Assembly: GCF_964355755.1 (NCBI RefSeq)
Contig: NC_092680.1
Location: 9,837,001-9,901,000 of the forward strand
DNA length: 64,000 nucleotides
Reading direction: 5' to 3'
DNA from: Antedon mediterranea
Taxonomy: Eukaryota > Echinodermata > Crinoidea > Comatulida > Antedonidae
Below are positions 1-64,000 of the stretch, piece by piece. Numbering within the stretch: the stretch's first letter is position 1; every line of letters begins with the position of its first letter. The position numbers and the translations under genes are program-made. The notes beneath the pieces were generated by a model that saw only the letters and a list, made by a program, of their open reading frames with translations, made no database searches and was not told the origin of the DNA.

Positions 1-1150
1 TCAAAATGTAAATCTAAGAGTAAAGTTGCCCTAGATATTAATGGCACATTGTCACATGATGCTCACGAAGTGGCAAATCATTTTAATATGTTTTTTACGA
101 ATATTGCATCAAAACTTCCATCTCAGCTAAAACCCTGTCCAGATTTGTTTGGGATCTCGAAAACAGCATTTAAGGCTTATTATGACAAGAAAGTGAGCGA
201 AAATAAATTTGAAATTAAAGAAGTTACTGAGGAAGAGATTTTGAAGGAGCTTGAAAATCTGAAAATTGGTAAAAGCTGTGGATTGGACAACTTGCCTTCC
301 CAGTTTCTTAAAGATGGGTCTATTGCAATTGCTTCTCCTGTCACCTTCATCACCAACCTTTCTATTTCATGCAATATATTCCCAGATGAATTTAAGTACG
401 CTAAGATTACTCCAATATATAAGAAAGGCTCCAAAAGTGATTCTAGTAACTATAGACCCATAAGTGTTCTTCCTGTAATATCAAAGTTGTTGGAAAAGGT
501 AGTCCACAAGCAGTTTACTGTTTATTTAAATAAAGCCAATCAAAATATTGTTTAATAAATACCGGTGTTCCACAAGGAAGCATACTCGGTCCTTTGCTTT
601 TCACATGCTATAAATGATATCTCTATTAGTACGAACTGTAAAACTATCTTATATGCAGATGATACCGCATTATTAGTTTCTGGTAAATAAAAGCCCGGAA
701 AATATTGCAAATTCTTTAAGTACCAACCTTGATTCATGTCACACTTGGTTAATCAATAATGAACTTTCACTACATGTTGATAAAACTGAGGCTATTCTTT
801 TTGGTCCAAAGAAAAAAGTTAAACATGTTGAAGAATTTAAAGTATATTGTAATGGTAAAGAACTATGACGGAAGCATTATGTTAAATACTTAGGATGTTA
901 TATGGATGAAGATCTTTGTGGTGAAACCATGGTAGAAAACGTACTTGCAAAAATGTATGCACGACTTAAATATTTGTATCGACGAAGTTGTTATCTTAAT
1001 AGATCAAATCGTAAACTTTTAAGTAAATGCCCTCATACTTTGTCACTTTGATTATGCGTGTTTGTGCATGGTATTCTGGACCTACCAGTTACTATAAGGG
1101 AAAACTTCAAGTTGCCCAAAATATGCCCATATTGGTAAGGAAGAACTTAA
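1..1150 (+). pseudogene. Dead LINE, reverse transcriptase fragment
   Basis: The frame is open from base 1 to 555 and reads as the N-terminal half of a non-LTR reverse transcriptase, including NYRPISVLPVISKLLEKVV near 450-510. The RT core after this is missing: right after the stop the sequence resumes with GVPQGSILGPLLF (about 564-603), then LYADDTALLVSG (about 650-685) in another frame, then a C-terminal part around KYLGCYMDEDL (about 880-920). The internal deletion, several frameshifts and stops show it is dead. The motifs fit the CR1/Jockey superfamily; I cannot fix the clade. The endonuclease half, if present, lies before the window. Confidence 0.8.
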
Positions 1151-1162
1151 ATCTATTGGTTT

Positions 1163-1917
1163 TGTGACTGGTTTATTTCAAACAAATTACTTATTAATAC
1201 TCTTAAAACAAATTATTTAATTTTTCACAATTCTCAACGTAAACTAAAAGTTGATGACCTAAATATACTTCTTGGCGGAATTCAAATTGAACGCAAAACT
1301 GAAACACTTTTTTTAGGTGTATATATTCATGAAAACCTCAAATGGACCAGTCATCAAAATTACGTTTCGAAAAAAATATCAAGATCTATTAGTATTATTA
1401 ACAGACTTAAGCACTTCTTCCCTCTAAATATTTTAATTTCTCTTTATAACACACTTGTACTTCCTTATTTCCAGTATTGTAACATTATTTGGGCTGCAGA
1501 TTACTCTTCTAATATTGCTAGATTAACTAAATTACAAAAACGTGCAGCTAGAATTATTACTTTTTCACCATATAGAACCTCATCTGAACCCCTTTTTAAA
1601 CGTCTTGGTATATTAAAATTAACGGATATCCACAATGTTCAAGTTGCCAGTTTTATGTTTAATTATTTTAAAAACCAACTTCCTATTTCTATGATTGATA
1701 TGCTCTGTAAACGTACCAAATTTCACAATTACAATTTAAGAACTTCTCATTTAAATATTCCTTTTGCTAGACTTACAAAAACTAAATTTTTTATAACTAT
1801 ATCAGGTCCTAATTTGTGGAATCATATCCCACCAAATATCAAAACGTCAATATCATTATTTACTTTCCGAAAAAAGTTAAAGAATCATTATATATCTAAA
1901 TATTATACTGCTTAGTT
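1163..1917 (+). pseudogene. LINE reverse transcriptase C-terminus (second element)
   Basis: A frame open from about 1163 to the TAG at 1915-1917 encodes the C-terminal part of a non-LTR reverse transcriptase. It starts in the WFISNKLLINTLKTNYLIF motif, followed by FLGVYIHENLKWTSH, LYNTLVLPYFQYCNIIW and LQKRAARII, and ends in the usual LWNHIPPNIK / FRKKLKNHY tail. It joins the preceding LINE abruptly in a different frame, so it is a separate 5'-truncated insertion. There are no internal stops in the retained part. The clade is CR1/L2-like by motif order. Confidence 0.8.
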
Positions 1918-2431
1918 AATATGCTTATTATCATTATTTATACTCATATACTATTTATGTCTTACACAAAATATTAGTTGTTGTTTATTATTGCAATCTT
2001 TAATCTATACTATATATAATGTATATATAGTATATACTATATATATACTGGAATTATAATTTATGTATACATATTTTTTTTTTTTTTTCATTTACCAATA
2101 TCGGTAGTTATTTCATTTATAATTATCATGAAACTATTGAAATATAATTTAAATAATTTTTATAAAGAAGATGTTAGTTATGTTATTATACTGTAATTTT
2201 TTATCCTAAATTATATAATTATATATTCTAGGTTATTTTTATTTTTTTAGTAATGTGTTTTGTTATGGGTCCCTACGAGACAAGCTTTTAACTTCTAGAA
2301 GGGATCCATGATAATAATGACTACCAATTACTGCTTTATCTATGTTCACTTTAATATCTTTTTTCTGTTTTGTATATATTCATTCATTATTATCTAAATA
2401 AATATTATCTGAATGAATGAATGAATGAATG
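1918..2431 (+). mobile_element. LINE 3' UTR with TGAA tail
   Basis: AT-rich 3' untranslated part of the LINE whose coding end is at 1917. It closes with a tandem TGAA tail at 2410-2431, the microsatellite-type 3' end used by many CR1/L2-like elements. A TA-rich palindromic run lies at 2005-2050. No other gene is seen. Confidence 0.6.
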
Positions 2432-3032
2432 GTCAACTTAATATTGAAAGTCGGGTTAAACAATTAAAACTAAAACATGTTCACAAAATATTCAACAACC
2501 AAGCCATTCCATACATGTACACACACTTCTCCAAGACATCCACCATCCAAAATATCACAAGAAGAAGCTCTCATACATTCTACCTGTCTAAATCAGACAC
2601 ATATATCAAAGACACATTCTTCTACACAGCAGCACAACAATGGAACCTATTACCACACACATTTTAAAAACCATTTTTAACAAGACAGATTTTAAATTTA
2701 AAGTAAAGGAATATTTAGCAACGTCTCATGAATAAATAAATTTTAACTTACTGTAAGATTTTAAAGAATGACATGAAATATTATTTTAATAATCAATTTT
2801 ATACAGTATGCTTTTATATGCTATGTTTTATTGTTTTAGTGGTTTAATATTTTATTGTTTGTATGTATGTATATACAGTAATGGACCCCAATGGAAATAA
2901 GCTGGAATGATATTTACAGGCTTTTTTGGGTTATCCATGGAAGACTACCGTATGTTTTAATTGTTCTTGTTTACCAATTGTAATGTATATTTGTGTACTT
3001 CCGAATAAATTCAAATCAAATCAAATCAAATC
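2432..3032 (+). pseudogene. Third LINE 3' end with TCAAA tail
   Basis: Directly after the TGAA tail begins another LINE C-terminus. An open stretch (2425-2667) contains the end-of-RT signature FYTAAQQWNLLPHTF, followed out of frame by a lysine-rich tail. The untranslated region runs to a TCAAA microsatellite at 3011-3032 that acts as the 3' tail. Only the last part of the element remains, so it is dead. Its tail differs from the preceding element, so it is a different family. Confidence 0.65.
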
Positions 3033-4168
3033 TTACTCAATCAACTATCGGGATTTCACTCGATTTTAAACAAAATGTCTTATCATCAAATCTCCCTATG
3101 TAATTTTATAATACTATTTCCCACAATATATTCCGATTCTTTATGGCCTATATTTAATTTGATCTTTATTAATTTTTATTTTTTAACTACTGTGCCTTCA
3201 CACACGCACGGTCCGTTCCTAAAATAAACAAAAAACTGAAATGGCTATGCAACAAGCTCCAGTCCTACTATCAGTTTTTTTCTTCCTTCTTCCAAAGGGA
3301 CACTGTATTGATTGATGGAAAGTGCCTGTTTCCAGTCACCTTTAGGGTCAAATCTATTATTTTAACTGCTCCCTTGTGTATAAAAGAGAGAAAATAGTTG
3401 AAACCAGGTTGTTGCAAGGTGAACCCGGAAATTACTTTGACCCACAAAGAATTGAAATTGAGTTGAAAATCTACTGTTGAAATTATAAATTTTGTTAAAA
3501 AACTCTTTATAATATCTTCCTAAGATAGAAATATGGAACAATAGCGTCGATGTGAAAACTAATGTTATCAAATCTACGTTTCGCGGTACATCTGAGATAG
3601 ATAAGGTAGGTATCCAAGGCGGATATTTGTACCGAAGTTTTTGCATTGTGCTTGCCTATGTCCGAATTAACCGTAATTTATATATAGATGCTGTATAATG
3701 TACTGTACTGTACCTCTTGCCACTATAAATCCATTCATATATTTGTGTATACTGTACTGCATTGTACTATATTACTGTACTATCTTTTTGATTCCCGAAC
3801 CTTAAAATCATTATATGATGGTGCTATTATTATTTTATTTATTTATTTTTTTTATTTTTTTACAGTAATATGAAAGAAGTGCAGAATTTGTTTTATATAA
3901 TTGTTTGTTTGTTCTTTTTTTAATAGTATTTAATATATTTTATGGATATTTGTCTAAATGACCACATGAATTTCCCAGTGTGGGAGTGGGATAATAAAGT
4001 TTTATTGAATCAAATTATTATGAATTGGTGACCAAATTTCTTTAAAATCTCAGTAATGAATTTTATATTTAAAAAATGGTTTGATAAATAAAGCTTTCAC
4101 GTCTTAACAATCTTGACTTGAAAAACCTTTAATCCTATGTAATACTAATAGATAAAATAATTTCTTAC
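3033..4168. other. Intergenic/intronic, probable LINE tail at 3880-4010
   Basis: I see no gene here. Short ACTGT-rich simple sequence lies at 3690-3790. At 3960-4010 the sequence CCCAGTGTGGGAGTGGG is followed by AATAAAG and a T-rich end, which resembles the 3' hairpin and tail of a plus-strand CR1-like LINE. Open frames at 3362-3646 (minus) and 3688-3873 (plus) have no recognisable content. Confidence 0.35.
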
Positions 4169-4373
4169 CTGTATCTTTGGAATGCATTGTAAAAAGAAGT
4201 TAACAATTGTTTTCTGAAATACTTTATCCATGCCATGGAAGCCTAGGGTACATTGCTGTAAAAGACTGCTGTAGAGGGAAGCTCTTAGACCAGCATATTC
4301 TGCTGTTTGTACAGGTTCTAAAAATACATATTTCAGAAGTGGTTCCAACATTGGTATAATATACGGCTGTATG
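4169..4373 (-). CDS. FOCAD: Focadhesin, coding exon 4
   Basis: An exon on the minus strand: acceptor TTTTTGGTTGCAG at 4374-4386, donor CAG|GTAAGA ending the exon at 4169. It is 205 nt (1 + 68 codons), so it enters in phase 2 and leaves in phase 0. The peptide includes LEPLLKYVFLEPVQTAEYAG and ends FLQCIPKIQ. I align it from memory with the focadhesin N-terminal region (human LWYLYCEPSQLQEYAKLRL ... DIVPCLQ). The entry phase matches the phase-2 exit of the exon at 17539-17640. Later exons should continue minus-ward beyond base 1; I found none in 1-4168. Confidence 0.75.
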
Positions 4374-5288
4374 CTGCAACCAAAAAGAACTAGATATTAA
4401 ATCGTTCATGTATGTTAAAATGTGTGCAGAAATGCTATAGCATGCTTAGTCTTGATATACAGTAGAGTGTAACAAATAATTGAAAAAGTAAAGTACAGTA
4501 GTACTGTAAAGTACATTGAAGATCAGCTACATGAATGTTAGAAAATGAAAAAAAATCACATTTTTTTTCACGCTGCTGCTCTAGCCCGCTATGTCACAAG
4601 AGATGATGCAATATATAAAGCAAACAGCAGTTTAGTACTGAGACTGACAATTTTGCGAAAATGCATACTCCACTATAATTTATAGGTCCCTGGACCCAAA
4701 AAATGTCTGGGAAAGAGTCTAATGGTTGAAGGACAAATCCAAAAGCATTTCTGGTATTTATGAGTCCCATGATATTATACAGTACTGTAATTGGCTGTCA
4801 GATAATCATTGAATTATTATCAAAACAGTCTATGAAAGTTTTTGTTTGTAATAGGATACTTCACACTTGAAGTATCTAGATGTGATGAAGTGACCCCCAG
4901 ACTTGACCTTAGCAATAAAATAAACTAAAGTGACAGAAATTGAGTCTGTGTTTCATATCAAAGTTATTCACTTCTGTAACAAAAAAATAATATTTATTCA
5001 CATATAAAAAGAGAAAAGAAACGTTTAATTATAACTCAAAAACCATTGTCTGACAAGACAATTTAAGTATTTTTTGCTTTAAAATACATTTTTGCAGGTA
5101 AAATAACTATTGTGTGACAATAAAATGACACATTCAAAAACAAATTTGTTTTCAAAACTGTTACGTCAATATACAGTAGTATATTTCGTCACAGAATATG
5201 GTATCTAGGTAAAATTGGTGTCAAAATGTGCAGAATTAAAAAAAGGAGAACGTCATGTCTTTGGATCAAATCTTGACCACTAAAAATG

Positions 5289-5301
5289 AGGTCAAAGGTC
5301 A
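5289..5301 (+). promoter_or_regulatory. DR1 nuclear-receptor-like site
   Basis: AGGTCAAAGGTCA is a perfect direct repeat of AGGTCA with 1-nt spacing, the consensus for HNF4/RXR-type nuclear receptors. It lies in repeat DNA in a FOCAD intron, so function is uncertain. Confidence 0.3.
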
Positions 5302-5438
5302 AAAAGTCAATTTTCTACATAAAATGGCATATTATTGATATTTCAGCAACATATAATGGTATATTGATGTTAATATATGCAGAAAAAAAAGGAAGAAAAC
5401 TTGGAACAAAAACAAACAAGGCTTGACCTTAGAAAATT

Positions 5439-5451
5439 AGGTCAAAGGTCA
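5439..5451 (+). promoter_or_regulatory. Second DR1 nuclear-receptor-like site
   Basis: The same perfect AGGTCAAAGGTCA occurs 150 bp after the first, in a similar repeat context. It is probably part of a tandemly arranged dispersed repeat. Confidence 0.3.
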
Positions 5452-5691
5452 AATGTATTCATTTTATCATGAACCCTATTAGTAATTTTAATTTAATCCC
5501 CACATTTTTGTTTACTTACTGTATGAGGTAAGAAAGAAGCTAATTTCATGATAGGGCCTTGGTTGTAAGTTCACCCAGACAAAAACATATGATTTATGTC
5601 TAGACAGTTATTTTGACTAGATGTTGTCTCTAATTAACAACAAGTAAATCAAAAAACTGTGTAATAAAACAAATTACAACAATTTACCAAC

Positions 5692-5788
5692 ATGGAAGTT
5701 TGTGAAATATGTAGTGAGGACTCTTCAGAAGCAGGGAAGCTACAGCGGTTGTACACAAAGGGATATGAGAACCTCGTGTAGACGTATT
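5692..5788 (+). pseudogene. Uncharacterised gene, first exon, 5' part (cut by Gypsy)
   Basis: An ATG at 5692 opens a short frame starting MEVCEICSEDSSEAGKLQRL, with a CxxC pair. The Gypsy LTR begins at 5789 and interrupts it. The coding sense resumes at 10117 after the element, in a different register, so a frameshift exists besides the insertion. See 10117-12465 for the rest. The gene lies inside a FOCAD intron on the opposite strand. Confidence 0.5.
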
Positions 5789-6002
5789 TGTAGTGTCTAT
5801 AGACACGGCGACCGAGAGGTCAAAGGTTGTAGAGCACATAAAGTGTGTGTGCGGTTTTGTTGTGCTGCGAGCACGCCATATCGATAATAAAGGCACCGTT
5901 GTTTGTGTTAAATAGAGTTAACCCGTCTCGTGTTATTACTACATTGTTATGACGACTAAGAGAGTAAGTGTATAGGAACTTACAGAGGTAACTAACTTTA
6001 CA
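5789..6002 (+). repeat. Gypsy 5' LTR
   Basis: 214-bp long terminal repeat, identical to 9898-10111 on reading both through. It contains AATAAAGG near 5887 as a candidate polyadenylation signal and AGGTCAAAGGTTG near 5818, a partial nuclear-receptor DR1 site. Confidence 0.92.
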
Positions 6003-6003
6003 G

Positions 6004-6021
6004 TGGCGACGAGTATAAATT
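6004..6021 (+). other. Putative primer-binding site
   Basis: TGGCGACGAGTATAAATT starts two bases after the 5' LTR, at the position of a Gypsy primer-binding site. TGGCG is the usual start of such sites; I did not match a specific tRNA. Confidence 0.45.
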
Positions 6022-6027
6022 TATAGA

Positions 6028-6669
6028 ATGGCTTTTCAGGTAAGCCCAATTGCCGGTTTTGATACGACGGACAGCCAAGCCCTCGGACAACGTTGGGAAA
6101 AATGGCGGAAATCTTTTGAGTTGTACATAGTTGCGAGCAACGTCAAAAACAACCAGCAAAAGAAGGCTATATTATTACATACAGCAGGGGAAGGAGTACA
6201 GGAGTTATTTGAAACGTTAACAAAGGAAGATGACACTTATGAAAAAGCAATCGAAGCGCTAAATGCTTATTTTTTGCCGAAGAAAAATGTTGCATTTGAA
6301 AGGCATGTTTATCGACAAGCTGTGCAGGAGAACGGGGAAACGATGGACAGTTTTGCTACACGCCTGAAGAAATTGATAAAAACATGTGAGTACGAAACTG
6401 AACTAGAAAAAGATATGATAAGAGATCAAATAATTGAAAAGTGTAGATCAAAGAAGTTGAGAATTAGATTGCTTAGAGAGGAAAAATTAACATTAGACAA
6501 AGCGTTAGAAATAGCACGGGCACATGAGCTAGCGGACACGCAGGCCCATCAAATGGAAGCTTCGAGATTACAGACCACGCAACAACAACAAGGTAGCGTC
6601 GAAGGCGCGTACGCGATGAGTCAAAACAACCGCCGCGAAGCAAGTCGCGATGGTAACCGAAAAAAGTAG
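6028..6669 (+). CDS. Gypsy Gag, N-terminal part
   Basis: 213 codons from ATG 6028 to TAG 6667-6669. The body is a retrotransposon Gag capsid-like domain: WEKWRKSFELYIVAS near the N-terminus, FERHVYRQAVQENGETMDSF in the middle and a basic Gln-rich end. Gag forms the particle that packages element RNA. The same frame stays open after the TAG and carries two CCHC knuckles, so the stop lies between capsid and nucleocapsid. It is either a nonsense mutation or a readthrough site. The CR1 start context was not used; this is the first ATG after the putative PBS. Confidence 0.85.
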   Translation: MAFQVSPIAGFDTTDSQALGQRWEKWRKSFELYIVASNVKNNQQKKAILLHTAGEGVQELFETLTKEDDTYEKAIEALNAYFLPKKNVAFERHVYRQAVQENGETMDSFATRLKKLIKTCEYETELEKDMIRDQIIEKCRSKKLRIRLLREEKLTLDKALEIARAHELADTQAHQMEASRLQTTQQQQGSVEGAYAMSQNNRREASRDGNRKK

Positions 6670-7578
6670 GCGGAGTCTAAGAAAAGTTACAGTAGTGCTT
6701 CGAGCTCGAGTGGAGGAGATAAGACGTGTTATCGTTGTGGCAAACCAGGTCACATAGCTAAAGCTTGTAGTGTTGTGAATAACAAGAAATGTCATAATTG
6801 CGGAAAATCTGGACATTTTGCGGTAGTGTGCCAGTCAAAAAAACCAAGTAATCACTCAAGAAAGTCTAAACCAAGAAAAGTGTATCAAACCACGACGAAC
6901 AGTAGTTCTGATAGTGATACTGATAACTCTGAGACTTTATTTGTTATAAAAACAAAAGATACTAAACCATTGTGTACTGTAAATGTTAACGGTAAAGATG
7001 TAAGGTGTTTGATTGATTCAGGAGCCAGTGTAAATATTATTAATTATGATATTGCTAGAGAATTAAACATAAAGATTAGGCCTAGCAAGATGAAAGTGTA
7101 TACTTATGGATCAAAAGAACCATTAAGAGTAAAAGGAGAGTTTGATGCCTATGTGCATTATGGAAAAAAAGGTATAAATACAACATTTGTGGTAATTGAT
7201 AATAAGGAATGTTGTACAATCCTTGGGTATAGAGGTGCAAGTGATCTTAACATATTAAAGATAGATATGTTGTGTAATGTCCAAGTCAATGACAAAAATG
7301 ATCAGTTGTTTAACGAATACAAGGATGTCTTTACCGGAGTTGGTAAATTAAAGAATTATGAATTAAAGATACATATTGATGATAAGGTACAGCCCATAGT
7401 TCAACCACAAAGAAGAATTCCTTTTAACTTAAGAAATGCAGTAGAAAGAAAGTTAAATGAGTTGTTAGATCATGACATAATAGAGCCGGTACAGGGTCCC
7501 ACATCGTGGATATCACTACCAGTTTTTGTACCTAAGAAAAATAGTGATGATTTGAGAATGTGTATAGATATGACATGA
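6670..7578 (+). pseudogene. Gypsy nucleocapsid, protease and start of RT
   Basis: In the same frame as Gag after the TAG. First come two CCHC zinc knuckles (CYRCGKPGHIAKAC at about 6730-6771 and CHNCGKSGHFAVVC at about 6790-6831). Then follow a Ser/Thr-rich linker, the aspartic protease with CLIDSGASVNII near 7006-7041, and the beginning of reverse transcriptase (SWISLPVFVPKKNSDDLRM, CID). The frame ends at TGA 7576-7578, where a deletion has removed the segment normally between CIDM and YDMNGATLFSKIDL. The product cleaves and initiates the Pol polyprotein in intact relatives. Confidence 0.8.
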
Positions 7579-8648
7579 ATGGAGCCACACTATTCTCGAA
7601 AATAGATCTTAAATGGGGGTTCCACCAAATTGAACTGGATGATAAGTCACGTGACATAACTACATTCATAACACATTGTGGGTTATTTAGGTTTAAACGT
7701 CTCATGTTCGGTATTACAAGTGCCCCTGAAATGTTCCAGCATATCATGGAACAAGTACTGGAAAAATGTAAAGGGGTAAAGGTAATTGCCGATGACATAG
7801 TGGTGTATGGTTGTAATCAGAAAGAGCATGACGTAAATCTAAAGAATGTATTAAATACATTAAGAGAAAGAGGGTTAACGGCAAACTTGGACAAATGCAA
7901 GTTTGGTCTAGATAAGTTAGATTATATGGGAAATGTATTGTCCAAAGATGGATTAGAGGTGTTTAAACAAAAAGTAGTTGCTGTGAAAGAAGCAAAGGTT
8001 CCGACAAATGTTGCGGAAGTTAGAAGTTTCTTAGGTTTGGTCGGGTATTGTGGAAGATATATAAATAATCTTTCAACAAGGGAAGAACCATTACGAAGAT
8101 TAACACGGGCAAAACAACCCTGGGTCTGGGGTAAAGAACAAAATGATTCTTTAAATGACCTGAAGAATGCACTTACAAGTGCAGAAGCAATGGCATATTA
8201 CAATAACAAGGCTAAAACACAAGTTATAACTGATGCTAGCCCAGTTGGGGTAGGGGCAATTCTAGTACAAAAACAGGATGATGGCATGTTTAAGCCTGTG
8301 TTGTATGCCAGTAGATCGCTAACTGATGTCGAACGGAGGTATTCCCAAACAGAAAAAGAAGCCCTGGGGATAGTTTGGGCATGTGAGAGGTTCCATTTGT
8401 ATCTGTACGGAATTAAGTTTGATTTAATTACAGATCATAAACCGTTAGAGGTTATTTACTCAGCACGATCGAAACCATCAGCGAGAATAGAACGCTGGGT
8501 TTTAAGATTACAACGGTATAGACCAGGAAGGTTAAATGCTGCTGATGCCCTCTCAAGATTGCCACTTGTAGTAGAGTCTAAGAGAAATGTAGCTGAAGAG
8601 TATATATTTTGTTGCAAAGAGTGCAACACCAATGGCCTTAACCACTAA
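7560..8648 (+). pseudogene. Gypsy reverse transcriptase and RNase H
   Basis: The frame begins after the deletion junction with YDMNGATLFSKIDLKWGFHQ. It continues through FGITSAPEMFQHIM and the catalytic motif KVIADDIVVYG, the thumb, and RNase H (TDASPVGVGAILVQ, YSQTEKEALGIVWACERFHL, TDHKPLE). Near 8515 the text jumps from LRLQRY to RPGRLNAADALSRL, missing a few residues usually found there. The RT core aspartates are present, but the fingers are damaged, so this copy is unlikely to encode active enzyme. A single-base frame change near 8625 separates it from the integrase. Confidence 0.85.
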
Positions 8649-9765
8649 AGAAATAGAACAAGTTTCAATGAAAGACGAAACAATGATATGCTTAAGGGAA
8701 GCAATCACTAATAATAATTGGTCAAATCCAAAAGTAGAAAGCTTCAAACATGTAAGAACGGAGCTAGCAGTAATAGGGAAGTTGATTTTAAGGCAACATA
8801 GAATTGTAGTGCCAGAAGAGTTAAGGAAACAAGTATTGAATTTGGCACATGAGGGACACCAAGGCATAGTAAAATGTAAATCTAGATTAAGGACAAAGGT
8901 TTGGTGGCCTGGAATCGATAGAGAAATTGAGAATTATGTAAAAGTGTGTCAGGCTTGTCAGGTAGTCGATAGACAAAGTAGACCTGAACCAATGAAACCA
9001 ACCGATCTGCCACAAAAGCCATGGCAGCATATTGGTATTGATTTGTGTGGTCCGTTTCCTGGAGGGGAAAGCTTATTAGTAGCAGTGGACTATTATTCTA
9101 GATGGTTTGAGGTAGGTGTACTACACTCAACCACAGCAGGGAAAGTGATCGAGACCTTAGATAATTGGTTCACAACTCACGGATTACCAGAGATGATCGT
9201 GAGCGATAATGGTCCTCAGTTTAGAGGTGATGAGTTTAAGAGGTTCGTAAATGAGAACGGAATTTCTCACAGAAAAACTACACCTTATTCTCCTCAAGCA
9301 AACGGAGAAGTTGAAAGGCAGAATAAAACACTCCTAAAAGCTATTAGAGCAATGTCTGCCGAAGGGAAAGTGTGGAAGAGAGAGATTAATAAGTTTCTGT
9401 TGGCGTACAGAACAACACCACACTGTGTTACTGGTGAAAGTCCAGCACAATTGATGTATGGTAGACAACTCAGGACCAAGTTGCCTGAGATGGGTAATGA
9501 AGGGAGAGACCCAAACGATGATGATATTAGAGTTAAGGATTATGAAAGTAAAGTAAAACAGAAGGAATATTGGGATAAAAGAAAGAAATCGAAAGAATCG
9601 GAAATTAAGAAAGGAGATAAAGTGTTTGTGAAACAGGATAAGAAAAATAAGTTGAGTACGACTTATGGAGAGATGCCATATAGTGTAATAGAAAAGAAGG
9701 GAAACAGTGTTCAGATCGAAAACGATGAAGGTGTACAGAAACGAAGAAATGTAAAAGACCTTTAA
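8632..9765 (+). CDS. Gypsy integrase
   Basis: 377 codons. An HHCC zinc-binding domain is visible (HEGHQGIVKCKSRLRTKVWW followed by CQACQ), then the DDE catalytic core: first Asp in IGIDLCGPF (about 9035), second in IVSDNGPQF (about 9197), Glu in YSPQANGEVERQNK (about 9282-9324). A basic C-terminal tail ends RRNVKDL at 9765. Integrase inserts the cDNA copy and makes the 5-bp duplication seen here. In relatives it is part of one Pol polyprotein; the ATG at 8632 is only where this frame opens after a frame change. Confidence 0.88.
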   Translation: MALTTKEIEQVSMKDETMICLREAITNNNWSNPKVESFKHVRTELAVIGKLILRQHRIVVPEELRKQVLNLAHEGHQGIVKCKSRLRTKVWWPGIDREIENYVKVCQACQVVDRQSRPEPMKPTDLPQKPWQHIGIDLCGPFPGGESLLVAVDYYSRWFEVGVLHSTTAGKVIETLDNWFTTHGLPEMIVSDNGPQFRGDEFKRFVNENGISHRKTTPYSPQANGEVERQNKTLLKAIRAMSAEGKVWKREINKFLLAYRTTPHCVTGESPAQLMYGRQLRTKLPEMGNEGRDPNDDDIRVKDYESKVKQKEYWDKRKKSKESEIKKGDKVFVKQDKKNKLSTTYGEMPYSVIEKKGNSVQIENDEGVQKRRNVKDL

Positions 9766-9883
9766 AAAGATTGAGTTTGAAAAGGGTAATGAGAAAGTAA
9801 ATGAATCTGATGTTACAGAGTAGAAGTTTATAGTTTTAATGTTATAGTTTTAATGTTAGTTAATTTTAGTTGTTATCTTAAAT

Positions 9884-9897
9884 GAGAAAAGAAGGGA
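9884..9897 (+). other. Polypurine tract
   Basis: GAGAAAAGAAGGGA directly precedes the 3' LTR, the expected plus-strand primer for LTR retrotransposon reverse transcription. Confidence 0.8.
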
Positions 9898-10111
9898 TGT
9901 AGTGTCTATAGACACGGCGACCGAGAGGTCAAAGGTTGTAGAGCACATAAAGTGTGTGTGCGGTTTTGTTGTGCTGCGAGCACGCCATATCGATAATAAA
10001 GGCACCGTTGTTTGTGTTAAATAGAGTTAACCCGTCTCGTGTTATTACTACATTGTTATGACGACTAAGAGAGTAAGTGTATAGGAACTTACAGAGGTAA
10101 CTAACTTTACA
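9898..10111 (+). repeat. Gypsy 3' LTR
   Basis: 214-bp long terminal repeat identical to the 5' copy. It is followed by the duplicated GTATT at 10112-10116. Confidence 0.92.
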
Positions 10112-10116
10112 GTATT

Positions 10117-12465
10117 GATGACTCTTTATTGTTAGAGCGATTGACAACAAAATGGATCAGCAATATTCATATGAAAGTCCACCATAGATGCCAAACACTT
10201 TTCATGCAAAAGGAGCAAGATGTTGAGGAGCAAGAGCATTCACCACGAAATAAACAACAAGTTTTACAATCTGTAAATGATGGCAGAGATCATGGTAAGA
10301 TATATTCATTCTTTGTACTTGATTCATACATCTAAATAAGATTCCAAGCTAAATTAATTTTAAAACGATTTTATTTCAATTTTGAATATTAGCACTAATA
10401 GGGCATAGTGTAATATAAATGTGATGGCAGCTAACTTTGTCCTAATAATATTTTCCAGGCCAGGTTTCAACTCAATTTCCATATAGTAAAAAATGTTTCA
10501 TATGCAACAAGGATCCATTTCGATGAAAGACATCCTGGTAGACATCAGATTGTACATCGAGCATCAACTATTACACTAAAGCAATCACTTTTGGGAATCG
10601 CAAGTGAAAGAAATGATAATCTGGGAATGGCTGTGAAAGGACGCTTAGAAGGCATGGCAGATCTTATAGCAGAAGAGGCTGTTTATCATAATAAATGCTA
10701 CTGCACCCTTAACAACGTTGCAGGTCGCTGTAATGTAAGTTGTATTTATACAGTAGACATACACTATGTTCTTGAAGTTTAATTGTTAAATGTCACAGTA
10801 TATGAAATTTATTCAAATCTTCATTTTTACAAAGATGCATTTAACCATTTTGTCAAGGCTTATTATTTATAAATTAGGTCTTTCTTTCCCTTTTCTATTA
10901 AATTCACCTTTTATTTAAAATATTCAATAAATATGCAGATTGTTGTTTCCTTAAAATTATGTCAAATAAACAAAAATCTTGAACATTTTGTTTGTTTTTC
11001 AGAAACCAGGCAGACCTGTAGATGCTTGCAAGGAAAATGCCTTCTATCAGCTGTGTGGATGGCTTGACAGTGAAATGGAGAGTGGAGTGTATACAGTAAG
11101 TCAATTATATGACCAGATGAAGATAATAGCAGGCGATGACACTTCAGTGTACCATGAGAGATACTTATAAGAAGCACTTAAAAGATACTATGGTGATAGT
11201 ATAACTAACCAAGAGCGCAGGAAGGATGTTGTCTGCTTTAGAAGCTGTACAGCACGTATCATCCAAGACTACCATGAAATGCAAACTGATGATGAAGAGG
11301 CAAAGAAAAGAGCCATCATCAAAACTGCAGCTTCACTCATTATCAACGACATCAAGTGTCTCAATTTCAGCAAAGAGGACTTTCCATCACTAAAAGAAAT
11401 GACATCAAAACAAGAATCTCTTGAACTGATGTTGACATCCTTAATGCCTCGTTCATCTGTTAGGCGAAATGTTGCGGGGCAGAATATTATATCTTCACAA
11501 CACCCAAGATCATCTAAGATGCCTTTTCAGCTTGGCATGAGTTTGTACCTTGATCACAAGTTTGGTTCAGATAAGCTGATTGATGTCATGCACAGGCTTG
11601 GCGTTTGTGAAAGTCAAAAAGAGACAGTAGACTACAAGTATACGTATATTGACTCTACTAATACCACAAATGCAGCATCAATGGCCGTCCTTGAGAAGCA
11701 GGTCGAACAACACATTGGAGACAACATAGATCACAATCTGATCTCATTAGATGGTCAGCTCGGTTTTCACGCAATGGGTCAGATCAAAGTAACAACTCCT
11801 GAAAACTCCAATCAACTTGAAGTCGGAAGTTACAAAGAAAGCCAATCGTGAAGAGTGAAACTCTGTCAAATATTGAAGGCCTGCATTATTATGTTCCACA
11901 ACGAACAAACGCCCTAATGGAGACGAAACTCATAAAGTATGAATACCTTCATCACAAAGTACCAAAGAGATCCATCCCAACAGATAATTTAGTCAATAGA
12001 AGACATATTCAAATTTGAGTTGACCCCTTTCCCAACATCTCTTTTCACAATGGACCGCATGATGAGGAAACCAAAAAAACATGAATTTGGCCAGATGCTA
12101 AAGAAGAAAGCTACAAAGCTCTATGTAGACATGAACAGCAAGGTGCACGTGGTTGATGGAGGATGGCTTCTTCATCAGGTAAAATGGGCCAGCGGAGCAA
12201 CTGTCAAGGCTATAGTTGATTCTTATGTCAGGTATGTTGACAACAAATTCAAGAGTGCTACCGTCGTGGTTGATGGCTATGGGGAAGAATCATCAATGAA
12301 AGACCATTGAGCATATACGCCGGATGGCTGGAAAGAAGGTTTCTTTGGACTTGAGTGTCACACTGGACCCGACTGTGTCATGTGATAGAGAGGTATTCCT
12401 GGCAAATGAGAAGAATAAAGGAGCCTTAATCACGATGATATCTACAGAGATTGTCAAATTTAGTT
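10117..12465 (+). pseudogene. Uncharacterised invertebrate multi-exon gene, degenerate
   Basis: Continuation of the gene cut at 5788. Coding pieces joined by clear introns: exon to 10294 (HG|GTAAGA), exon 10459-10734 (TTTTCCAG acceptor, GTAAGT donor) with KKCFICNKDPF and RLEGMADLIAEEAVYHNKCY, exon from 11003 (TTTGTTTTTCAG acceptor) with KPGRPVDACKENAFYQLCGW. Later come VVCFRSCTARIIQDYHE, DNIDHNLISLDGQLGFHAMG and KVHVVDGGWLLHQVKW. I recall similar proteins as large uncharacterised families in cnidarians, molluscs and other invertebrates; their function is unknown to me. Frameshifts (about 10530, 11170, 11850, 12300) and stops make this copy dead. It ends near 12465 after FLANEKNKGALITMIS. Confidence 0.6.
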
Positions 12466-12961
12466 TGACCCACTTATTCTGTGCGTTTTGACACCATGTA
12501 CGCCTCAAGTTAATGTTTTGGGGATTTTTGTTAATTACAAAAAAAACAATCACTAATAATCGCATGTTCATGATAGAATAAATACTTTTTTTTCTGCATA
12601 CTTTAACATCAATATACAATATACAGAGGGGGGTTTTCTTGACACCAAGTATTATGCGAGCGCAGCGAGCAACTGTAGGCTGGGGGCCAGGGGGCCGGCA
12701 AGGGCCCCCGGTCGGGGTCCAGGGGCGAAGGCCCCTGGAAGCTTTGGCTCTCAGAGCAATTTCGGTTGTTTTAATAAGCTTACAGAGACATTTTTTACCT
12801 ACTAAAATCGGAGTTATGCAGAGATCAAATTATATAGTACAGTATTATGGAAGTTAGTAGTAGGCCTACTGATCATGAAATACAGCTTTATTGTTGCAAA
12901 AAAGTATATTATATTAGGCCCTTAAATAATGTCTTATCCTATAAACATAAAAAACAAATAG
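12466..12961. repeat. Non-coding, with partial hAT-like end (12630-12765)
   Basis: A GC-rich block (GGGGGCCAGGGGGCC ... CCCCTGGAAGCTTTGG) at about 12650-12750 matches the left end of the hAT relic at 13480-13590. This is a fragment of the same transposon family. The rest shows no gene. Confidence 0.5.
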
Positions 12962-13426
12962 TACCGTATATTTCGGTGTACAAGTCGCACCTGTGTATAA
13001 GACGCACCCATAACGGAGACTGAAATATTAGTATTTTTTATGTAGTCGATGCATAAGACGCACTTATTTCTAGACCGAAATTTAAACATTTTACAATCAA
13101 AACAATGGTATTTTAATAATAAAACAACGATATTTGAGACATATTTATTAGAATCAAATGATATAATTTTGTTTGATTGCCTTTATTACATCGTAATCAG
13201 TCTCTACTTCAACTGAACGTTCAATGAAAAGGGAAATCCCCATACTGTTTCAGTTACGATGCACTGTGTGGGTAGGGCTAGCCTATGTCTATTTAAGTAA
13301 CTTTAATTTCATATTATTTAAATATATACCTTCTTATTGTGTGTATGACCATTATAAAATCAATCCAAATGATGTTCAGTTTTTTGGGCTGATAATGAAC
13401 CAGGAATATCATGTTGGGTAGGCCTA

Positions 13427-14753
13427 CAGGGGCGCAGCCAGCAAAGAATTAAAGGGGGGGGTCAACCAATATGTGAGTATTTTGCGAGGGAAGCAAGCAA
13501 CCATGGGCTGGGGGCCAGGGGGCCGCCAAGGGCCCCCGGTTGGGGTCCAGGGGGCGAAGCCCCCTGGAAGCTTTGGCGGTCTAGGGCAATCTAGATCATT
13601 TGAATCGGTTTATGCACACACAAATATGACAATGTTAACACTAATAAACTGAAACAAAGAAAACAAAAAACAACTCTCATTTTCATTACAGAACATTTTT
13701 ATATTCCAGGCTGCCACAGACAAACACTTTTTTTCTTGCTTGTTTGTTGATTTGTGTAGAGAGGCTGTAAACTCAGAGGAGGAATTATTTGAATTCCTCC
13801 CTTTTCACCAATACAAAAGTTGCATGAAATGAACGTAGAGATGCAAAAGTTTGAAAAAAGAAATTAGAATGATAGCATGGAGGGAGTGATGTTATTAAAT
13901 GAGAACCGTAAGGTTGGAGTTCATACACTGTGCAAGTCCAAGAAGCTATCTTGGCTCCGTGTGTATGTGAGACGCTTATCATACCCAGTACATACAATAT
14001 TTTGTTTAAAAATATACCTATTTTGTTCGAATGTATAGTATAGGTGATAGCTTATACATAATTGTAATAACTAACTTCTAAATTATTATCATACATTTTA
14101 CGTTAGTTACTATAACGGCGCTCTTGACATCGCGTGATGCATCTTTAAACATAAGTTTGGAACATTCTTCTTGGCTTGGAGACAGAATTCGCGAATGACA
14201 TTCTCTGTATTAATGTTCATGTTAAAGTGTATTTTCATGAGGCACAGTCCCGAAAGCTGCTCATAAGACATGTGATTTCCCAAACAGGTTTTCGTTCTCC
14301 ATAAAGTCGAAAAACTCCACTCAGCTTCAGCAGACGTTACGGGCATAGGCCTACGCGATTAGAAGAAGTGCACGCACATTCGGGAACACATTTGGATCCG
14401 CTAATTTTACACAGTCGCTTCCATCACTGAAGCTCGGAATGAAGATGTTCGTGTCTTGGCAGATCATCGTACCAAATTCAAGTTCCTTGAAGACTTCTTC
14501 AACATTACACTTCACTATAGACTCGGGTGCTACGCCAAATATTTTAAAGCATGGCCTGTTATCGGCAGAAAAACGGGTTTTTAACTCGGTTTGTAATCAA
14601 GAAGTTGATTTGGTAATACTGCTCGGTAGTAATCTTCCACAGTATCTCCAGGATGATTTGATCTGTATTGTTGTCTCATGTTTTTATTTATTTTTTCTAA
14701 AAAAAAGGGGGGGTCAGGACCCCCGTGACCCCCCCCCACTGGCTGCGCCCCTG
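13427..14753 (-). mobile_element. hAT-type transposon relic
   Basis: Terminal inverted repeats CAGGGGCGCAGCCAG (13427-13441) and CTGGCTGCGCCCCTG (14739-14753) enclose a decayed hAT transposase on the minus strand. The flanks GGCCTACA and GGCCTATA suggest an imperfect 8-bp duplication, though exact edges are ambiguous. It lies inside the TA-flanked element 12964-15393, so it inserted later. Confidence 0.7.
14110..14680 (-). pseudogene. hAT transposase C-terminal (dimerisation) region
   Basis: On the minus strand, the frame 14346-14110 reads MPVTSAEAEWSFSTLWRTKT then HMSYEQLSGLCLMKIHFN. This is the hallmark hAT C-terminal dimerisation domain (usual form PVTSAEAERSFSTLRRIKT). Upstream, out of frame, DPNVFPNVRALLLIA and EQYYQINFL continue the match. 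Stops and frameshifts are present and the catalytic N-terminal part is missing. The element is dead. Confidence 0.75.
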
Positions 14754-15395
14754 GCCTATATGAAAATCTTTCTTATTCCATGCATGCATTACAGCAATAT
14801 GAGGAGAGGAGAGCACTAACCATGTGCTCCTTGCCTGGTAGCCAGCACTGTTGGCCATATACACTATGAGATTAGGGGAAGCTACTTAACACAATAACAA
14901 CACACTCTTTTAGATATCGCTTGACATACGAACTATTTCCTACATGATTATAAAATTATGTGATTGTTGACATAGAGATGTAATAAAAATAAACCACCGT
15001 GATCAAGGGAAATAGTTATTGTGTAATTAAAATGTGACACCACCGTAAAATTAATGGACTCTTCCATAAATGTGTTGCGCTGTGATGCTGCTAGAAAGAA
15101 TACACACCCGCGAGTTTAGAGAGTACTACTAGGCCTGGGTAGTAGAATATCTAATGCGTACTGTAATATTAATTAATACAGTCGAGGATGACAATTTACC
15201 TTAACTAAAAATTCAATAAACTTGTTACCACACTGTGGTTAGACAGGAGTGAGTAACTAGCTAGGCCTACATTGCAGAGTAGTACACTATTTTTAATTAG
15301 TTTAAGTATTAGTAGGTAATTAAATTAATTAGGGTAACATTTAGAGGTCAAATTTGCGTGTCAAAAGTGCGTCTTATACACCGAAATATACGGTA

Positions 15396-16077
15396 GGCCT
15401 ACGTACACGTACCAATTTAACTCAGCACCATTTTTATTCAAGTTTACACAGTGAAATTCTTTGGTTTAATGAAAAATATTTCCAGGAAAAAAATAAAAAT
15501 CCCCAAAAAGATTGAACTGAACTGAACGTGATCTTGTGCGTTCCGAAAAGCCCGGCCGAAGCACGCGATTGGTCAGTCCATTTTTCCCGTCATATTTATA
15601 ACCATCATCTCTCAACAATCTCTCGATCTCACGCTCAGCAGTGACTTTGACATCGGACAATCTGTATATTCGATCGATTTAAACATAGTCAATAGAAATA
15701 AAATGACCAAAAAATCTGCTATAATTGATAATTAATTGCACGATTTTGGAAGTGGGGCCTTTGTTTTTCAAGGGGGGTTCGCTGGTAAAAGGGGGGTTTG
15801 CCCGAACCCCAAAAAACCCCCCTGGCTACAGGCCTGGTCAATGAACTTTGACCTCCGATAAAAAATTTTCCCCAGCCCCTATCTTCCCTTCTTTATTTTT
15901 GGTAGTTGTCCATACCCATACCTACCAAAATCAGTTGAAATTTGCTTCTTTTAAATTTTTTCACAGATAAACCTTTAGTTAGGGATACTAATAAGCGAGC
16001 AGCGATTTTTGTAAGAAATATTTCTTGTTTATAATTATAATTTAAACTAGATTTAATTCGTCACTATGACGAATTAT
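15396..16077. other. FOCAD intron with solo hAT-like terminus
   Basis: At 15770-15837 a G-run block ending CCCCCCTGGCTACAGGCCTG looks like the right end of another hAT-like element; I found no partner end. A 64-codon minus frame (15466-15660) is not recognised. Otherwise no gene. Confidence 0.35.
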
Positions 16078-17532
16078 AGGTTATATGCATTGATTTAAAT
16101 AAAGATAATTGATTTTTAAAAGATATATTGATTGATTGATTTTCTCAGAATCTTTAATTACAGTATTTATAATATATGATAGGACCTTGCTAACGCGAAC
16201 ACCATAGCCGGTATCACAATCCGATCAAAGATCCATATGCGTATAATGTCATAAACCACATTTGTTGTTACATAATAATAAAGACATAAGTTACTTTTTA
16301 TCTAGATTTCATTATAAATCATGTGTATAATCTATACACAAAGAAATAAATTTGAACAAACAATACGGATAATAAAAAAAAAAATCTTATTTCGTTTCCC
16401 AAGGTGAGACTCGATCTCGGTACCTTGAATGCCATAGACACGAGCACAGACCATCGAGCCATACACAACTGACTAAAAGTTGTAGAAAAATTCCTCTGTG
16501 TACCGTATTTACTATGCAGTAACCACTTTGGTGCAAATAGATTATTACATACCGCAATGAATTATAATTTTTTACTATTATGACATCTTTAAAAATGTAA
16601 AAAAAATGATGCACTGTCAAACTATATACTTTTAACTTTAATATATGAACTTCTTAAGAAAGAAAGTTAATGTTAAGTTTGTTATTTCGGCCTAAGAAAA
16701 TGTCATAATTTGTTTGATTGTCGAAATTATTTTTTTTAAATTTAATATGCAATTAATGAAGACTTAATCAACTTTTGTTCTCTTAATTTGATAATAAATC
16801 ATACATATGATACATACACTTCAAGAAAATGAAATAAAAAATAGGTGTTCCCCAGCATTCTGACGATATATATTAATTTTAAAAATTAGCATATTTTCAC
16901 CATTTTGTTAACTTATACGTGCGTAGCCTGTCACTTTTGACGTGCTCGTATAACGCAATTTCGAGTTGAAAAGTGAATCAAATATGATGATATTATTAAA
17001 GACTGTAAAACAGAAATCAGGAAAAAAGAGTGCGCATTAACGTTTAACGCGCAGTGCGCGTGCAAAAATCATCGCACTCATGGCAATTTTTTAAACGCCT
17101 AAAATTGCCTGAAACGTACTCTAATTTCATCGAAAATAAATTTTAACAATTTTGAACATTTTAAGCGCGCGTACTACGCAAGCGTTATATGCGCTACGCA
17201 CGTAATTGTATTGCCATATGATGAAATATTACCTGACATTTATGAGTACCAAATTTTGTTTAATTGTGATTCATGCTTGTGAAGATATGATTACAAACGT
17301 GATTTCGTTAAATCGCTCGTAGAAGACCGCGTAATGATTGATTGCGCACCGTGAAAACATAACCACATCGATTCCTGGCCATAAGGAATATACTCTGAAA
17401 AATTGACTTAGCTAGATGAAACTGATGCCAAGATAATTCACGGACAAAATAGTGCTAAGGAAAGAATAAATAAATAAATAAATAAAGATCCTGACAGAAT
17501 CAAGAGGTTATATGCATTAATGCATATAACCT
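16078..17532. mobile_element. Candidate TIR element next to FOCAD exon 3
   Basis: AGGTTATATGCATT at 16078-16091 is perfectly inverted as AATGCATATAACCT at 17519-17532. The right end is embedded in a 26-bp perfect palindrome (17506-17531). The flanks AATTAT and AATTAC suggest a short, imperfect duplication. The interior has no ORF that I recognise. It includes a CpG-containing block at 16915-17340 and a tRNA-like stretch near 16395-16465 (minus). The right end is 6 nt from the splice donor of the FOCAD exon at 17539-17640. Confidence 0.45.
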
Positions 17533-17538
17533 AATTAC

Positions 17539-17640
17539 CTTTTATCTGATGAGCTAAACAGATTTTGTATGTGATGAAATATTGTAGGCCAGGTGTTGGG
17601 ACGACTGGTGAGGCAGGTGATTAAAGGGTGCGGAGGGGAC
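17539..17640 (-). CDS. FOCAD: Focadhesin, coding exon 3
   Basis: Minus-strand exon with acceptor TATGTTTTTCAG at 17641-17652 and donor AAAAG|GTAATT at 17539. It is 102 nt, entering and leaving in phase 2, compatible with both neighbours. The peptide PHPLITCLTSRPNTWPTIFH matches the focadhesin motif I recall from human (NHPHPLITVLEHRPDCWPVF). The intron that follows is 13.2 kb and carries the nested transposons. Confidence 0.78.
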
Positions 17641-17652
17641 CTGAAAAACATA

Positions 17653-18202
17653 AATTGCATTTATTGATAATACCTGTACTGTAGTTGAGATATGGCATCA
17701 ATAGATACCACCATTTACCATTTCAACAGGGACATTATTGTTTTGTGAATTTGTGAAATATTAACAACAAAAAAACAAAATTGATTAAAATGCTCAAAAA
17801 TTGATCGAAAAATGCTTGGCAAATTTAATATTTAGGTACATATTAATTGATTGATATTTGCTTGATATTGAAATAACTAGACAAGATAAGCATTTGTTAC
17901 CAATATATACAATATATAATATTTAGAATATGTAAATATCTTTTTTTCTGCTTTGGCTGCTTTGACGATATTTGAAATAAATGAAATGAAATATATCGAT
18001 TTTCCTGACAATTAATAGGCATGGTATAGGTAAAATATGCCCATACCAATAGTGTGGGCATATTGTACCTATTTCCAACCAATTTTAGGACAATACTGTA
18101 CATACATTTTAAATTGTGGACGATATTGTGCAAACTTACATAAAAACATACAAACCACAATTGATAACTGAACTTTTCATTCAATACATAATTCACACTC
18201 AC
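17653..18202. other. FOCAD intron 2
   Basis: AT-rich intron of about 0.55 kb between coding exons 2 and 3. The minus frame 18202-17897 is a readthrough of the donor, not a gene. A hairpin with TGCCCATACCAATAGTGTGGGCA lies near 18038-18061. Confidence 0.5.
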
Positions 18203-18459
18203 CTAATCTTATATGGATTATTATATTCGGTTTTCTTGCTTACAACTGTTTTGATTTGAAGTACAAGAAGATTAACCAAAGCTTTCACAATACCAGACAC
18301 ATTGCATGCCGACGGATACACATTTAAGAAACCTCTAAAAACATCATCCATGTTCAAATGTGAACTAAGTACAAGTGAAGTAAGGGCGCTGCAACATGCA
18401 TGACTCAGATAAGATGCTTCTACCTGACACTGGTCCCAAAGTAATTCAAGTTCTGGAAG
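18203..18459 (-). CDS. FOCAD: Focadhesin, coding exon 2
   Basis: Minus-strand exon, acceptor ACTTTTCAG and donor ATTAG|GTGAGT. It is 257 nt (85 codons + 2), phase 0 in and phase 2 out. The peptide opens LPELELLWDQCQ and contains LSHACCSALTSLVL, DDVFRGFLNVYPSACNVSGI and VKALVNLLVLQ. Human focadhesin, as I recall it, has LNLLWEKCC, RTACCEGLVALV and LNGILNLIPSTRNTHGLIKA at the same place. The protein is a large helical-repeat (HEAT-like, DUF3730) factor reported at focal adhesions and as a partner of the SKI RNA-decay complex. Confidence 0.8.
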
Positions 18460-18970
18460 CTGAAAAGTAATTTACAATAATAATTACAGTAGAACCACTC
18501 CTTTGGAAAACCCCTATTAATAGGACACTTTCCCATGCTTGAAACGAGGGGCAACAATAATGTTTTACCACAATTGGTAACCCATGTTCAGGGAACACAC
18601 GTATAAGGTATAACACTTTATTTGGAGTCTATCTTATATCACTGTATTCAGTATTTATATGAAAACAAAAACCTGTTTATGGCACCTGTGTGTAATAAAG
18701 TATTTGTCTAGTACTTTACAATACACAAAGTAAAAAACAAATGTCAACTAAAAAAAAATAAATAGGAAAGTGCATATAAGATATAGAATATGTACATGGA
18801 TAACTGTCACTTGATGACTAAACCCTGATTTTTAAGGTATTGATTTGCAGGCTGCATAATAAAATATGAAATTGCACAGAAAAATACAGCATTTGTAATT
18901 ATTATATCCCCAATAGCTCTATTTGGTGGTAATTCTTTTAAATATGAAGTTTGAGTTTTAACTTTCCAAC
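18460..18970. other. FOCAD intron 1
   Basis: Intron of 0.51 kb between the first and second coding exons, AT-rich. No other feature seen. Confidence 0.5.
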
Positions 18971-19138
18971 CTTTTTTAATTGTGATTCCTGAACACCTTC
19001 AGCCTCAGCTCTTGCTAGTCCGTTTATTATTAGACATTTTATTTTTTTAATAGCCGAATTTTGCACAGCTCTGTTGTTAAAGACAAGACGTTTTTTTAAA
19101 TCTTCACTCATATCAATCATTTAGGTTGTATTGAGCAA
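18971..19138 (-). CDS. FOCAD: Focadhesin, first coding exon
   Basis: Minus-strand exon bounded by acceptor TTTTGTTTTCAG (19139 upward) and donor AAAAAG|GTTGGA at 18971, a weak but usable GT. Coding starts at ATG 19120; a second in-frame ATG at 19111 gives MSEDLKKRLVF, closest to human MSDDIRKRFEF, so it may be the true start. The exon ends in phase 0, matching exon 2. An untranslated 5' exon must lie further up, probably before 20300. The four exons together cover about the first 200 residues of a protein that is about 1800 residues in human. The remaining exons are outside the window. Confidence 0.75.
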
Positions 19139-19437
19139 CTGAAAACAAAATAATAGTAAACAATTGTTTGTATTCTACTTTGATTCATTTATATCATTTA
19201 TGCCACATATTAGAAAACTAAAAGTAAACTAAAAATACTAATTTTACATCCATGCTTGCCTGTGCATACAGCAAACTTTCAAAGTACAAGGACCTCATTA
19301 ATATAATAATATACAGTAGGCTTAAATAAACATTCATCCCTTATTTTATACGTAACAAATATTGACCAGAATGACGCTCCATACCGAATACCAGACTATC
19401 GGGCCTAACACATGAGAGACAATCGGGCCAACACATG

Positions 19438-19490
19438 AGACGATCAGGTCCACATTTTCTGGGCCCAATCGTCCGTGGTCCTGATCGTCT
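19438..19490. repeat. Imperfect hairpin
   Basis: AGACGATCAGGTCCAC is followed 21 nt later by GTGGTCCTGATCGTCT, its near-perfect inverted copy. It may be a small MITE remnant. Confidence 0.5.
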
Positions 19491-19630
19491 GTTCCCCACC
19501 GTCCGCATCATATGTCAAATTTACAGTACAGTGTTTAATATTTTTTTTATTGTTTCAGAAACTGAATTACAACAATCGTTATTCTAAATAATTTAAGGGG
19601 TGGGTACGAAACTGCATTAGCGCCCAAGAG

Positions 19631-20562
19631 TTGGTAGACTTGCCCCAAGTCTGTATTATCTTTTTTTTTTAATTTATTTGTTTTTATTTCGACCGCGATT
19701 TTTGTCTGAAAATACAGACTTGTGAAACATGTATAGAAATCGATTTGCAGACCGCAAACATCCGATAAGAATGACGTAGGTTATCATACCGTATTTGGCT
19801 ATATGGGGCGGGCGGTATGTAAATATGGATTTCGAATCAACCAATGATCATTTTGTTTCAAAATGAAAAGGATCGAGACGTACGTACAGTGCTGAATGTA
19901 CGATCGAGACTGTTGAAATATAAAATCGTAATGCCAAGTTGTTTTGTTTATTAATTGTTTAGTCCTTGGCCTAGGCCACTTTCGTAGGTCCCACTCAACT
20001 CGCACGCATGACCTGCAAAATAAAACGCCAATAAAGTAGCCCTACATACCACCACCGGCACACAACAGGGCTACACCACCACACAGAACAGGACAGGGTC
20101 TGGGTGGGAATTAAATCAAAATTATCTCCGCGTAATAAATGATCCATTCAATGTTTGATTTGCGGAGAAGCTAGCCTATCATATCAAGACGAGTTTTCAT
20201 GTTCTTGGGAAAAAATCCCATCAAATGTTTACCAGACTACTAGGCATAGAAAATAATTTCTAGCCTTCAGAAACTTTCATAAATGTACCCAAGTACACAT
20301 TGTCTAAACGTAACATAGCGCATGCGCATCATCTTAGTTGTTGAGTCTTTGAAATTCTGAAATATGAATATTAAAACGGTGTACGAGTGAGTAGCCAATC
20401 ACATGCAGCTGAAACTAGTCAACCGGATAATCGTATGCACCAAGAATTCTTGGTGTCAAACCACGTGACTTGTGCGTGTTTCCCCAGACGGAGTATCCAA
20501 AATCAAGTAGTATATGTATGAAACGCCATATGTGCCAAAATATTTTTCTTTTTACTAATATT
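19631..20562. repeat. Dispersed repeat, long form
   Basis: It starts AGACTTGCCCCAAGTCTGTA and ends around GTATGAAACGCCATATGTGC ... ACTAATATTAA. The two ends recur joined together at 59247-59390, which lacks the roughly 0.8 kb in between. This indicates a mobile or duplicated sequence with an internal-deletion derivative. Confidence 0.45.
20318..20327. promoter_or_regulatory. NRF1-type motif, candidate FOCAD promoter
   Basis: GCGCATGCGC is the palindromic core bound by NRF1 and marks many housekeeping promoters. It lies 1.2 kb upstream of the FOCAD start codon, where the missing 5' exon is expected. Confidence 0.4.
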
Positions 20563-20882
20563 AAGACAAAACTCCGTCTGGAACCCAGACTAAAGAGTTG
20601 GTTACTAAACTAGGCCTATACTGTTACTGAATTTATCATGGTACGGTATGTGTGTGCAGAGAGTAGGGGTAGAGATAGCAAAATAGACAGACACCACCAC
20701 AGACTGTAGAACACAGGTTTCTACAACGCTGCTGAAGATGTGTGTGTGTGTGTGTCCTATTAAACACCACCAGATATGATGGTAACAGTGCATTTCGGCC
20801 GCCAATCATTTCGGGCGCCGGTTATGGAACGAACTAAATTCATGAAACTCCAAAAATAACATGGCATTTCGGCCGCTATGTA

Positions 20883-23800
20883 CATTATTACAGTAAAAAA
20901 AATAACTTTACCAAGTCTAACATAGAACTATGGCCATTTAAACCAGAGATCTTGTGCAATGGGCTAAATACAGTTTTTTTTTGCCGTTTGTATTTTTTAA
21001 AGTTATATTATTTTACCATTTGAATATTTTGATCAAAATGAATATTGATTAAATTTTTATTTTTTTTATTTACAGGTCCCGTAGCTGTGTGTGCTTTGTA
21101 AAAATGTGTTTCTTTATGAATCTAATAAAAATAAACCATACAAATAAAAGTGTTTTTGGCTGGAATATAAAAAAACTTCAGCATCACCTCCTTATTAAAA
21201 AAAATGATAGCTTTGCGATATTATAAAGGGAAGTTTCATTTATAATTTCCAAGCAAAATGCCCTAGGATGAGTTTTACAAGGCTCATCAAACATTAGTGC
21301 CTTGGTTTTAATACCTTAGTTGGGGCCTACACACAAATGGTCTTTGAAACCACCGCTAACGTTAACCGTACATATCTGAGGTGATTTTTCTTAGTCATTG
21401 TCGGGCGCATTTCGTCATAATATTAGTGGCGGTTTCATTGCTGTTGGTTGACAACTGAATAAAATAAAAAAATAAATAAAAAAAACAAAGGCGGGCTAAA
21501 AATCCGACGCTATAAACAGGTATTATGCGCTAAACAAGTTTAGTGGTCTTCTTTTAGCACACTTTATATTAAATTTCAATAAACATGCGATGACGTGCGA
21601 TGCATTGTTTATTTGTTTGACGAAATATCAAAGGAAAGGGTTAGATCAATTACGCGGAGATTCTTTTTTCTCTCATTCAAATCAAATAATTATCGGATAA
21701 ATTCGTTAATTTTTAACCTTTGAAATTGTTACAATGTGATTGATATGACTGATCATGCACACTTTAATTGGTTGAAAAATTAACCGATATTTTGTTTTGG
21801 CTGTGGAAACGGCGGCGTAGTCCTCGTGCCATGCACGCGCTGCCGCTAAAACTAACAAATCCGGGATTCCACCTTTTATGAGAATGGTGACGTTTTTTCT
21901 ATATTAAATAAAAGCTATACATTTTAAAGTAAAACTGGTGTAGGGAGATTGTTTTTAATGTATCGAATAGCGGGCAATCCTGCCGGCGAATACGTCTAAC
22001 AGTTGAAGTGTAAGGCTTAATTTAGGCTCTAGAGTGTCTTACCGTAATCCTTCACAACAGGTAGCTGATAAATACACAGTATTTAAAAGAGACACTAGTT
22101 TTTTTAATTTTTTTATTTTAGCTCATAACACAATATTTCCCTTTTTTCAATTGTATTTTTCATTTTTTAAGCACTTGAATTTACATGTATCCCTAAGGTT
22201 ACCGGCGCGGTATATGTTTGACAGTGAGGGTACGTATCGTATAAAAAGATTAGATTGCAATAATAAATAATTATAAAATATCTAAATTAATTTCCGACAA
22301 TTTTCAAAATACTGTAAAGCGAAAACCCCAAAACCACTTTATTTTCAAAAGCACACATACTTCTTGCCACCTGTAAAATAAATTGAGAACAAAAATGTAT
22401 TAGGTTTAATTTAAAGACCCCTTCCCTGCAATTTTTGACATTTTTGGAAAATAATACATATATATCACTTTAAAAACATTAAACCATGTCATTCCTTGTC
22501 TTAAATGTACGTTTTATGGTAAATTATGATAAAAAGTGAGAAACAATGCACTACCTAAGTAGCTCGCGGCGACCGACCTCTCGTGGACGGTCTCAGACCT
22601 AGCCTAGCTAGGCTTAGTTTTGTAGGCCTAGCTGGTAAACATCGGTAACGTACGAACATCATACGCTAGCTATATACCTAGCCTGACGTTGTATAGTTGC
22701 TGCATTAATTGTCTTTCTATTTTTGCCAGACTCCGTTTTTAAATACAAATTGGGGAAAAGCCGGTATTTTCGCTGAAAAGTTAGGAGTCTTCCATTCGTT
22801 TGGCCTCACGATCGATCGAAAAGTGGGCGAATTACAGGTGAAAAACAAAAATATCAATCCGCGCGCAATGCATTTTGGGATTTATAGCGGGCCGCTATAA
22901 TTATTAGAATCGACTTATTTTTCACATTTTTAACCGTTTAAAGACGAAAAAAGTTATCGCAATAGGACCATATAGGCCTAGGCCTAGGTAGTATTATTTT
23001 TACATTAAATATAGTTTGTGCTCTTAAATTAGATCTAAAAAACGTAGGGAAGGGAGCTTTAATAAATATTCTTACATTATAAAATGTAGAGTACAAAGTT
23101 CGCTGAAAATATCATTAATAATATTCACTGTAGTGATGACAATGTGCACGCCATAATAAATATTGCTGCTGTTTTAGGTATGTCAAGATACGTGACGTCA
23201 CACACTGTGGGTTTCGTCGGGAAACTCGTTCCTGTTTTTTTCGTCTTCATATAGGTGCTTGATTTAAAAAAATTAATTTAAAATGCTTATTGGCTGAATT
23301 TCACTAACCTTTGAACTTGTTTACATAGTGAACAGGTCAAAGTTTATTTTTGTCAAAAAAACAACATTTTTAGAAAAGCGATCGCGACGTGGTACACAAG
23401 TTAATTTTAGCATTGGAAAAACGCATTAATTTTACACATTTCGTAAGTATTGTCTTTTTCAAAAAATATCCTGTATTTTTCTTTATAATATAAACAATGT
23501 TCCTACTAAGTTTGAAGAAAATTGATCGTTAAGCAATCACAGTTTAGCCCACAACAAATAACCCAACTTCAGAGCTGGGGGTTGAGAATGGATGTTGTTC
23601 AATACACTATATTCAATGAATAGTGCATGTTAAAGCAGATTAAAAATGCCATATTTTTTATGAAATCGACGTACTATAGCCAGATTTGTGACTAAAATGT
23701 CAAATATAAATTATTATTATTTTATACGATATTTGTTTAGATTCCAATGTAATTAATTAGATAATTTAAGATTAAAACACCATTTGAAATAACTGGTGTG

Positions 23801-24230
23801 GTTTTGGAAATTGCATATGGCGGTTTACTATTCTGTCATTGGCTGATATATGCCACGTGACCATAATGGTGGTCTGCCATTGGATGATTTCAATAGTATA
23901 AGGAATAATCATCTTTTGTTTTATTTTAACTTTTTATTTTGCTTTATTTACAGTAGATATCAGACTTTAATTTCAAGAATCAAGAAATCCAACTATTATT
24001 TCAACCATTTGTCTGGTAAGACCATTCTATTAATTGAAAGTAATATAGAATTTTATTTAAATGCAATATTTATTTATTGTTTAAACTTGATTTTGTATGT
24101 TTTGAAAAATGTTATATTTATGATTATATTTTATTTTTTTATAGAAATGTCAGGAACACATAAAAAAGAGAAGAGAATGCTACCAGTAAAAGTGAAAGGC
24201 GATTTATTAACGCAATAAGCAGTACTGTAT
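20883..24230. other. No gene recognised
   Basis: AT-rich DNA without recognisable protein motifs. The frames at 22034, 22709 and 23850 are short and match nothing I know. The plus frame 23850-24218 is Phe/Tyr/Asn-rich, typical of AT-rich non-coding DNA. Confidence 0.4.
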
Positions 24231-24246
24231 ATAATTGTTTCCTGTA

Positions 24247-24680
24247 TCTTCTGGGAGGGGGATAAAGTTTTAAATCATTTATTTCTAATTCATCTTGATG
24301 TACAGTATAGTTACATGATCTTGCCAATTAACCTGTGTGAAAAAAAATTCAAATGATTTTTATGTGGTAAAATATGCTATGTTTATGGTTCAAATATCTA
24401 TTTTGCGGGAGGGGGGTAACGTTTAAATATAATTTATTTTTAATTCATCTTAATGTACAGTGTAGATACATGATCTTGTCATTCAACCTGTGTGAATAAC
24501 AAATTTCAAATGATTTTATGTGTTAAAATATGCTATGTTTATGGTTCCAGTATTTCTATTATTGGGGAGGGGGTTAAAGTTTAAATACATTTTTTTTCTA
24601 AATCATCTTGATATACAGATGAATGTATTGTGTTTGATGTTATCAGTTTGATATTCAACTGGTGTGAAAAAAGAATTAAA
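24247..24680. repeat. Tandem repeat, about 155-bp unit, three copies
   Basis: Three successive copies share GGGAGGGGG, then TTAAATCATTTATTTC-like sequence, ATCTTGATGTACAGT, ACATGATCTTG, CAACCTGTGTGAA and AAAATATGCTATGTTTATGG. They diverge progressively and the third is truncated. Confidence 0.75.
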
Positions 24681-24762
24681 AAAGAATTACAAACAAAAAA
24701 GTTATGACTTTATATTTTCAGAAGTAAAAGAAAGGTCACAAAATTTTGTATACTTTGTATAG

Positions 24763-25259
24763 GTGATTTGGATAAGCTTGAAAGAGTGCAGCGTAGGGCC
24801 ACTAAAATTGTCAAAAAGTTAAGAGATAAATCTTACGATCAGAGATTAAAAGAGCTTGGATTACCTACACTGAATTACAGAAGAAGGAGAGCGGACATTA
24901 TACAAGTGTTTAAAATTATCAAGGGCTTGGATGATATTGAAGCCGAAACCTTTTTTGACTTTAGAGAGAGGACAGTAGAACAAGGGGCCATCAATTCAAA
25001 TTAAGAAAGCCAAGAGCCCGACTGAAAATCAGAAGCCACTCCTTTTCATGTAGAATCGTCAACACATGGAACAATCTATACCACACTACAGTACAAGCAG
25101 AAAACATAAATGCATTCAAGGATCAACTAAACAAAGACAGAGCAATGGGAGATAAATTTTGCTACCAATTCTAGATAAATACAGAAGAAATGGAGGGCGT
25201 TTAAAAGGCATTTGCCTTAATCAAGAGCCCGAAGATTCAAGTAAGATTCAAGTAAGATT
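24763..25259 (+). pseudogene. LINE C-terminal fragment
   Basis: The frame 24768-25004 reads LERVQRRATKIVKKLRD, YDQRLKELGLPTLNYRRRRA, DIIQVFKI. This is the characteristic C-terminal region of CR1-like LINE reverse transcriptases. After a one-base frameshift near 24995 it continues to VNTWNNLYHTTVQAENINAF. The element ends with three tandem AAGATTCAAGT-like words at 25226-25259. The rest is lost by 5' truncation. Confidence 0.75.
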
Positions 25260-25925
25260 TATCACCAAATTTGATTATTAAAAGAAATCGTATAAAAAAA
25301 AATAGTTGACTGATTTTGTTCATTTAAACTTTGTTGAATTCCATTTTTTAAATAGAATTATAAAAAAATAGTTTGGTTAAAATCAAATAAATTTGAAATT
25401 TTTCTTGACATACCTAGCTGTTTATATTACGTTTCTGGAATTAAATTGAAGACCGTCGATACGGCTTAATATTAGTAAAATATTAACATTTTAACACACA
25501 TGGCTGGTCATACATATTCAACAATTATAATTCTGGCGGCCGGAATGAACAATACATGTTTTTTCGTTTTTGGCGCTTCATAAATTTGGCAATTCCATAA
25601 ACTGGCGGCCGAAATCATCAGACACCCCAGATATACCCCAAATACCTAGCCTAGCTACCACCAACAAAGCAACAAATCCTACCATCAGAGAGCAGATACC
25701 ACCTGCTTGGCATTGATTATTAATGGTATATTACAAATTTCAAAGCTGTCAGGAACTGATAAATTGAAGTTAAAAGTGAATTTCTCGCCGTCGGAATTCA
25801 AGAATTTGATCATCATAACAGTAACGAAACGAAACCCGTTCGTCGTACGTACCAGAGCGTCGTTCTAACGACTGGTGCATTGTCTACTTCTCTACGGAGC
25901 GCCATTTATGCCTTTATTAACTTCA
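25260..25925. other. No gene recognised
   Basis: Non-coding sequence including the possible right end of the TIR element (25520-25615). Confidence 0.4.
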
Positions 25926-26183
25926 ATAATAATAATAATAATAATAATAATAAGCTTTATTTAATCACGGATACTTAACTCAACTAAAAGTTGTTTTTCA
26001 GTAAGACCGTGCTCAAAGGAAAACACCAACAAAAATAAATGTAAAAAGCAAATATCAAATCAAGTAATAAAACAATTACAGAAGCAAAAAAACAAAAGCA
26101 GATAATAAAACAATTACAATAAAATAAAACAAGGATACACTTACTAACTATAAAATTAAATAATACACTACATTTAAATAAAG

Positions 26184-29153
26184 CTACATGAAATTAGCAG
26201 TTAACAGTTTCTTAAAAAGAGAGACAGAGTTCACATTTTTAATATCTTCATGTAGCTCATTCCAAACCTTGGCACCTCTATATGATAAGCTACGTTTTTT
26301 GTAGTTTGTGTTTGGTTTTGGTACAATTAAATTTGGCTTAGTTCTAATATCATAGTAATTGTTTTTGATATTGAACTTATTTAATAAATATGGAGGTGCA
26401 AGGTTATTCATAATCTTAAACATAACAATAGCTTCATTTATATATAATCTTTCATCTAAGTTCATCCAATTTAGACTTTGTAGAGCTTGAGTACTAGAGT
26501 CGGTTTGAGATTTGTTTGTAATAACTTTTGCTGCGCGATTTTGAAGAACTTGTAGTGTTTTACTTTGAGTTATATTTGAACGTCCCCAAACAACATGGCA
26601 ATACTCAAGATGAGGAGCCATAAGTGATTTGTATAGTTTGCATTGAATTTCTTTTGGAAATATATTATTAGTCTTTTTTAAGTAGTACAAGCTCTGCAAA
26701 ACCTTAGATTTAACATTATCGATTTGTGAGCACCAAGAAAGATTATTATCTAATATCACACCAAGGTGTTTACATTTATTTACACGAGAGATTGGTTCTC
26801 CATCTATGTTAATGTTGACTTGTAAGTCAGATAGTTTACTTAACCTCTGACTCGTTCCAATTAACATAAATTCAGTTTTTTTAACATTTAGGCTAAGTTT
26901 GTTGCATATGAGCCATCTTTTAAGACACAATAAGTCAGAATTTATTGTTTCAGTAAGGTTATTAATATTATTGGAAGTGTAGTATATGGCAGTGTCATCA
27001 GCATACATAGAAACAGAGCATTTATTTACAGCATTAGGCAAGTCATTAACATAAAGGAGAAACATTAATGGTCCAAGGATGGACCCCTGAGGAATTCCAC
27101 ATATACTGTGACTTTCATCAGAAGAATCACCATTTACATTGGTTATATGTACACGATTTTGCAGGTAGTTTTCAAACCACTGAATAACATTTGAATGAAA
27201 ATTGAAAGATCTTAGTTTATTGATAAGAATACTGTGATTTACTGTATCAAAAGCCTTTTTCAAGTCTATCATTACTAACCCAATATAATTTCCTTTGTCA
27301 ATGGCTTCTAGCCAGGTCTCTGTGATATTAAGCAATGCAGTCGTAGTTGAGTAGCCTGGTCTAAACCCAGACTGATTATCATATAGCATTTTGTTTAGAT
27401 TTAAGAAATCATAAACTTGTTCAAATACAACTTTTTCAAGAACTTTAGATAATATTGGGAGAATTGAAATTGGCCTATAATTATTACATTCATTTTTATT
27501 TCCACCTTTATGAAGAGGGCAGATCTTGGCCCTTTTCCATTGTTTTGGAAAAGTTAAATTTTTTAAAGATAAATTAATTATATATGTTATTGGGTAAACA
27601 ATTTCATCAATAGCGATTTTTAGAAGATTAGCTGGTATTTCATCAGTTCCAGTTGCTTTTTTTGATGAAAGTGAGTTAAGAATTTTATGTATGTCTTGTT
27701 TATTAACATATTTAAAAGTTAATTTGTCGTTAGTATTATTTAAATCATTAGTAAAGTTAGAAAGTTGATTAGTAGATTGAATACTTTGAGCTAATGTTGG
27801 ACCCACATTGGCAAAATATTTATTTAATACATTTGCAATATCTTTAGAATTAGTTACTTCATCATTTTCTTCATCATTTGTGGTTTTAATACTTGTTATA
27901 TTCATGCTTTTAGTTTTGCCAGGAATAATTAATTTAATATTTTCCCATATCTTTTTCTGATCTTTAGTATTGAGTTGTTCAGAAAAATAGTTCTTCTTAC
28001 TTTTTCGAAGTTCATAATTTACTTGATTTCTTAATTTTCTATATTCAGGCCAAAGCTGAAGCCTATTTTTCTTATTTATTCGTCTTTTTAATGCATCTCT
28101 TTTTCTGATGAGAAGTATTACATTTTTAGTTAGCCATGGACTGTTTTTTTGGCGAACTCTTTTACGTTTAATGGGTGCATTTTTATTTGCAATATTAAGA
28201 AAGGTTTTTTGAAAGAAATCAACAGCATCATCAACATCAGTATAATTCTTAATTTCAGCCCAATTTGTATTAAGTAAGTCAGTTTTAAATTTATTTTCAT
28301 CAAAATGTTTATAGTTCCTATTTGTTTTAAATCTATGGTTACTTTTCTCTTTGTATGCTTTTCCAAATTTGATGTAGATAGCGGAGTGGTCACTAAGACC
28401 AGTATGAAGTACACCACTGTTAGTTATTTTTTCTGGCGATGAAACATAAATATGATCAATTAAAGTACTAGAGTGATCTGTAATTCGCGTAGCTTCAGAA
28501 ATTAATTGTGTTAAGTGATAGTTATTTGTTAATTCTTTTAATTTTAAAGTATAGTAAGATGGAGTTGATGATAGAAGGTCACAGTTTATGTCCCCAATTA
28601 AAATAATTTCATTATCAGTATTATCTCTTTCAATTTGTTTAAGAATTTTTTCAAATTCATCAAATGTATCAGTACATGAATTAGGTGGGCGATACCATGC
28701 AATAATTAAAATAGGTTTTCTCTTCGGTTTAGTTAATTTGATAACAATTGCTTCAAGATTAGGACTCATTAAATTTTCTAAAATTTCATAATTAAAAGAA
28801 CAGTTTTGACTTATATATACTGCTACACCCCCTCCTTCTCGGTTTCTATCCTTTCTAACAACATTAAAACCATTAATCTCAATTTCATTGTCGCTTATAG
28901 TATTATCAAGACGTGTTTCATTTAAAGCTACAATGTCAACATTGTTATTTTCCATTAAGTATTTGATTTCATCAAATTTTCCAGGGAGGGTAACGATGTT
29001 TAAACCTAAAATATTAAGCCCTTTTCCATTAAATACATTACCAATATCTGTAGGCAAATTATCCTTAACAGAGTCAATTTCATTTTCTGAGTTGATTGTA
29101 GAAGAGTTCGTATCGTTTGTATTATCTGTGGCATTCTCTTCATCGCCTACTTT
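26184..29153 (-). CDS. LINE ORF2: endonuclease and reverse transcriptase
   Basis: A single open frame runs from the codon after the ORF1 stop (29153) to the stop at 26184. AP-endonuclease motifs: LNETRLD, WYRPP, IGDINCDLL, SDHSAIY. RT motifs: NYRPISILPILSKVLEKVVF, SGFRPGYSTTTALLNI, MIDLKKAFDTVNHSIL, GIPQGSILGPLMFLLYVNDL and the catalytic MYADDTAIYY. The C-terminus has LQNRAAKVI and KVWNELHEDIK. All catalytic motifs look intact. The frame has no ATG before the endonuclease begins; the first is at LMENN, inside the domain. Expression probably depends on ORF1, which is in the same frame. Confidence 0.9.
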   Translation of the reverse strand, partial: KVGDEENATDNTNDTNSSTINSENEIDSVKDNLPTDIGNVFNGKGLNILGLNIVTLPGKFDEIKYLMENNNVDIVALNETRLDNTISDNEIEINGFNVVRKDRNREGGGVAVYISQNCSFNYEILENLMSPNLEAIVIKLTKPKRKPILIIAWYRPPNSCTDTFDEFEKILKQIERDNTDNEIILIGDINCDLLSSTPSYYTLKLKELTNNYHLTQLISEATRITDHSSTLIDHIYVSSPEKITNSGVLHTGLSDHSAIYIKFGKAYKEKSNHRFKTNRNYKHFDENKFKTDLLNTNWAEIKNYTDVDDAVDFFQKTFLNIANKNAPIKRKRVRQKNSPWLTKNVILLIRKRDALKRRINKKNRLQLWPEYRKLRNQVNYELRKSKKNYFSEQLNTKDQKKIWENIKLIIPGKTKSMNITSIKTTNDEENDEVTNSKDIANVLNKYFANVGPTLAQSIQSTNQLSNFTNDLNNTNDKLTFKYVNKQDIHKILNSLSSKKATGTDEIPANLLKIAIDEIVYPITYIINLSLKNLTFPKQWKRAKICPLHKGGNKNECNNYRPISILPILSKVLEKVVFEQVYDFLNLNKMLYDNQSGFRPGYSTTTALLNITETWLEAIDKGNYIGLVMIDLKKAFDTVNHSILINKLRSFNFHSNVIQWFENYLQNRVHITNVNGDSSDESHSICGIPQGSILGPLMFLLYVNDLPNAVNKCSVSMYADDTAIYYTSNNINNLTETINSDLLCLKRWLICNKLSLNVKKTEFMLIGTSQRLSKLSDLQVNINIDGEPISRVNKCKHLGVILDNNLSWCSQIDNVKSKVLQSLYYLKKTNNIFPKEIQCKLYKSLMAPHLEYCHVVWGRSNITQSKTLQVLQNRAAKVITNKSQTDSSTQALQSLNWMNLDERLYINEAIVMFKIMNNLAPPYLLNKFNIKNNYYDIRTKPNLIVPKPNTNYKKRSLSYRGAKVWNELHEDIKNVNSVSLFKKLLTANFM

Positions 29154-29852
29154 TCAGTTTCTGTTGAATTTCATATCACAGTATTTTGATTTGTGTCCTG
29201 GTGTGTTACAGTCCCAGCAGACAATAGAATGGCCATGTCGACAAACTCTTCCATTGTGTCCAGTTTCCCCACAGAAGTGGCATCGTCGGGATTTTGCTCC
29301 TTGATGAACATAAGAACTATCAGTGACTCTACGTGTTGGCAGTATTTCAATTTGCTTGTTGATGCTTTTTAGAAGAGCAGCAGTGCCTAGTTGGTTTAGA
29401 TGGAGACCGTGTTGTGTAAATTTTCTTGTGTCATACTTACTTCCCATGATAAAAGCATTTGAGTTGTCAATATATTTTCCTTCAAACGTTGATTTCAGAA
29501 CTTTGTTTACCTCATAGACTCTGTTGTCAAAGATATATCTATCGAAACGAGGACAGATACCTGAAATGAACACTTGACCACAGATTTTTGGTTCTAGATA
29601 TTTGATAATGTCATTCATATCAGAGATTACTTTTCGAAGAGAGTAGTTATTGGACGCACAATCATTGGTTCCGGCATGTATAATAACGTTGTTGATATTT
29701 GTTAGATCAGTACCTTTAACCCGTTGTTCTACGTCTTTGATGGTAGCGCCTCTTAGTGTGCACACTGTGGTATTTTTTAAGCCTCTAACTTTGATATGCT
29801 TTAGCATAGAATCGCCAATAAGTAAGTTCTTGATTGAGCTTTCGGTTCTCAT
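29154..29852 (-). CDS. LINE ORF1: SGNH esterase with two zinc knuckles
   Basis: 232 residues from ATG 29852 to TGA 29156-29154. SGNH/GDSL hydrolase blocks are visible: LLIGDSMLKHI with the nucleophile Ser at about residue 14, IIHAGTNDCAS near residue 60, and HGLHLNQLGTAAL near residue 152 for the catalytic His. Two CCHC knuckles follow, CHFCGETGHNGRVC and CWDCNTPGHKSKYC. Such proteins bind element RNA, and the esterase is thought to act on lipids or membranes during replication. The stop is the only barrier to a fused ORF1-ORF2 protein. Confidence 0.88.
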   Translation of the reverse strand: MRTESSIKNLLIGDSMLKHIKVRGLKNTTVCTLRGATIKDVEQRVKGTDLTNINNVIIHAGTNDCASNNYSLRKVISDMNDIIKYLEPKICGQVFISGICPRFDRYIFDNRVYEVNKVLKSTFEGKYIDNSNAFIMGSKYDTRKFTQHGLHLNQLGTAALLKSINKQIEILPTRRVTDSSYVHQGAKSRRCHFCGETGHNGRVCRHGHSIVCWDCNTPGHKSKYCDMKFNRN

Positions 29853-29904
29853 TTGCTTTGCTGATGTCTGAGAATAATAGAAATAATACTACGGTTACTT
29901 CTCA

Positions 29905-31350
29905 AGTGGACCCAATTTAGTACCAGGTCACCTTTTAATGATATAACTGAGTTATTACATACTGCTGAAAATCGAAACAAAATAACAATTGATAACATAA
30001 ATATTAATCACCTACTGTATGCAGATGATCTAGTTTTAATCAGTGATACAGTGTACTCATTACAAGATCTTTTAAATAAATTAGCATATTATTGTAATAG
30101 GTGGGGATTGGTAGTTAACATTGACAAAAGTAAAATAATAGTATTTTAAAAAAATGGAAAACTTAAGAACTACGAAAAGTGGAATTATCTTGGTAAAGAA
30201 ATTGAAATAGTAAAATCTCTTAAATATCTTGGAGTCACTTTCGATTGTTCAGGAAATTGGGAAAAGGCCAGAGAACAAAATAATACACAGGCTAATAAAG
30301 CACTTTTCTCACTCAAAAATATAGTATATCAGAAATATGGACATCTACCAGTGAATATTTGGAACTACTTATTTGATGTTAAAATAAACCCAATTATACT
30401 GTATGGTAGTGAAATATGGGGAAAACTAAACAACAACAAAATTGATGATATTCAAAATAACTTCTGTAGATATGTTTTAAGGGTCGGGAAATCAGCCACA
30501 AATGTTTCAATTAGAGGAGAATGTGGACGATGCTCTTTATCAATCGAAAGTGTACTCAATGTTATCCGTTATTGGGTAAGACTAGTAAATATGAACGAGG
30601 ACAAATATGCGAAGAAATGTTATAAATCTCAACTTCATAAAGCGCAAAATAATAGTAATTGTTGGGTAAGCGATGTAAAACATATGTTATGCTCTATTGG
30701 TCATGGAAACATATGGTTTTCACAAAATAATTTCCTTGATAAATTTTATATAATTAATAAAATAAAAGAAAGGCTAACCGATATGGAACGCCAATCCTTT
30801 CATGAAAGCATAAATATTTCTTCAAAATTAAGGTATTATAAAATGTTCAAAAACAATTTCAGAGTAGATGGATACTTACTACAGACCCTTGATACTAGAT
30901 ATAAGCGAGCTTTAATTCAACTAAGACTGGACACACTTCAACTAGAGGTAGAAAGGGGAAGATGGAAAAGAATAGAGCGCAGCAATAGGTTATGTAAAAT
31001 ATGTAATATAAAATGAAGTTGAAGATGAATATCATTTTGTTACGGTTTGCTCTCGTTACAAGGAAATTTATACCTTCTTTATTTTTTGAAAATCCAAATA
31101 CTTTTAAATTCTGCCGTTTAATGTCATCACATGATCCAATAATTATTGATAATCTATCTAAATATATTTATCATGCTTATAAGTTAAGATATATGTTTTG
31201 CTAAGAGAACGAAATTAATTAACTCATTTATCTTGTGACCATAAATTGCTTTATTTTTCAATGTAATTATTATTTTGTTAATTACTAGGGGCCAGAGACC
31301 TAAAGTAAATAAAGTCAGGCGATAAGCCTGAATGAATGAATGAATGAATG
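29905..31350 (+). pseudogene. LINE 3' half (second RT family)
   Basis: Reading starts within the RT palm: HLLYADDLVLISDTVYSLQD (about 30010-30065), WGLVVNIDKSK, KYLGVTFDCSGNW, LYGSEIWG. An open frame of 221 codons (30351-31016) continues to a partial zinc motif CKICN, with one stop near 30148 before it. The end at 31318-31350 is GGCGATAAGCC plus a TGAA repeat tail. YADDLVLIS and the C-terminal CxxC place it in the I/Jockey-RTE range rather than with the neighbouring CR1/L2 element. It is 5' truncated and dead. Confidence 0.75.
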
Positions 31351-31401
31351 TATATCATATTGCGTATACAGTACTTTTCACCGTAAAGTTAAAAAAAAAA
31401 T

Positions 31402-31479
31402 AGGTTTCGTCCGGGCTCTAAACGGTAACCTTCTGTGTCTAAAGCAGACGCGATAACCACTACTATACACTACGAAGCC
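31402..31479 (-). pseudogene. tRNA-Val pseudogene
   Basis: The minus strand resembles tRNA-Val (compare 37164-37236) but has a small insertion in the D-arm (GTGTATAGTAGTGG), an altered anticodon arm (GCTTTAGAC) and a mutated T-loop. It is followed by the same flank as 37416-37477. Confidence 0.7.
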
Positions 31480-32200
31480 GCTTCTTATAAGATTAAGATA
31501 ACACTGTGGGGGAACATTATTGTGGTTTTTTAATTAAACAAATTTATTTATTTAAATATTTCTTACAAAAAACGCTGCTCGACATTTTGAAATTAATCAT
31601 TGTTCTTTCTTCAGATATATATATATATATATTATGATTGATTGTTAAAAATATGTCCTTTAATCGCAAAAATACATACAAATCAAAGATAGTTCTTTAA
31701 TTATGATTCACATGCCCATTTAAAACGGTCAATTTTGAACTTTAATGTGCTATGTGTGTGTGACCTCAACCTGTTGACATGTAACTGAATACTCTCTATA
31801 GAGACAACGTGACTTCACAAAAATTCTTCCCAGACAGTTGATTCGCGTCAACCAATCAAAGGGTGAGAAACCAAAATCGTTCAACCGTGAGCCCTCATAG
31901 ACGCTCTTTTCCCAGACGTTTTTTGGGTCCAGCAGATGGGATCTATAAATTATAGTCGAGTTTACAAAGTCGCAAAACTGTCGGCCTTAGATACTATAAC
32001 TGCTGTTTCCATAACAACGAACGGCATACCAAACTACGGTGAGACATACATTCGTTCTTCTAAACACGTAACTAAGATAATTCATTCCTTTTTTACATTA
32101 AAATTGAGAGCGCTAAACATAAAATTTACCAGATCAAATACATGTAGCGAAAGCCAAAAAAAAAAAAAAGTAAAAAATGTGCTCTCCCTATACCTCAGCA
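31480..32200. repeat. Array unit 1 spacer, duplicated at 37478-37870
   Basis: Sequence from CGCTTCTTATAA through ACAACGTGACTTCACAAAAATTC is repeated almost word for word at 37478-37880, showing a tandem duplication of the tRNA array unit. It includes an AT run at 31617-31630. Confidence 0.7.
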
Positions 32201-32570
32201 CTAAGGCCCTGTCACAGCCTTGGGGTCGTTTCCACCACATCATCACCAGATGCGTTGCTAGTGCCTTCTCAAGATGTGTGGTGGAAAGGGGGACGTATAA
32301 TTCTGTGAACCCCAAACATAGTGGACCCACGACACACGTGTTGTCAACACGACGCTCAGACGCCTGAGCCAACTGGTCATTTTGGTTTTAACAAGGTTAA
32401 TATGATATTTATGACGTAATGATGAATTACTTAATACACGTATAAATAGACTATTATCAGCTGTTCAGTCATGTACTACTTTGAGGCGTAACGGGTAATG
32501 TTCAGGTTTGAGTGCTCTCAGTATTGGGTTCGAACCTCTACTGATATTTTTTTTTTTGGAATTGAAAATA
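32200..32570. repeat. Composite short repeat with two divergent tRNA-like heads, copy 1
   Basis: On the minus strand a tRNA-Val(AAC)-like head (32380 to about 32330) reads GACCAGTTGGCTCAG and GTCGTGTTGACAACAC, followed leftward by a body with TTTGGGGTTCACAG. On the plus strand a second tRNA-like head starts near 32483 (GGCGTAACGGGTAATG) with a perfect B-box GGGTTCGAACC at 32526-32536. About 100 bp including CGTATAAATAGAC separate the two heads. The same arrangement recurs at 37881-38075 and, inverted, at 45706-46130. Confidence 0.6.
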
Positions 32571-32742
32571 AATATTGTTTTTCTTTGATTTTGAAAGTGA
32601 GATATTTTGAGAGTTGTAAATTTCTGGCCTAAACCTATTTTTTTCTTGTCTATAATATTTTATTTTAAATAAACAAGAATGCGTAAATTATTCCAAGACT
32701 GTACAATCATTATTATCAATGAAAAACAAAGGAAAAGGTGAA
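32571..32742. other. Array spacer
   Basis: AT-rich spacer containing AAATAAACAAGAATG, which recurs before the Tyr gene in the other units (36720 and 44300). No gene. Confidence 0.4.
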
Positions 32743-32784
32743 TAAGATTTGAACCAGCGACCTAAGTATACCAATGCATAATTA
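32743..32784 (-). pseudogene. tRNA-Tyr 3'-half pseudogene
   Basis: AGATTTGAACCAGCGACCTA on the plus strand is the inverted T-arm and variable region of tRNA-Tyr, as at 36816-36835. The 5' half has been lost. Confidence 0.65.
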
Positions 32785-32846
32785 ATCGTGTTCCATGATA
32801 AACATGAACAACAACATTTGCGCTTAAACTTGAGTTCCTCAAGTTT

Positions 32847-32867
32847 TCCCAAATGGTCTAGTGGTTA
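32847..32867 (+). pseudogene. tRNA-Glu gene, 5' part, split by LINE
   Basis: TCCCAAATGGTCTAGTGGTT plus one A is the acceptor strand and D-arm of tRNA-Glu (compare the intact gene at 44192). It stops abruptly at 32867, where the minus-strand LINE begins. The rest of the tRNA resumes at 36632. Confidence 0.85.
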
Positions 32868-35800
32868 AGTCACAAGTCACAAGTCACAAATCAGTTTATT
32901 TTGATCCATAAATAAAACAAAAATACAAAGCAAAAAATATACAAAAGGACCATGGAGACTTCCATTAAGGCCAAAAGCCGCATGCATGGAAGCCACATGT
33001 TAAATAATATACAATTCTGTATATAATATAATGTAAAAATTAACAAATCATAAAATTAACAAAATCATATCAAGGTCAGCTACATCCCATCTCTATTACA
33101 TATATAACAATTTTGGATATAACATAAATCATCATATTGTGAAATAAAATTATTTTTTAAATATGAAGAAAAACCTTTCAAAGAATGTGTATAATATACC
33201 TTTTCAGTGATCAAATTAACAGTATTGTTAATTAATAAAGGTAGGCTATACCTAATACACTTCTTTGCAAACTCATGATTGACCATCACAACATGAAAGT
33301 TGTCTTTTATACGTGTGTTATACGAATGTAAAGCTGAATTTAGTTCTAAAGGAAACCTTTGAAAATAATCAGGTAACATATTATTTTAATATTTATAGTA
33401 AAATTTTAATTGGCATAGTTTATGAATATCACTTAAATTTAGAAATCTGAGTTTTTTTAAAAAGAGGTTCTGAATGGGCATTGTATTTACTTTGAGTAAT
33501 AATACGTAAAGCTTTCTTCTGCAATATTGTTACTCTTTTACAAGCATAACCCCAAAGCAGTATACCATAATTTATGTGCGAAACAAAGAGTTATATAAAA
33601 TATTCATAACATTTTCTGGGATAAAGCGCTTAAGTTTATTTAAAATGCCAATAGTTTTGGAAATCTTATTTGAAATATAATCACCATGGCTATTCCAATT
33701 TAGATGTTCATTAATAATTATACCAAGGAAGTTGAAATTATGAACCCGCTGAATCTTAACATTGTCAATTTCTATATCTAACGTATCAACACGACGTTAG
33801 TATACTCATGAAATATCATATACTTCGACTTCAACACATTTAATGATAATTTATTTAATTTAAGCCATTCACTAAATTAATCAAGTTCAATGTTGAGAAT
33901 GTTGTTAATTGGATTACATGTCCTGAGGGTGCTTAAAAGTGTTGTATCGTCTGCATATATTATAGTTTTAAAAATAGTGCTAACGTTTGCGATATCGTTT
34001 ATGTAGGCCCTATATGATAAACAAAAGCGGACCCAGTATTGATCCTTGTGGAACACCTGTAGTTATCTTTAAAATATCAGATTGAGTTCCATTAATGTCC
34101 ACATATTTGTTTACGATTAGTTTAAATAATCCTTCATAAGATTAAGTGAATTCGAGTGAAGGCCATAATGATTCAATTTGTGCAACATTATTTTGTGATC
34201 TAATGTATCAAATGCTTTTGATAGGTCCAAATATATATTAATAGGTATTTCATAATTGTCACGTCCAAGTGTTGAATAACTTTATCTACAAGCTCAAGTG
34301 CAGCAAATTCCGTAGAATGGCCTGACCGAAAACCATATTGGCTGCTTTAAAATAATTTATTTATTTGAAAGTGGAAATATAATTGGTTGTAAATTACTTT
34401 TTACAATTTTGGATATTGCAGGGAGCAACGAGATTGGACGATAATTTGTAAAACAAGAGTTATCACCATTTTTAAACAAAGGTATCTCTAGCTATTTTCA
34501 GTTTATCAGGAAAAATCCCTGTGTTTATCATTTGATTTATAATTATTGTGAGTGGTTTGATTATAATTGATTTAATTGATTTAATTAATTTCGTTGATAA
34601 ACCATCCCAACCACAACTTGACTTTGATTTTAATTTATCTATAATTTCCAAAACTGTATCTTCATTTACATTTTCAAAATTAAAGTTATTTGTTTTATTT
34701 GAGAGAAAATGTTCAAAAGATTTGTTACAGCTGTCAGTATTGATTTTATTTGCAAGGTTTGGGCCAATATTTGTGAAATATAAATTAAATTTAAATTTAT
34801 TTGCTATTTCTAATTGATTTGTTATTGATCGATCATCATCTTTAAATAATTCAGGAAACTGTCTACAATTTTTTGTTTTATTTAGAACATAATTTATGGT
34901 TGACCAGGTTTTACGAATGTCATCTTTACATTTGGAGAAGCATGATTCATAATACATTTTTTTAGCTGTCCTAATGTTACTTTTAAGAATGTTGTTATAT
35001 GTTTTAAGATTTATTTTTAATGTATCATGCTCATTTGATGTTTTTGGTGTTCTTTTTAATTTTAGGTGTAGTTTATCCCTAAACTTTATAGATTTGATTG
35101 TTCCACTAGTAATCCAATTTGATTTTTTGTGTCTATGTTTATTAAATTTTACAATTTTATAAGGCATACATTTATTTTTAGCAGTCATTATAAGATTATT
35201 CATGATTTCATTATAATTTCTGTTGGGGTTTGAAGCAGGGTCATGATATATATTTGAATGTATGTCAGAGTTTTCTATTTCATTAACAAATTTGATGATG
35301 TCACTAGGATTATAACTTTTAACATGGTGGACAGGATTTGCTTTTTTGAGAGATGTATTTAGTATATCAAGACATAGAAAATAAGGTTGATGGTCACTGA
35401 ATTTCTTAATCATAATACCGGAATTAGCACTATTTGATGATTGATTTAATCTACAGAAAAAGTTATCGATCAGAGTTCCACTTCGGTTTGAAAATCTAGT
35501 TGGCAGTGTGATATAGGGGAAATAACTGAAACTTGTAAGTGTATCAAAAAAATTACTAAAACATTCTTTTTCATTTATTTTAAGTAGATTAATGTTTGTG
35601 TCTCCAGTTATAATAATCTCTTGATTGAGTTTGTCAAAACGTGTAAGTTCAGGGACCAGCTCCTGTATAAACTTATTGTAATTTTCATTTACCAAGGAGT
35701 ATGTTTTTCACCAGGTTATTCCCTGTTATTTGAAGAAATTGACCTTCCCATTCAGTAGAATGAACAACACTTGATTTCACAGTGTAATTAAAATCTTTAT

Positions 35801-36631
35801 GTAGGTATATAATCAAACCTCCTTTTGGGCTACAAGATTTACCCTGTGAAATACACACATAATTATCAAGTTCAATTTGTGAAGTATCGGCACAGTCACT
35901 CGACCATGTATTTGTATACAAATAGCAGAAAAATAAAATTGTTTAGTTGCTAAATCATTTTAAAATACAACTAATTCATTGAATTTAGCATGTATTGATT
36001 GGATATTCGTACTAAGTATACAGAAATTGTTTTTTCTTAACTCAAGAAAATTCAACATAGAATCACAATCATAATATGGAGAGTGTTTAAGTAACTGAAC
36101 TGGATTATCACTAAAATCATTTTCATCAAGACATAGAATGTTTTGTAGAGAGTTACCGTCTACACCACCATAGTTTTGCAATATTGAGTTATCAAGTGTA
36201 GTCACCATTAAAATGTATAATACTTAAATATATTGCCGTTATACCAAAATACATAACTATGCTTGGGCCTAAATAATCAAGTAGTACATTTCTGAAAGGC
36301 ATAACAAAAAAAAGGTGAAACATAAGAAAAGACTTGTAAAAACAAAATAAATTTGCCAACTTGTATCGCCTTATTTAAAGGTCAACCAGCTCATACTGTT
36401 AGTTATATAATGTCATTGTTATTAATTTATAGTTCAAGCTTTTAAATCGTTTAGGTTCCGAGATAGATCTAGTTGATTACTGATGGTAAGTTTTTTCAAG
36501 CCGTTGGTAAGAATAAAGATCTTGCCGTTCAAGTGTCCATGTAGATTTAATGAACTTCGCATATTTGGTTTTTATGACTCGTAATAGCTCCGAGCGTTTC
36601 AGGGTCAGATTCTCATGTATGTAGTACAGTA
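32868..36631 (-). mobile_element. CR1-like LINE inserted in tRNA-Glu
   Basis: A 3.8-kb minus-strand LINE. Its 3' tail is a tandem AGTCACA repeat (32868-32890) and its 5' end lies at 36631. It separates the two halves of one tRNA-Glu gene cleanly, with at most a TTA overlap. The body holds endonuclease and RT coding sequence with stops and frameshifts, and about 420 bp of possible 5' UTR. Confidence 0.8.
33080..36208 (-). pseudogene. LINE endonuclease-RT, broken
   Basis: Reading minus-ward from 36208: an N-terminal frame (36208-35960) with CILSTNIQSIHAKFNEL, a second (35921-35685) with GLIIYLHKDFNY, and a third (35695-34472) with ITGDTNINLL, GTLIDNFF, SDHQPYF, then RT fingers LKSKSSCGWDGLSTKLIKS. 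From 34470 to 33400 the RT palm is spread over several frames. The last frame (33379-33080) is the C-terminal tail with ALHSYNTR. The order fits a single-ORF CR1-clade protein. Multiple frameshifts make it dead. Confidence 0.8.
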
Positions 36632-36685
36632 TTAGGATTCGGCGCTCTCACCGCCGCGGCCCGGGTTCGATTCCCGGTGTGGGAA
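36632..36685 (+). pseudogene. tRNA-Glu(CTC) gene, 3' part, split by LINE
   Basis: It resumes with TTAGGATTCGGCGCTCTCAC and ends GGTTCGATTCCCGGTGTGGG plus AA. It contains the anticodon loop CTCTCAC (anticodon CTC, Glu), T-arm and 3' acceptor strand. It complements 32847-32867 across the LINE. Confidence 0.85.
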
Positions 36686-36801
36686 ATTATTTTGTTCCTT
36701 GTCTATTAGATTTTGTTTGAAATAAACAAGAATGAATACGTTATACTAAGACTGTAAAATTCATTATCAATTGAAAACAACGGAAAATGGAAATAAAATG
36801 T

Positions 36802-36888
36802 TCCCTCCAGCCGGATTTGAACCAGCGACCTAAGGATACCAATAATTAGCTCTACAGTCCTCCGCTCTACCAACTGAGCTATCGAGGG
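36802..36888 (-). tRNA. tRNA-Tyr(GTA) with 14-nt intron
   Basis: 87 nt on the minus strand. A-box TAGCTCAGTTGGTAGAG, anticodon arm GGACTGTAG, then the 14-nt intron AGCTAATTATTGGT after position 37, then ATCCTTAGG and T-arm GCTGGTTCAAATCCGGC. The acceptor stem has one G-G mismatch (CCCTCGA against TGGAGGG), unlike the copy at 44392, so it may be less functional. Confidence 0.85.
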
Positions 36889-36892
36889 TACA

Positions 36893-37110
36893 CATTGGTA
36901 AACATGTTGAATACCTAAGCAAATTATTGGTAAACATGTTGAATACCTAAGCACCTATTGGTAAACATGTTGAATACCTAAGCACATTATTGGTAAACAT
37001 GTTGAAAACCTATAAAGCACATTATTGGTAAACATGTTGAATACCTAAGCACATATTGGTAAACATGTTTAATACCTAAACACATTATTGGTAAACATGT
37101 TGAATACCTA
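36893..37110. repeat. Minisatellite, about 29-32-bp unit, array unit 1
   Basis: About seven copies of a unit beginning TTGGTAAACATGTTGAATAC and ending CTAAGCACATTA, with small variants. The same minisatellite is at 44483-44735 between the same two tRNA genes. Confidence 0.85.
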
Positions 37111-37163
37111 ATTTTAAAGATATATGAGTTTTTCAATCAAAGGTAAACAATTAAACAAAAACC

Positions 37164-37236
37164 AGGTTCCGCCCGGGCTCGAACCAAGGACCTTCTGCGT
37201 GTAAAGCAGACGTGATAACCACTACACCACGAAACC
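37164..37236 (-). tRNA. tRNA-Val(TAC)
   Basis: 73 nt on the minus strand. The acceptor stem GGTTTCG pairs with CGGAACC, the D-arm has GTGTAGTGGTTATCAC, the anticodon loop is TTTACAC (anticodon TAC, Val), and the T-arm is TTGGTTCGAGCCCGG. It folds as a full cloverleaf by eye. Confidence 0.88.
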
Positions 37237-37415
37237 ATTTACAAGAACAGTGTTGGTTACACAAAGTTTTTCAATCCATTTAAATGACAAATAAACATGT
37301 GTAAAAGTGATAATCACCGATTCTACAAAATAAGTAGGCCTATTAAAAAAAATAAGATATACTGTATAATCATATTGCATATATAGTACTTTTCACGGTA
37401 AAGTTTAAAAAAAAT

Positions 37416-37477
37416 AGGTTTCGCCCGGGCTCCTTCTGCGTGTTAAGCAGACGTGATAACCACTACACTACGAAGCC
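37416..37477 (-). pseudogene. tRNA-Val(AAC) pseudogene, T-arm deletion
   Basis: Minus strand GGCTTCGTAGTGTAGTGG ... CTGCTTAACACGCAGAAGG then GAGCCCGGGCGAAACC. The anticodon arm is intact (AAC), but about 11 nt of the T-arm are missing. Confidence 0.7.
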
Positions 37478-37667
37478 GCTTCTTATAACATAACGCTGTG
37501 GGGAAACATAGTTCTGGTTTTTTAATTAAAAACATTTATTTATTTCTTACAAAAAACGCTGCTCGACATTTTGAAATTAATCATTGTTCTTTCTTCAGAT
37601 ATATTTATGATTGATTATTAAAAAGATGTCTTTTAATCGCAAAAATACATACAAATCAAAGATATAA

Positions 37668-37738
37668 TAATACGGCGTTATAACGCCCTAATACGGCGTT
37701 ATAACACCCTAATTACGGCGTTATAACGCCGTATTATT
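37668..37738. repeat. Triple palindromic repeat
   Basis: TACGGCGTTATAACGCC occurs three times in a row (one with an A variant), each unit itself largely palindromic around GGCGTTATAACGCC. It lies in the array spacer and is absent from the unit 1 counterpart near 31700. Confidence 0.8.
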
Positions 37739-37880
37739 ATAAAATAATTGTTTTCTTTGGCGGAAATCAGCCACCGTACATATGCCCATTTAAAATGGTC
37801 AACTTTGAACTTTAATGTGCTGTGTGTGTTTGACCTGTAACTGAATACTCTCTAGAGACAACGTGACTTCACAAAAATTC

Positions 37881-38095
37881 AACGCTCAGTCGCCTGAGCT
37901 AACTGGTCATTTTGGTTTTAACAATGTTAACATGATATTTATGACGTAAAGATGAATTACGTAATACACGTATAAATAGACTATTATCAGCTGTTCAGTC
38001 ATGTACTACTTTGTGGCGTAACGGGTAATGCTCAGGTTTAAGTGCTCTCACTGTTGGGTTCGTTCCTCTACTGATATTTTTTTTTTTTTTGGAAT
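37881..38095. repeat. Composite repeat with divergent tRNA-like heads, copy 2
   Basis: Second copy of the arrangement at 32200-32570. The minus head (37911-37881) is truncated; the plus head is at 38013-38075 with a slightly mutated B-box (GGGTTCGTTCC). It is followed by a T-run. Confidence 0.6.
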
Positions 38096-38260
38096 TGAAA
38101 ATAAATATTGTTTTTCTTTGATTTTGAAAGTAAGATATTTTGAGAGTTGTAAATGTTAGGCCTAAACAAGTGGACCTTTTTTAATATCAGAAACAAAGTT
38201 GCACAAAGGAACCATCTTCGAGACGTCATATGGCTGCATAAGGTTTGAAATTAAAATATC

Positions 38261-38273
38261 AAGCTCTATAGCT
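38261..38273. repeat. Target-site duplication of Tx1-type LINE, left
   Basis: AAGCTCTATAGCT, repeated at 43625-43637 at the other end of the LINE. Confidence 0.85.
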
Positions 38274-38475
38274 CTATAGGTGAGGGCGGTGTGTATTTCT
38301 CTAAGGAGACGTTTAGCTAACTAGCTCTTCAACGCCTTTCGTTAAAATATCGGATTTTGCTAGAATTTTGCTTTAAAAAGGATATATACAAGGTGCATTA
38401 CCCTCAAAGAAAGCCTAAGGTAAAAAAGCATATGATTTTTTAGTAATTAATAGCCGGAATCAATACTTGTAAAAG

Positions 38476-39546
38476 ATGACGACTACGATAGCCGGTTCGG
38501 ATGTCCCGCGAAAAGATCATGTGACCCAAGACGCGGGTACGAAACTGGGCTACAATAAAGTGAAACCAGTGTTTATGAAAGTAGATGAAGTTAACATGAC
38601 AGGAGATTCTTTTGTAGAAACCCAAGATATTTACAAGGCTATACTGAAATCAGTGAAAAGCCAAAATATTGTTGGTATACAGCGTATCAAAAATCTATGG
38701 AGGATTTATATAGGAACACATCAAGATAGGGTTTGTTTAATAACAGCTGGGTTAAACCTAAGAGGTAGAAATGTTACCATTTATGATAGGAACCCATATC
38801 TGCCATACGACACAGATGCTACTCGCATTATTGTTAAAGATCTGCCTTTATCTGTATCAGATGAAGAAATTAAAACAAGCCTTCTACGTTTTAATTGCAA
38901 AATACTGGGATCTATACAACGGATGAAACTGAGAGTTGACGGGCAATTAACAAATTGTTTAAATGGAGACCGGGTACTATACGCTGAAACCCTTAAAACA
39001 CCTTTGCCAAGGTTTGTAAGCGTTTTAAATTTTAAAACGAGAATGTTTCACGATGGTCAAATAGATGACAGAATTAAGTGCTCGAAATGCCTTAAAAATG
39101 GTCATAGTGCGAAAACATGTTCCAATAAGCTTGTCTGTCACGCCTGTGGTTTGGAGGGTCATAAAAAGGACCAATGTGGTGCATAAAAGCTGTTACACAA
39201 TGATTCGGGTGAAATTCTCATCCAAGAAATGTGGGAACGTGTCATAGAAAAAAAGGCTCTCGACACCGATAAGCCAGCTAAAGATAAAGATGAATCATTA
39301 TCAGAGGAAAGTGAGGAGAGTGACGAAGATGACTATGAGGAAAGCGAGCCAACAAAGGAGAAACAAAAGAAACAAGGAAAGATAACAACTTTTATGAATG
39401 CTCCAGCTAGCTCCAGCGTAGGCCTTCAAGTGGCTAAACAGAAAGAAAATAACAAGAAAGAAGAGGAACAAGCTGAGCCCGAAATCTCACCCTCGATGCC
39501 GGGAACGAAAAGAAGACGCAAAGCAAGTAAAAGTAAGAATGACTGA
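38476..39546 (+). pseudogene. Tx1-type ORF1 (one nonsense codon)
   Basis: 356 codons from ATG 38476, interrupted by TAA at 39184-39186 in an otherwise single frame. Residues 1-190 resemble RNA-binding ORF1/Gag-like domains (YDRNPYLPYDTD, IIVKDLPLSVSDEEI suggests an RRM-like fold). CCHC knuckles follow at about 197-234 (CSKCLKNGHSAKTC, CHACGLEGHKKDQC), then a strongly acidic stretch, the motif QGKITTFM at 39373-39396, and a basic end GTKRRRKASK. It is an RNA chaperone/packaging protein for the element. The stop lies just after the second knuckle. Confidence 0.8.
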
Positions 39547-39760
39547 CAAAAGAAATAATTTTGTAGACACACCAATCTAAAAAGTGTATAATAGTAAAGA
39601 TGATAATACATATTACAGATACCAACAACCATTTTGTAGGCTATGTATTCTAAGCACCGCATGTATGTGTACGTGTATGTGTATACTATACTTTATATAT
39701 AGACAAATAAGTTAGCTGTTTGGTGTATACAACTTAATTAATTTATAAGCTTACATATAG

Positions 39761-42700
39761 ATGAATAAAGCAAGCATTAATTGCGTCTCTATAAACGTAA
39801 GAGGCTTACGTAGCATAGATAAACAAAGGCAGATACATAGTTGGTGTCAAGACCAAAAGGCTGACATTGTACTTATACAAGAAACACACCTTACACCTGA
39901 CTTATTTGACAAATTTAATTTAGTTTGGAACAGTACATGCATACATAGCACTGGCTTTTCAAACAGTGCAGGGGTATCAATAATATTCTTAAATGAATTC
40001 AATTTTAAGATTACTAACGAATGTATCGATAAAAATGGAAGATATATAATTCTAAATGTTGAAATTAATGGTAAAATGCATGTTTTTGTAAACGTATATG
40101 CTCCTAACAATTATAAAGTAAGAAGCTCATATTTCAGAAAGTTAAATGAGACCATTTTGGATATTGTTGACTTAAACAACGATATAATTATTATCGGCGG
40201 GGACTTCAATTGTATTTTGGACAGAAAATGGGACCAAAAGAACAGTAAAGACAGAAAAGATAAATCTGTTTTTACACTTAAAAATTTTATTAAAAAACTT
40301 AATTTAAAAGATGCCTGGAGAAATAAAAATCCAGAAAAATTACAATATACCTGGCGTAGAAAATCTAAGCAAATTTACAGACGGCTTGATTACTGGTTGA
40401 CTTCTAAACAAATTCTTGATCACGATGACATAATATCATGTGATATAAGACCAGCTATCTTGACAGATCATCAAGCAATTTCAATTAAAATCAGTTTTGA
40501 TGAGTCCAAAAGAGGCCCAGGTTATTGGAAATTTAATAACAACCTATTGCAAAATACTGATTACCAAAACTATATTACAAATGTAATTAAAAAAACCCAA
40601 ACCAATGAAAATAAAAAATCAATAAAGAAAAAAAAATAAAAAAAGTAAAACTAGAAAAAGAAATAAAAAAACTAAATGATTCTTTATTAAAAAATGATTG
40701 TACTGCCAATGAGAGCATAGAAGCAAAAATTGCAAAAAAAAAACAAAAAAGCTGGAAAATATTTATGATAATGAAACAAAAGGTGCATATATACGTTCTA
40801 GAGTAAAATGGATCGAAGAGGGCGAACGTAGCACTAAATATTTTCTTAGTCTGGAAAAAAATAAGGGAAAAAAAACCAAATCAAATGTTTACAAAACGAG
40901 AAGGGTAGAGTACTAACGAAGACAAAGGAAATCCTTTGTGAGGAAGTTAGATTTTATAGGCATCTATATGCAAATAAGGGTATACCCCTTAAAAAAATAA
41001 ACACTTACCTAGATAAATCAAATGTAACGAGTTTAATTGAAGAAGAAAAGGGGATATGTGAAGGTAGTGTCACAATAAATGAATGTACCAATGCAATTAA
41101 AAAAATGAAATTAAATAAAACTCCCGGATGTGATGGCTTGACCGTTGAGTTTTATTTACATCTCTGGGATGACATTAAACACATTGTTTGTGACGCTCTA
41201 AATGCATGTTATTTTAACAATGAAATGAGTTCTACACAGAAACGTGGTATTATAAGCCTATTATACAAAAAAGGTGATAAAAAATTGCTTGAAAACTGGC
41301 GTCCTATCACTTTATTAAATACAGACTACAAAATTTTAACTCAAATTCTATGTATGAGACTTCATAAAGTAATTGAAAATGTAGTTGACAATGACCAAAA
41401 GGGGTACATTAAAGGACGATTCGCTGGAGAAAACGTCCGTCTAATTAATGATATTCTGTATTATATAGCAGAAGAACAAATCGAAGGAGCTATTCTATCC
41501 CTTGATTTTAGAAAAGCATTTGATTCTGTAAATAGAGATTTTATGTTTAAGGTACTAAAAAAATTTAATTTTGGAGAATCCTTTTTAAAATGGGTAAATA
41601 CAATTTATAGTAAATCTGAATGTGTTATTGTTAATAATGGTTGGATATCAGAAAGTTTTGAAATGGAATGCGGAATAAGACAGGGTTGCCCATTGTCGGC
41701 GTTACTCTTTATTTTAGTAGTAGAAATTATGGCGTGTAATATAAGAAAAGATAAATGCTATAAAGGAATATCTTTACCTAACAATGATAATGGTGAGGAA
41801 GTTCGCATTGCGCAGCTGGCAGATGACACTGTACTCTTTGTGGGAAATGAAAAAAGTATAGAGATTGGTTTAAACATTGTTAATAAGTTTGGTAAAGTGT
41901 CTGGTATGACTTTAAATAAAAAAAAAACCAACGCTATATGGATTGGCAAAAATGTAAACAAAATTCAAAAACCATGCAGTCTAAATTGGGTTAATGAACC
42001 AATTAAGATGTTGGGTATTTATGTGGGATATAATGAGAACAAATGCAGTGAATTAAATTGGGATAGTAAGGTGGCAAACTTAGAAATGCTACTCAATAGA
42101 TGGAAAGGAAGAAACCTAACCTTTTTTGGCAAAGTTACCATTTTAAAAAGTTTAGCTTTGTCTAAACTAACATACAATGCATGTATAATTGATGTACCAG
42201 ATGATGTTATTTTTAAAATAAATAAATTGATATATAACTTTTTATGGAATGGAAAAACAGAAAAAATAAAAAGAAAAACTTTAATCGGTAAGATGATTAA
42301 AGGGGGCATAGGTATGCCTGATTTCGCATTACATATAAACTCTCTGAAAATGATATGGGCAAGAAAATTACCGTGTAGAAAACACGTAAGATGGAAAATC
42401 TTACCACTATACTATTTTAACAAATTTGGAACCGAACAACTAATTTTAAGTATGTCAAATATCAATTTTCAAAATAACATGGGCTTAGATAATATACCAT
42501 CTTTTTATTATAATGTTCTAAAGTGTTGTGTTGAATTTAATAATATGAATAATGAAGGTACAATTAACGAGTATGAAGAAGTGATAAAGCAAAACTTATG
42601 GGGTAATAATGATATTAAATATAGAAACAAACCACTATTCTTTAAGAACTGGATAGATACAGGTTTTAATCAAATTGGAGATATAATTATTTTCAATCGT

Positions 42701-43411
42701 CTAATGAAACCTATAGAAATAATTAAACAATTACGTATTAAGAAAAACTGGATAGCTGAATACGTTTCTCTAACCAGAGCTATTCCAAAAGAGTGGTTAA
42801 GTATAATTAAACATAATATGCCAAATATGAACCAATATATGAATGTGAATCTGGAATACAATATCAACAATATAATTAAGATGACAACAAAAGATGTTTA
42901 TTCTAACTTTGTTAATAATGTTTTTATTCCCCCGAAAAGCATACTTAAATGGAATAACATATTTAATGAAGATATCAAGTGGTGTGATGTCTGGAAAAGA
43001 AAAGTGAAAAACGAAAAAATTAAGAAATTTGCCCAATTGAATTACAAATTACTAAATAGAGTTGTACCTACAAATCTAAAACTGTATAACTGGAAACTGA
43101 AAAATAATAACATATGTAACAATTGTGGAGTCATTGAAGACGAAAAACATATGTTTTATTATTGTAGACGTAATCAAATACTATGGGAAAAAATTGACAA
43201 TATATTTAAAAAGCTAGATAACAGCAGTAGCTCGTTCAAAGAACTCCTGTTAGGAAGTAAATGTCAATTAAAAAACCAATTGTATTCAATAGCTGTGTAC
43301 GTCATATACATAATTAAAATTAAAACTGAACTTAAAAAACCTGTATGCCAGAATCCCTGGATTCAGTTTAAATATATTTTAAAAGATATGAATACACTAG
43401 GCATGTTGTAA
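39761..43411 (+). pseudogene. Tx1-type ORF2: endonuclease and reverse transcriptase
   Basis: ATG 39761 opens the AP-endonuclease (SINVRGL, LIQETHLT, VYAPNNYK, IIGGDFNCILD, LTDHQAIS) to 40639. From 40625 to 40870 three A-run indels shift the frame while the linker is still readable (SRVKWIEEGERSTKYFLSLE). The RT frame, the same register as the endonuclease, runs 41105-43411: PGCDGLTVEFY, NWRPITLLNTDYKIL, QKGYIKGRFAGEN, LDFRKAFDSVN, QGCPLSALLF, QLADDTVLFV. A C-terminal zinc knuckle CNNCGVIEDEKHMFYYC is present. It carries out nicking and target-primed reverse transcription. Catalytic residues are intact; only the linker indels block translation, and these could be assembly errors. Confidence 0.85.
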
Positions 43412-43579
43412 CTTATAAGTGGCATCCATTTTTGTATTTTAAGATGTACAGTTTTTGTATGCATATAATCAAACCACTATATGTATAAAGGTTAAAAGAG
43501 TAAAAATCAGAAAATAACGAAAAAAGTAGAAAACAGAAATTTAATGTATGGAAATGAAATGTGAACGAAATTTGTATGA

Positions 43580-43624
43580 AAGAATGAATAAAGGTGGTGG
43601 TTAACCACAAAAGAGAGAAAAAAA
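43580..43624 (+). other. Tx1-type 3'-end hairpin and tail
   Basis: AAAGGTGGTGGTTAACCACA followed by AAAGAGAG and A-run. The stem GTGG(TTAA)CCAC is conserved in the other Tx1 insertions at 52157 and 53737. Confidence 0.7.
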
Positions 43625-43637
43625 AAGCTCTATAGCT
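43625..43637. repeat. Target-site duplication of Tx1-type LINE, right
   Basis: AAGCTCTATAGCT, identical to 38261-38273. Confidence 0.85.
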
Positions 43638-43973
43638 TTGAGGAAATGTCCCTGTAGTATACGGATGCCATTTCCCAGCTCAATACTACAACGAATATAG
43701 GAGGAGTAGTACTTTATAAATCGTACTATTTTCGATTGGTACCATGTTTATGACGTCATAATTCTGCATCCAGTTGAATTACGAAAATGTTCTCTTTATA
43801 TCTCTGTTCATCTATTAGGCTAGTATATGCATTCCATGTTTCAGAGCCGTAAGACGACGCGTAAAGAACTAGTAGAACTTGAAAGTTGGCTCAATAGTGT
43901 CCAGATGGAAGCGGAGAAGAAGATGAGTGAGTACTAGATCGACTCGGGTACACCAAACCCCGAGTAAAAATCT
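43638..43973. other. Array spacer
   Basis: No gene seen; it is unique sequence between the Tx1-type LINE and the tRNA-Tyr pseudogene of unit 2. Confidence 0.4.
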
Positions 43974-44061
43974 TCCCTCTAGCCGGATTGGAACCAGCGA
44001 CCTAAGGATATCAATTAATTAAGTCTACAGTCCTCCGCTGTACCAACTGAGCTATTGAGGG
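43974..44061 (-). pseudogene. tRNA-Tyr pseudogene
   Basis: 88 nt on the minus strand, with the GTA anticodon arm and a 15-nt intron. The B-box is mutated (GGTTCCAATCC instead of GGTTCAAATCC) and GGTACAGCG replaces GGTAGAGCG in the D-arm. It corresponds to the half gene at 32743. Confidence 0.7.
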
Positions 44062-44191
44062 TGGTGTGTCTCTCTCGTTGTAGCCTATTATGGAGTGTTT
44101 GTTTCAATAAAATGTACTAATAATGAACCGTGTTCCATTGTTAAACACGAATACCAATATGAGTGCTTAAATTTAAGGCTTTCTCAAGTTT

Positions 44192-44263
44192 TCCCATATG
44201 GTCTAGTGGTTAGGATTTGGCGTTTTCACCGCCACGGCCCAGGTTCGATTCCCGGTGTGGGAA
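44192..44263 (+). tRNA. tRNA-Glu(TTC)
   Basis: 72 nt. The acceptor TCCCATA pairs with TGTGGGA, the A-box region is TGGTCTAGTGGTTAGG, the anticodon arm is TGGCG-TTTTCAC-CGCCA (anticodon TTC), and the B-box is GGTTCGATTCC. It is the intact counterpart of the split tRNA-Glu in unit 1. Confidence 0.88.
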
Positions 44264-44391
44264 ATTATTTTATTCCATGGTCTATTAGACTTTGTTTGAA
44301 ATAAACAAGAATGGATACGTTATACTAAGACTGTAAAATCTTTTTAAAATTCATTGTCAATTGAAAACAACGGAAAATGGAAATAAAATGT

Positions 44392-44478
44392 TCCCTCGAG
44401 CCGGATTTGAACCAGCGACCTAAGGATACCAATAATTAGCTCTACAGTCCTCCGCTCTACCAACTGAGCTATCGAGGG
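44392..44478 (-). tRNA. tRNA-Tyr(GTA) with 14-nt intron
   Basis: Same sequence as 36802-36888, but the acceptor stem CCCTCGA pairs perfectly with TCGAGGG, so this is the best candidate for a functional Tyr gene. The intron is AGCTAATTATTGGT. Confidence 0.9.
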
Positions 44479-44482
44479 TACA

Positions 44483-44735
44483 CATTGGTAAATATGTTGC
44501 ATACCTAAGCAAATTATTGGTAAACATGTTGAATACCTAAGCACATATTGGTAAACATGTTGAATACCTAAGCACATTATTGGTAAACATGTTGAAAACC
44601 TAAGTACATTATTGGTAAACATGTTGAATACCTAAGCACATTATTGGTAAACCTGTTGAATACCTAAGCACATATTGGTAAACATGTTTAATACCTAAAC
44701 ACATTATTGGTAAACATGTTGAATACTTAATTTTA
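44483..44735. repeat. Minisatellite, array unit 2
   Basis: About eight copies of the same unit as 36893-37110 (TTGGTAAACATGTTGAATAC ...), between the Tyr and Val genes. Confidence 0.85.
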
Positions 44736-44782
44736 AAGATATATGAGTTTTTCAATCAAAAATAAACAATTACACAGAAACT

Positions 44783-44855
44783 AGGTTCCGCCCGGGCTCG
44801 AACCGAGGACCTTCTGCGTGTAAAGCAGACGTGATAACCACTACACCACGAAACC
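44783..44855 (-). tRNA. tRNA-Val(TAC)
   Basis: 73 nt on the minus strand; acceptor GGTTTCG with CGGAACC, anticodon TAC, T-arm CTCGG-TTCGAGC-CCGGG, better paired than the unit 1 copy. Confidence 0.9.
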
Positions 44856-44939
44856 ATTTACAAGAACAATGTTGGTTACACAAAGTTTTTCAATCCATTT
44901 AAATGACAAATAAACATGTGTAAAAAGTGATAATCTACT

Positions 44940-45690
44940 TTACAATTTTTTTTTTAGTTTGAGAGAGTTTATTAATTAGAGGGTTAGGTTTTCAATATTT
45001 ATGTTTTATTACTTATGTTTTTATCAAGAAAATATCATAGTTGATAAAACTAAGCCATCAGACAGATAGATGCACTATAATTAGACTAATAACGAAGTCA
45101 CATACATGACCAAAATATGTGAGTACAGACACTATCCCAACATCTCCAAACATCAAAATCAGTAGGTGAGAGGATGCATTCCCCGTATGGGTAATGCATC
45201 ATTTCACCACCAGAATCCTTCATCAACAACAGTCATCCTCCAAGCACAAGAGGAACATAACACAAAATTATGTGCAACATCAAAACAGTTCAAGACATGT
45301 ACACCAGTGCATTGAAATCCCTCCATCATGCCTTCAACAAACACTGCATGTTAGCAAAAGTAATTTTACCTGGTCATTTTCATCTTTTAATTATTGTGCA
45401 GCGGTACAACATCTATAAATATACGGGGTAGCCCCTTTCATCTGGCCAGATATAAACACTGATGGAGGAGGACGGACAGAAAGTATATCAACATTTGTAT
45501 CCGCAATTGATATTCAGATTACTATAACGATAGTGACGTGATTATGTATGCATCATTACTATGTATTAATATGGCGGTAGAAATCGCAAAGATAGCTTAC
45601 CTATTTCCTAAATTAACTGTCTCAATACCTTTCATAATAAAATAAAAACAATATTTATTTCATTTAAACAAAAATAAAAAAACATATTCA
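44940..45690. other. No gene recognised
   Basis: Unique sequence after the tRNA array. The frame 45194-45418 is His/Gln/Ser-rich and matches nothing I know. Confidence 0.4.
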
Positions 45691-45705
45691 TCTACATCAG
45701 CAAAT

Positions 45706-46130
45706 CTGTTTCGAACCCGCTAGCGCTTAGAGTATTCGAACAGAGAATTACCCGTTACGACACGAAGTACACGGCTGAGCAGCTGACAATAGTCTATTTA
45801 TACGTACTTCGTATTACATACTTCATCGTTACGTCATAAATATATTCATGACCGTCAAAGCTGGTATTAACCTGTTTATATCCAAGATGACCGGTTAGCT
45901 CAGTCGACTGAGGAGCGTCGTGTTAACAACACGGATGTTGAACCACATGCTGGTCGTGGTGGAATAGAGTTAAAGCTATGCGCGCTACTGTGTTTGGGGT
46001 TCACAGAATTATACGTCCCCCTTTCCACCACACAAGCAAGTCAATGCATCTGGTGATGCCGTGGAAACGACACTATGTCTCTGACCACAGCATTGAGGTC
46101 GTTTCCACGACATTACCAGATGTAGGAGAG
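45706..46130. repeat. Composite repeat with divergent tRNA-like heads, copy 3 (inverted)
   Basis: On the minus strand, the head CGTAACGGGTAATTC ... GCGGGTTCGAAACAG (45761-45706). On the plus strand, the Val(AAC)-like head GACCGGTTAGCTCAG ... GTCGTGTTAACAACACGG (45888-45950), followed by TTTGGGGTTCACAGAATTAT. The arrangement is the mirror image of 32200-32570 and lies outside the duplicated array, so the two heads move or were copied together. Confidence 0.6.
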
Positions 46131-46209
46131 GACACCATAGTACTGGGTCACTTAAGTTTTGGTTCAGTCAGTGTTTTTTTTCTGTGGATTCGATCTCGTA
46201 AATTTTATA

Positions 46210-46655
46210 CTTAGCGCCCTTAATTTTAAGAACAAAAATACATTTCAGCAAATTAGGAACAAATATAGAACATTGTAAAGATGATGCCGATGTCTAGACC
46301 AGCGTTACACAACCTTTTTTTTTTGGGGGGGGGGGGGGGTGTTCTTTTCTTGGTTTTGTAGGATATTATAGGAAATAAATAAAACGTATCTTGTATCTTG
46401 TATTAATAGACATTGCGGCATCTACTGTTACTGTAGCCAAAACGTCATTTGTGTCCCGAAACTCTATGTGTTTGAATTAGGATAATAAATGGAGTAATTT
46501 GAAAAAAAAATTCAAATTAAGTAATTAATTTGTGTCACACAAAAGAGGATGCAAATATTCACTTCTATCAATTCGAATTGTTTTAGAATAGACTACTAAT
46601 CAAACGGAAATATTGCTTATTTAAATGAAATAAATTCAAGAATTGTCTTGAATAA
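46210..46655. other. No gene; G-run and simple LINE-like tail
   Basis: A T-run/G-run junction lies at 46315-46340 and AATAAAACG plus TATCTTG repeats at 46378-46402, possibly a short LINE tail. Otherwise nothing. Confidence 0.35.
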
Positions 46656-46663
46656 CGTCGAAT

Positions 46664-46814
46664 CAGTGGCGTATCCAGGATTTTGAAGTTGGTGGGGGGA
46701 GGGGGGCCGGGAATTGCCAATTTGCCGACAAAATTGGTGTCATTATCTGTACATACACGACGTCTCTGATCAATATATGTTCTATGTTCCCCCCGGCCCC
46801 CCTACTGGATACGC
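46664..46814. mobile_element. hAT MITE with 8-bp duplication
   Basis: CAGTGGCGTATCCAG at 46664 and CTGGATACGC at 46805-46814 are inverted ends, with G-rich and C-rich subterminal blocks. CGTCGAAT flanks both sides (46656-46663 and 46815-46822), a perfect 8-bp hAT-type duplication. The right end lacks the last five bases expected from the left end. Confidence 0.8.
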
Positions 46815-46822
46815 CGTCGAAT

Positions 46823-47482
46823 GATAACAGATTCAAAAGAGTTACTAATACAATTAATAATATTTGCGTCGTTTATCATACCGAAACTTCCCCATAACCT
46901 AGCCTTCGCATTGAACGCGAAACATGTTATCCTTAAAATGTAAACTACGAACGTTTTTTTCTGATAGCGCACTATGGGAGTGTCATTTCTGGGTAACTGG
47001 AGCTGCCATTTATAATTAATGTGCAAGAGTACTATTTCCAGTCATCTAGAGGTGTCATCAAACTAAATTCTCCTCGCCACAGGTCCTACCATGGGGAGTT
47101 CAAATACTTCGTGTCAATCTACCTCCCACTCCCTCTCCAAAAAATGGTGTAGTCTCATGCATTTTAAATATCACAGGTTCGTAACTACACTAGAGTAAGC
47201 AGCAGGAACACACTTTAGATTTCTGGTTAATTTTGAAAAATAAGTTCTATGAAGGTAAATATAACAATGAATATTCTGAACAAATTTAGACAAGTTTGAG
47301 GTATATATGACAAGTAGTTTCCGAGACTTTTTAGAATAGTAAAAAATTTGCTAACAAGCCCTAATTAATAATACTACTAATAATAACATATACACTATTA
47401 AAATAATGGAAACAATAATAATAAACCTGTTTGAAATTCATTTGATGAACATTAAATGTTATTGAACATTTACAATGTTGCT
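46823..47482. other. No gene recognised
   Basis: AT-rich, non-coding by inspection. Confidence 0.4.
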
Positions 47483-47496
47483 ATATTATTATAATA
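47483..47496. repeat. Target-site duplication, left, of second Tx1-type LINE
   Basis: ATATTATTATAATA, repeated at 52188-52201. AT-rich, so chance similarity is possible. Confidence 0.65.
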
Positions 47497-47502
47497 TTTC
47501 AT

Positions 47503-48204
47503 AAGGACCAAGTTGATGCACATAACAAATGTTTCAATTGCAATGAAGAAGGTCATAAAGCCAACCAATGCCCCAAAAATGTCCACATTACATGCCGAAA
47601 ATGCGGGAAAAATTGCCACGTCGAAAAACTCTGTGCGGTCGAAACTACAGGAAATAAACCCACCATCAATCTTACAAATGAAATACGACCAAACGAAAAC
47701 AACGATAACGTTCAACCGACAAAAGCAAATAGTACCACGCCAATGTCGGATTCATCAGTATCTACACCTAAGCATGATGACCCTCTTTTCTTGCCATCCG
47801 CAGGTGAACGTTTCATTCAGGAAATGTTTGATAAAATAGTAAAAGAAAAAGATGATTCGAACAACAATACAAAGATGAGTGATGATATCACCAACGAATC
47901 AATCATAGAAGAAAGTGAAGAAGACAAAGAATCAACCAAGAGAGATGAAATGCCCGGTCTCAGACCTGCTAGTAGCAGCAACAACGCTCAAAGGAAAATA
48001 ACCTCGTTCATCGTGCCACAAAGTCACCCTGAGCAAAAAGACAATATACAAGAACAAGAGCAAGAAAAAGAAAAAGAGGATTCAACGGTTCCCGCCCAAC
48101 AATGTGAACAGAAACCAAATTCATCTTCAAGTGCGCAAAAAAAAAAACAAAAAAGAAAAGAACACAACGAGGGAGCAGCAAGTCATCATAAATCAATTGT
48201 GTGA
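47503..48204 (+). pseudogene. Tx1-type ORF1, C-terminal part
   Basis: The frame is open from the 5' truncation point to TGA 48202-48204. Two CCHC knuckles (CFNCNEEGHKANQC and CRKCGKNCHVEKLC) start at about 47533. They are followed by an acidic Asn/Ser-rich region (SIIEESEEDKEST), the motif QRKITSFI at 47989-48012, a Glu/Gln run and a basic end KKKQKRKEH. It corresponds region by region to 39070-39546. The N-terminal domain was lost by truncation, so it is not functional as a gene. Confidence 0.75.
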
Positions 48205-48294
48205 GTTACTATATATATAACTCATTTATAATTGTCAGATTAAGCTTTCGTAAAACTGTTTTGTAATAAAATAAAATTTAATATCCAACAAAAA

Positions 48295-51200
48295 ATGTTT
48301 AAAATGAATAGAAAACCAAAAAATAATGCCCTACATTTAATCTCATTAAATGCAAGAGGTATACAAGAAAATTATAAAAAAAAAAAAGTGTTTAACTATT
48401 GCGAAGAGCAAAATGCAGACATAATATTCCTACAGGAAACGCATTTCGATAAAAAAAAAATCTATAGATTTGTTGTGGAAAGGCGAAAGCTACCATAGTT
48501 TCGGCACAACAAACAGTAGAGGCGTTTTAATACTGTTTAAAACAAGGTTTGATGTAAAAAACATAACATGTAAATATATTGACGAGGAAGGTAGAATTCT
48601 CATAGTATGTATTATTCATAATAAGACCACCTTTAACCTCGTAAATGTTTATGCTCCAAACAATTACAAGGAAAGAGCAATATTTTTTAAGAAACTTGAA
48701 AATAAGATAAACACATTATGTGATGTAACTAATGAATACATAATAGTAGGAGGTGACATGAATTGCATATTAGATAAAAAGGTAGATCAGAAAAACAGCG
48801 TGAATAGCTAAGATAAATCACCAATAGCATAAAAAAAATGCATGAATAAGTTACATTTAATTGATATATGGAGACAAAGTCATAAAGATAAATCCCAATT
48901 TACATGGAGAAGAAAGGATACGTACAGAAGGTTAGACTTATCAAACCCCCCTTTATAAAAATGGTGACATCATTTCTACAGATATTCGACCTTGTATCTT
49001 CTCTGATCATCAAGCTATATCTTTGAAAATAATAAATGAGGAAAAAAAGAGAGGTCCAGGATTCTGGAAACTAAACAATAAAGTCTTGAATGATGAAATA
49101 TATGCGTTAAATGTTATACACATAATTGAAAAGACAAAAAAAATGAATATAACTTGAAACCTGACAGCTTATGGAATACTTAAAAGTTAAAATAAAAGAG
49201 TTCTCATGTAAATATTGTTCAAGAAAAAAAATTAAAAACAATTATACTAAAAAAAAGTTGATTAAAGAAGTTAGCGAACTTACAAAAAAACTTGATTCAA
49301 CCTACAGCCAAGAAACTGACTGTCAATTAAAAAATAAAATAGAACAACTTGATGAAATATACACATCTGAGGCCCAAGGAGCCCAAATCCGTTCGAGAAT
49401 AGAATGGTTTGAAAAGGGAGAAAAAGTTTTTTCTCGGCCTTGAAAAAAATAATGGAAAAAGAAAACAAATTACTACCCTATTAAAAACTAATGGAAAGTA
49501 CACTACCGACACTAATGAAATTTTAAGAGAACAGGTCAATTTTTACAAAAACTTATATTCCAAAAAAATATATCTGTTAATAATATAAATAGCTATCTTG
49601 GAAAATCAAAATCCAAAACACTTTCATTAAATGACAGTATGCAATGTGAAGGTTTACTAACTATAGATGAATTAACAATTGCTCTTCATAAAATGCACTT
49701 GAATAAAAGTCCGGGGTGTGATGGACTAAGTGTAGAATTTTACAAGTTTTTTTGGAATCATATAAAAGAAATGTTATGTGCATCCTTAAATTATAGCTAC
49801 AATAAAAGTAAATTACCTAAAACACAAAAAAAAAGGGAATAATAAAATTATTATTTAAAAAAGGAAAAAGAGAATCACTAACAAACTGGAGACCAATTAC
49901 ATTATTAAATGTTGATTATAAAACAAAAAGTAATTGCCCCAATTATTGATTCCGACCAAAAAGGTTATATCAACGGACGATTTGGAGGAGAAAACATGCG
50001 TTTAGTCGAAGACGTTCTTTTTCCAGACCAATACATTTAACTTACCCGGAGCAATAGTTTTTCTAGACTTTGCAAAGGCCTTCGATTCATTAGAAAGAAA
50101 CTTTAATTTTAAATGCCTCCAAAAGTTTGGCTTTGGAATGTCATTTACAAAATGGATTACATTGCTATATACAGAAACAGAATGTATTATAGAAAATAAT
50201 GGATGGCTATCTGAAAGTTTTCAGATGGAAAGTGGAGGAAGACAAGGATGTCCACTGTCTGCTCTTTTATTCACACTTGCTGTTGAAATAATGGCTAATA
50301 ATATAAGAGATAATCCTCTATGTAAAGGCATTATGTTACCATGTAATATAGATAATGTAAATGAAAGTACTGTTTAAATTTGTCAATTAGCAGATGACAC
50401 CGTCTTATTTACACAAGACGAGACTAGTTTAAAACACTTTTTGAAAGAAATAGAGGTTTTTTGTAATATATCTGGATTAAAATTAAATAAAGAAGAAAAC
50501 TAAAGGAATGTGGATTGGTTCCAGCAAAAATAATGAAACAGCACCTTTTAATCTAACATGGACGAAGAATCCAGTTAAATTCTTAGGGATATATGTCGGC
50601 TACAATAAAAGAGTGTGCTAAGAAAAGAACTGGAATGAAAAAATCACTAAACTTGATCAGATCAGAAGAAACCTCTCTTTTTTTGGAAAAATAATTATTA
50701 TAAAAACATTTGCAATTTCCAAACTTGTATATAATGCCAGTGTCATAAATGTGCCTAAATATGTATTCCCAAAAGTAGAAAAGGTATTATATAGATTTTT
50801 GTGGGGTAAAAAAAGAGAAAAAATAAAAAGAAAAACCCTTATAAATTCAATATTAGAAGGTGGTCTAAATATGGTACATCTTAGCACAATGGTTAGTTCG
50901 TTAAAACTTAGTTGGGTTAAGAGATTGTTAAGCCCTGACCCAGGTAAATGGAAATATTTACCAAAACATTATATGTATCCATTTGATTATACTGTCAATA
51001 CTAGTGAACCCAATTTTGAAAGTCATGTAGAACTGAAATGTATGCCTGAATTTTATAAAGAAATGTTAAAAGTGTTAGTGTATTTTAACAATATAAGTAT
51101 TACATACCCGCAAAATGTAAACGGAGTTGAAAAACAACAATTGTGGGAAAACACTTTTATAAAATGCAGTGGAAAAACATTATATTTTAAAAGTTGGATA

Positions 51201-52018
51201 CAAGCAGGGTATAAAACAATAAAAGATATAATATATGTTAATCACAGATTAATGACTCCGACAGAATTGATACCCACCCTTTCAGAGCAACAAAATGGAA
51301 TAATTGAATATTTTAAGATTGTAAATGCAATTCCCTCAAATTGGAAGAAAATATTTATAAACAATGAAAAAGAGAGAGACAAACAAGAAATACAAACAAT
51401 ATATTGTAAAAAGTATAAAAATTCATCAACAATATATCTATTACTCCATTTTGTCAATCGAAATGGGAAACAGAATTTAGAAATGTGAACTTTAAGTGGA
51501 ATGAAATATGGTTAAAAAAAGTATATAGCATGAAACATGTAACAAAAGTAGCACAATTTAATTTTAAACTGCTACATCGGATTCTGGCATGTAAACAACG
51601 AATGAAGATATGGAAAATATCTCCTGAAGAATGTGCAAACACTGCCAAAACGAAATTGAGACAGACAAGCACATGCTTTTGAAATGTAAAAGTATCCAAA
51701 AAGTATGGACAAAATTCAATAACATGATTCTAAAATGCTATACACTTGAAGAAACCGTACGTGATTGGCTAGACATTGTTATTGGAACAAAAAGTGAAAA
51801 ATGTCAATGAATTATTATCATTGTTTACTTTTTGTATTTATAATACGAATTTTATTAAATCAATAGAAAAGCATTCAAAAATTAGATCAAAGGTCGTCTG
51901 GAACTTGTTCCGATTTGAGCTAAAAAATCTTATACAGAATCAATATGCTTGTAACATAAACAAGGCAAAAAGGAAATGGGGTAACTTAAAAAGAAAATTA
52001 TTAACTTGTATTTCTTAA
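48295..52018 (+). pseudogene. Tx1-type ORF2, broken
   Basis: ATG 48295 opens the endonuclease (SLNARGI, FLQETHF), which shifts frame in an A-run near 48460 and continues with VNVYAPNNYKER and VGGDMNCILD to 48811. RT pieces: LNKSPGCDGLSVEFYKFFW (49700-49760), NWRPITLLNVDYK (49885-49925), DQKGYINGRFGGEN (about 49950-49995), RQGCPLSALLFTLAVEIM (50240-50300), CQLADDTVLFTQ (50380-50415). The C-terminus lies in 50751-51488 and 51776-52018. Many frameshifts and stops show a dead copy, clearly older than the copy at 38274. Confidence 0.8.
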
Positions 52019-52156
52019 AATTACATGTATTATGTTTTAATTTTTTCATTATTATTTTAATTTTTATTTATATATATATATTTAAAACATTTTTTTAATG
52101 ACATTTTATACAATTTCTATATATAACTACACTGTGTAATATGAAGAATGAAATAA

Positions 52157-52187
52157 AAGTGGGTTGGCCCCACGAAAGAGAAAAAAA
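52157..52187 (+). other. Tx1-type 3'-end hairpin and tail, copy 2
   Basis: AAAGTGGGTTGGCCCCACGA then AAGAG and A-run; stem GTGGG/CCCAC. Confidence 0.7.
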
Positions 52188-52201
52188 ATATTATTATAAT
52201 A

Positions 52202-52534
52202 ATACACTAGCTGTTAGTTGTTATTATACAAATAATGAATGTTTATAAGTGCAAATAATGGCATGAGGTCAATGATGAAAGGTTATTTTTCAACGAGGCG
52301 CGAGCCGAATTGAAATATAACTTTTCATCATTTACTAAATGCCATTATTTGTACCATTACACGAATATAAAACATTCATTATTTGTTTTATATAACATCT
52401 AAAATAGATTCCTTTAATTTGAATCAAATAAATTAAAAGGTGGGCCTAGCCAAGGCCCACATTTGATTTGGCCCAACTGGGCTACATTGTAACCCCAAAG
52501 CAATACGAAACAGGCAACTGGAACTATAGGCTAT
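52202..52534. other. No gene; imperfect hairpin region
   Basis: The sequence around 52205-52385 reads partly the same on both strands (ACAAATAATGAATGTTTATA near 52228 and TATAAAACATTCATTATTTG near 52367), so it is a large imperfect inverted repeat, probably a short foldback element. Confidence 0.45.
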
Positions 52535-52968
52535 TAGACCGGCAGCCCAGAGACATTTGGTTAGATGAGCTAGGTACCAACATCTGACTATTTGAGTGTG
52601 TTGGGGGTCACTTGAAGTGAATGAAAATGGGAGTCTGCCGGGTACCCCCTGCTGCGTCTAGACCGGGGGGACCCCGAAACGTGCTAAAAAATCGGCACAG
52701 GTTAGATGAGAGAGATACCACCTAATTTTACCACCATGGGATGCCCATTGGCATCCTTATAACAGTATCACAAACGACAGACTTTTTCTCTGCTGCAAAA
52801 GGCCCGCCAGACCCCCCGAGGGAGGGCCTAAAATGGGGTTAGCATAGATGAGTGAGGTACCACTCAAAATCAATTCCAAACGAACAAGTTGTGTTAATAC
52901 AATACAAAATGGATAACAACAGACTAATTGTCTGCTGCACCGCCAGTGCTAGACACCCTAAAGTTAGA

Positions 52969-53500
52969 CTAGAGGCCCCCCTTCCCCCAACTAACCCAGC
53001 TTAGATATTGTAGATACCACCAGCAACCAATGTTATATGATTTAGCACATTGTAAGCAATACCAAATGACCTATTACAGACTATCTGAACACTGCCCTGG
53101 CCCTGGCAGACCCCTCTAAAGTTAGACTAGAGACCCCTATTTCCCCAACTAGCCCAGCTTAGATATTGTAGATACCACCAACAACCAATGTTATATGATT
53201 TAGCACATTGTAAGCAATCACCAAATGACCTATTACAAACTATCTGTACACTGCCTTGGCCCTGGCAGACCCCTCTAAAGTTCGACTAGAGACTCCATTC
53301 CCCCAACTGGCCTAGCTTAGATATTGTAGATACCACCAGCAACCAATGTTATAATTATGATTTAGCACATTTGTAAGCAATACCAAATGACCTATAACAG
53401 ACTATCTGTACACTGCCTTGGCACTGGCAGACCCCTCTAAAGTTCCCCCATTTACCCCAAGTATATAGCCTACCTTAGATATTGTAGATACCACCAGCAG
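52969..53500. repeat. Tandem repeats of about 160 bp in left arm
   Basis: Units start CTAAAGTTAGACTAGAG and include CTTAGATATTGTAGATACCA, CCAATGTTATA, GATTTAGCACATTGTAAGCA, CAAATGACCTATTACA and CTGGCAGACCCCT. Three full copies and a partial one. They are mirrored at about 56950-57490. Confidence 0.85.
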
Positions 53501-53736
53501 CAAAAAAAACCACCCAAAACAACATGTTTAATTGAATAAAGTTTAACTTTAATCGAACTAACACAAAACAATTGAAAATATATCACACCAATGACGATAA
53601 AATGACCATTACCATTCTAAAGGGAAAAATAGTTTAAGAGTTTCAATTAAAACTTATATATTATAAGCCAAATATATATAACAAGTATGGATTCGGGTAA
53701 ATTTAGCATTCCTTGCCTTTGGATGTCAAAGATACA

Positions 53737-53763
53737 GTGGTTAACGCCACAAAAGAGAAAAAA
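53737..53763 (+). mobile_element. 27-bp Tx1-type 3'-end insertion
   Basis: GTGGTTAACGCCACAAAAGA plus GAAAAAA lies between two copies of AAAGATACA (53728-53736 and 53764-53772). It consists only of the 3' hairpin and tail of a Tx1-type LINE. The right arm has the uninterrupted site (AATGTATCTTTGACATT at 56719-56735), so this is an extreme 5' truncation. Confidence 0.85.
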
Positions 53764-53907
53764 AAAGATACATCCGTCTGTAACTTTTGGACATAGCTTA
53801 GTAATCACCCTAATCAAATTCAGGATTGTAGTAACTTAATCTAAAGTAATTTGATTAATTAATAGTGGGTAATTTTAAATGCTGTATATTATAATCTTAA
53901 TCCTGTA

Positions 53908-53943
<36 letters not shown>

Positions 53944-54249
53944 AATCCAAAGGCAAATTACTGAAAAAATGACAATGCTGTGGGTATCAGTGGCTGGATC
54001 TCAATGGAGATACAATCAAGAGCAAATATATATTTTTATAAAGTAGATGGAACACGGACGTCTATTACACGGTGTTTCACGTTAAACGATCTTCAGATAG
54101 ACTGAACAATACCGTATCTCGATCGAAAAAAATATTTTTAAAAAAAATTATAAATATATATAATTTTTTTTATGTACTTTATTTATGTAGATATGTAGTA
54201 CTGTATCTATTAAAAAAGGTATTTGAACAAAATTAGAGATCTCAATGAG

Positions 54250-56035
54250 ATCCAAATTGACAATTGCCGCAAAATCCTCACTGAGTTTGACGTTGAAATT
54301 CACTCTAGAACTAAGAAGTTGAAAAGAGAACTTCCTGCATCATAGTTTCAAAACAAACTCAGGATTATCGCCAATGACTGCCGTAAACAATCAACGGTAA
54401 TGGCCCGAAGGGAACATCACAAATTTGGTCTACCTGCAGACTTGGTCATTTCAACACAAATGACTCTACCTTCGGATGACTTCAGGGCTTTTAGGAAACC
54501 CTGCAGAAGGTTCGTTGGGACATATAACAAGAATCAGAGCAACACCTCTGATTCAGTTGTTGAAATTAATTGTCGACTTTCCGAAGGAGAGAAAAAACTT
54601 CTTTCCCGAGGACTTAAATTCTGCCCAAAACCAAGGCAGGTCGGCGCACAACAACTATCTTTGGATATAGAGTCTTTTTCTAGAAGATTACGATTACATG
54701 AATATTTTGCTGATTCAGACAGCAGCACCACGCAAAACGAAGGCAACGTTAACAAATTTAAACCAAAAAGTTCCTAGAATCCACCTAAAATTCGTTGTCC
54801 AGCTTTAGAAACATTTATCCAGGCTATTGAGGAGGATGTACAAAACTACGTCCCGAGTCCAGATAAACGTGACAATCTCAAAACAAGAGAGGCAGGCCAT
54901 TGCCAAATTGCGTCAGAGTAATGATATCACCATTAAACCCGCTGATAAAGGTTCTGCCACTGTTGCTATGGACATCAAATTTTATTAAGAGGAATCCTTA
55001 AGACAGCTTCATTATATATCGTAAACTCACAACGGAACCCACCCCGGAAATTGCGGATAAGGTGGCAAAATCTGTTTCTGTGATGGTAAAAAAAAAACAC
55101 TCCATCGATCCTAAGATTTACAGTTACCAAATCCACTAGTAACGTTGATTTTGTGGACACTATAGTGACCATAGAAAATGGTACTCTCAAAAACTGACCT
55201 ATTCCGTAAACCCACTGATAAAAATATGTACCTGCTCCTTAGCAGTTGTCATCCCCAACACTGTACTAAAAACATACCGAACAGTAAAGCATTACCTATC
55301 AGACGTATCTGTTCTTCAGATTTAGATTTTCAGAATCGTACCGAAGAACTAACCGGACATCTCCGGAATAGAAATTACAAACCTATCACCCTAGGTTGCC
55401 TCCATTACGGGGCTATTAATTTATTGAGAAACATATGCCCATTCTACAGTCCACAGAACGTCTCAGGACTGTTTTTCCGGAACCACCCATTATTGCATTT
55501 CGTAGACCTCCCAACCTTCGTGATATATTAGTCAGATCCAAATGTAAGAGTGAAATTAACTCTCATGACAGTCAAAATTTGGGCAGTCACCTTTGCGGCA
55601 AATCTTGCAAAACTTGTTCATTGGTTGATTTTACTGAAAAATTTAAGAGTAACTAAACTGGCCGCATTTTTCGGATAAGACAATCAATTAATTGTCTAAC
55701 CAAAAACGTCATTTATCTCATATACTGTAATATTTGTGGCAAACAGTACGTCGGAGAAACAAAAAACACTCTCCGTATGAGAATGACACAATACAGATCA
55801 GCTATCAACACATTAAAGCTTGTTCAACCTGTAGCCGAACATTTTAATTCAGCTGGTCACTCGGTAACAAATTTCAGAGTTATTGCAATATTCCATGTGT
55901 CAAATGGAGCGACAAAACTCGCAAAGACAAGGAAAAACACTGGGAATTACAACTTAAAACCACAAAACCTTTTGTACTTAACATTAGAAACATACTCCCA
56001 GGTTGGTAAAATTATTCCATTGTCTACCAAAATTT
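54250..56035 (+). pseudogene. Penelope-like RT / GIY-YIG gene, RT core deleted
   Basis: The N-terminal part (54268-54777) carries RREHHKFGL and LSRGLKFCPKPRQ, DIESFSRRLRLHEYF. The strand then continues through KPADKGSATVAMDI-like text near 54940. The catalytic RT palm is missing: near 55130 the reading jumps to VDFVDTIVTIENGTL and DLFRKPTDKNMYLLLSSCHP, then FPEPPIIAFRRPPNLRDILV (55470-55530). The end encodes a GIY-YIG endonuclease (VIYLIYCNICGKQYVGET, about 55711-55764, then AEHFNSAGHSVTNF). At least three frameshifts occur. This order is typical of endonuclease-bearing Penelope-like elements. The copy cannot encode a working RT. Confidence 0.78.
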
Positions 56036-56484
56036 AAGTTTCAATATTAACCACCATTTAAGCTGTTTTTAGTTTTATTCTAAAGCTTTATCTATGTTAA
56101 GTACGTCCTTAAAACAGCTTCCACTTAGATAGTTATTTTTAGTACCTATCCTTTCCTGGCGCGACTCTATAGTTCACTATGTCGGTCGGTCTGTCGGTCG
56201 GTCCGGTATCTCTATGTGTTTTAGCACGCGACTTATGGCTGTTGGCCTTGTTTAGTTTCATTCCAAAATTGTTTATACTGTATCTCTACCAAGCTACCTT
56301 CTTTGTTTTCTACTCTTTTTCAGACTCCGTCTGTTGTATTTCTTTTATTCCTGTCCACCCAGGCAGCACTTGCCAGCTCTTATCCTTCACTTGCAATGAT
56401 GAAGGGCTAGTGTTGCCCGAAAGCTCTGCTAACGTTTCTGGCTGTTTTACTTTATCCTTTTGATTTAGCTTTTCACTTTTTTTT

Positions 56485-57905
56485 TTGTATCTCCATTGTG
56501 ATTCAGCCAGATACCCACAGCATTGTCATTTTTTCAGTTATTTGCCTTTGGATTTATATATATAAATATATATAGAGGATTAAGATTATAATATACAGCA
56601 TTTAAAATTACCAACTATTAATTAATCAAATCACTTTGGATTAAGTTACTACAATCCTGAATTTGATTAAGGTGATTACTAAGCTTTCTCTTAAAATAGG
56701 TTGCAAGAGTTACAGACGAATGTATCTTTGACATTCAAAGGCAAGGAATTTCAGATCCTCACAATTCTAGCAGGAATGCTAAATTTACTCGAATCTGTAC
56801 TTGTTTATATTTGGCTTATATAAGTTTGAAGTGAAACTCTTAAACTATTTTTCCCTTTAAAATGGTAATGGTCATTTTATCGTCATTGATGTGATATATT
56901 TTCAATTGTTTTGTGTTAGTTCGATTAAAGTTAAAATTTATTGGTATCTACAATATCTAAGGTACATGTAGGCTATATACTTGGGGTAAATGGGGGAACT
57001 TTAGAGGGGTCTGCCAGTGCCAAGGCAGTGTACAGATAGTCTGTTATAGGTCATTTGGTATTGCTTACAATGTGCTAAATCATAATTAAAACATTGGTTG
57101 CTGGTGGTATCTACAATGTCTAAGCTAGGCCAGTTGGGGGAATGGAGTCTCTAGTCGAACTTTAGAGGGGTCTGCCAGGGCCAAGGCAGTGTACAGATAG
57201 TTTGTAATAGGTCATTTGGTGATTGCTTACAATGTGCTAAATCATATAACATTGGTTGCTGGTGGTATCTACAATATCTAAGCTGGGCTAGTTGGGGAAA
57301 GAGGGGTCTCTAGTCTAACTTTAGAGAGGTCTGCCAGGGCCAGGGCAGTGTTCAGATAGTCTGTAATAGGTCATTTGGTATTGCTTACAATGTGCTAAAT
57401 CATATAACATTGGTTGCTGGTGGTATCTACAATATCTAAGCTGGGTTAGTTGGGGGAAGGGGGGCCTCTAGTCTAACTTCAGGGTGTCTGGCACTTGCGG
57501 TGCAGCAGACAATTAGTCTGTTGTTATCCATTTAGTATTGTATGAACACAACTTGATCGTTTGGAATTGATTTTGAGTGGTACCTCACTCATCTATGCTA
57601 ACCCCATTTTAGGCCCTCCCTCGGGGGGTCTGGCGGGCCTTTTGCAGCAGAGAAAAAGTCTGTCGTTTGTGATACTGTTATAAGGATGCCAATGGGCATC
57701 CCATGGTGGTAAAATTAGGTGGTATCTCTCTCATCTAACCTGTGCCGATTTTTTAGCACGTTTCGGGGTCCCCCCGGTCTAGACGCAGCAGGGGGTACCC
57801 GGCAGACTCCCATTTTCATTCACTTCAAGTGACCCCCAACACACTCAAATAGTCAGATATTGGTACCTAGCTCATCTAACCAAATGTCTCTGGGCTGCCG
57901 GTCTA
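56485..57905. repeat. Right inverted arm
   Basis: Reverse-complement counterpart of 52535-54014, without the Tx1-type tail. The small ORF at 57860-58150 runs out of the arm and is not a gene. Confidence 0.85.
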
Positions 57906-58640
57906 TATATAGGCTAATTATGTTTTTTTCATCGATTCCACGTCTTGTAGGGATGTTCCCATTAATTAATCAAAATCCTAAAAACGATAATTTAAATGCC
58001 TTTTTGAATGAAATTAGGTTAGTACATATATATCTCCAAATCGTACACAAAAATCTGCTGCTGCATATTGGTGTTTACAAACAAAACAGAGCCAAGACAA
58101 CAGGTGGCGCTGTTGTATTTCACAGTAATTTGTACACTAGATTTTTTTAATTCACGAAACGTTTTTTTTTCCGTACACAAAAATGTTTAAAAGTATTATT
58201 AAACGATCGTATAAAATGTGCGTACTATTGCACGCCATGTGACCCACGAATTTATTTAGGTGTTATATAAAAATACTAATACACGAATTAACAACATTGT
58301 AAATACTCACTATTTTAATACCGAGCCTACACAATTACCTACCCTAGAGTATCATATTAAAGTAACTCATAAAATAGTACCACGTCAATAATTGACAGCG
58401 ACAACATGTTTTACTTTATAAAAAAAACTACTTGAATCAAATCCTAAATATAAACATCATTGAGGGTACTTTGTATGGTACTTTAACATTCTGGTGGTGG
58501 CACCAGCATATTGTATTCCAACAGCCCAACAACTCCTGAAAAGCTATAAAAATGAAAAACACAGAATCAAGATCAATTGCTGTGTTGGAAATTCATTAAA
58601 TACTGGATGCAGAGAGACGATTCAGGTAAGTATTACATCA
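57906..58640. other. No gene recognised
   Basis: AT-rich non-coding DNA. Confidence 0.4.
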
Positions 58641-58762
58641 TATTTTTGATGGAGTAAGAGCAGTTTTCTGTTTGGGCTCATGCTTGTCCCTGGCAAGATG
58701 AAATGTAAAACGTACTTTTAAGAACTTTAGCCGAATAAATATTATTATTATTATTATTATAA
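58640..58762 (+). mobile_element. Possible LINE 3' tail
   Basis: CTTGTCCCTGGCAAG hairpin-like sequence followed by AATAAATATT and an ATT repeat (58738-58760), like the 3' ends of CR1/L2 LINEs. No coding part remains. Confidence 0.35.
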
Positions 58763-58965
58763 TTAGTAAAATCAGATGGCTTTGACTAATTACGATATTC
58801 TGTTCATACACATTCATTAAAAAAAATCAATCAACTAATACAACTACAGTGCCAACGGAAGTGGAAGTCAAATACACTCATGACTGCTATTTATTGCAAT
58901 TTATTGTCAGTGAACTTGTATTCGTTCTCTTATCAACGTACAGTAATTGTCTTTTCATTGTATAC

Positions 58966-59910
58966 CGTAAATCTTCTAATTGTAACCCTAACTTTTCCGA
59001 TCAGCAATTCATAGCAAAATAATAAAACAGTATAAATAAACAAATTTGGTTGAAATCTAGCTTTATTTTATCAACGTTAAACATAAATTATGGCGGAAGC
59101 TAGTGTACTGTAGATGATGTGTATAAAACTACATTTTTGATTAACATCAGGGGCCACAAGTGTATAAACAAGTCTGGAAACCAATCACAGGTGAATGGCT
59201 ACACTGGTATAATGATGATAGAGACGAAACACTATTGTATGACTAGACTTGCCCCAAGTCTGTATTCACTGTCTTTTTTATTTATTTTTTATTTATTCGG
59301 ATTTTTTTCTGAAAATATCCAAGTAGTACAAGTAGTATACGTATGAAACGCCATATGTGCAAAAATATTATCTTTTTACTAGTATTAAATCAATACAGCG
59401 ACAAGAATGCCTTAGGTGCCTACAAAGAAAATCATGAAGAGGTTTGTTGGACATGCCTCAATTGAATTGTCAAGAATTCTTGCTGGATTCTAAAAATTAA
59501 ATGATACTCATAAAAGTACAGTGGAAGTAATGGGGAAAAGATTATTGTCGCTACTTGTGACCGAAAACAAATCGAAAAATATTGATTGATGAACTGTCAA
59601 GGGTTGTATTAAAATATCCTTATTTTGAACTAAAACAATAATTGAGGCATACTAAGCTGGAGTACGTACAAATAAGGATCATCGACACAATCACATTGTG
59701 AAAAAATGCCTATTTTAAGGAATACATCGTGTTAAAATCAACAGAAATGTTGATTTTAGTGTCATTTTGTCAATAGTTTTTCTGACTTTAATAGTAACCC
59801 TCATGGGTTACTATTAGAGTAGTTGATTAATATTATAGCTTGACTACGTATAAGGTGGGTTACTATTATAAAGGGTTTACTATTAGAGTATTGCTATTAG
59901 AAGATTTACG
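58966..59910. mobile_element. TIR element (MITE-like), about 0.95 kb
   Basis: CGTAAATCTTCTAAT at 58966-58980 is perfectly inverted as ATTAGAAGATTTACG at 59896-59910, and the repeat continues inward as GTAACCCT and AGGGTTTACTA-like words. No transposase is visible. The shortened repeat 59247-59390 lies inside it. Confidence 0.55.
59247..59390. repeat. Dispersed repeat, short form
   Basis: Matches the two ends of 19631-20562 with the middle deleted (AGACTTGCCCCAAGTCTGTA ... GTATGAAACGCCATATGTGC). Confidence 0.5.
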
Positions 59911-61270
59911 TTATTATTTACTAGAATTAGTACCCGTCTTCTACGGGTGTGAGCCCTACTGATTAACAGATTTCAACCACGCTCAGAAAACTTGTCATCA
60001 AACGTATGTCAATTATATGAAAGCGTCGCAATTGAAGTCATTTTCTACGTTTTAAATTCATTGATATACAAAGGATTGAAAGAATATTTAACATAACATA
60101 CGTCTGGTACAGGTAGGCTAAATGCTTATTGTAAGTACGCAATGTATGCGGTCAGAAACAAAAATAAATACAGACCATTTTGCACTATATTTTAAACACA
60201 CTTGCAAGTTTTAGGTCCACTCTGTTATTTACGAATTCGAAAGTATTGCTAGAACATAATATTGAAAAGAATTTGAAATAATGATATGTCCGTAGATATG
60301 CAAATAATTAATTATTATTTAAGTTAATGATTACCATACAGTACAAACAAATGTTTATTACTGAAATACAATGTTAATACACAAAATAAATAAAATAAAA
60401 CATTAGAAGCTTTTATTATCTTTACATGTAATTAGGAAGCTTATGGAAGAATTATAAATTACTCCATGAGCTTGTATAATATACATTACCACTTATTTAA
60501 CTATAGAACTTTCATTACAAAAGTTTACTACTTGGATTGGAGAGACAAAAATCGAAAACTAATATACAACTATATGGGCACAAAATGTTAAGGCGTGTAA
60601 CGCGTTATAACAATTACGTTACTATAATAATCAATACACTGTAAATTAGCAGACTCAGGTGGTCGAACGTTGACAATCCCGAATACGATGATACAATGGG
60701 ACAGATTGTATGTACAGTAGCCGGCATATAAAGTGCATGATGTAAGCACTTCAAAGTAAAATTAAAATACATTTACATACTTTTTGATTGTACAACTTAT
60801 GAAATCCAGAGTAAACAAATTATAATTATAATTACGATTCTGTACCAACTATAGGCTGGTAATTATCCGGCGGATTTGTACAATAATGAATGAATACTAC
60901 GTTCAAACCTCGGGTATAACATGAAATTGTTTGGGACGTTCAGGGCTTGAGTATGCCCAAGTTAAAACGTGGTAGCATTATAAGTTTATAGTAATAATCG
61001 CCTTACATAAACGAATAATTCGCATTCCCGTTGTCAAAATACAGGTGGTATAACAGATGTACGATTGAAAGAAAACGAATACTGTAGGCTAAACGTAGGG
61101 CCTAAACTTCAAATAGAAAGATATAGCAATATAGTTATATAGCCTACATAAAGCATCGTATAGATGTTTATTATTACAAATGGAAGTAAACTGAAGTAAT
61201 CCAAGACCACGTGGCTTTTCTTTTACTTAAAAATTGTGCCTACCTATCGACTCACCTCTCTGATATCTCA
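59911..61270. other. Upstream region of the Arg-rich gene
   Basis: No coding gene. An E-box CACGTG lies at 61208-61213. A candidate untranslated exon could end at 61271 (ATCTCAG|GTAATT). A core promoter cannot be fixed by eye. Confidence 0.35.
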
Positions 61271-61271
61271 G

Positions 61272-61553
61272 GTAATTTTAAAAATATCAGTCATCATTCA
61301 ATTTATATTTGGTTTACGAACTGTTTATATAGACCATGACCATGTCCGTTGCAAGATTGATTTTGAGTGCACAATTTACAACAACAGAGATTGTACCACG
61401 GCGTGCATAGAGGACAAACTTTTTGTGTTTGCCTTTTATACATATAGATTTAGGTTCTATTCTTTATGGACCTTGTACTTAAGCGTGATGAACCACGCTC
61501 GTTAAAGATGTTAACTTATTTTAACTTTTGTATTTTACTTTTAATGATTACAG
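61272..61553 (+). other. Candidate 5' intron of the Arg-rich gene
   Basis: GTAATT at 61272 after ATCTCAG and AATGATTACAG ending at 61553 would remove a 282-nt intron and place a non-coding exon upstream of the ATG. The acceptor polypyrimidine tract is weak. A frame at 61236-61505 crosses it and is probably not coding. Confidence 0.35.
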
Positions 61554-61557
61554 AACC

Positions 61558-64000
61558 ATGTGGTGTATTCGAGTTGCTCTACTTTCTATTTTGTTCCTGG
61601 TAGCTGTGAAAGGAGATTCAAGAACTATAAAAAACGACGAAAATACAATCAAGGCAGTTTCAAGGCCTGATGTAAACTTGGATGTGAAAGCAGACCTATC
61701 GAGTGTTAGCCCTCTAAGTGCTATCACATCAGATGAGACAGACAGAGTAAAATTACGTTGTCGTAGACGGAGGAGAGTACGTCGATGTCGTAGGCGACAC
61801 CGTCGTTGTGTAAGACGACGTTGTCGCCATTGCAAAAGACGACATAGACGTTGTCGGCGCTCTATAAGACGACGTTACCGTTGCAGAAGACGGCGTTGTA
61901 GGCGATACCGTCGACAATATCGTCGCTCGATTTGCCGACGACGACGCCGTTGCAGAAGACGATATAGACGCGTTCGTCGATGTATAAGACGGCGTAATCG
62001 TTCCAGAAGACGTCGCTGTAGGCGATACCATCGACGTTATCGTCGCTGTGTTAGGCAACGACGACGACGTCAACGCAGAATACAATATAGGCGTGTTCGT
62101 CGATGTATAAGACGGCGTTACCGACATCGTTGTAGGCGATACCATCGACGATATAGAGTTTATTGGCGTCACAATCGTTGCTATATGTTAGTCCACCGAG
62201 GCAGTTGCGTTCGTCGATACCGCATTAAATACAGGTACTATCGACATAAGTTATACATCTATTACAGGCGAAGATGGCGCTGTGTTCGACGATTTAAACG
62301 TAATGGAAGATGGTATACGTACTACAGAGGTCGTTACGTTATAAGACGTCGTTTTAGGAGATGCTACCGTAGAATTTATTGGTATAGAAACCGTTGTTAC
62401 CTGTTGATCCGATGTGGTCGTCACATTCGACGATATCGTCTTAGATACAGATACCGTCGCCACATATTGTATGTTTATTACAGAAGACGATGGCGCATTG
62501 TTCGACGTTATAGACGTCATGGGAAATGGTATACGTACTACAGAGGTCGATACGTTACCAGACGTCGTTTTAGGCGATGTTACCGTAGAATATATTGGCG
62601 CAAAAACCGTTGTTACCTGTTGATCCGATGTGGTCGTCACGTTCGACGATATCGTCTTAGATACAGATACCGTCGTCACATATTGTATGTTTATTACAGA
62701 AGACGATGGCGCATTGTTCGACGTTATAGACGTCATGGGAAATGGTATACGTACTACAGAGGTCGATACGTTACAAGACGTCGTTTTAGGCGATGTTACC
62801 GTAGAATATATTGGCGCGGAAACCGTTGTTACCTGTTGATCCGATGTGGTCGTCACGTTCGACGATATCGTCTTAGATACAGATACCGTCGCCACATATT
62901 GTATGTTTATTACAGAAGACGATGGCGCATTGTTCGACGTTATAGACGTCATGGGAAATGGTATACGTACTACAGAGGTCGATACGTTACAAGACGTCGT
63001 TTTAGGCGATGTTACCGTAGAATATATTGGCGCAAAAACCGTTGTTACCTGTTGATCCGATGTGGTCGTCACGTTCGAAGATATCGTCTTAGATACAGAT
63101 ACCGTCGCCACATATTGTATGTTTATTACAGAAGACGATGGCGCATTGTTCGACGTTATAGACGTCATGGGAAATGGTATACGTACTACAGAGGTCGATA
63201 CGTTACAAGACGTCGTTTTAAGAGATGTTACCGAAGAATATATTGGTACAGAAACCGTTGTTACCTGTTGATCCGATGTGGTCGTCACGTTCGACGATAT
63301 CGTCTTAGATACAGATACCGTCGCCACTTATTGTATGTTTATTACAGAAGACGATGGCGCATTGTTCGACGTTATAGACGTCATGGGAAATGGTATACGT
63401 ACTACAGAGGTCGATACGTTACAAGACGTCGTTTTAAGAGATGTTACCGAAGAATATATTGGTACAGAAACCGTTGTTACCTGTTGATCCGATATGGTCG
63501 TCACGTTCGACGATATCGTCTTAGATACAGATACCGTCGCCACTTATTGTATGTTTATTACAAAAGACGATGGCGCATTGTTCGACGTTACAGACGCAAT
63601 CGAATATTGTATATCCTATATCGAGGTCGATATGTTATTAAGCGATCTATACCGTCCCGTTCAATCAAAGTAGTACGGAAACACACTTACTATATGTGGA
63701 AACGAAACGTATTGTACCGTTGTACTAGACTTGGTCGCGTTTACCGTAGATACCGGGTCCGTTATCGATGGCGTAGTGGGCGACTGTTTGCATACATTCG
63801 ACGCAGATGGTGCATGGTTCGTAAATTTAATCAACATGGTGCACGCTATGCTTTCCGTGGAAGGCGATATGTAGTGAGTGGACACTGGCATCCAGGTTTT
63901 TATTTCTACTTCACACAGAATAAATTGTACATGCGTGTTCGCTGTGGCAGACTTCGCAATAAGTACCGCGTAAGATATAGATGGCGAGGTCAATCCTTAT
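61558..64000 (+). CDS. Secreted Arg/Tyr-rich repetitive protein, partial (no stop in window)
   Basis: 814 uninterrupted codons from ATG 61558 (context ACCATGT) to the window end. Residues 1-19 form a signal peptide (MWCIRVALLSILFLVAVKG). Residues 20-62 hold all nine acidic residues. Residues 63-210 are an Arg/Cys block (RCRRRRRVRRCRRRHRRC style). From residue 210 follow 72-residue repeats with YRLRYRYRR, YYRRRWRIVRRY, GKWYTYYRGRYV, RRRFRRCYRRIYW and NRCYLLIRCGRH. One unit (62617-62832) has 28 Arg, 14 Tyr, 3 Cys, 3 Trp and no Asp, Glu or Pro. The last two repeats diverge but keep GRYV, RCGR and YRVRYRWR. I recognise no family. Possible roles are adhesive, matrix or polyanion binding, or antimicrobial; all are inference. 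Confidence 0.85.
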   Translation, partial: MWCIRVALLSILFLVAVKGDSRTIKNDENTIKAVSRPDVNLDVKADLSSVSPLSAITSDETDRVKLRCRRRRRVRRCRRRHRRCVRRRCRHCKRRHRRCRRSIRRRYRCRRRRCRRYRRQYRRSICRRRRRCRRRYRRVRRCIRRRNRSRRRRCRRYHRRYRRCVRQRRRRQRRIQYRRVRRCIRRRYRHRCRRYHRRYRVYWRHNRCYMLVHRGSCVRRYRIKYRYYRHKLYIYYRRRWRCVRRFKRNGRWYTYYRGRYVIRRRFRRCYRRIYWYRNRCYLLIRCGRHIRRYRLRYRYRRHILYVYYRRRWRIVRRYRRHGKWYTYYRGRYVTRRRFRRCYRRIYWRKNRCYLLIRCGRHVRRYRLRYRYRRHILYVYYRRRWRIVRRYRRHGKWYTYYRGRYVTRRRFRRCYRRIYWRGNRCYLLIRCGRHVRRYRLRYRYRRHILYVYYRRRWRIVRRYRRHGKWYTYYRGRYVTRRRFRRCYRRIYWRKNRCYLLIRCGRHVRRYRLRYRYRRHILYVYYRRRWRIVRRYRRHGKWYTYYRGRYVTRRRFKRCYRRIYWYRNRCYLLIRCGRHVRRYRLRYRYRRHLLYVYYRRRWRIVRRYRRHGKWYTYYRGRYVTRRRFKRCYRRIYWYRNRCYLLIRYGRHVRRYRLRYRYRRHLLYVYYKRRWRIVRRYRRNRILYILYRGRYVIKRSIPSRSIKVVRKHTYYMWKRNVLYRCTRLGRVYRRYRVRYRWRSGRLFAYIRRRWCMVRKFNQHGARYAFRGRRYVVSGHWHPGFYFYFTQNKLYMRVRCGRLRNKYRVRYRWRGQSL
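62185..64000 (+). repeat. 216-bp tandem coding repeats
   Basis: A diverged first copy (62185-62400), five close copies starting 62401, 62617, 62833, 63049 and 63265, a copy from 63481 that diverges after about 63588, and degenerate copies to the end. The period of 216 is exactly 72 codons, so the frame never shifts. Copy differences are mostly synonymous or Arg/Lys in the plus frame (for example AGGCGA to AAGAGA, CGA to AGA). Confidence 0.92.

Follow-up and report, generated by a model that had tools for sequence, protein, structure and literature searches.

A genomic family of extremely basic repeat proteins with an acidic paralog in the crinoid Antedon mediterranea: candidate components of a condensing secretion

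In a 64,000-nucleotide stretch of Antedon mediterranea DNA (hereafter the window; C11:9837001-9901000 of a 354-Mb assembly in 18 contigs), we identified a gene for a very long arginine- and tyrosine-rich repeat protein. The gene belongs to a family that also includes histidine-rich polycations and a purely acidic protein. On balance we give about equal weight to the reading that the family forms a secreted kit of polycations with a polyanion, condensing to yield a glue, cement or matrix, and to all other readings together. The ORFs, the family, its composition, its sequence constraint and the oppositely charged paralogs in one array are firm; from these we infer expression, secretion, processing, condensation and adhesion.

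Results

Architecture of the window gene

The frame opens at an ATG at position 61558 of the plus strand, downstream of an in-frame stop at 61522, and the ORF listing confirmed that it runs 814 codons to the window edge with no stop, as the first-pass annotation had claimed. The gene does run off the window, again as claimed: the assembly sequence adds 572 bases up to a normal stop, giving 1,004 residues in total and a gene end at C11:9901572 (window position 64572), with an AATAAA downstream of the stop. The following parts were distinguished within the window.

61538..61557, plus strand: presumed 3′ splice acceptor (...attacag/aacc), recognised by its sequence; its AG ends at 61553, 4 bases before the ATG
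61558..61614, plus strand: predicted signal peptide, residues 1-19, with its end judged by eye; a hydrophobic leader, near-identical in C11 paralogs and related in C4 paralogs
61615..61743, plus strand: acidic pro-region, residues 20-62, net charge -4, defined by composition; paralogs carry related pro-regions; presumably removed
61744..62172, plus strand: Arg/Cys block, residues 63-205, Arg 60.1%, Cys 10.5%, net charge +88, defined by composition and a corresponding block in paralogs
62173..63705, plus strand: seven Arg/Tyr units, residues 206-716 (six of 72 residues; the seventh 79 residues to the next unit), from tandem-repeat and unit analysis
63706..64000, plus strand: diverged units from residue 717, the gene continuing to 64572, from unit comparison and the sequence beyond the window

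The presumed acceptor, of the form AG/AAYY-ATG, may belong either to an intron in the 5′ UTR or to a trans-splice site. The signal peptide that had been proposed remains a prediction, supported by the hydrophobic leader and by similar leaders in the paralogs. The Arg/Cys block contains a 120-bp tandem repeat, and a 216-bp tandem array (6.2 copies, 96% matches) occupies 62260-63596. Counted from residue 206 there are seven units, the first six spaced 72 residues apart, in agreement with the 72-residue tandem repeat noted earlier; the tail from residue 717 consists of additional, more diverged copies. Arg and Tyr account for 36.9% and 19.6% of residues 206-709, close to an earlier hand count of 39 and 19 percent, and for 39.8% and 16.5% of residues 63-814. 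Within the window, Asp and Glu are confined to residues 20, 27, 28, 38, 42, 46, 59, 60 and 62. The earlier statement that none occurs after residue 62 thus holds for the window, but the full protein from residue 63 to its end (942 residues, net charge +356) has two acidic residues, both Asp and both beyond the window, so the statement needs a small correction for the complete protein.

An alignment of 14 family units showed invariant columns of Gly and Trp and nearly invariant columns of Tyr, Arg, Leu and Gly, with a consensus of roughly WR-N-LYL-IR-GR----RVRYR-RGGRLYYYYGGRW--V-RY-RNG. An AlphaFold model of two units, built from an input of 8 near-identical rows, was all-beta (pLDDT 78.9, pTM 0.48), and the diverged tail reached a pLDDT of only 45.6. 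Beta alternation in the Arg units was not above that of shuffles. Choline/glucan-binding type beta-hairpin repeats were considered as a candidate fold, and fold searches returned no significant match.

Coding status of the window frame

The window frame is very probably coding and constrained, since most of the differences between the oldest repeat copy and the adjacent ones are silent. Between unit 1 and units 2-6, 54-57% of silent sites and 13-15% of replacement sites differed (pN/pS 0.23-0.27). When unit 1 was compared with units 2 and 4, the other five frames gave ratios of 0.48-1.56 and the plus frame alone was stop-free. Of 20,000 simulations matched for the number and type of changes, 0.005% equalled the identity between units 1 and 2 (52/72 residues) and 5% were stop-free; the absence of Asp and Glu, taken alone, was not significant (P 0.15). 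The length of the open frame is not a product of chance, the probability of so long a frame being about 1.6e-25 under the background stop frequency and that of 752 open codons about 6e-10 under the region's own all-frame stop frequency. Ratios elsewhere in the gene were 0.30-0.76 among the near-identical units (from a handful of changes), 0.42-0.75 for the seventh unit against the others, and 0.48 for the tail unit against unit 3, where the other frames gave 0.84-1.28 and one antisense frame was stop-free too. Over the last 26 codons the ratio was 0.59 in frame against 0.50-1.18, and the frames were not separated.

These data bear on the possibility that the region is a satellite-like tandem repeat, open by accident and containing no protein gene. 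The near-identity of the tandem copies, an antisense frame of 358 codons, and visible breakage in one C4 copy together with two fragments would all fit such a repeat. It would not explain the excess of silent-site changes, the paralogs with a common leader and acceptor, or ten undamaged-looking ORFs, the longest of 1,850 codons, and we consider it extremely unlikely.

A paralogous family in the same genome

The first-pass annotation had described one gene; the gene is upheld but is in fact a member of a family. We searched the window's own assembly and then read about 173 kb around the matches plus 8.6 kb on C2. On C11 and C4 there are at least 11 family ORFs, 10 of them without visible damage, plus 2 fragments; the family counts are lower bounds because both assembly searches report best candidates only.

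C11:9898558, plus strand: window gene, 1,004 aa
C11:9919099, plus strand: family fragment
C11:9927573, plus strand: family ORF, 342 aa
C11:9936308, plus strand: family ORF, 700 aa
C11:4837318, minus strand: family ORF, 314 aa, 5 Mb from the other C11 members
C4:25052022, plus strand: family ORF, 1,850 aa
C4:25061500, plus strand: family ORF, 490 aa
C4:25064885, plus strand: family ORF, 305 aa and then broken
C4:25070051, plus strand: family fragment
C4:25084639, plus strand: His-rich ORF, 1,028 aa
C4:25099245, plus strand: His-rich ORF, 1,259 aa
C4:25108150, plus strand: acidic ORF, 543 aa
C4:25132200, plus strand: family ORF, 1,257 aa

The plus-strand members on C11 span less than 40 kb, and the C4 array (25052022-25135973), entirely on the plus strand, less than 84 kb. 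All 11 ORFs start with a hydrophobic leader and have cag/aaYY directly before the ATG. A related pro-region is present in ten of them, and the eleventh consists of that pro-region's acidic repeats; leader and pro-region together have a net charge of -2 to -7 in the eight ORFs with a computed value. The Arg members carry an Arg/Cys block plus units of 65-72 residues. In the 1,850-aa paralog, 21 units follow each other at a spacing of 65 residues, and its last 1,777 residues have a net charge of +575 and no Asp or Glu; the 1,257-aa paralog has one acidic residue among its last 1,184. Net charge ranges from +354 to +570 in three Arg members. Several family members have tails rich in Ser, Gly and Thr.

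The two long His-rich members (1,028 and 1,259 aa; His 30.1% and 31.5%, respectively) repeat a module consisting of an acidic spacer, DKV(L/S)ACC, a His/Tyr-rich block and an Arg run, with 9 and 11 interspersed acidic spacers, 9 and 11 DKV(L/S)ACC sites and 6 and 9 RRRR-S(T/Y) sites. Upstream of both genes, 2.6 kb of DNA is common at 96% identity, and the pair is therefore a recent duplication. The 543-aa member corresponds to the spacer of the His genes alone, with 20 listed repeats, 17 of 24 residues and 3 of 25 (Glu 18.8%, Ser 17.1%, net charge -93). Its frame stops at a TAA (C4:25109781), after which about 1.5 more repeats can be read, so this member may be truncated.

A second assembly search, with the 700-aa paralog as the query, listed 40 matches, including the following frames on C2, which are larger and more distantly related, and others on C3, C5 and C9 (E 0.003-0.3).

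C2:39609151: family match, E 9e-7, frame of 2,176 codons
C2:9679435: weak family match, E 0.04, frame of 2,889 codons
C2:39621355: weak family match, E 0.18, frame of 2,200 codons

The protein at C2:39609151 was read almost to its full length (2,158 residues from the ATG). It opens with a leader of its own and an acidic pro-region whose last residues are KR; Arg blocks and related units are also present, its long centre is rich in His and repeats every 36 residues, and further units lie at its end. One acidic residue and 576 His occur from residue 73 onward, where the net charge is +423. At C2:9679435, the 1.5 kb that was read likewise encodes a signal-like start, together with units of the family's kind.

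Selection among paralogs

Between the window gene and C11:9936308, pN/pS was 0.33 for the C-terminal units (p 0.015) and 0.39 for the Arg/Cys blocks (p 2.5e-12), the latter an approximate value from a repetitive alignment. Between C4:25052022 and C4:25132200 it was 0.30 for the Arg/Cys block (p 0.11), 0.50 for the first unit (p 0.03) and 0.55 for the last unit (p 0.05), and units inside C4:25052022 gave 0.34. Pro-regions were weakly constrained (0.51-1.29 over nine pairs), with the highest ratio, above 1 but not significant, in the closest pair. The His-rich pair gave 0.78 and 0.91 from few changes, with no clear constraint; the acidic repeats of the 543-aa member gave 0.56 and the spacers of the larger His member 0.50.

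That ratio above 1 (not significant) in the closest pro-region pair, along with the protamine-like Arg/Cys block, would suit a gamete protein, namely an acrosomal, egg-coat or sperm-packaging polycation. The leader speaks against a nuclear protamine, however, and the mature parts are conserved rather than fast-evolving, which makes a role in gametes very unlikely. Protamines share the Arg/Cys-rich composition of residues 63-205, but they are small nuclear proteins without a signal peptide, whereas the window protein has a leader, 1,004 residues and aromatic beta units.

Searches for known relatives

Within their limits, searches of Pfam, NCBIfam, PDB, folds and protein databases found no credible relative of the family, in line with the earlier description of a protamine-like protein of no recognised family. 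The best Pfam E values were 9.2 for the window protein and 0.67 for its pieces. A Pfam search with five full-length members gave a single match above its cut-off: the 1,850-aa paralog matched SAF at E 8.8e-8, with 33 bits where 21 are required; none of its stretches passes singly, and we dismissed it because we take it to be the sum of a weak match across 21 repeats. Two single-unit Pfam matches were likewise rejected, DUF2145 (E 0.0009, below its cut-off) and TgpA_N (E 0.0018), each in one of 14 units. NCBIfam gave no match, PDB sequences gave best E values of 0.38 and 0.15, and PDB profile searches gave none. Three pattern matches in viral contigs were not confirmed, and phage records yielded no match. 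The window protein matched 0 of 7,988 candidates scored in the protein database, and 0 of 79 with E values of up to 10. As a control for the scoring, which does not extend to the preceding word filter, artificial full-length copies still scored with 60% of residues replaced from the protein's own composition or 70% from background composition; copies with 70% replaced from their own composition did not. In the literature covered, from which subscription journals are mostly absent and in which papers were available in part, we recognised no paper describing this Arg-rich repeat family.

Other elements in the window

The motif TAGGCCTA was seen 12 times in the window against 0.5 expected from dinucleotides, and once more shortly past the stop of the window gene. 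Enrichment of this motif is familiar from echinoderm genomes. The retroelements and composition of the window point to animal DNA, and the assembly gave no match to COX1. Gypsy-like retroelement frames occupy 6028-9765, including a gag-like frame with a PNMA match just under Pfam's cut-off. A LINE-like element at 26184-29852 has an open 957-aa reverse-transcriptase frame with 171 database relatives (best 55% identity), among which the one animal-named row is Mactra antiquata at 35%; the first frame of the element is GDSL-like, below Pfam's cut-off. Two similar tRNA clusters at 36613-37477 and 43974-44855 comprise 7 Rfam tRNA hits, with Glu and Val named by ARAGORN, and each is accompanied by an array of one and the same 32-bp minisatellite. 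At 52951-53444 and 56997-57490, 158-bp tandem arrays whose consensus units are apparently mutual reverse complements lie on either side of frames that include a GIY-YIG-like stretch (55657-56037); this may be a Penelope-like element.

Discussion

Among the functions first suggested for the window protein, that of an adhesive, matrix or structural protein fits best, because His-rich and acid-only members lie in one array and the units are predicted to be all-beta; a membrane-active defence function stands as a rival. We propose that each gene encodes a pre-pro-protein whose leader would direct the chain into the secretory pathway. The acidic pro-region would mask the polycation and then be removed or, in the His members, be retained as an internal polyanion. 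What remains would be a very long polycation, in which the Arg/Cys block supplies charge and disulfides and is followed by a series of predicted beta units with a high content of Arg, Tyr and Trp. Paralogs would contribute His/Tyr-rich polycations, possibly acting as a pH switch and in metal binding, and one paralog a polyanion of Glu/Ser repeats. The set may be packed into secretory granules and condense upon release, both by complex coacervation between members of opposite charge and by condensation of Arg guanidinium with sulfate, which is abundant in seawater, or with sulfated glycans. Beta contacts, disulfides and Tyr/His chemistry would then set the condensate into a glue, cement or tough matrix.

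Known systems offer precedents for single parts of this scheme. The Arg-rich protamine salmine reportedly phase-separates with sulfate (PMC6523547), and sandcastle-worm cement is reported to be a coacervate of secreted polybasic (Pc1, Pc2, Pc4, Pc5) and polyacidic or polyampholyte (Pc3) proteins (PMC11277488). The crinoid family likewise combines basic and acidic members, with secretion predicted, and we put it at an even balance that the kit would work as that cement does, relatedness aside. The likeness drawn here lies in the description of the proteins; unlike the worm proteins, the family uses Arg and beta units, and its basic and acidic members share one leader type and one array. DOPA and phosphoserine are further features of the Pc proteins. 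The flatworm glue protein Mlig-ap1 of Macrostomum is also large and secreted, with long Lys/Arg-rich repeats, of unexplained function, making up two-thirds of it (PMC8621496); its core, however, consists of known protein- and carbohydrate-binding domains, whereas the family has no credible Pfam match. Sea-cucumber COOLPs (Cuvierian organ outer-layer proteins), as they are described, resemble the family in having long tandem repeats, a predicted nearly all-beta structure and no known domain (PMC12472103).

The same genes could instead be host-defence precursors. The acidic pro-region would then hold in check a polycation that acts on membranes or binds DNA or LPS, and in the His members convertases would cleave at the Arg runs, setting free His-rich peptides that bear a CC motif. 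A leader, an acidic pro-region and a cationic Cys-containing part, as in the family, are also found in cationic antimicrobial pre-pro-peptides (styelin, arminin and strongylocin, for example). The Arg-run sites recur regularly in the two long His members, which also hold the DKV(L/S)ACC sites, and would suit peptide precursors; the pro-regions are more variable than the mature parts. Against this, the Arg members are 300 to 1,850 aa long with no regular cut signal apparent between units, and there is a member that is wholly acidic; to our knowledge, antimicrobial pre-pro-peptides do not typically have beta units or tails of Ser, Gly and Thr. The family thus differs from these peptides in length, beta repeats and the acid-only paralog, and we judge host defence unlikely. 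We favour the condensing secretion because one paralog is acid-only, because the Arg members are so long and because of the tails of Ser, Gly and Thr.

The proteins might also build a structural material that is hard or cross-linked, for instance in a tube, cuticle, jaw, skeleton or periostracum matrix; this reading overlaps with our preferred one, minus the glue function. His/Tyr blocks would bind metal ions, and Arg units would template mineral or bind sulfated polysaccharide. Such a material would agree with the His/Tyr-rich blocks, with the many Cys, Tyr and Trp residues, with the repeats and with the acidic Ser-rich paralog, but no enzyme or mineral-matrix domain was seen in the ORFs scanned, and we hold it, too, to be rather improbable. 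Several observations also weigh against a condensing kit. A single acidic member, possibly truncated, faces many basic ones; constraint is weak in the pro-regions and not clear in the His pair; the beta model, with its pTM of 0.48, comes from 8 near-identical rows; and the pre-pro layout also suits antimicrobial precursors.

A more specific scenario, which we advance tentatively and as somewhat less probable than the condensing secretion itself, is that tandem amplification split an ancestral pre-pro-gene. Its pro-region would have given rise to the polyanion gene and its cationic part to the Arg and His polycation genes, whose frames reach about 2,900 codons. The result would be a genetically linked set for a coacervate that serves as an underwater glue or matrix and whose beta unit has no known relative. 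Repeat genes like these form a class that domain databases do not recognise, and a stretch of 1,777 residues with zero acidic residues and a net charge of +575 lies far beyond what is expected of secreted proteins. Should the basic and acidic genes work jointly, one array would show a condensing secretion evolving by separate amplification of the halves of a precursor. If this is true, the family would provide a wet-adhesion set that can be tested recombinantly, with condensation of Arg with sulfate in seawater as its direct prediction.
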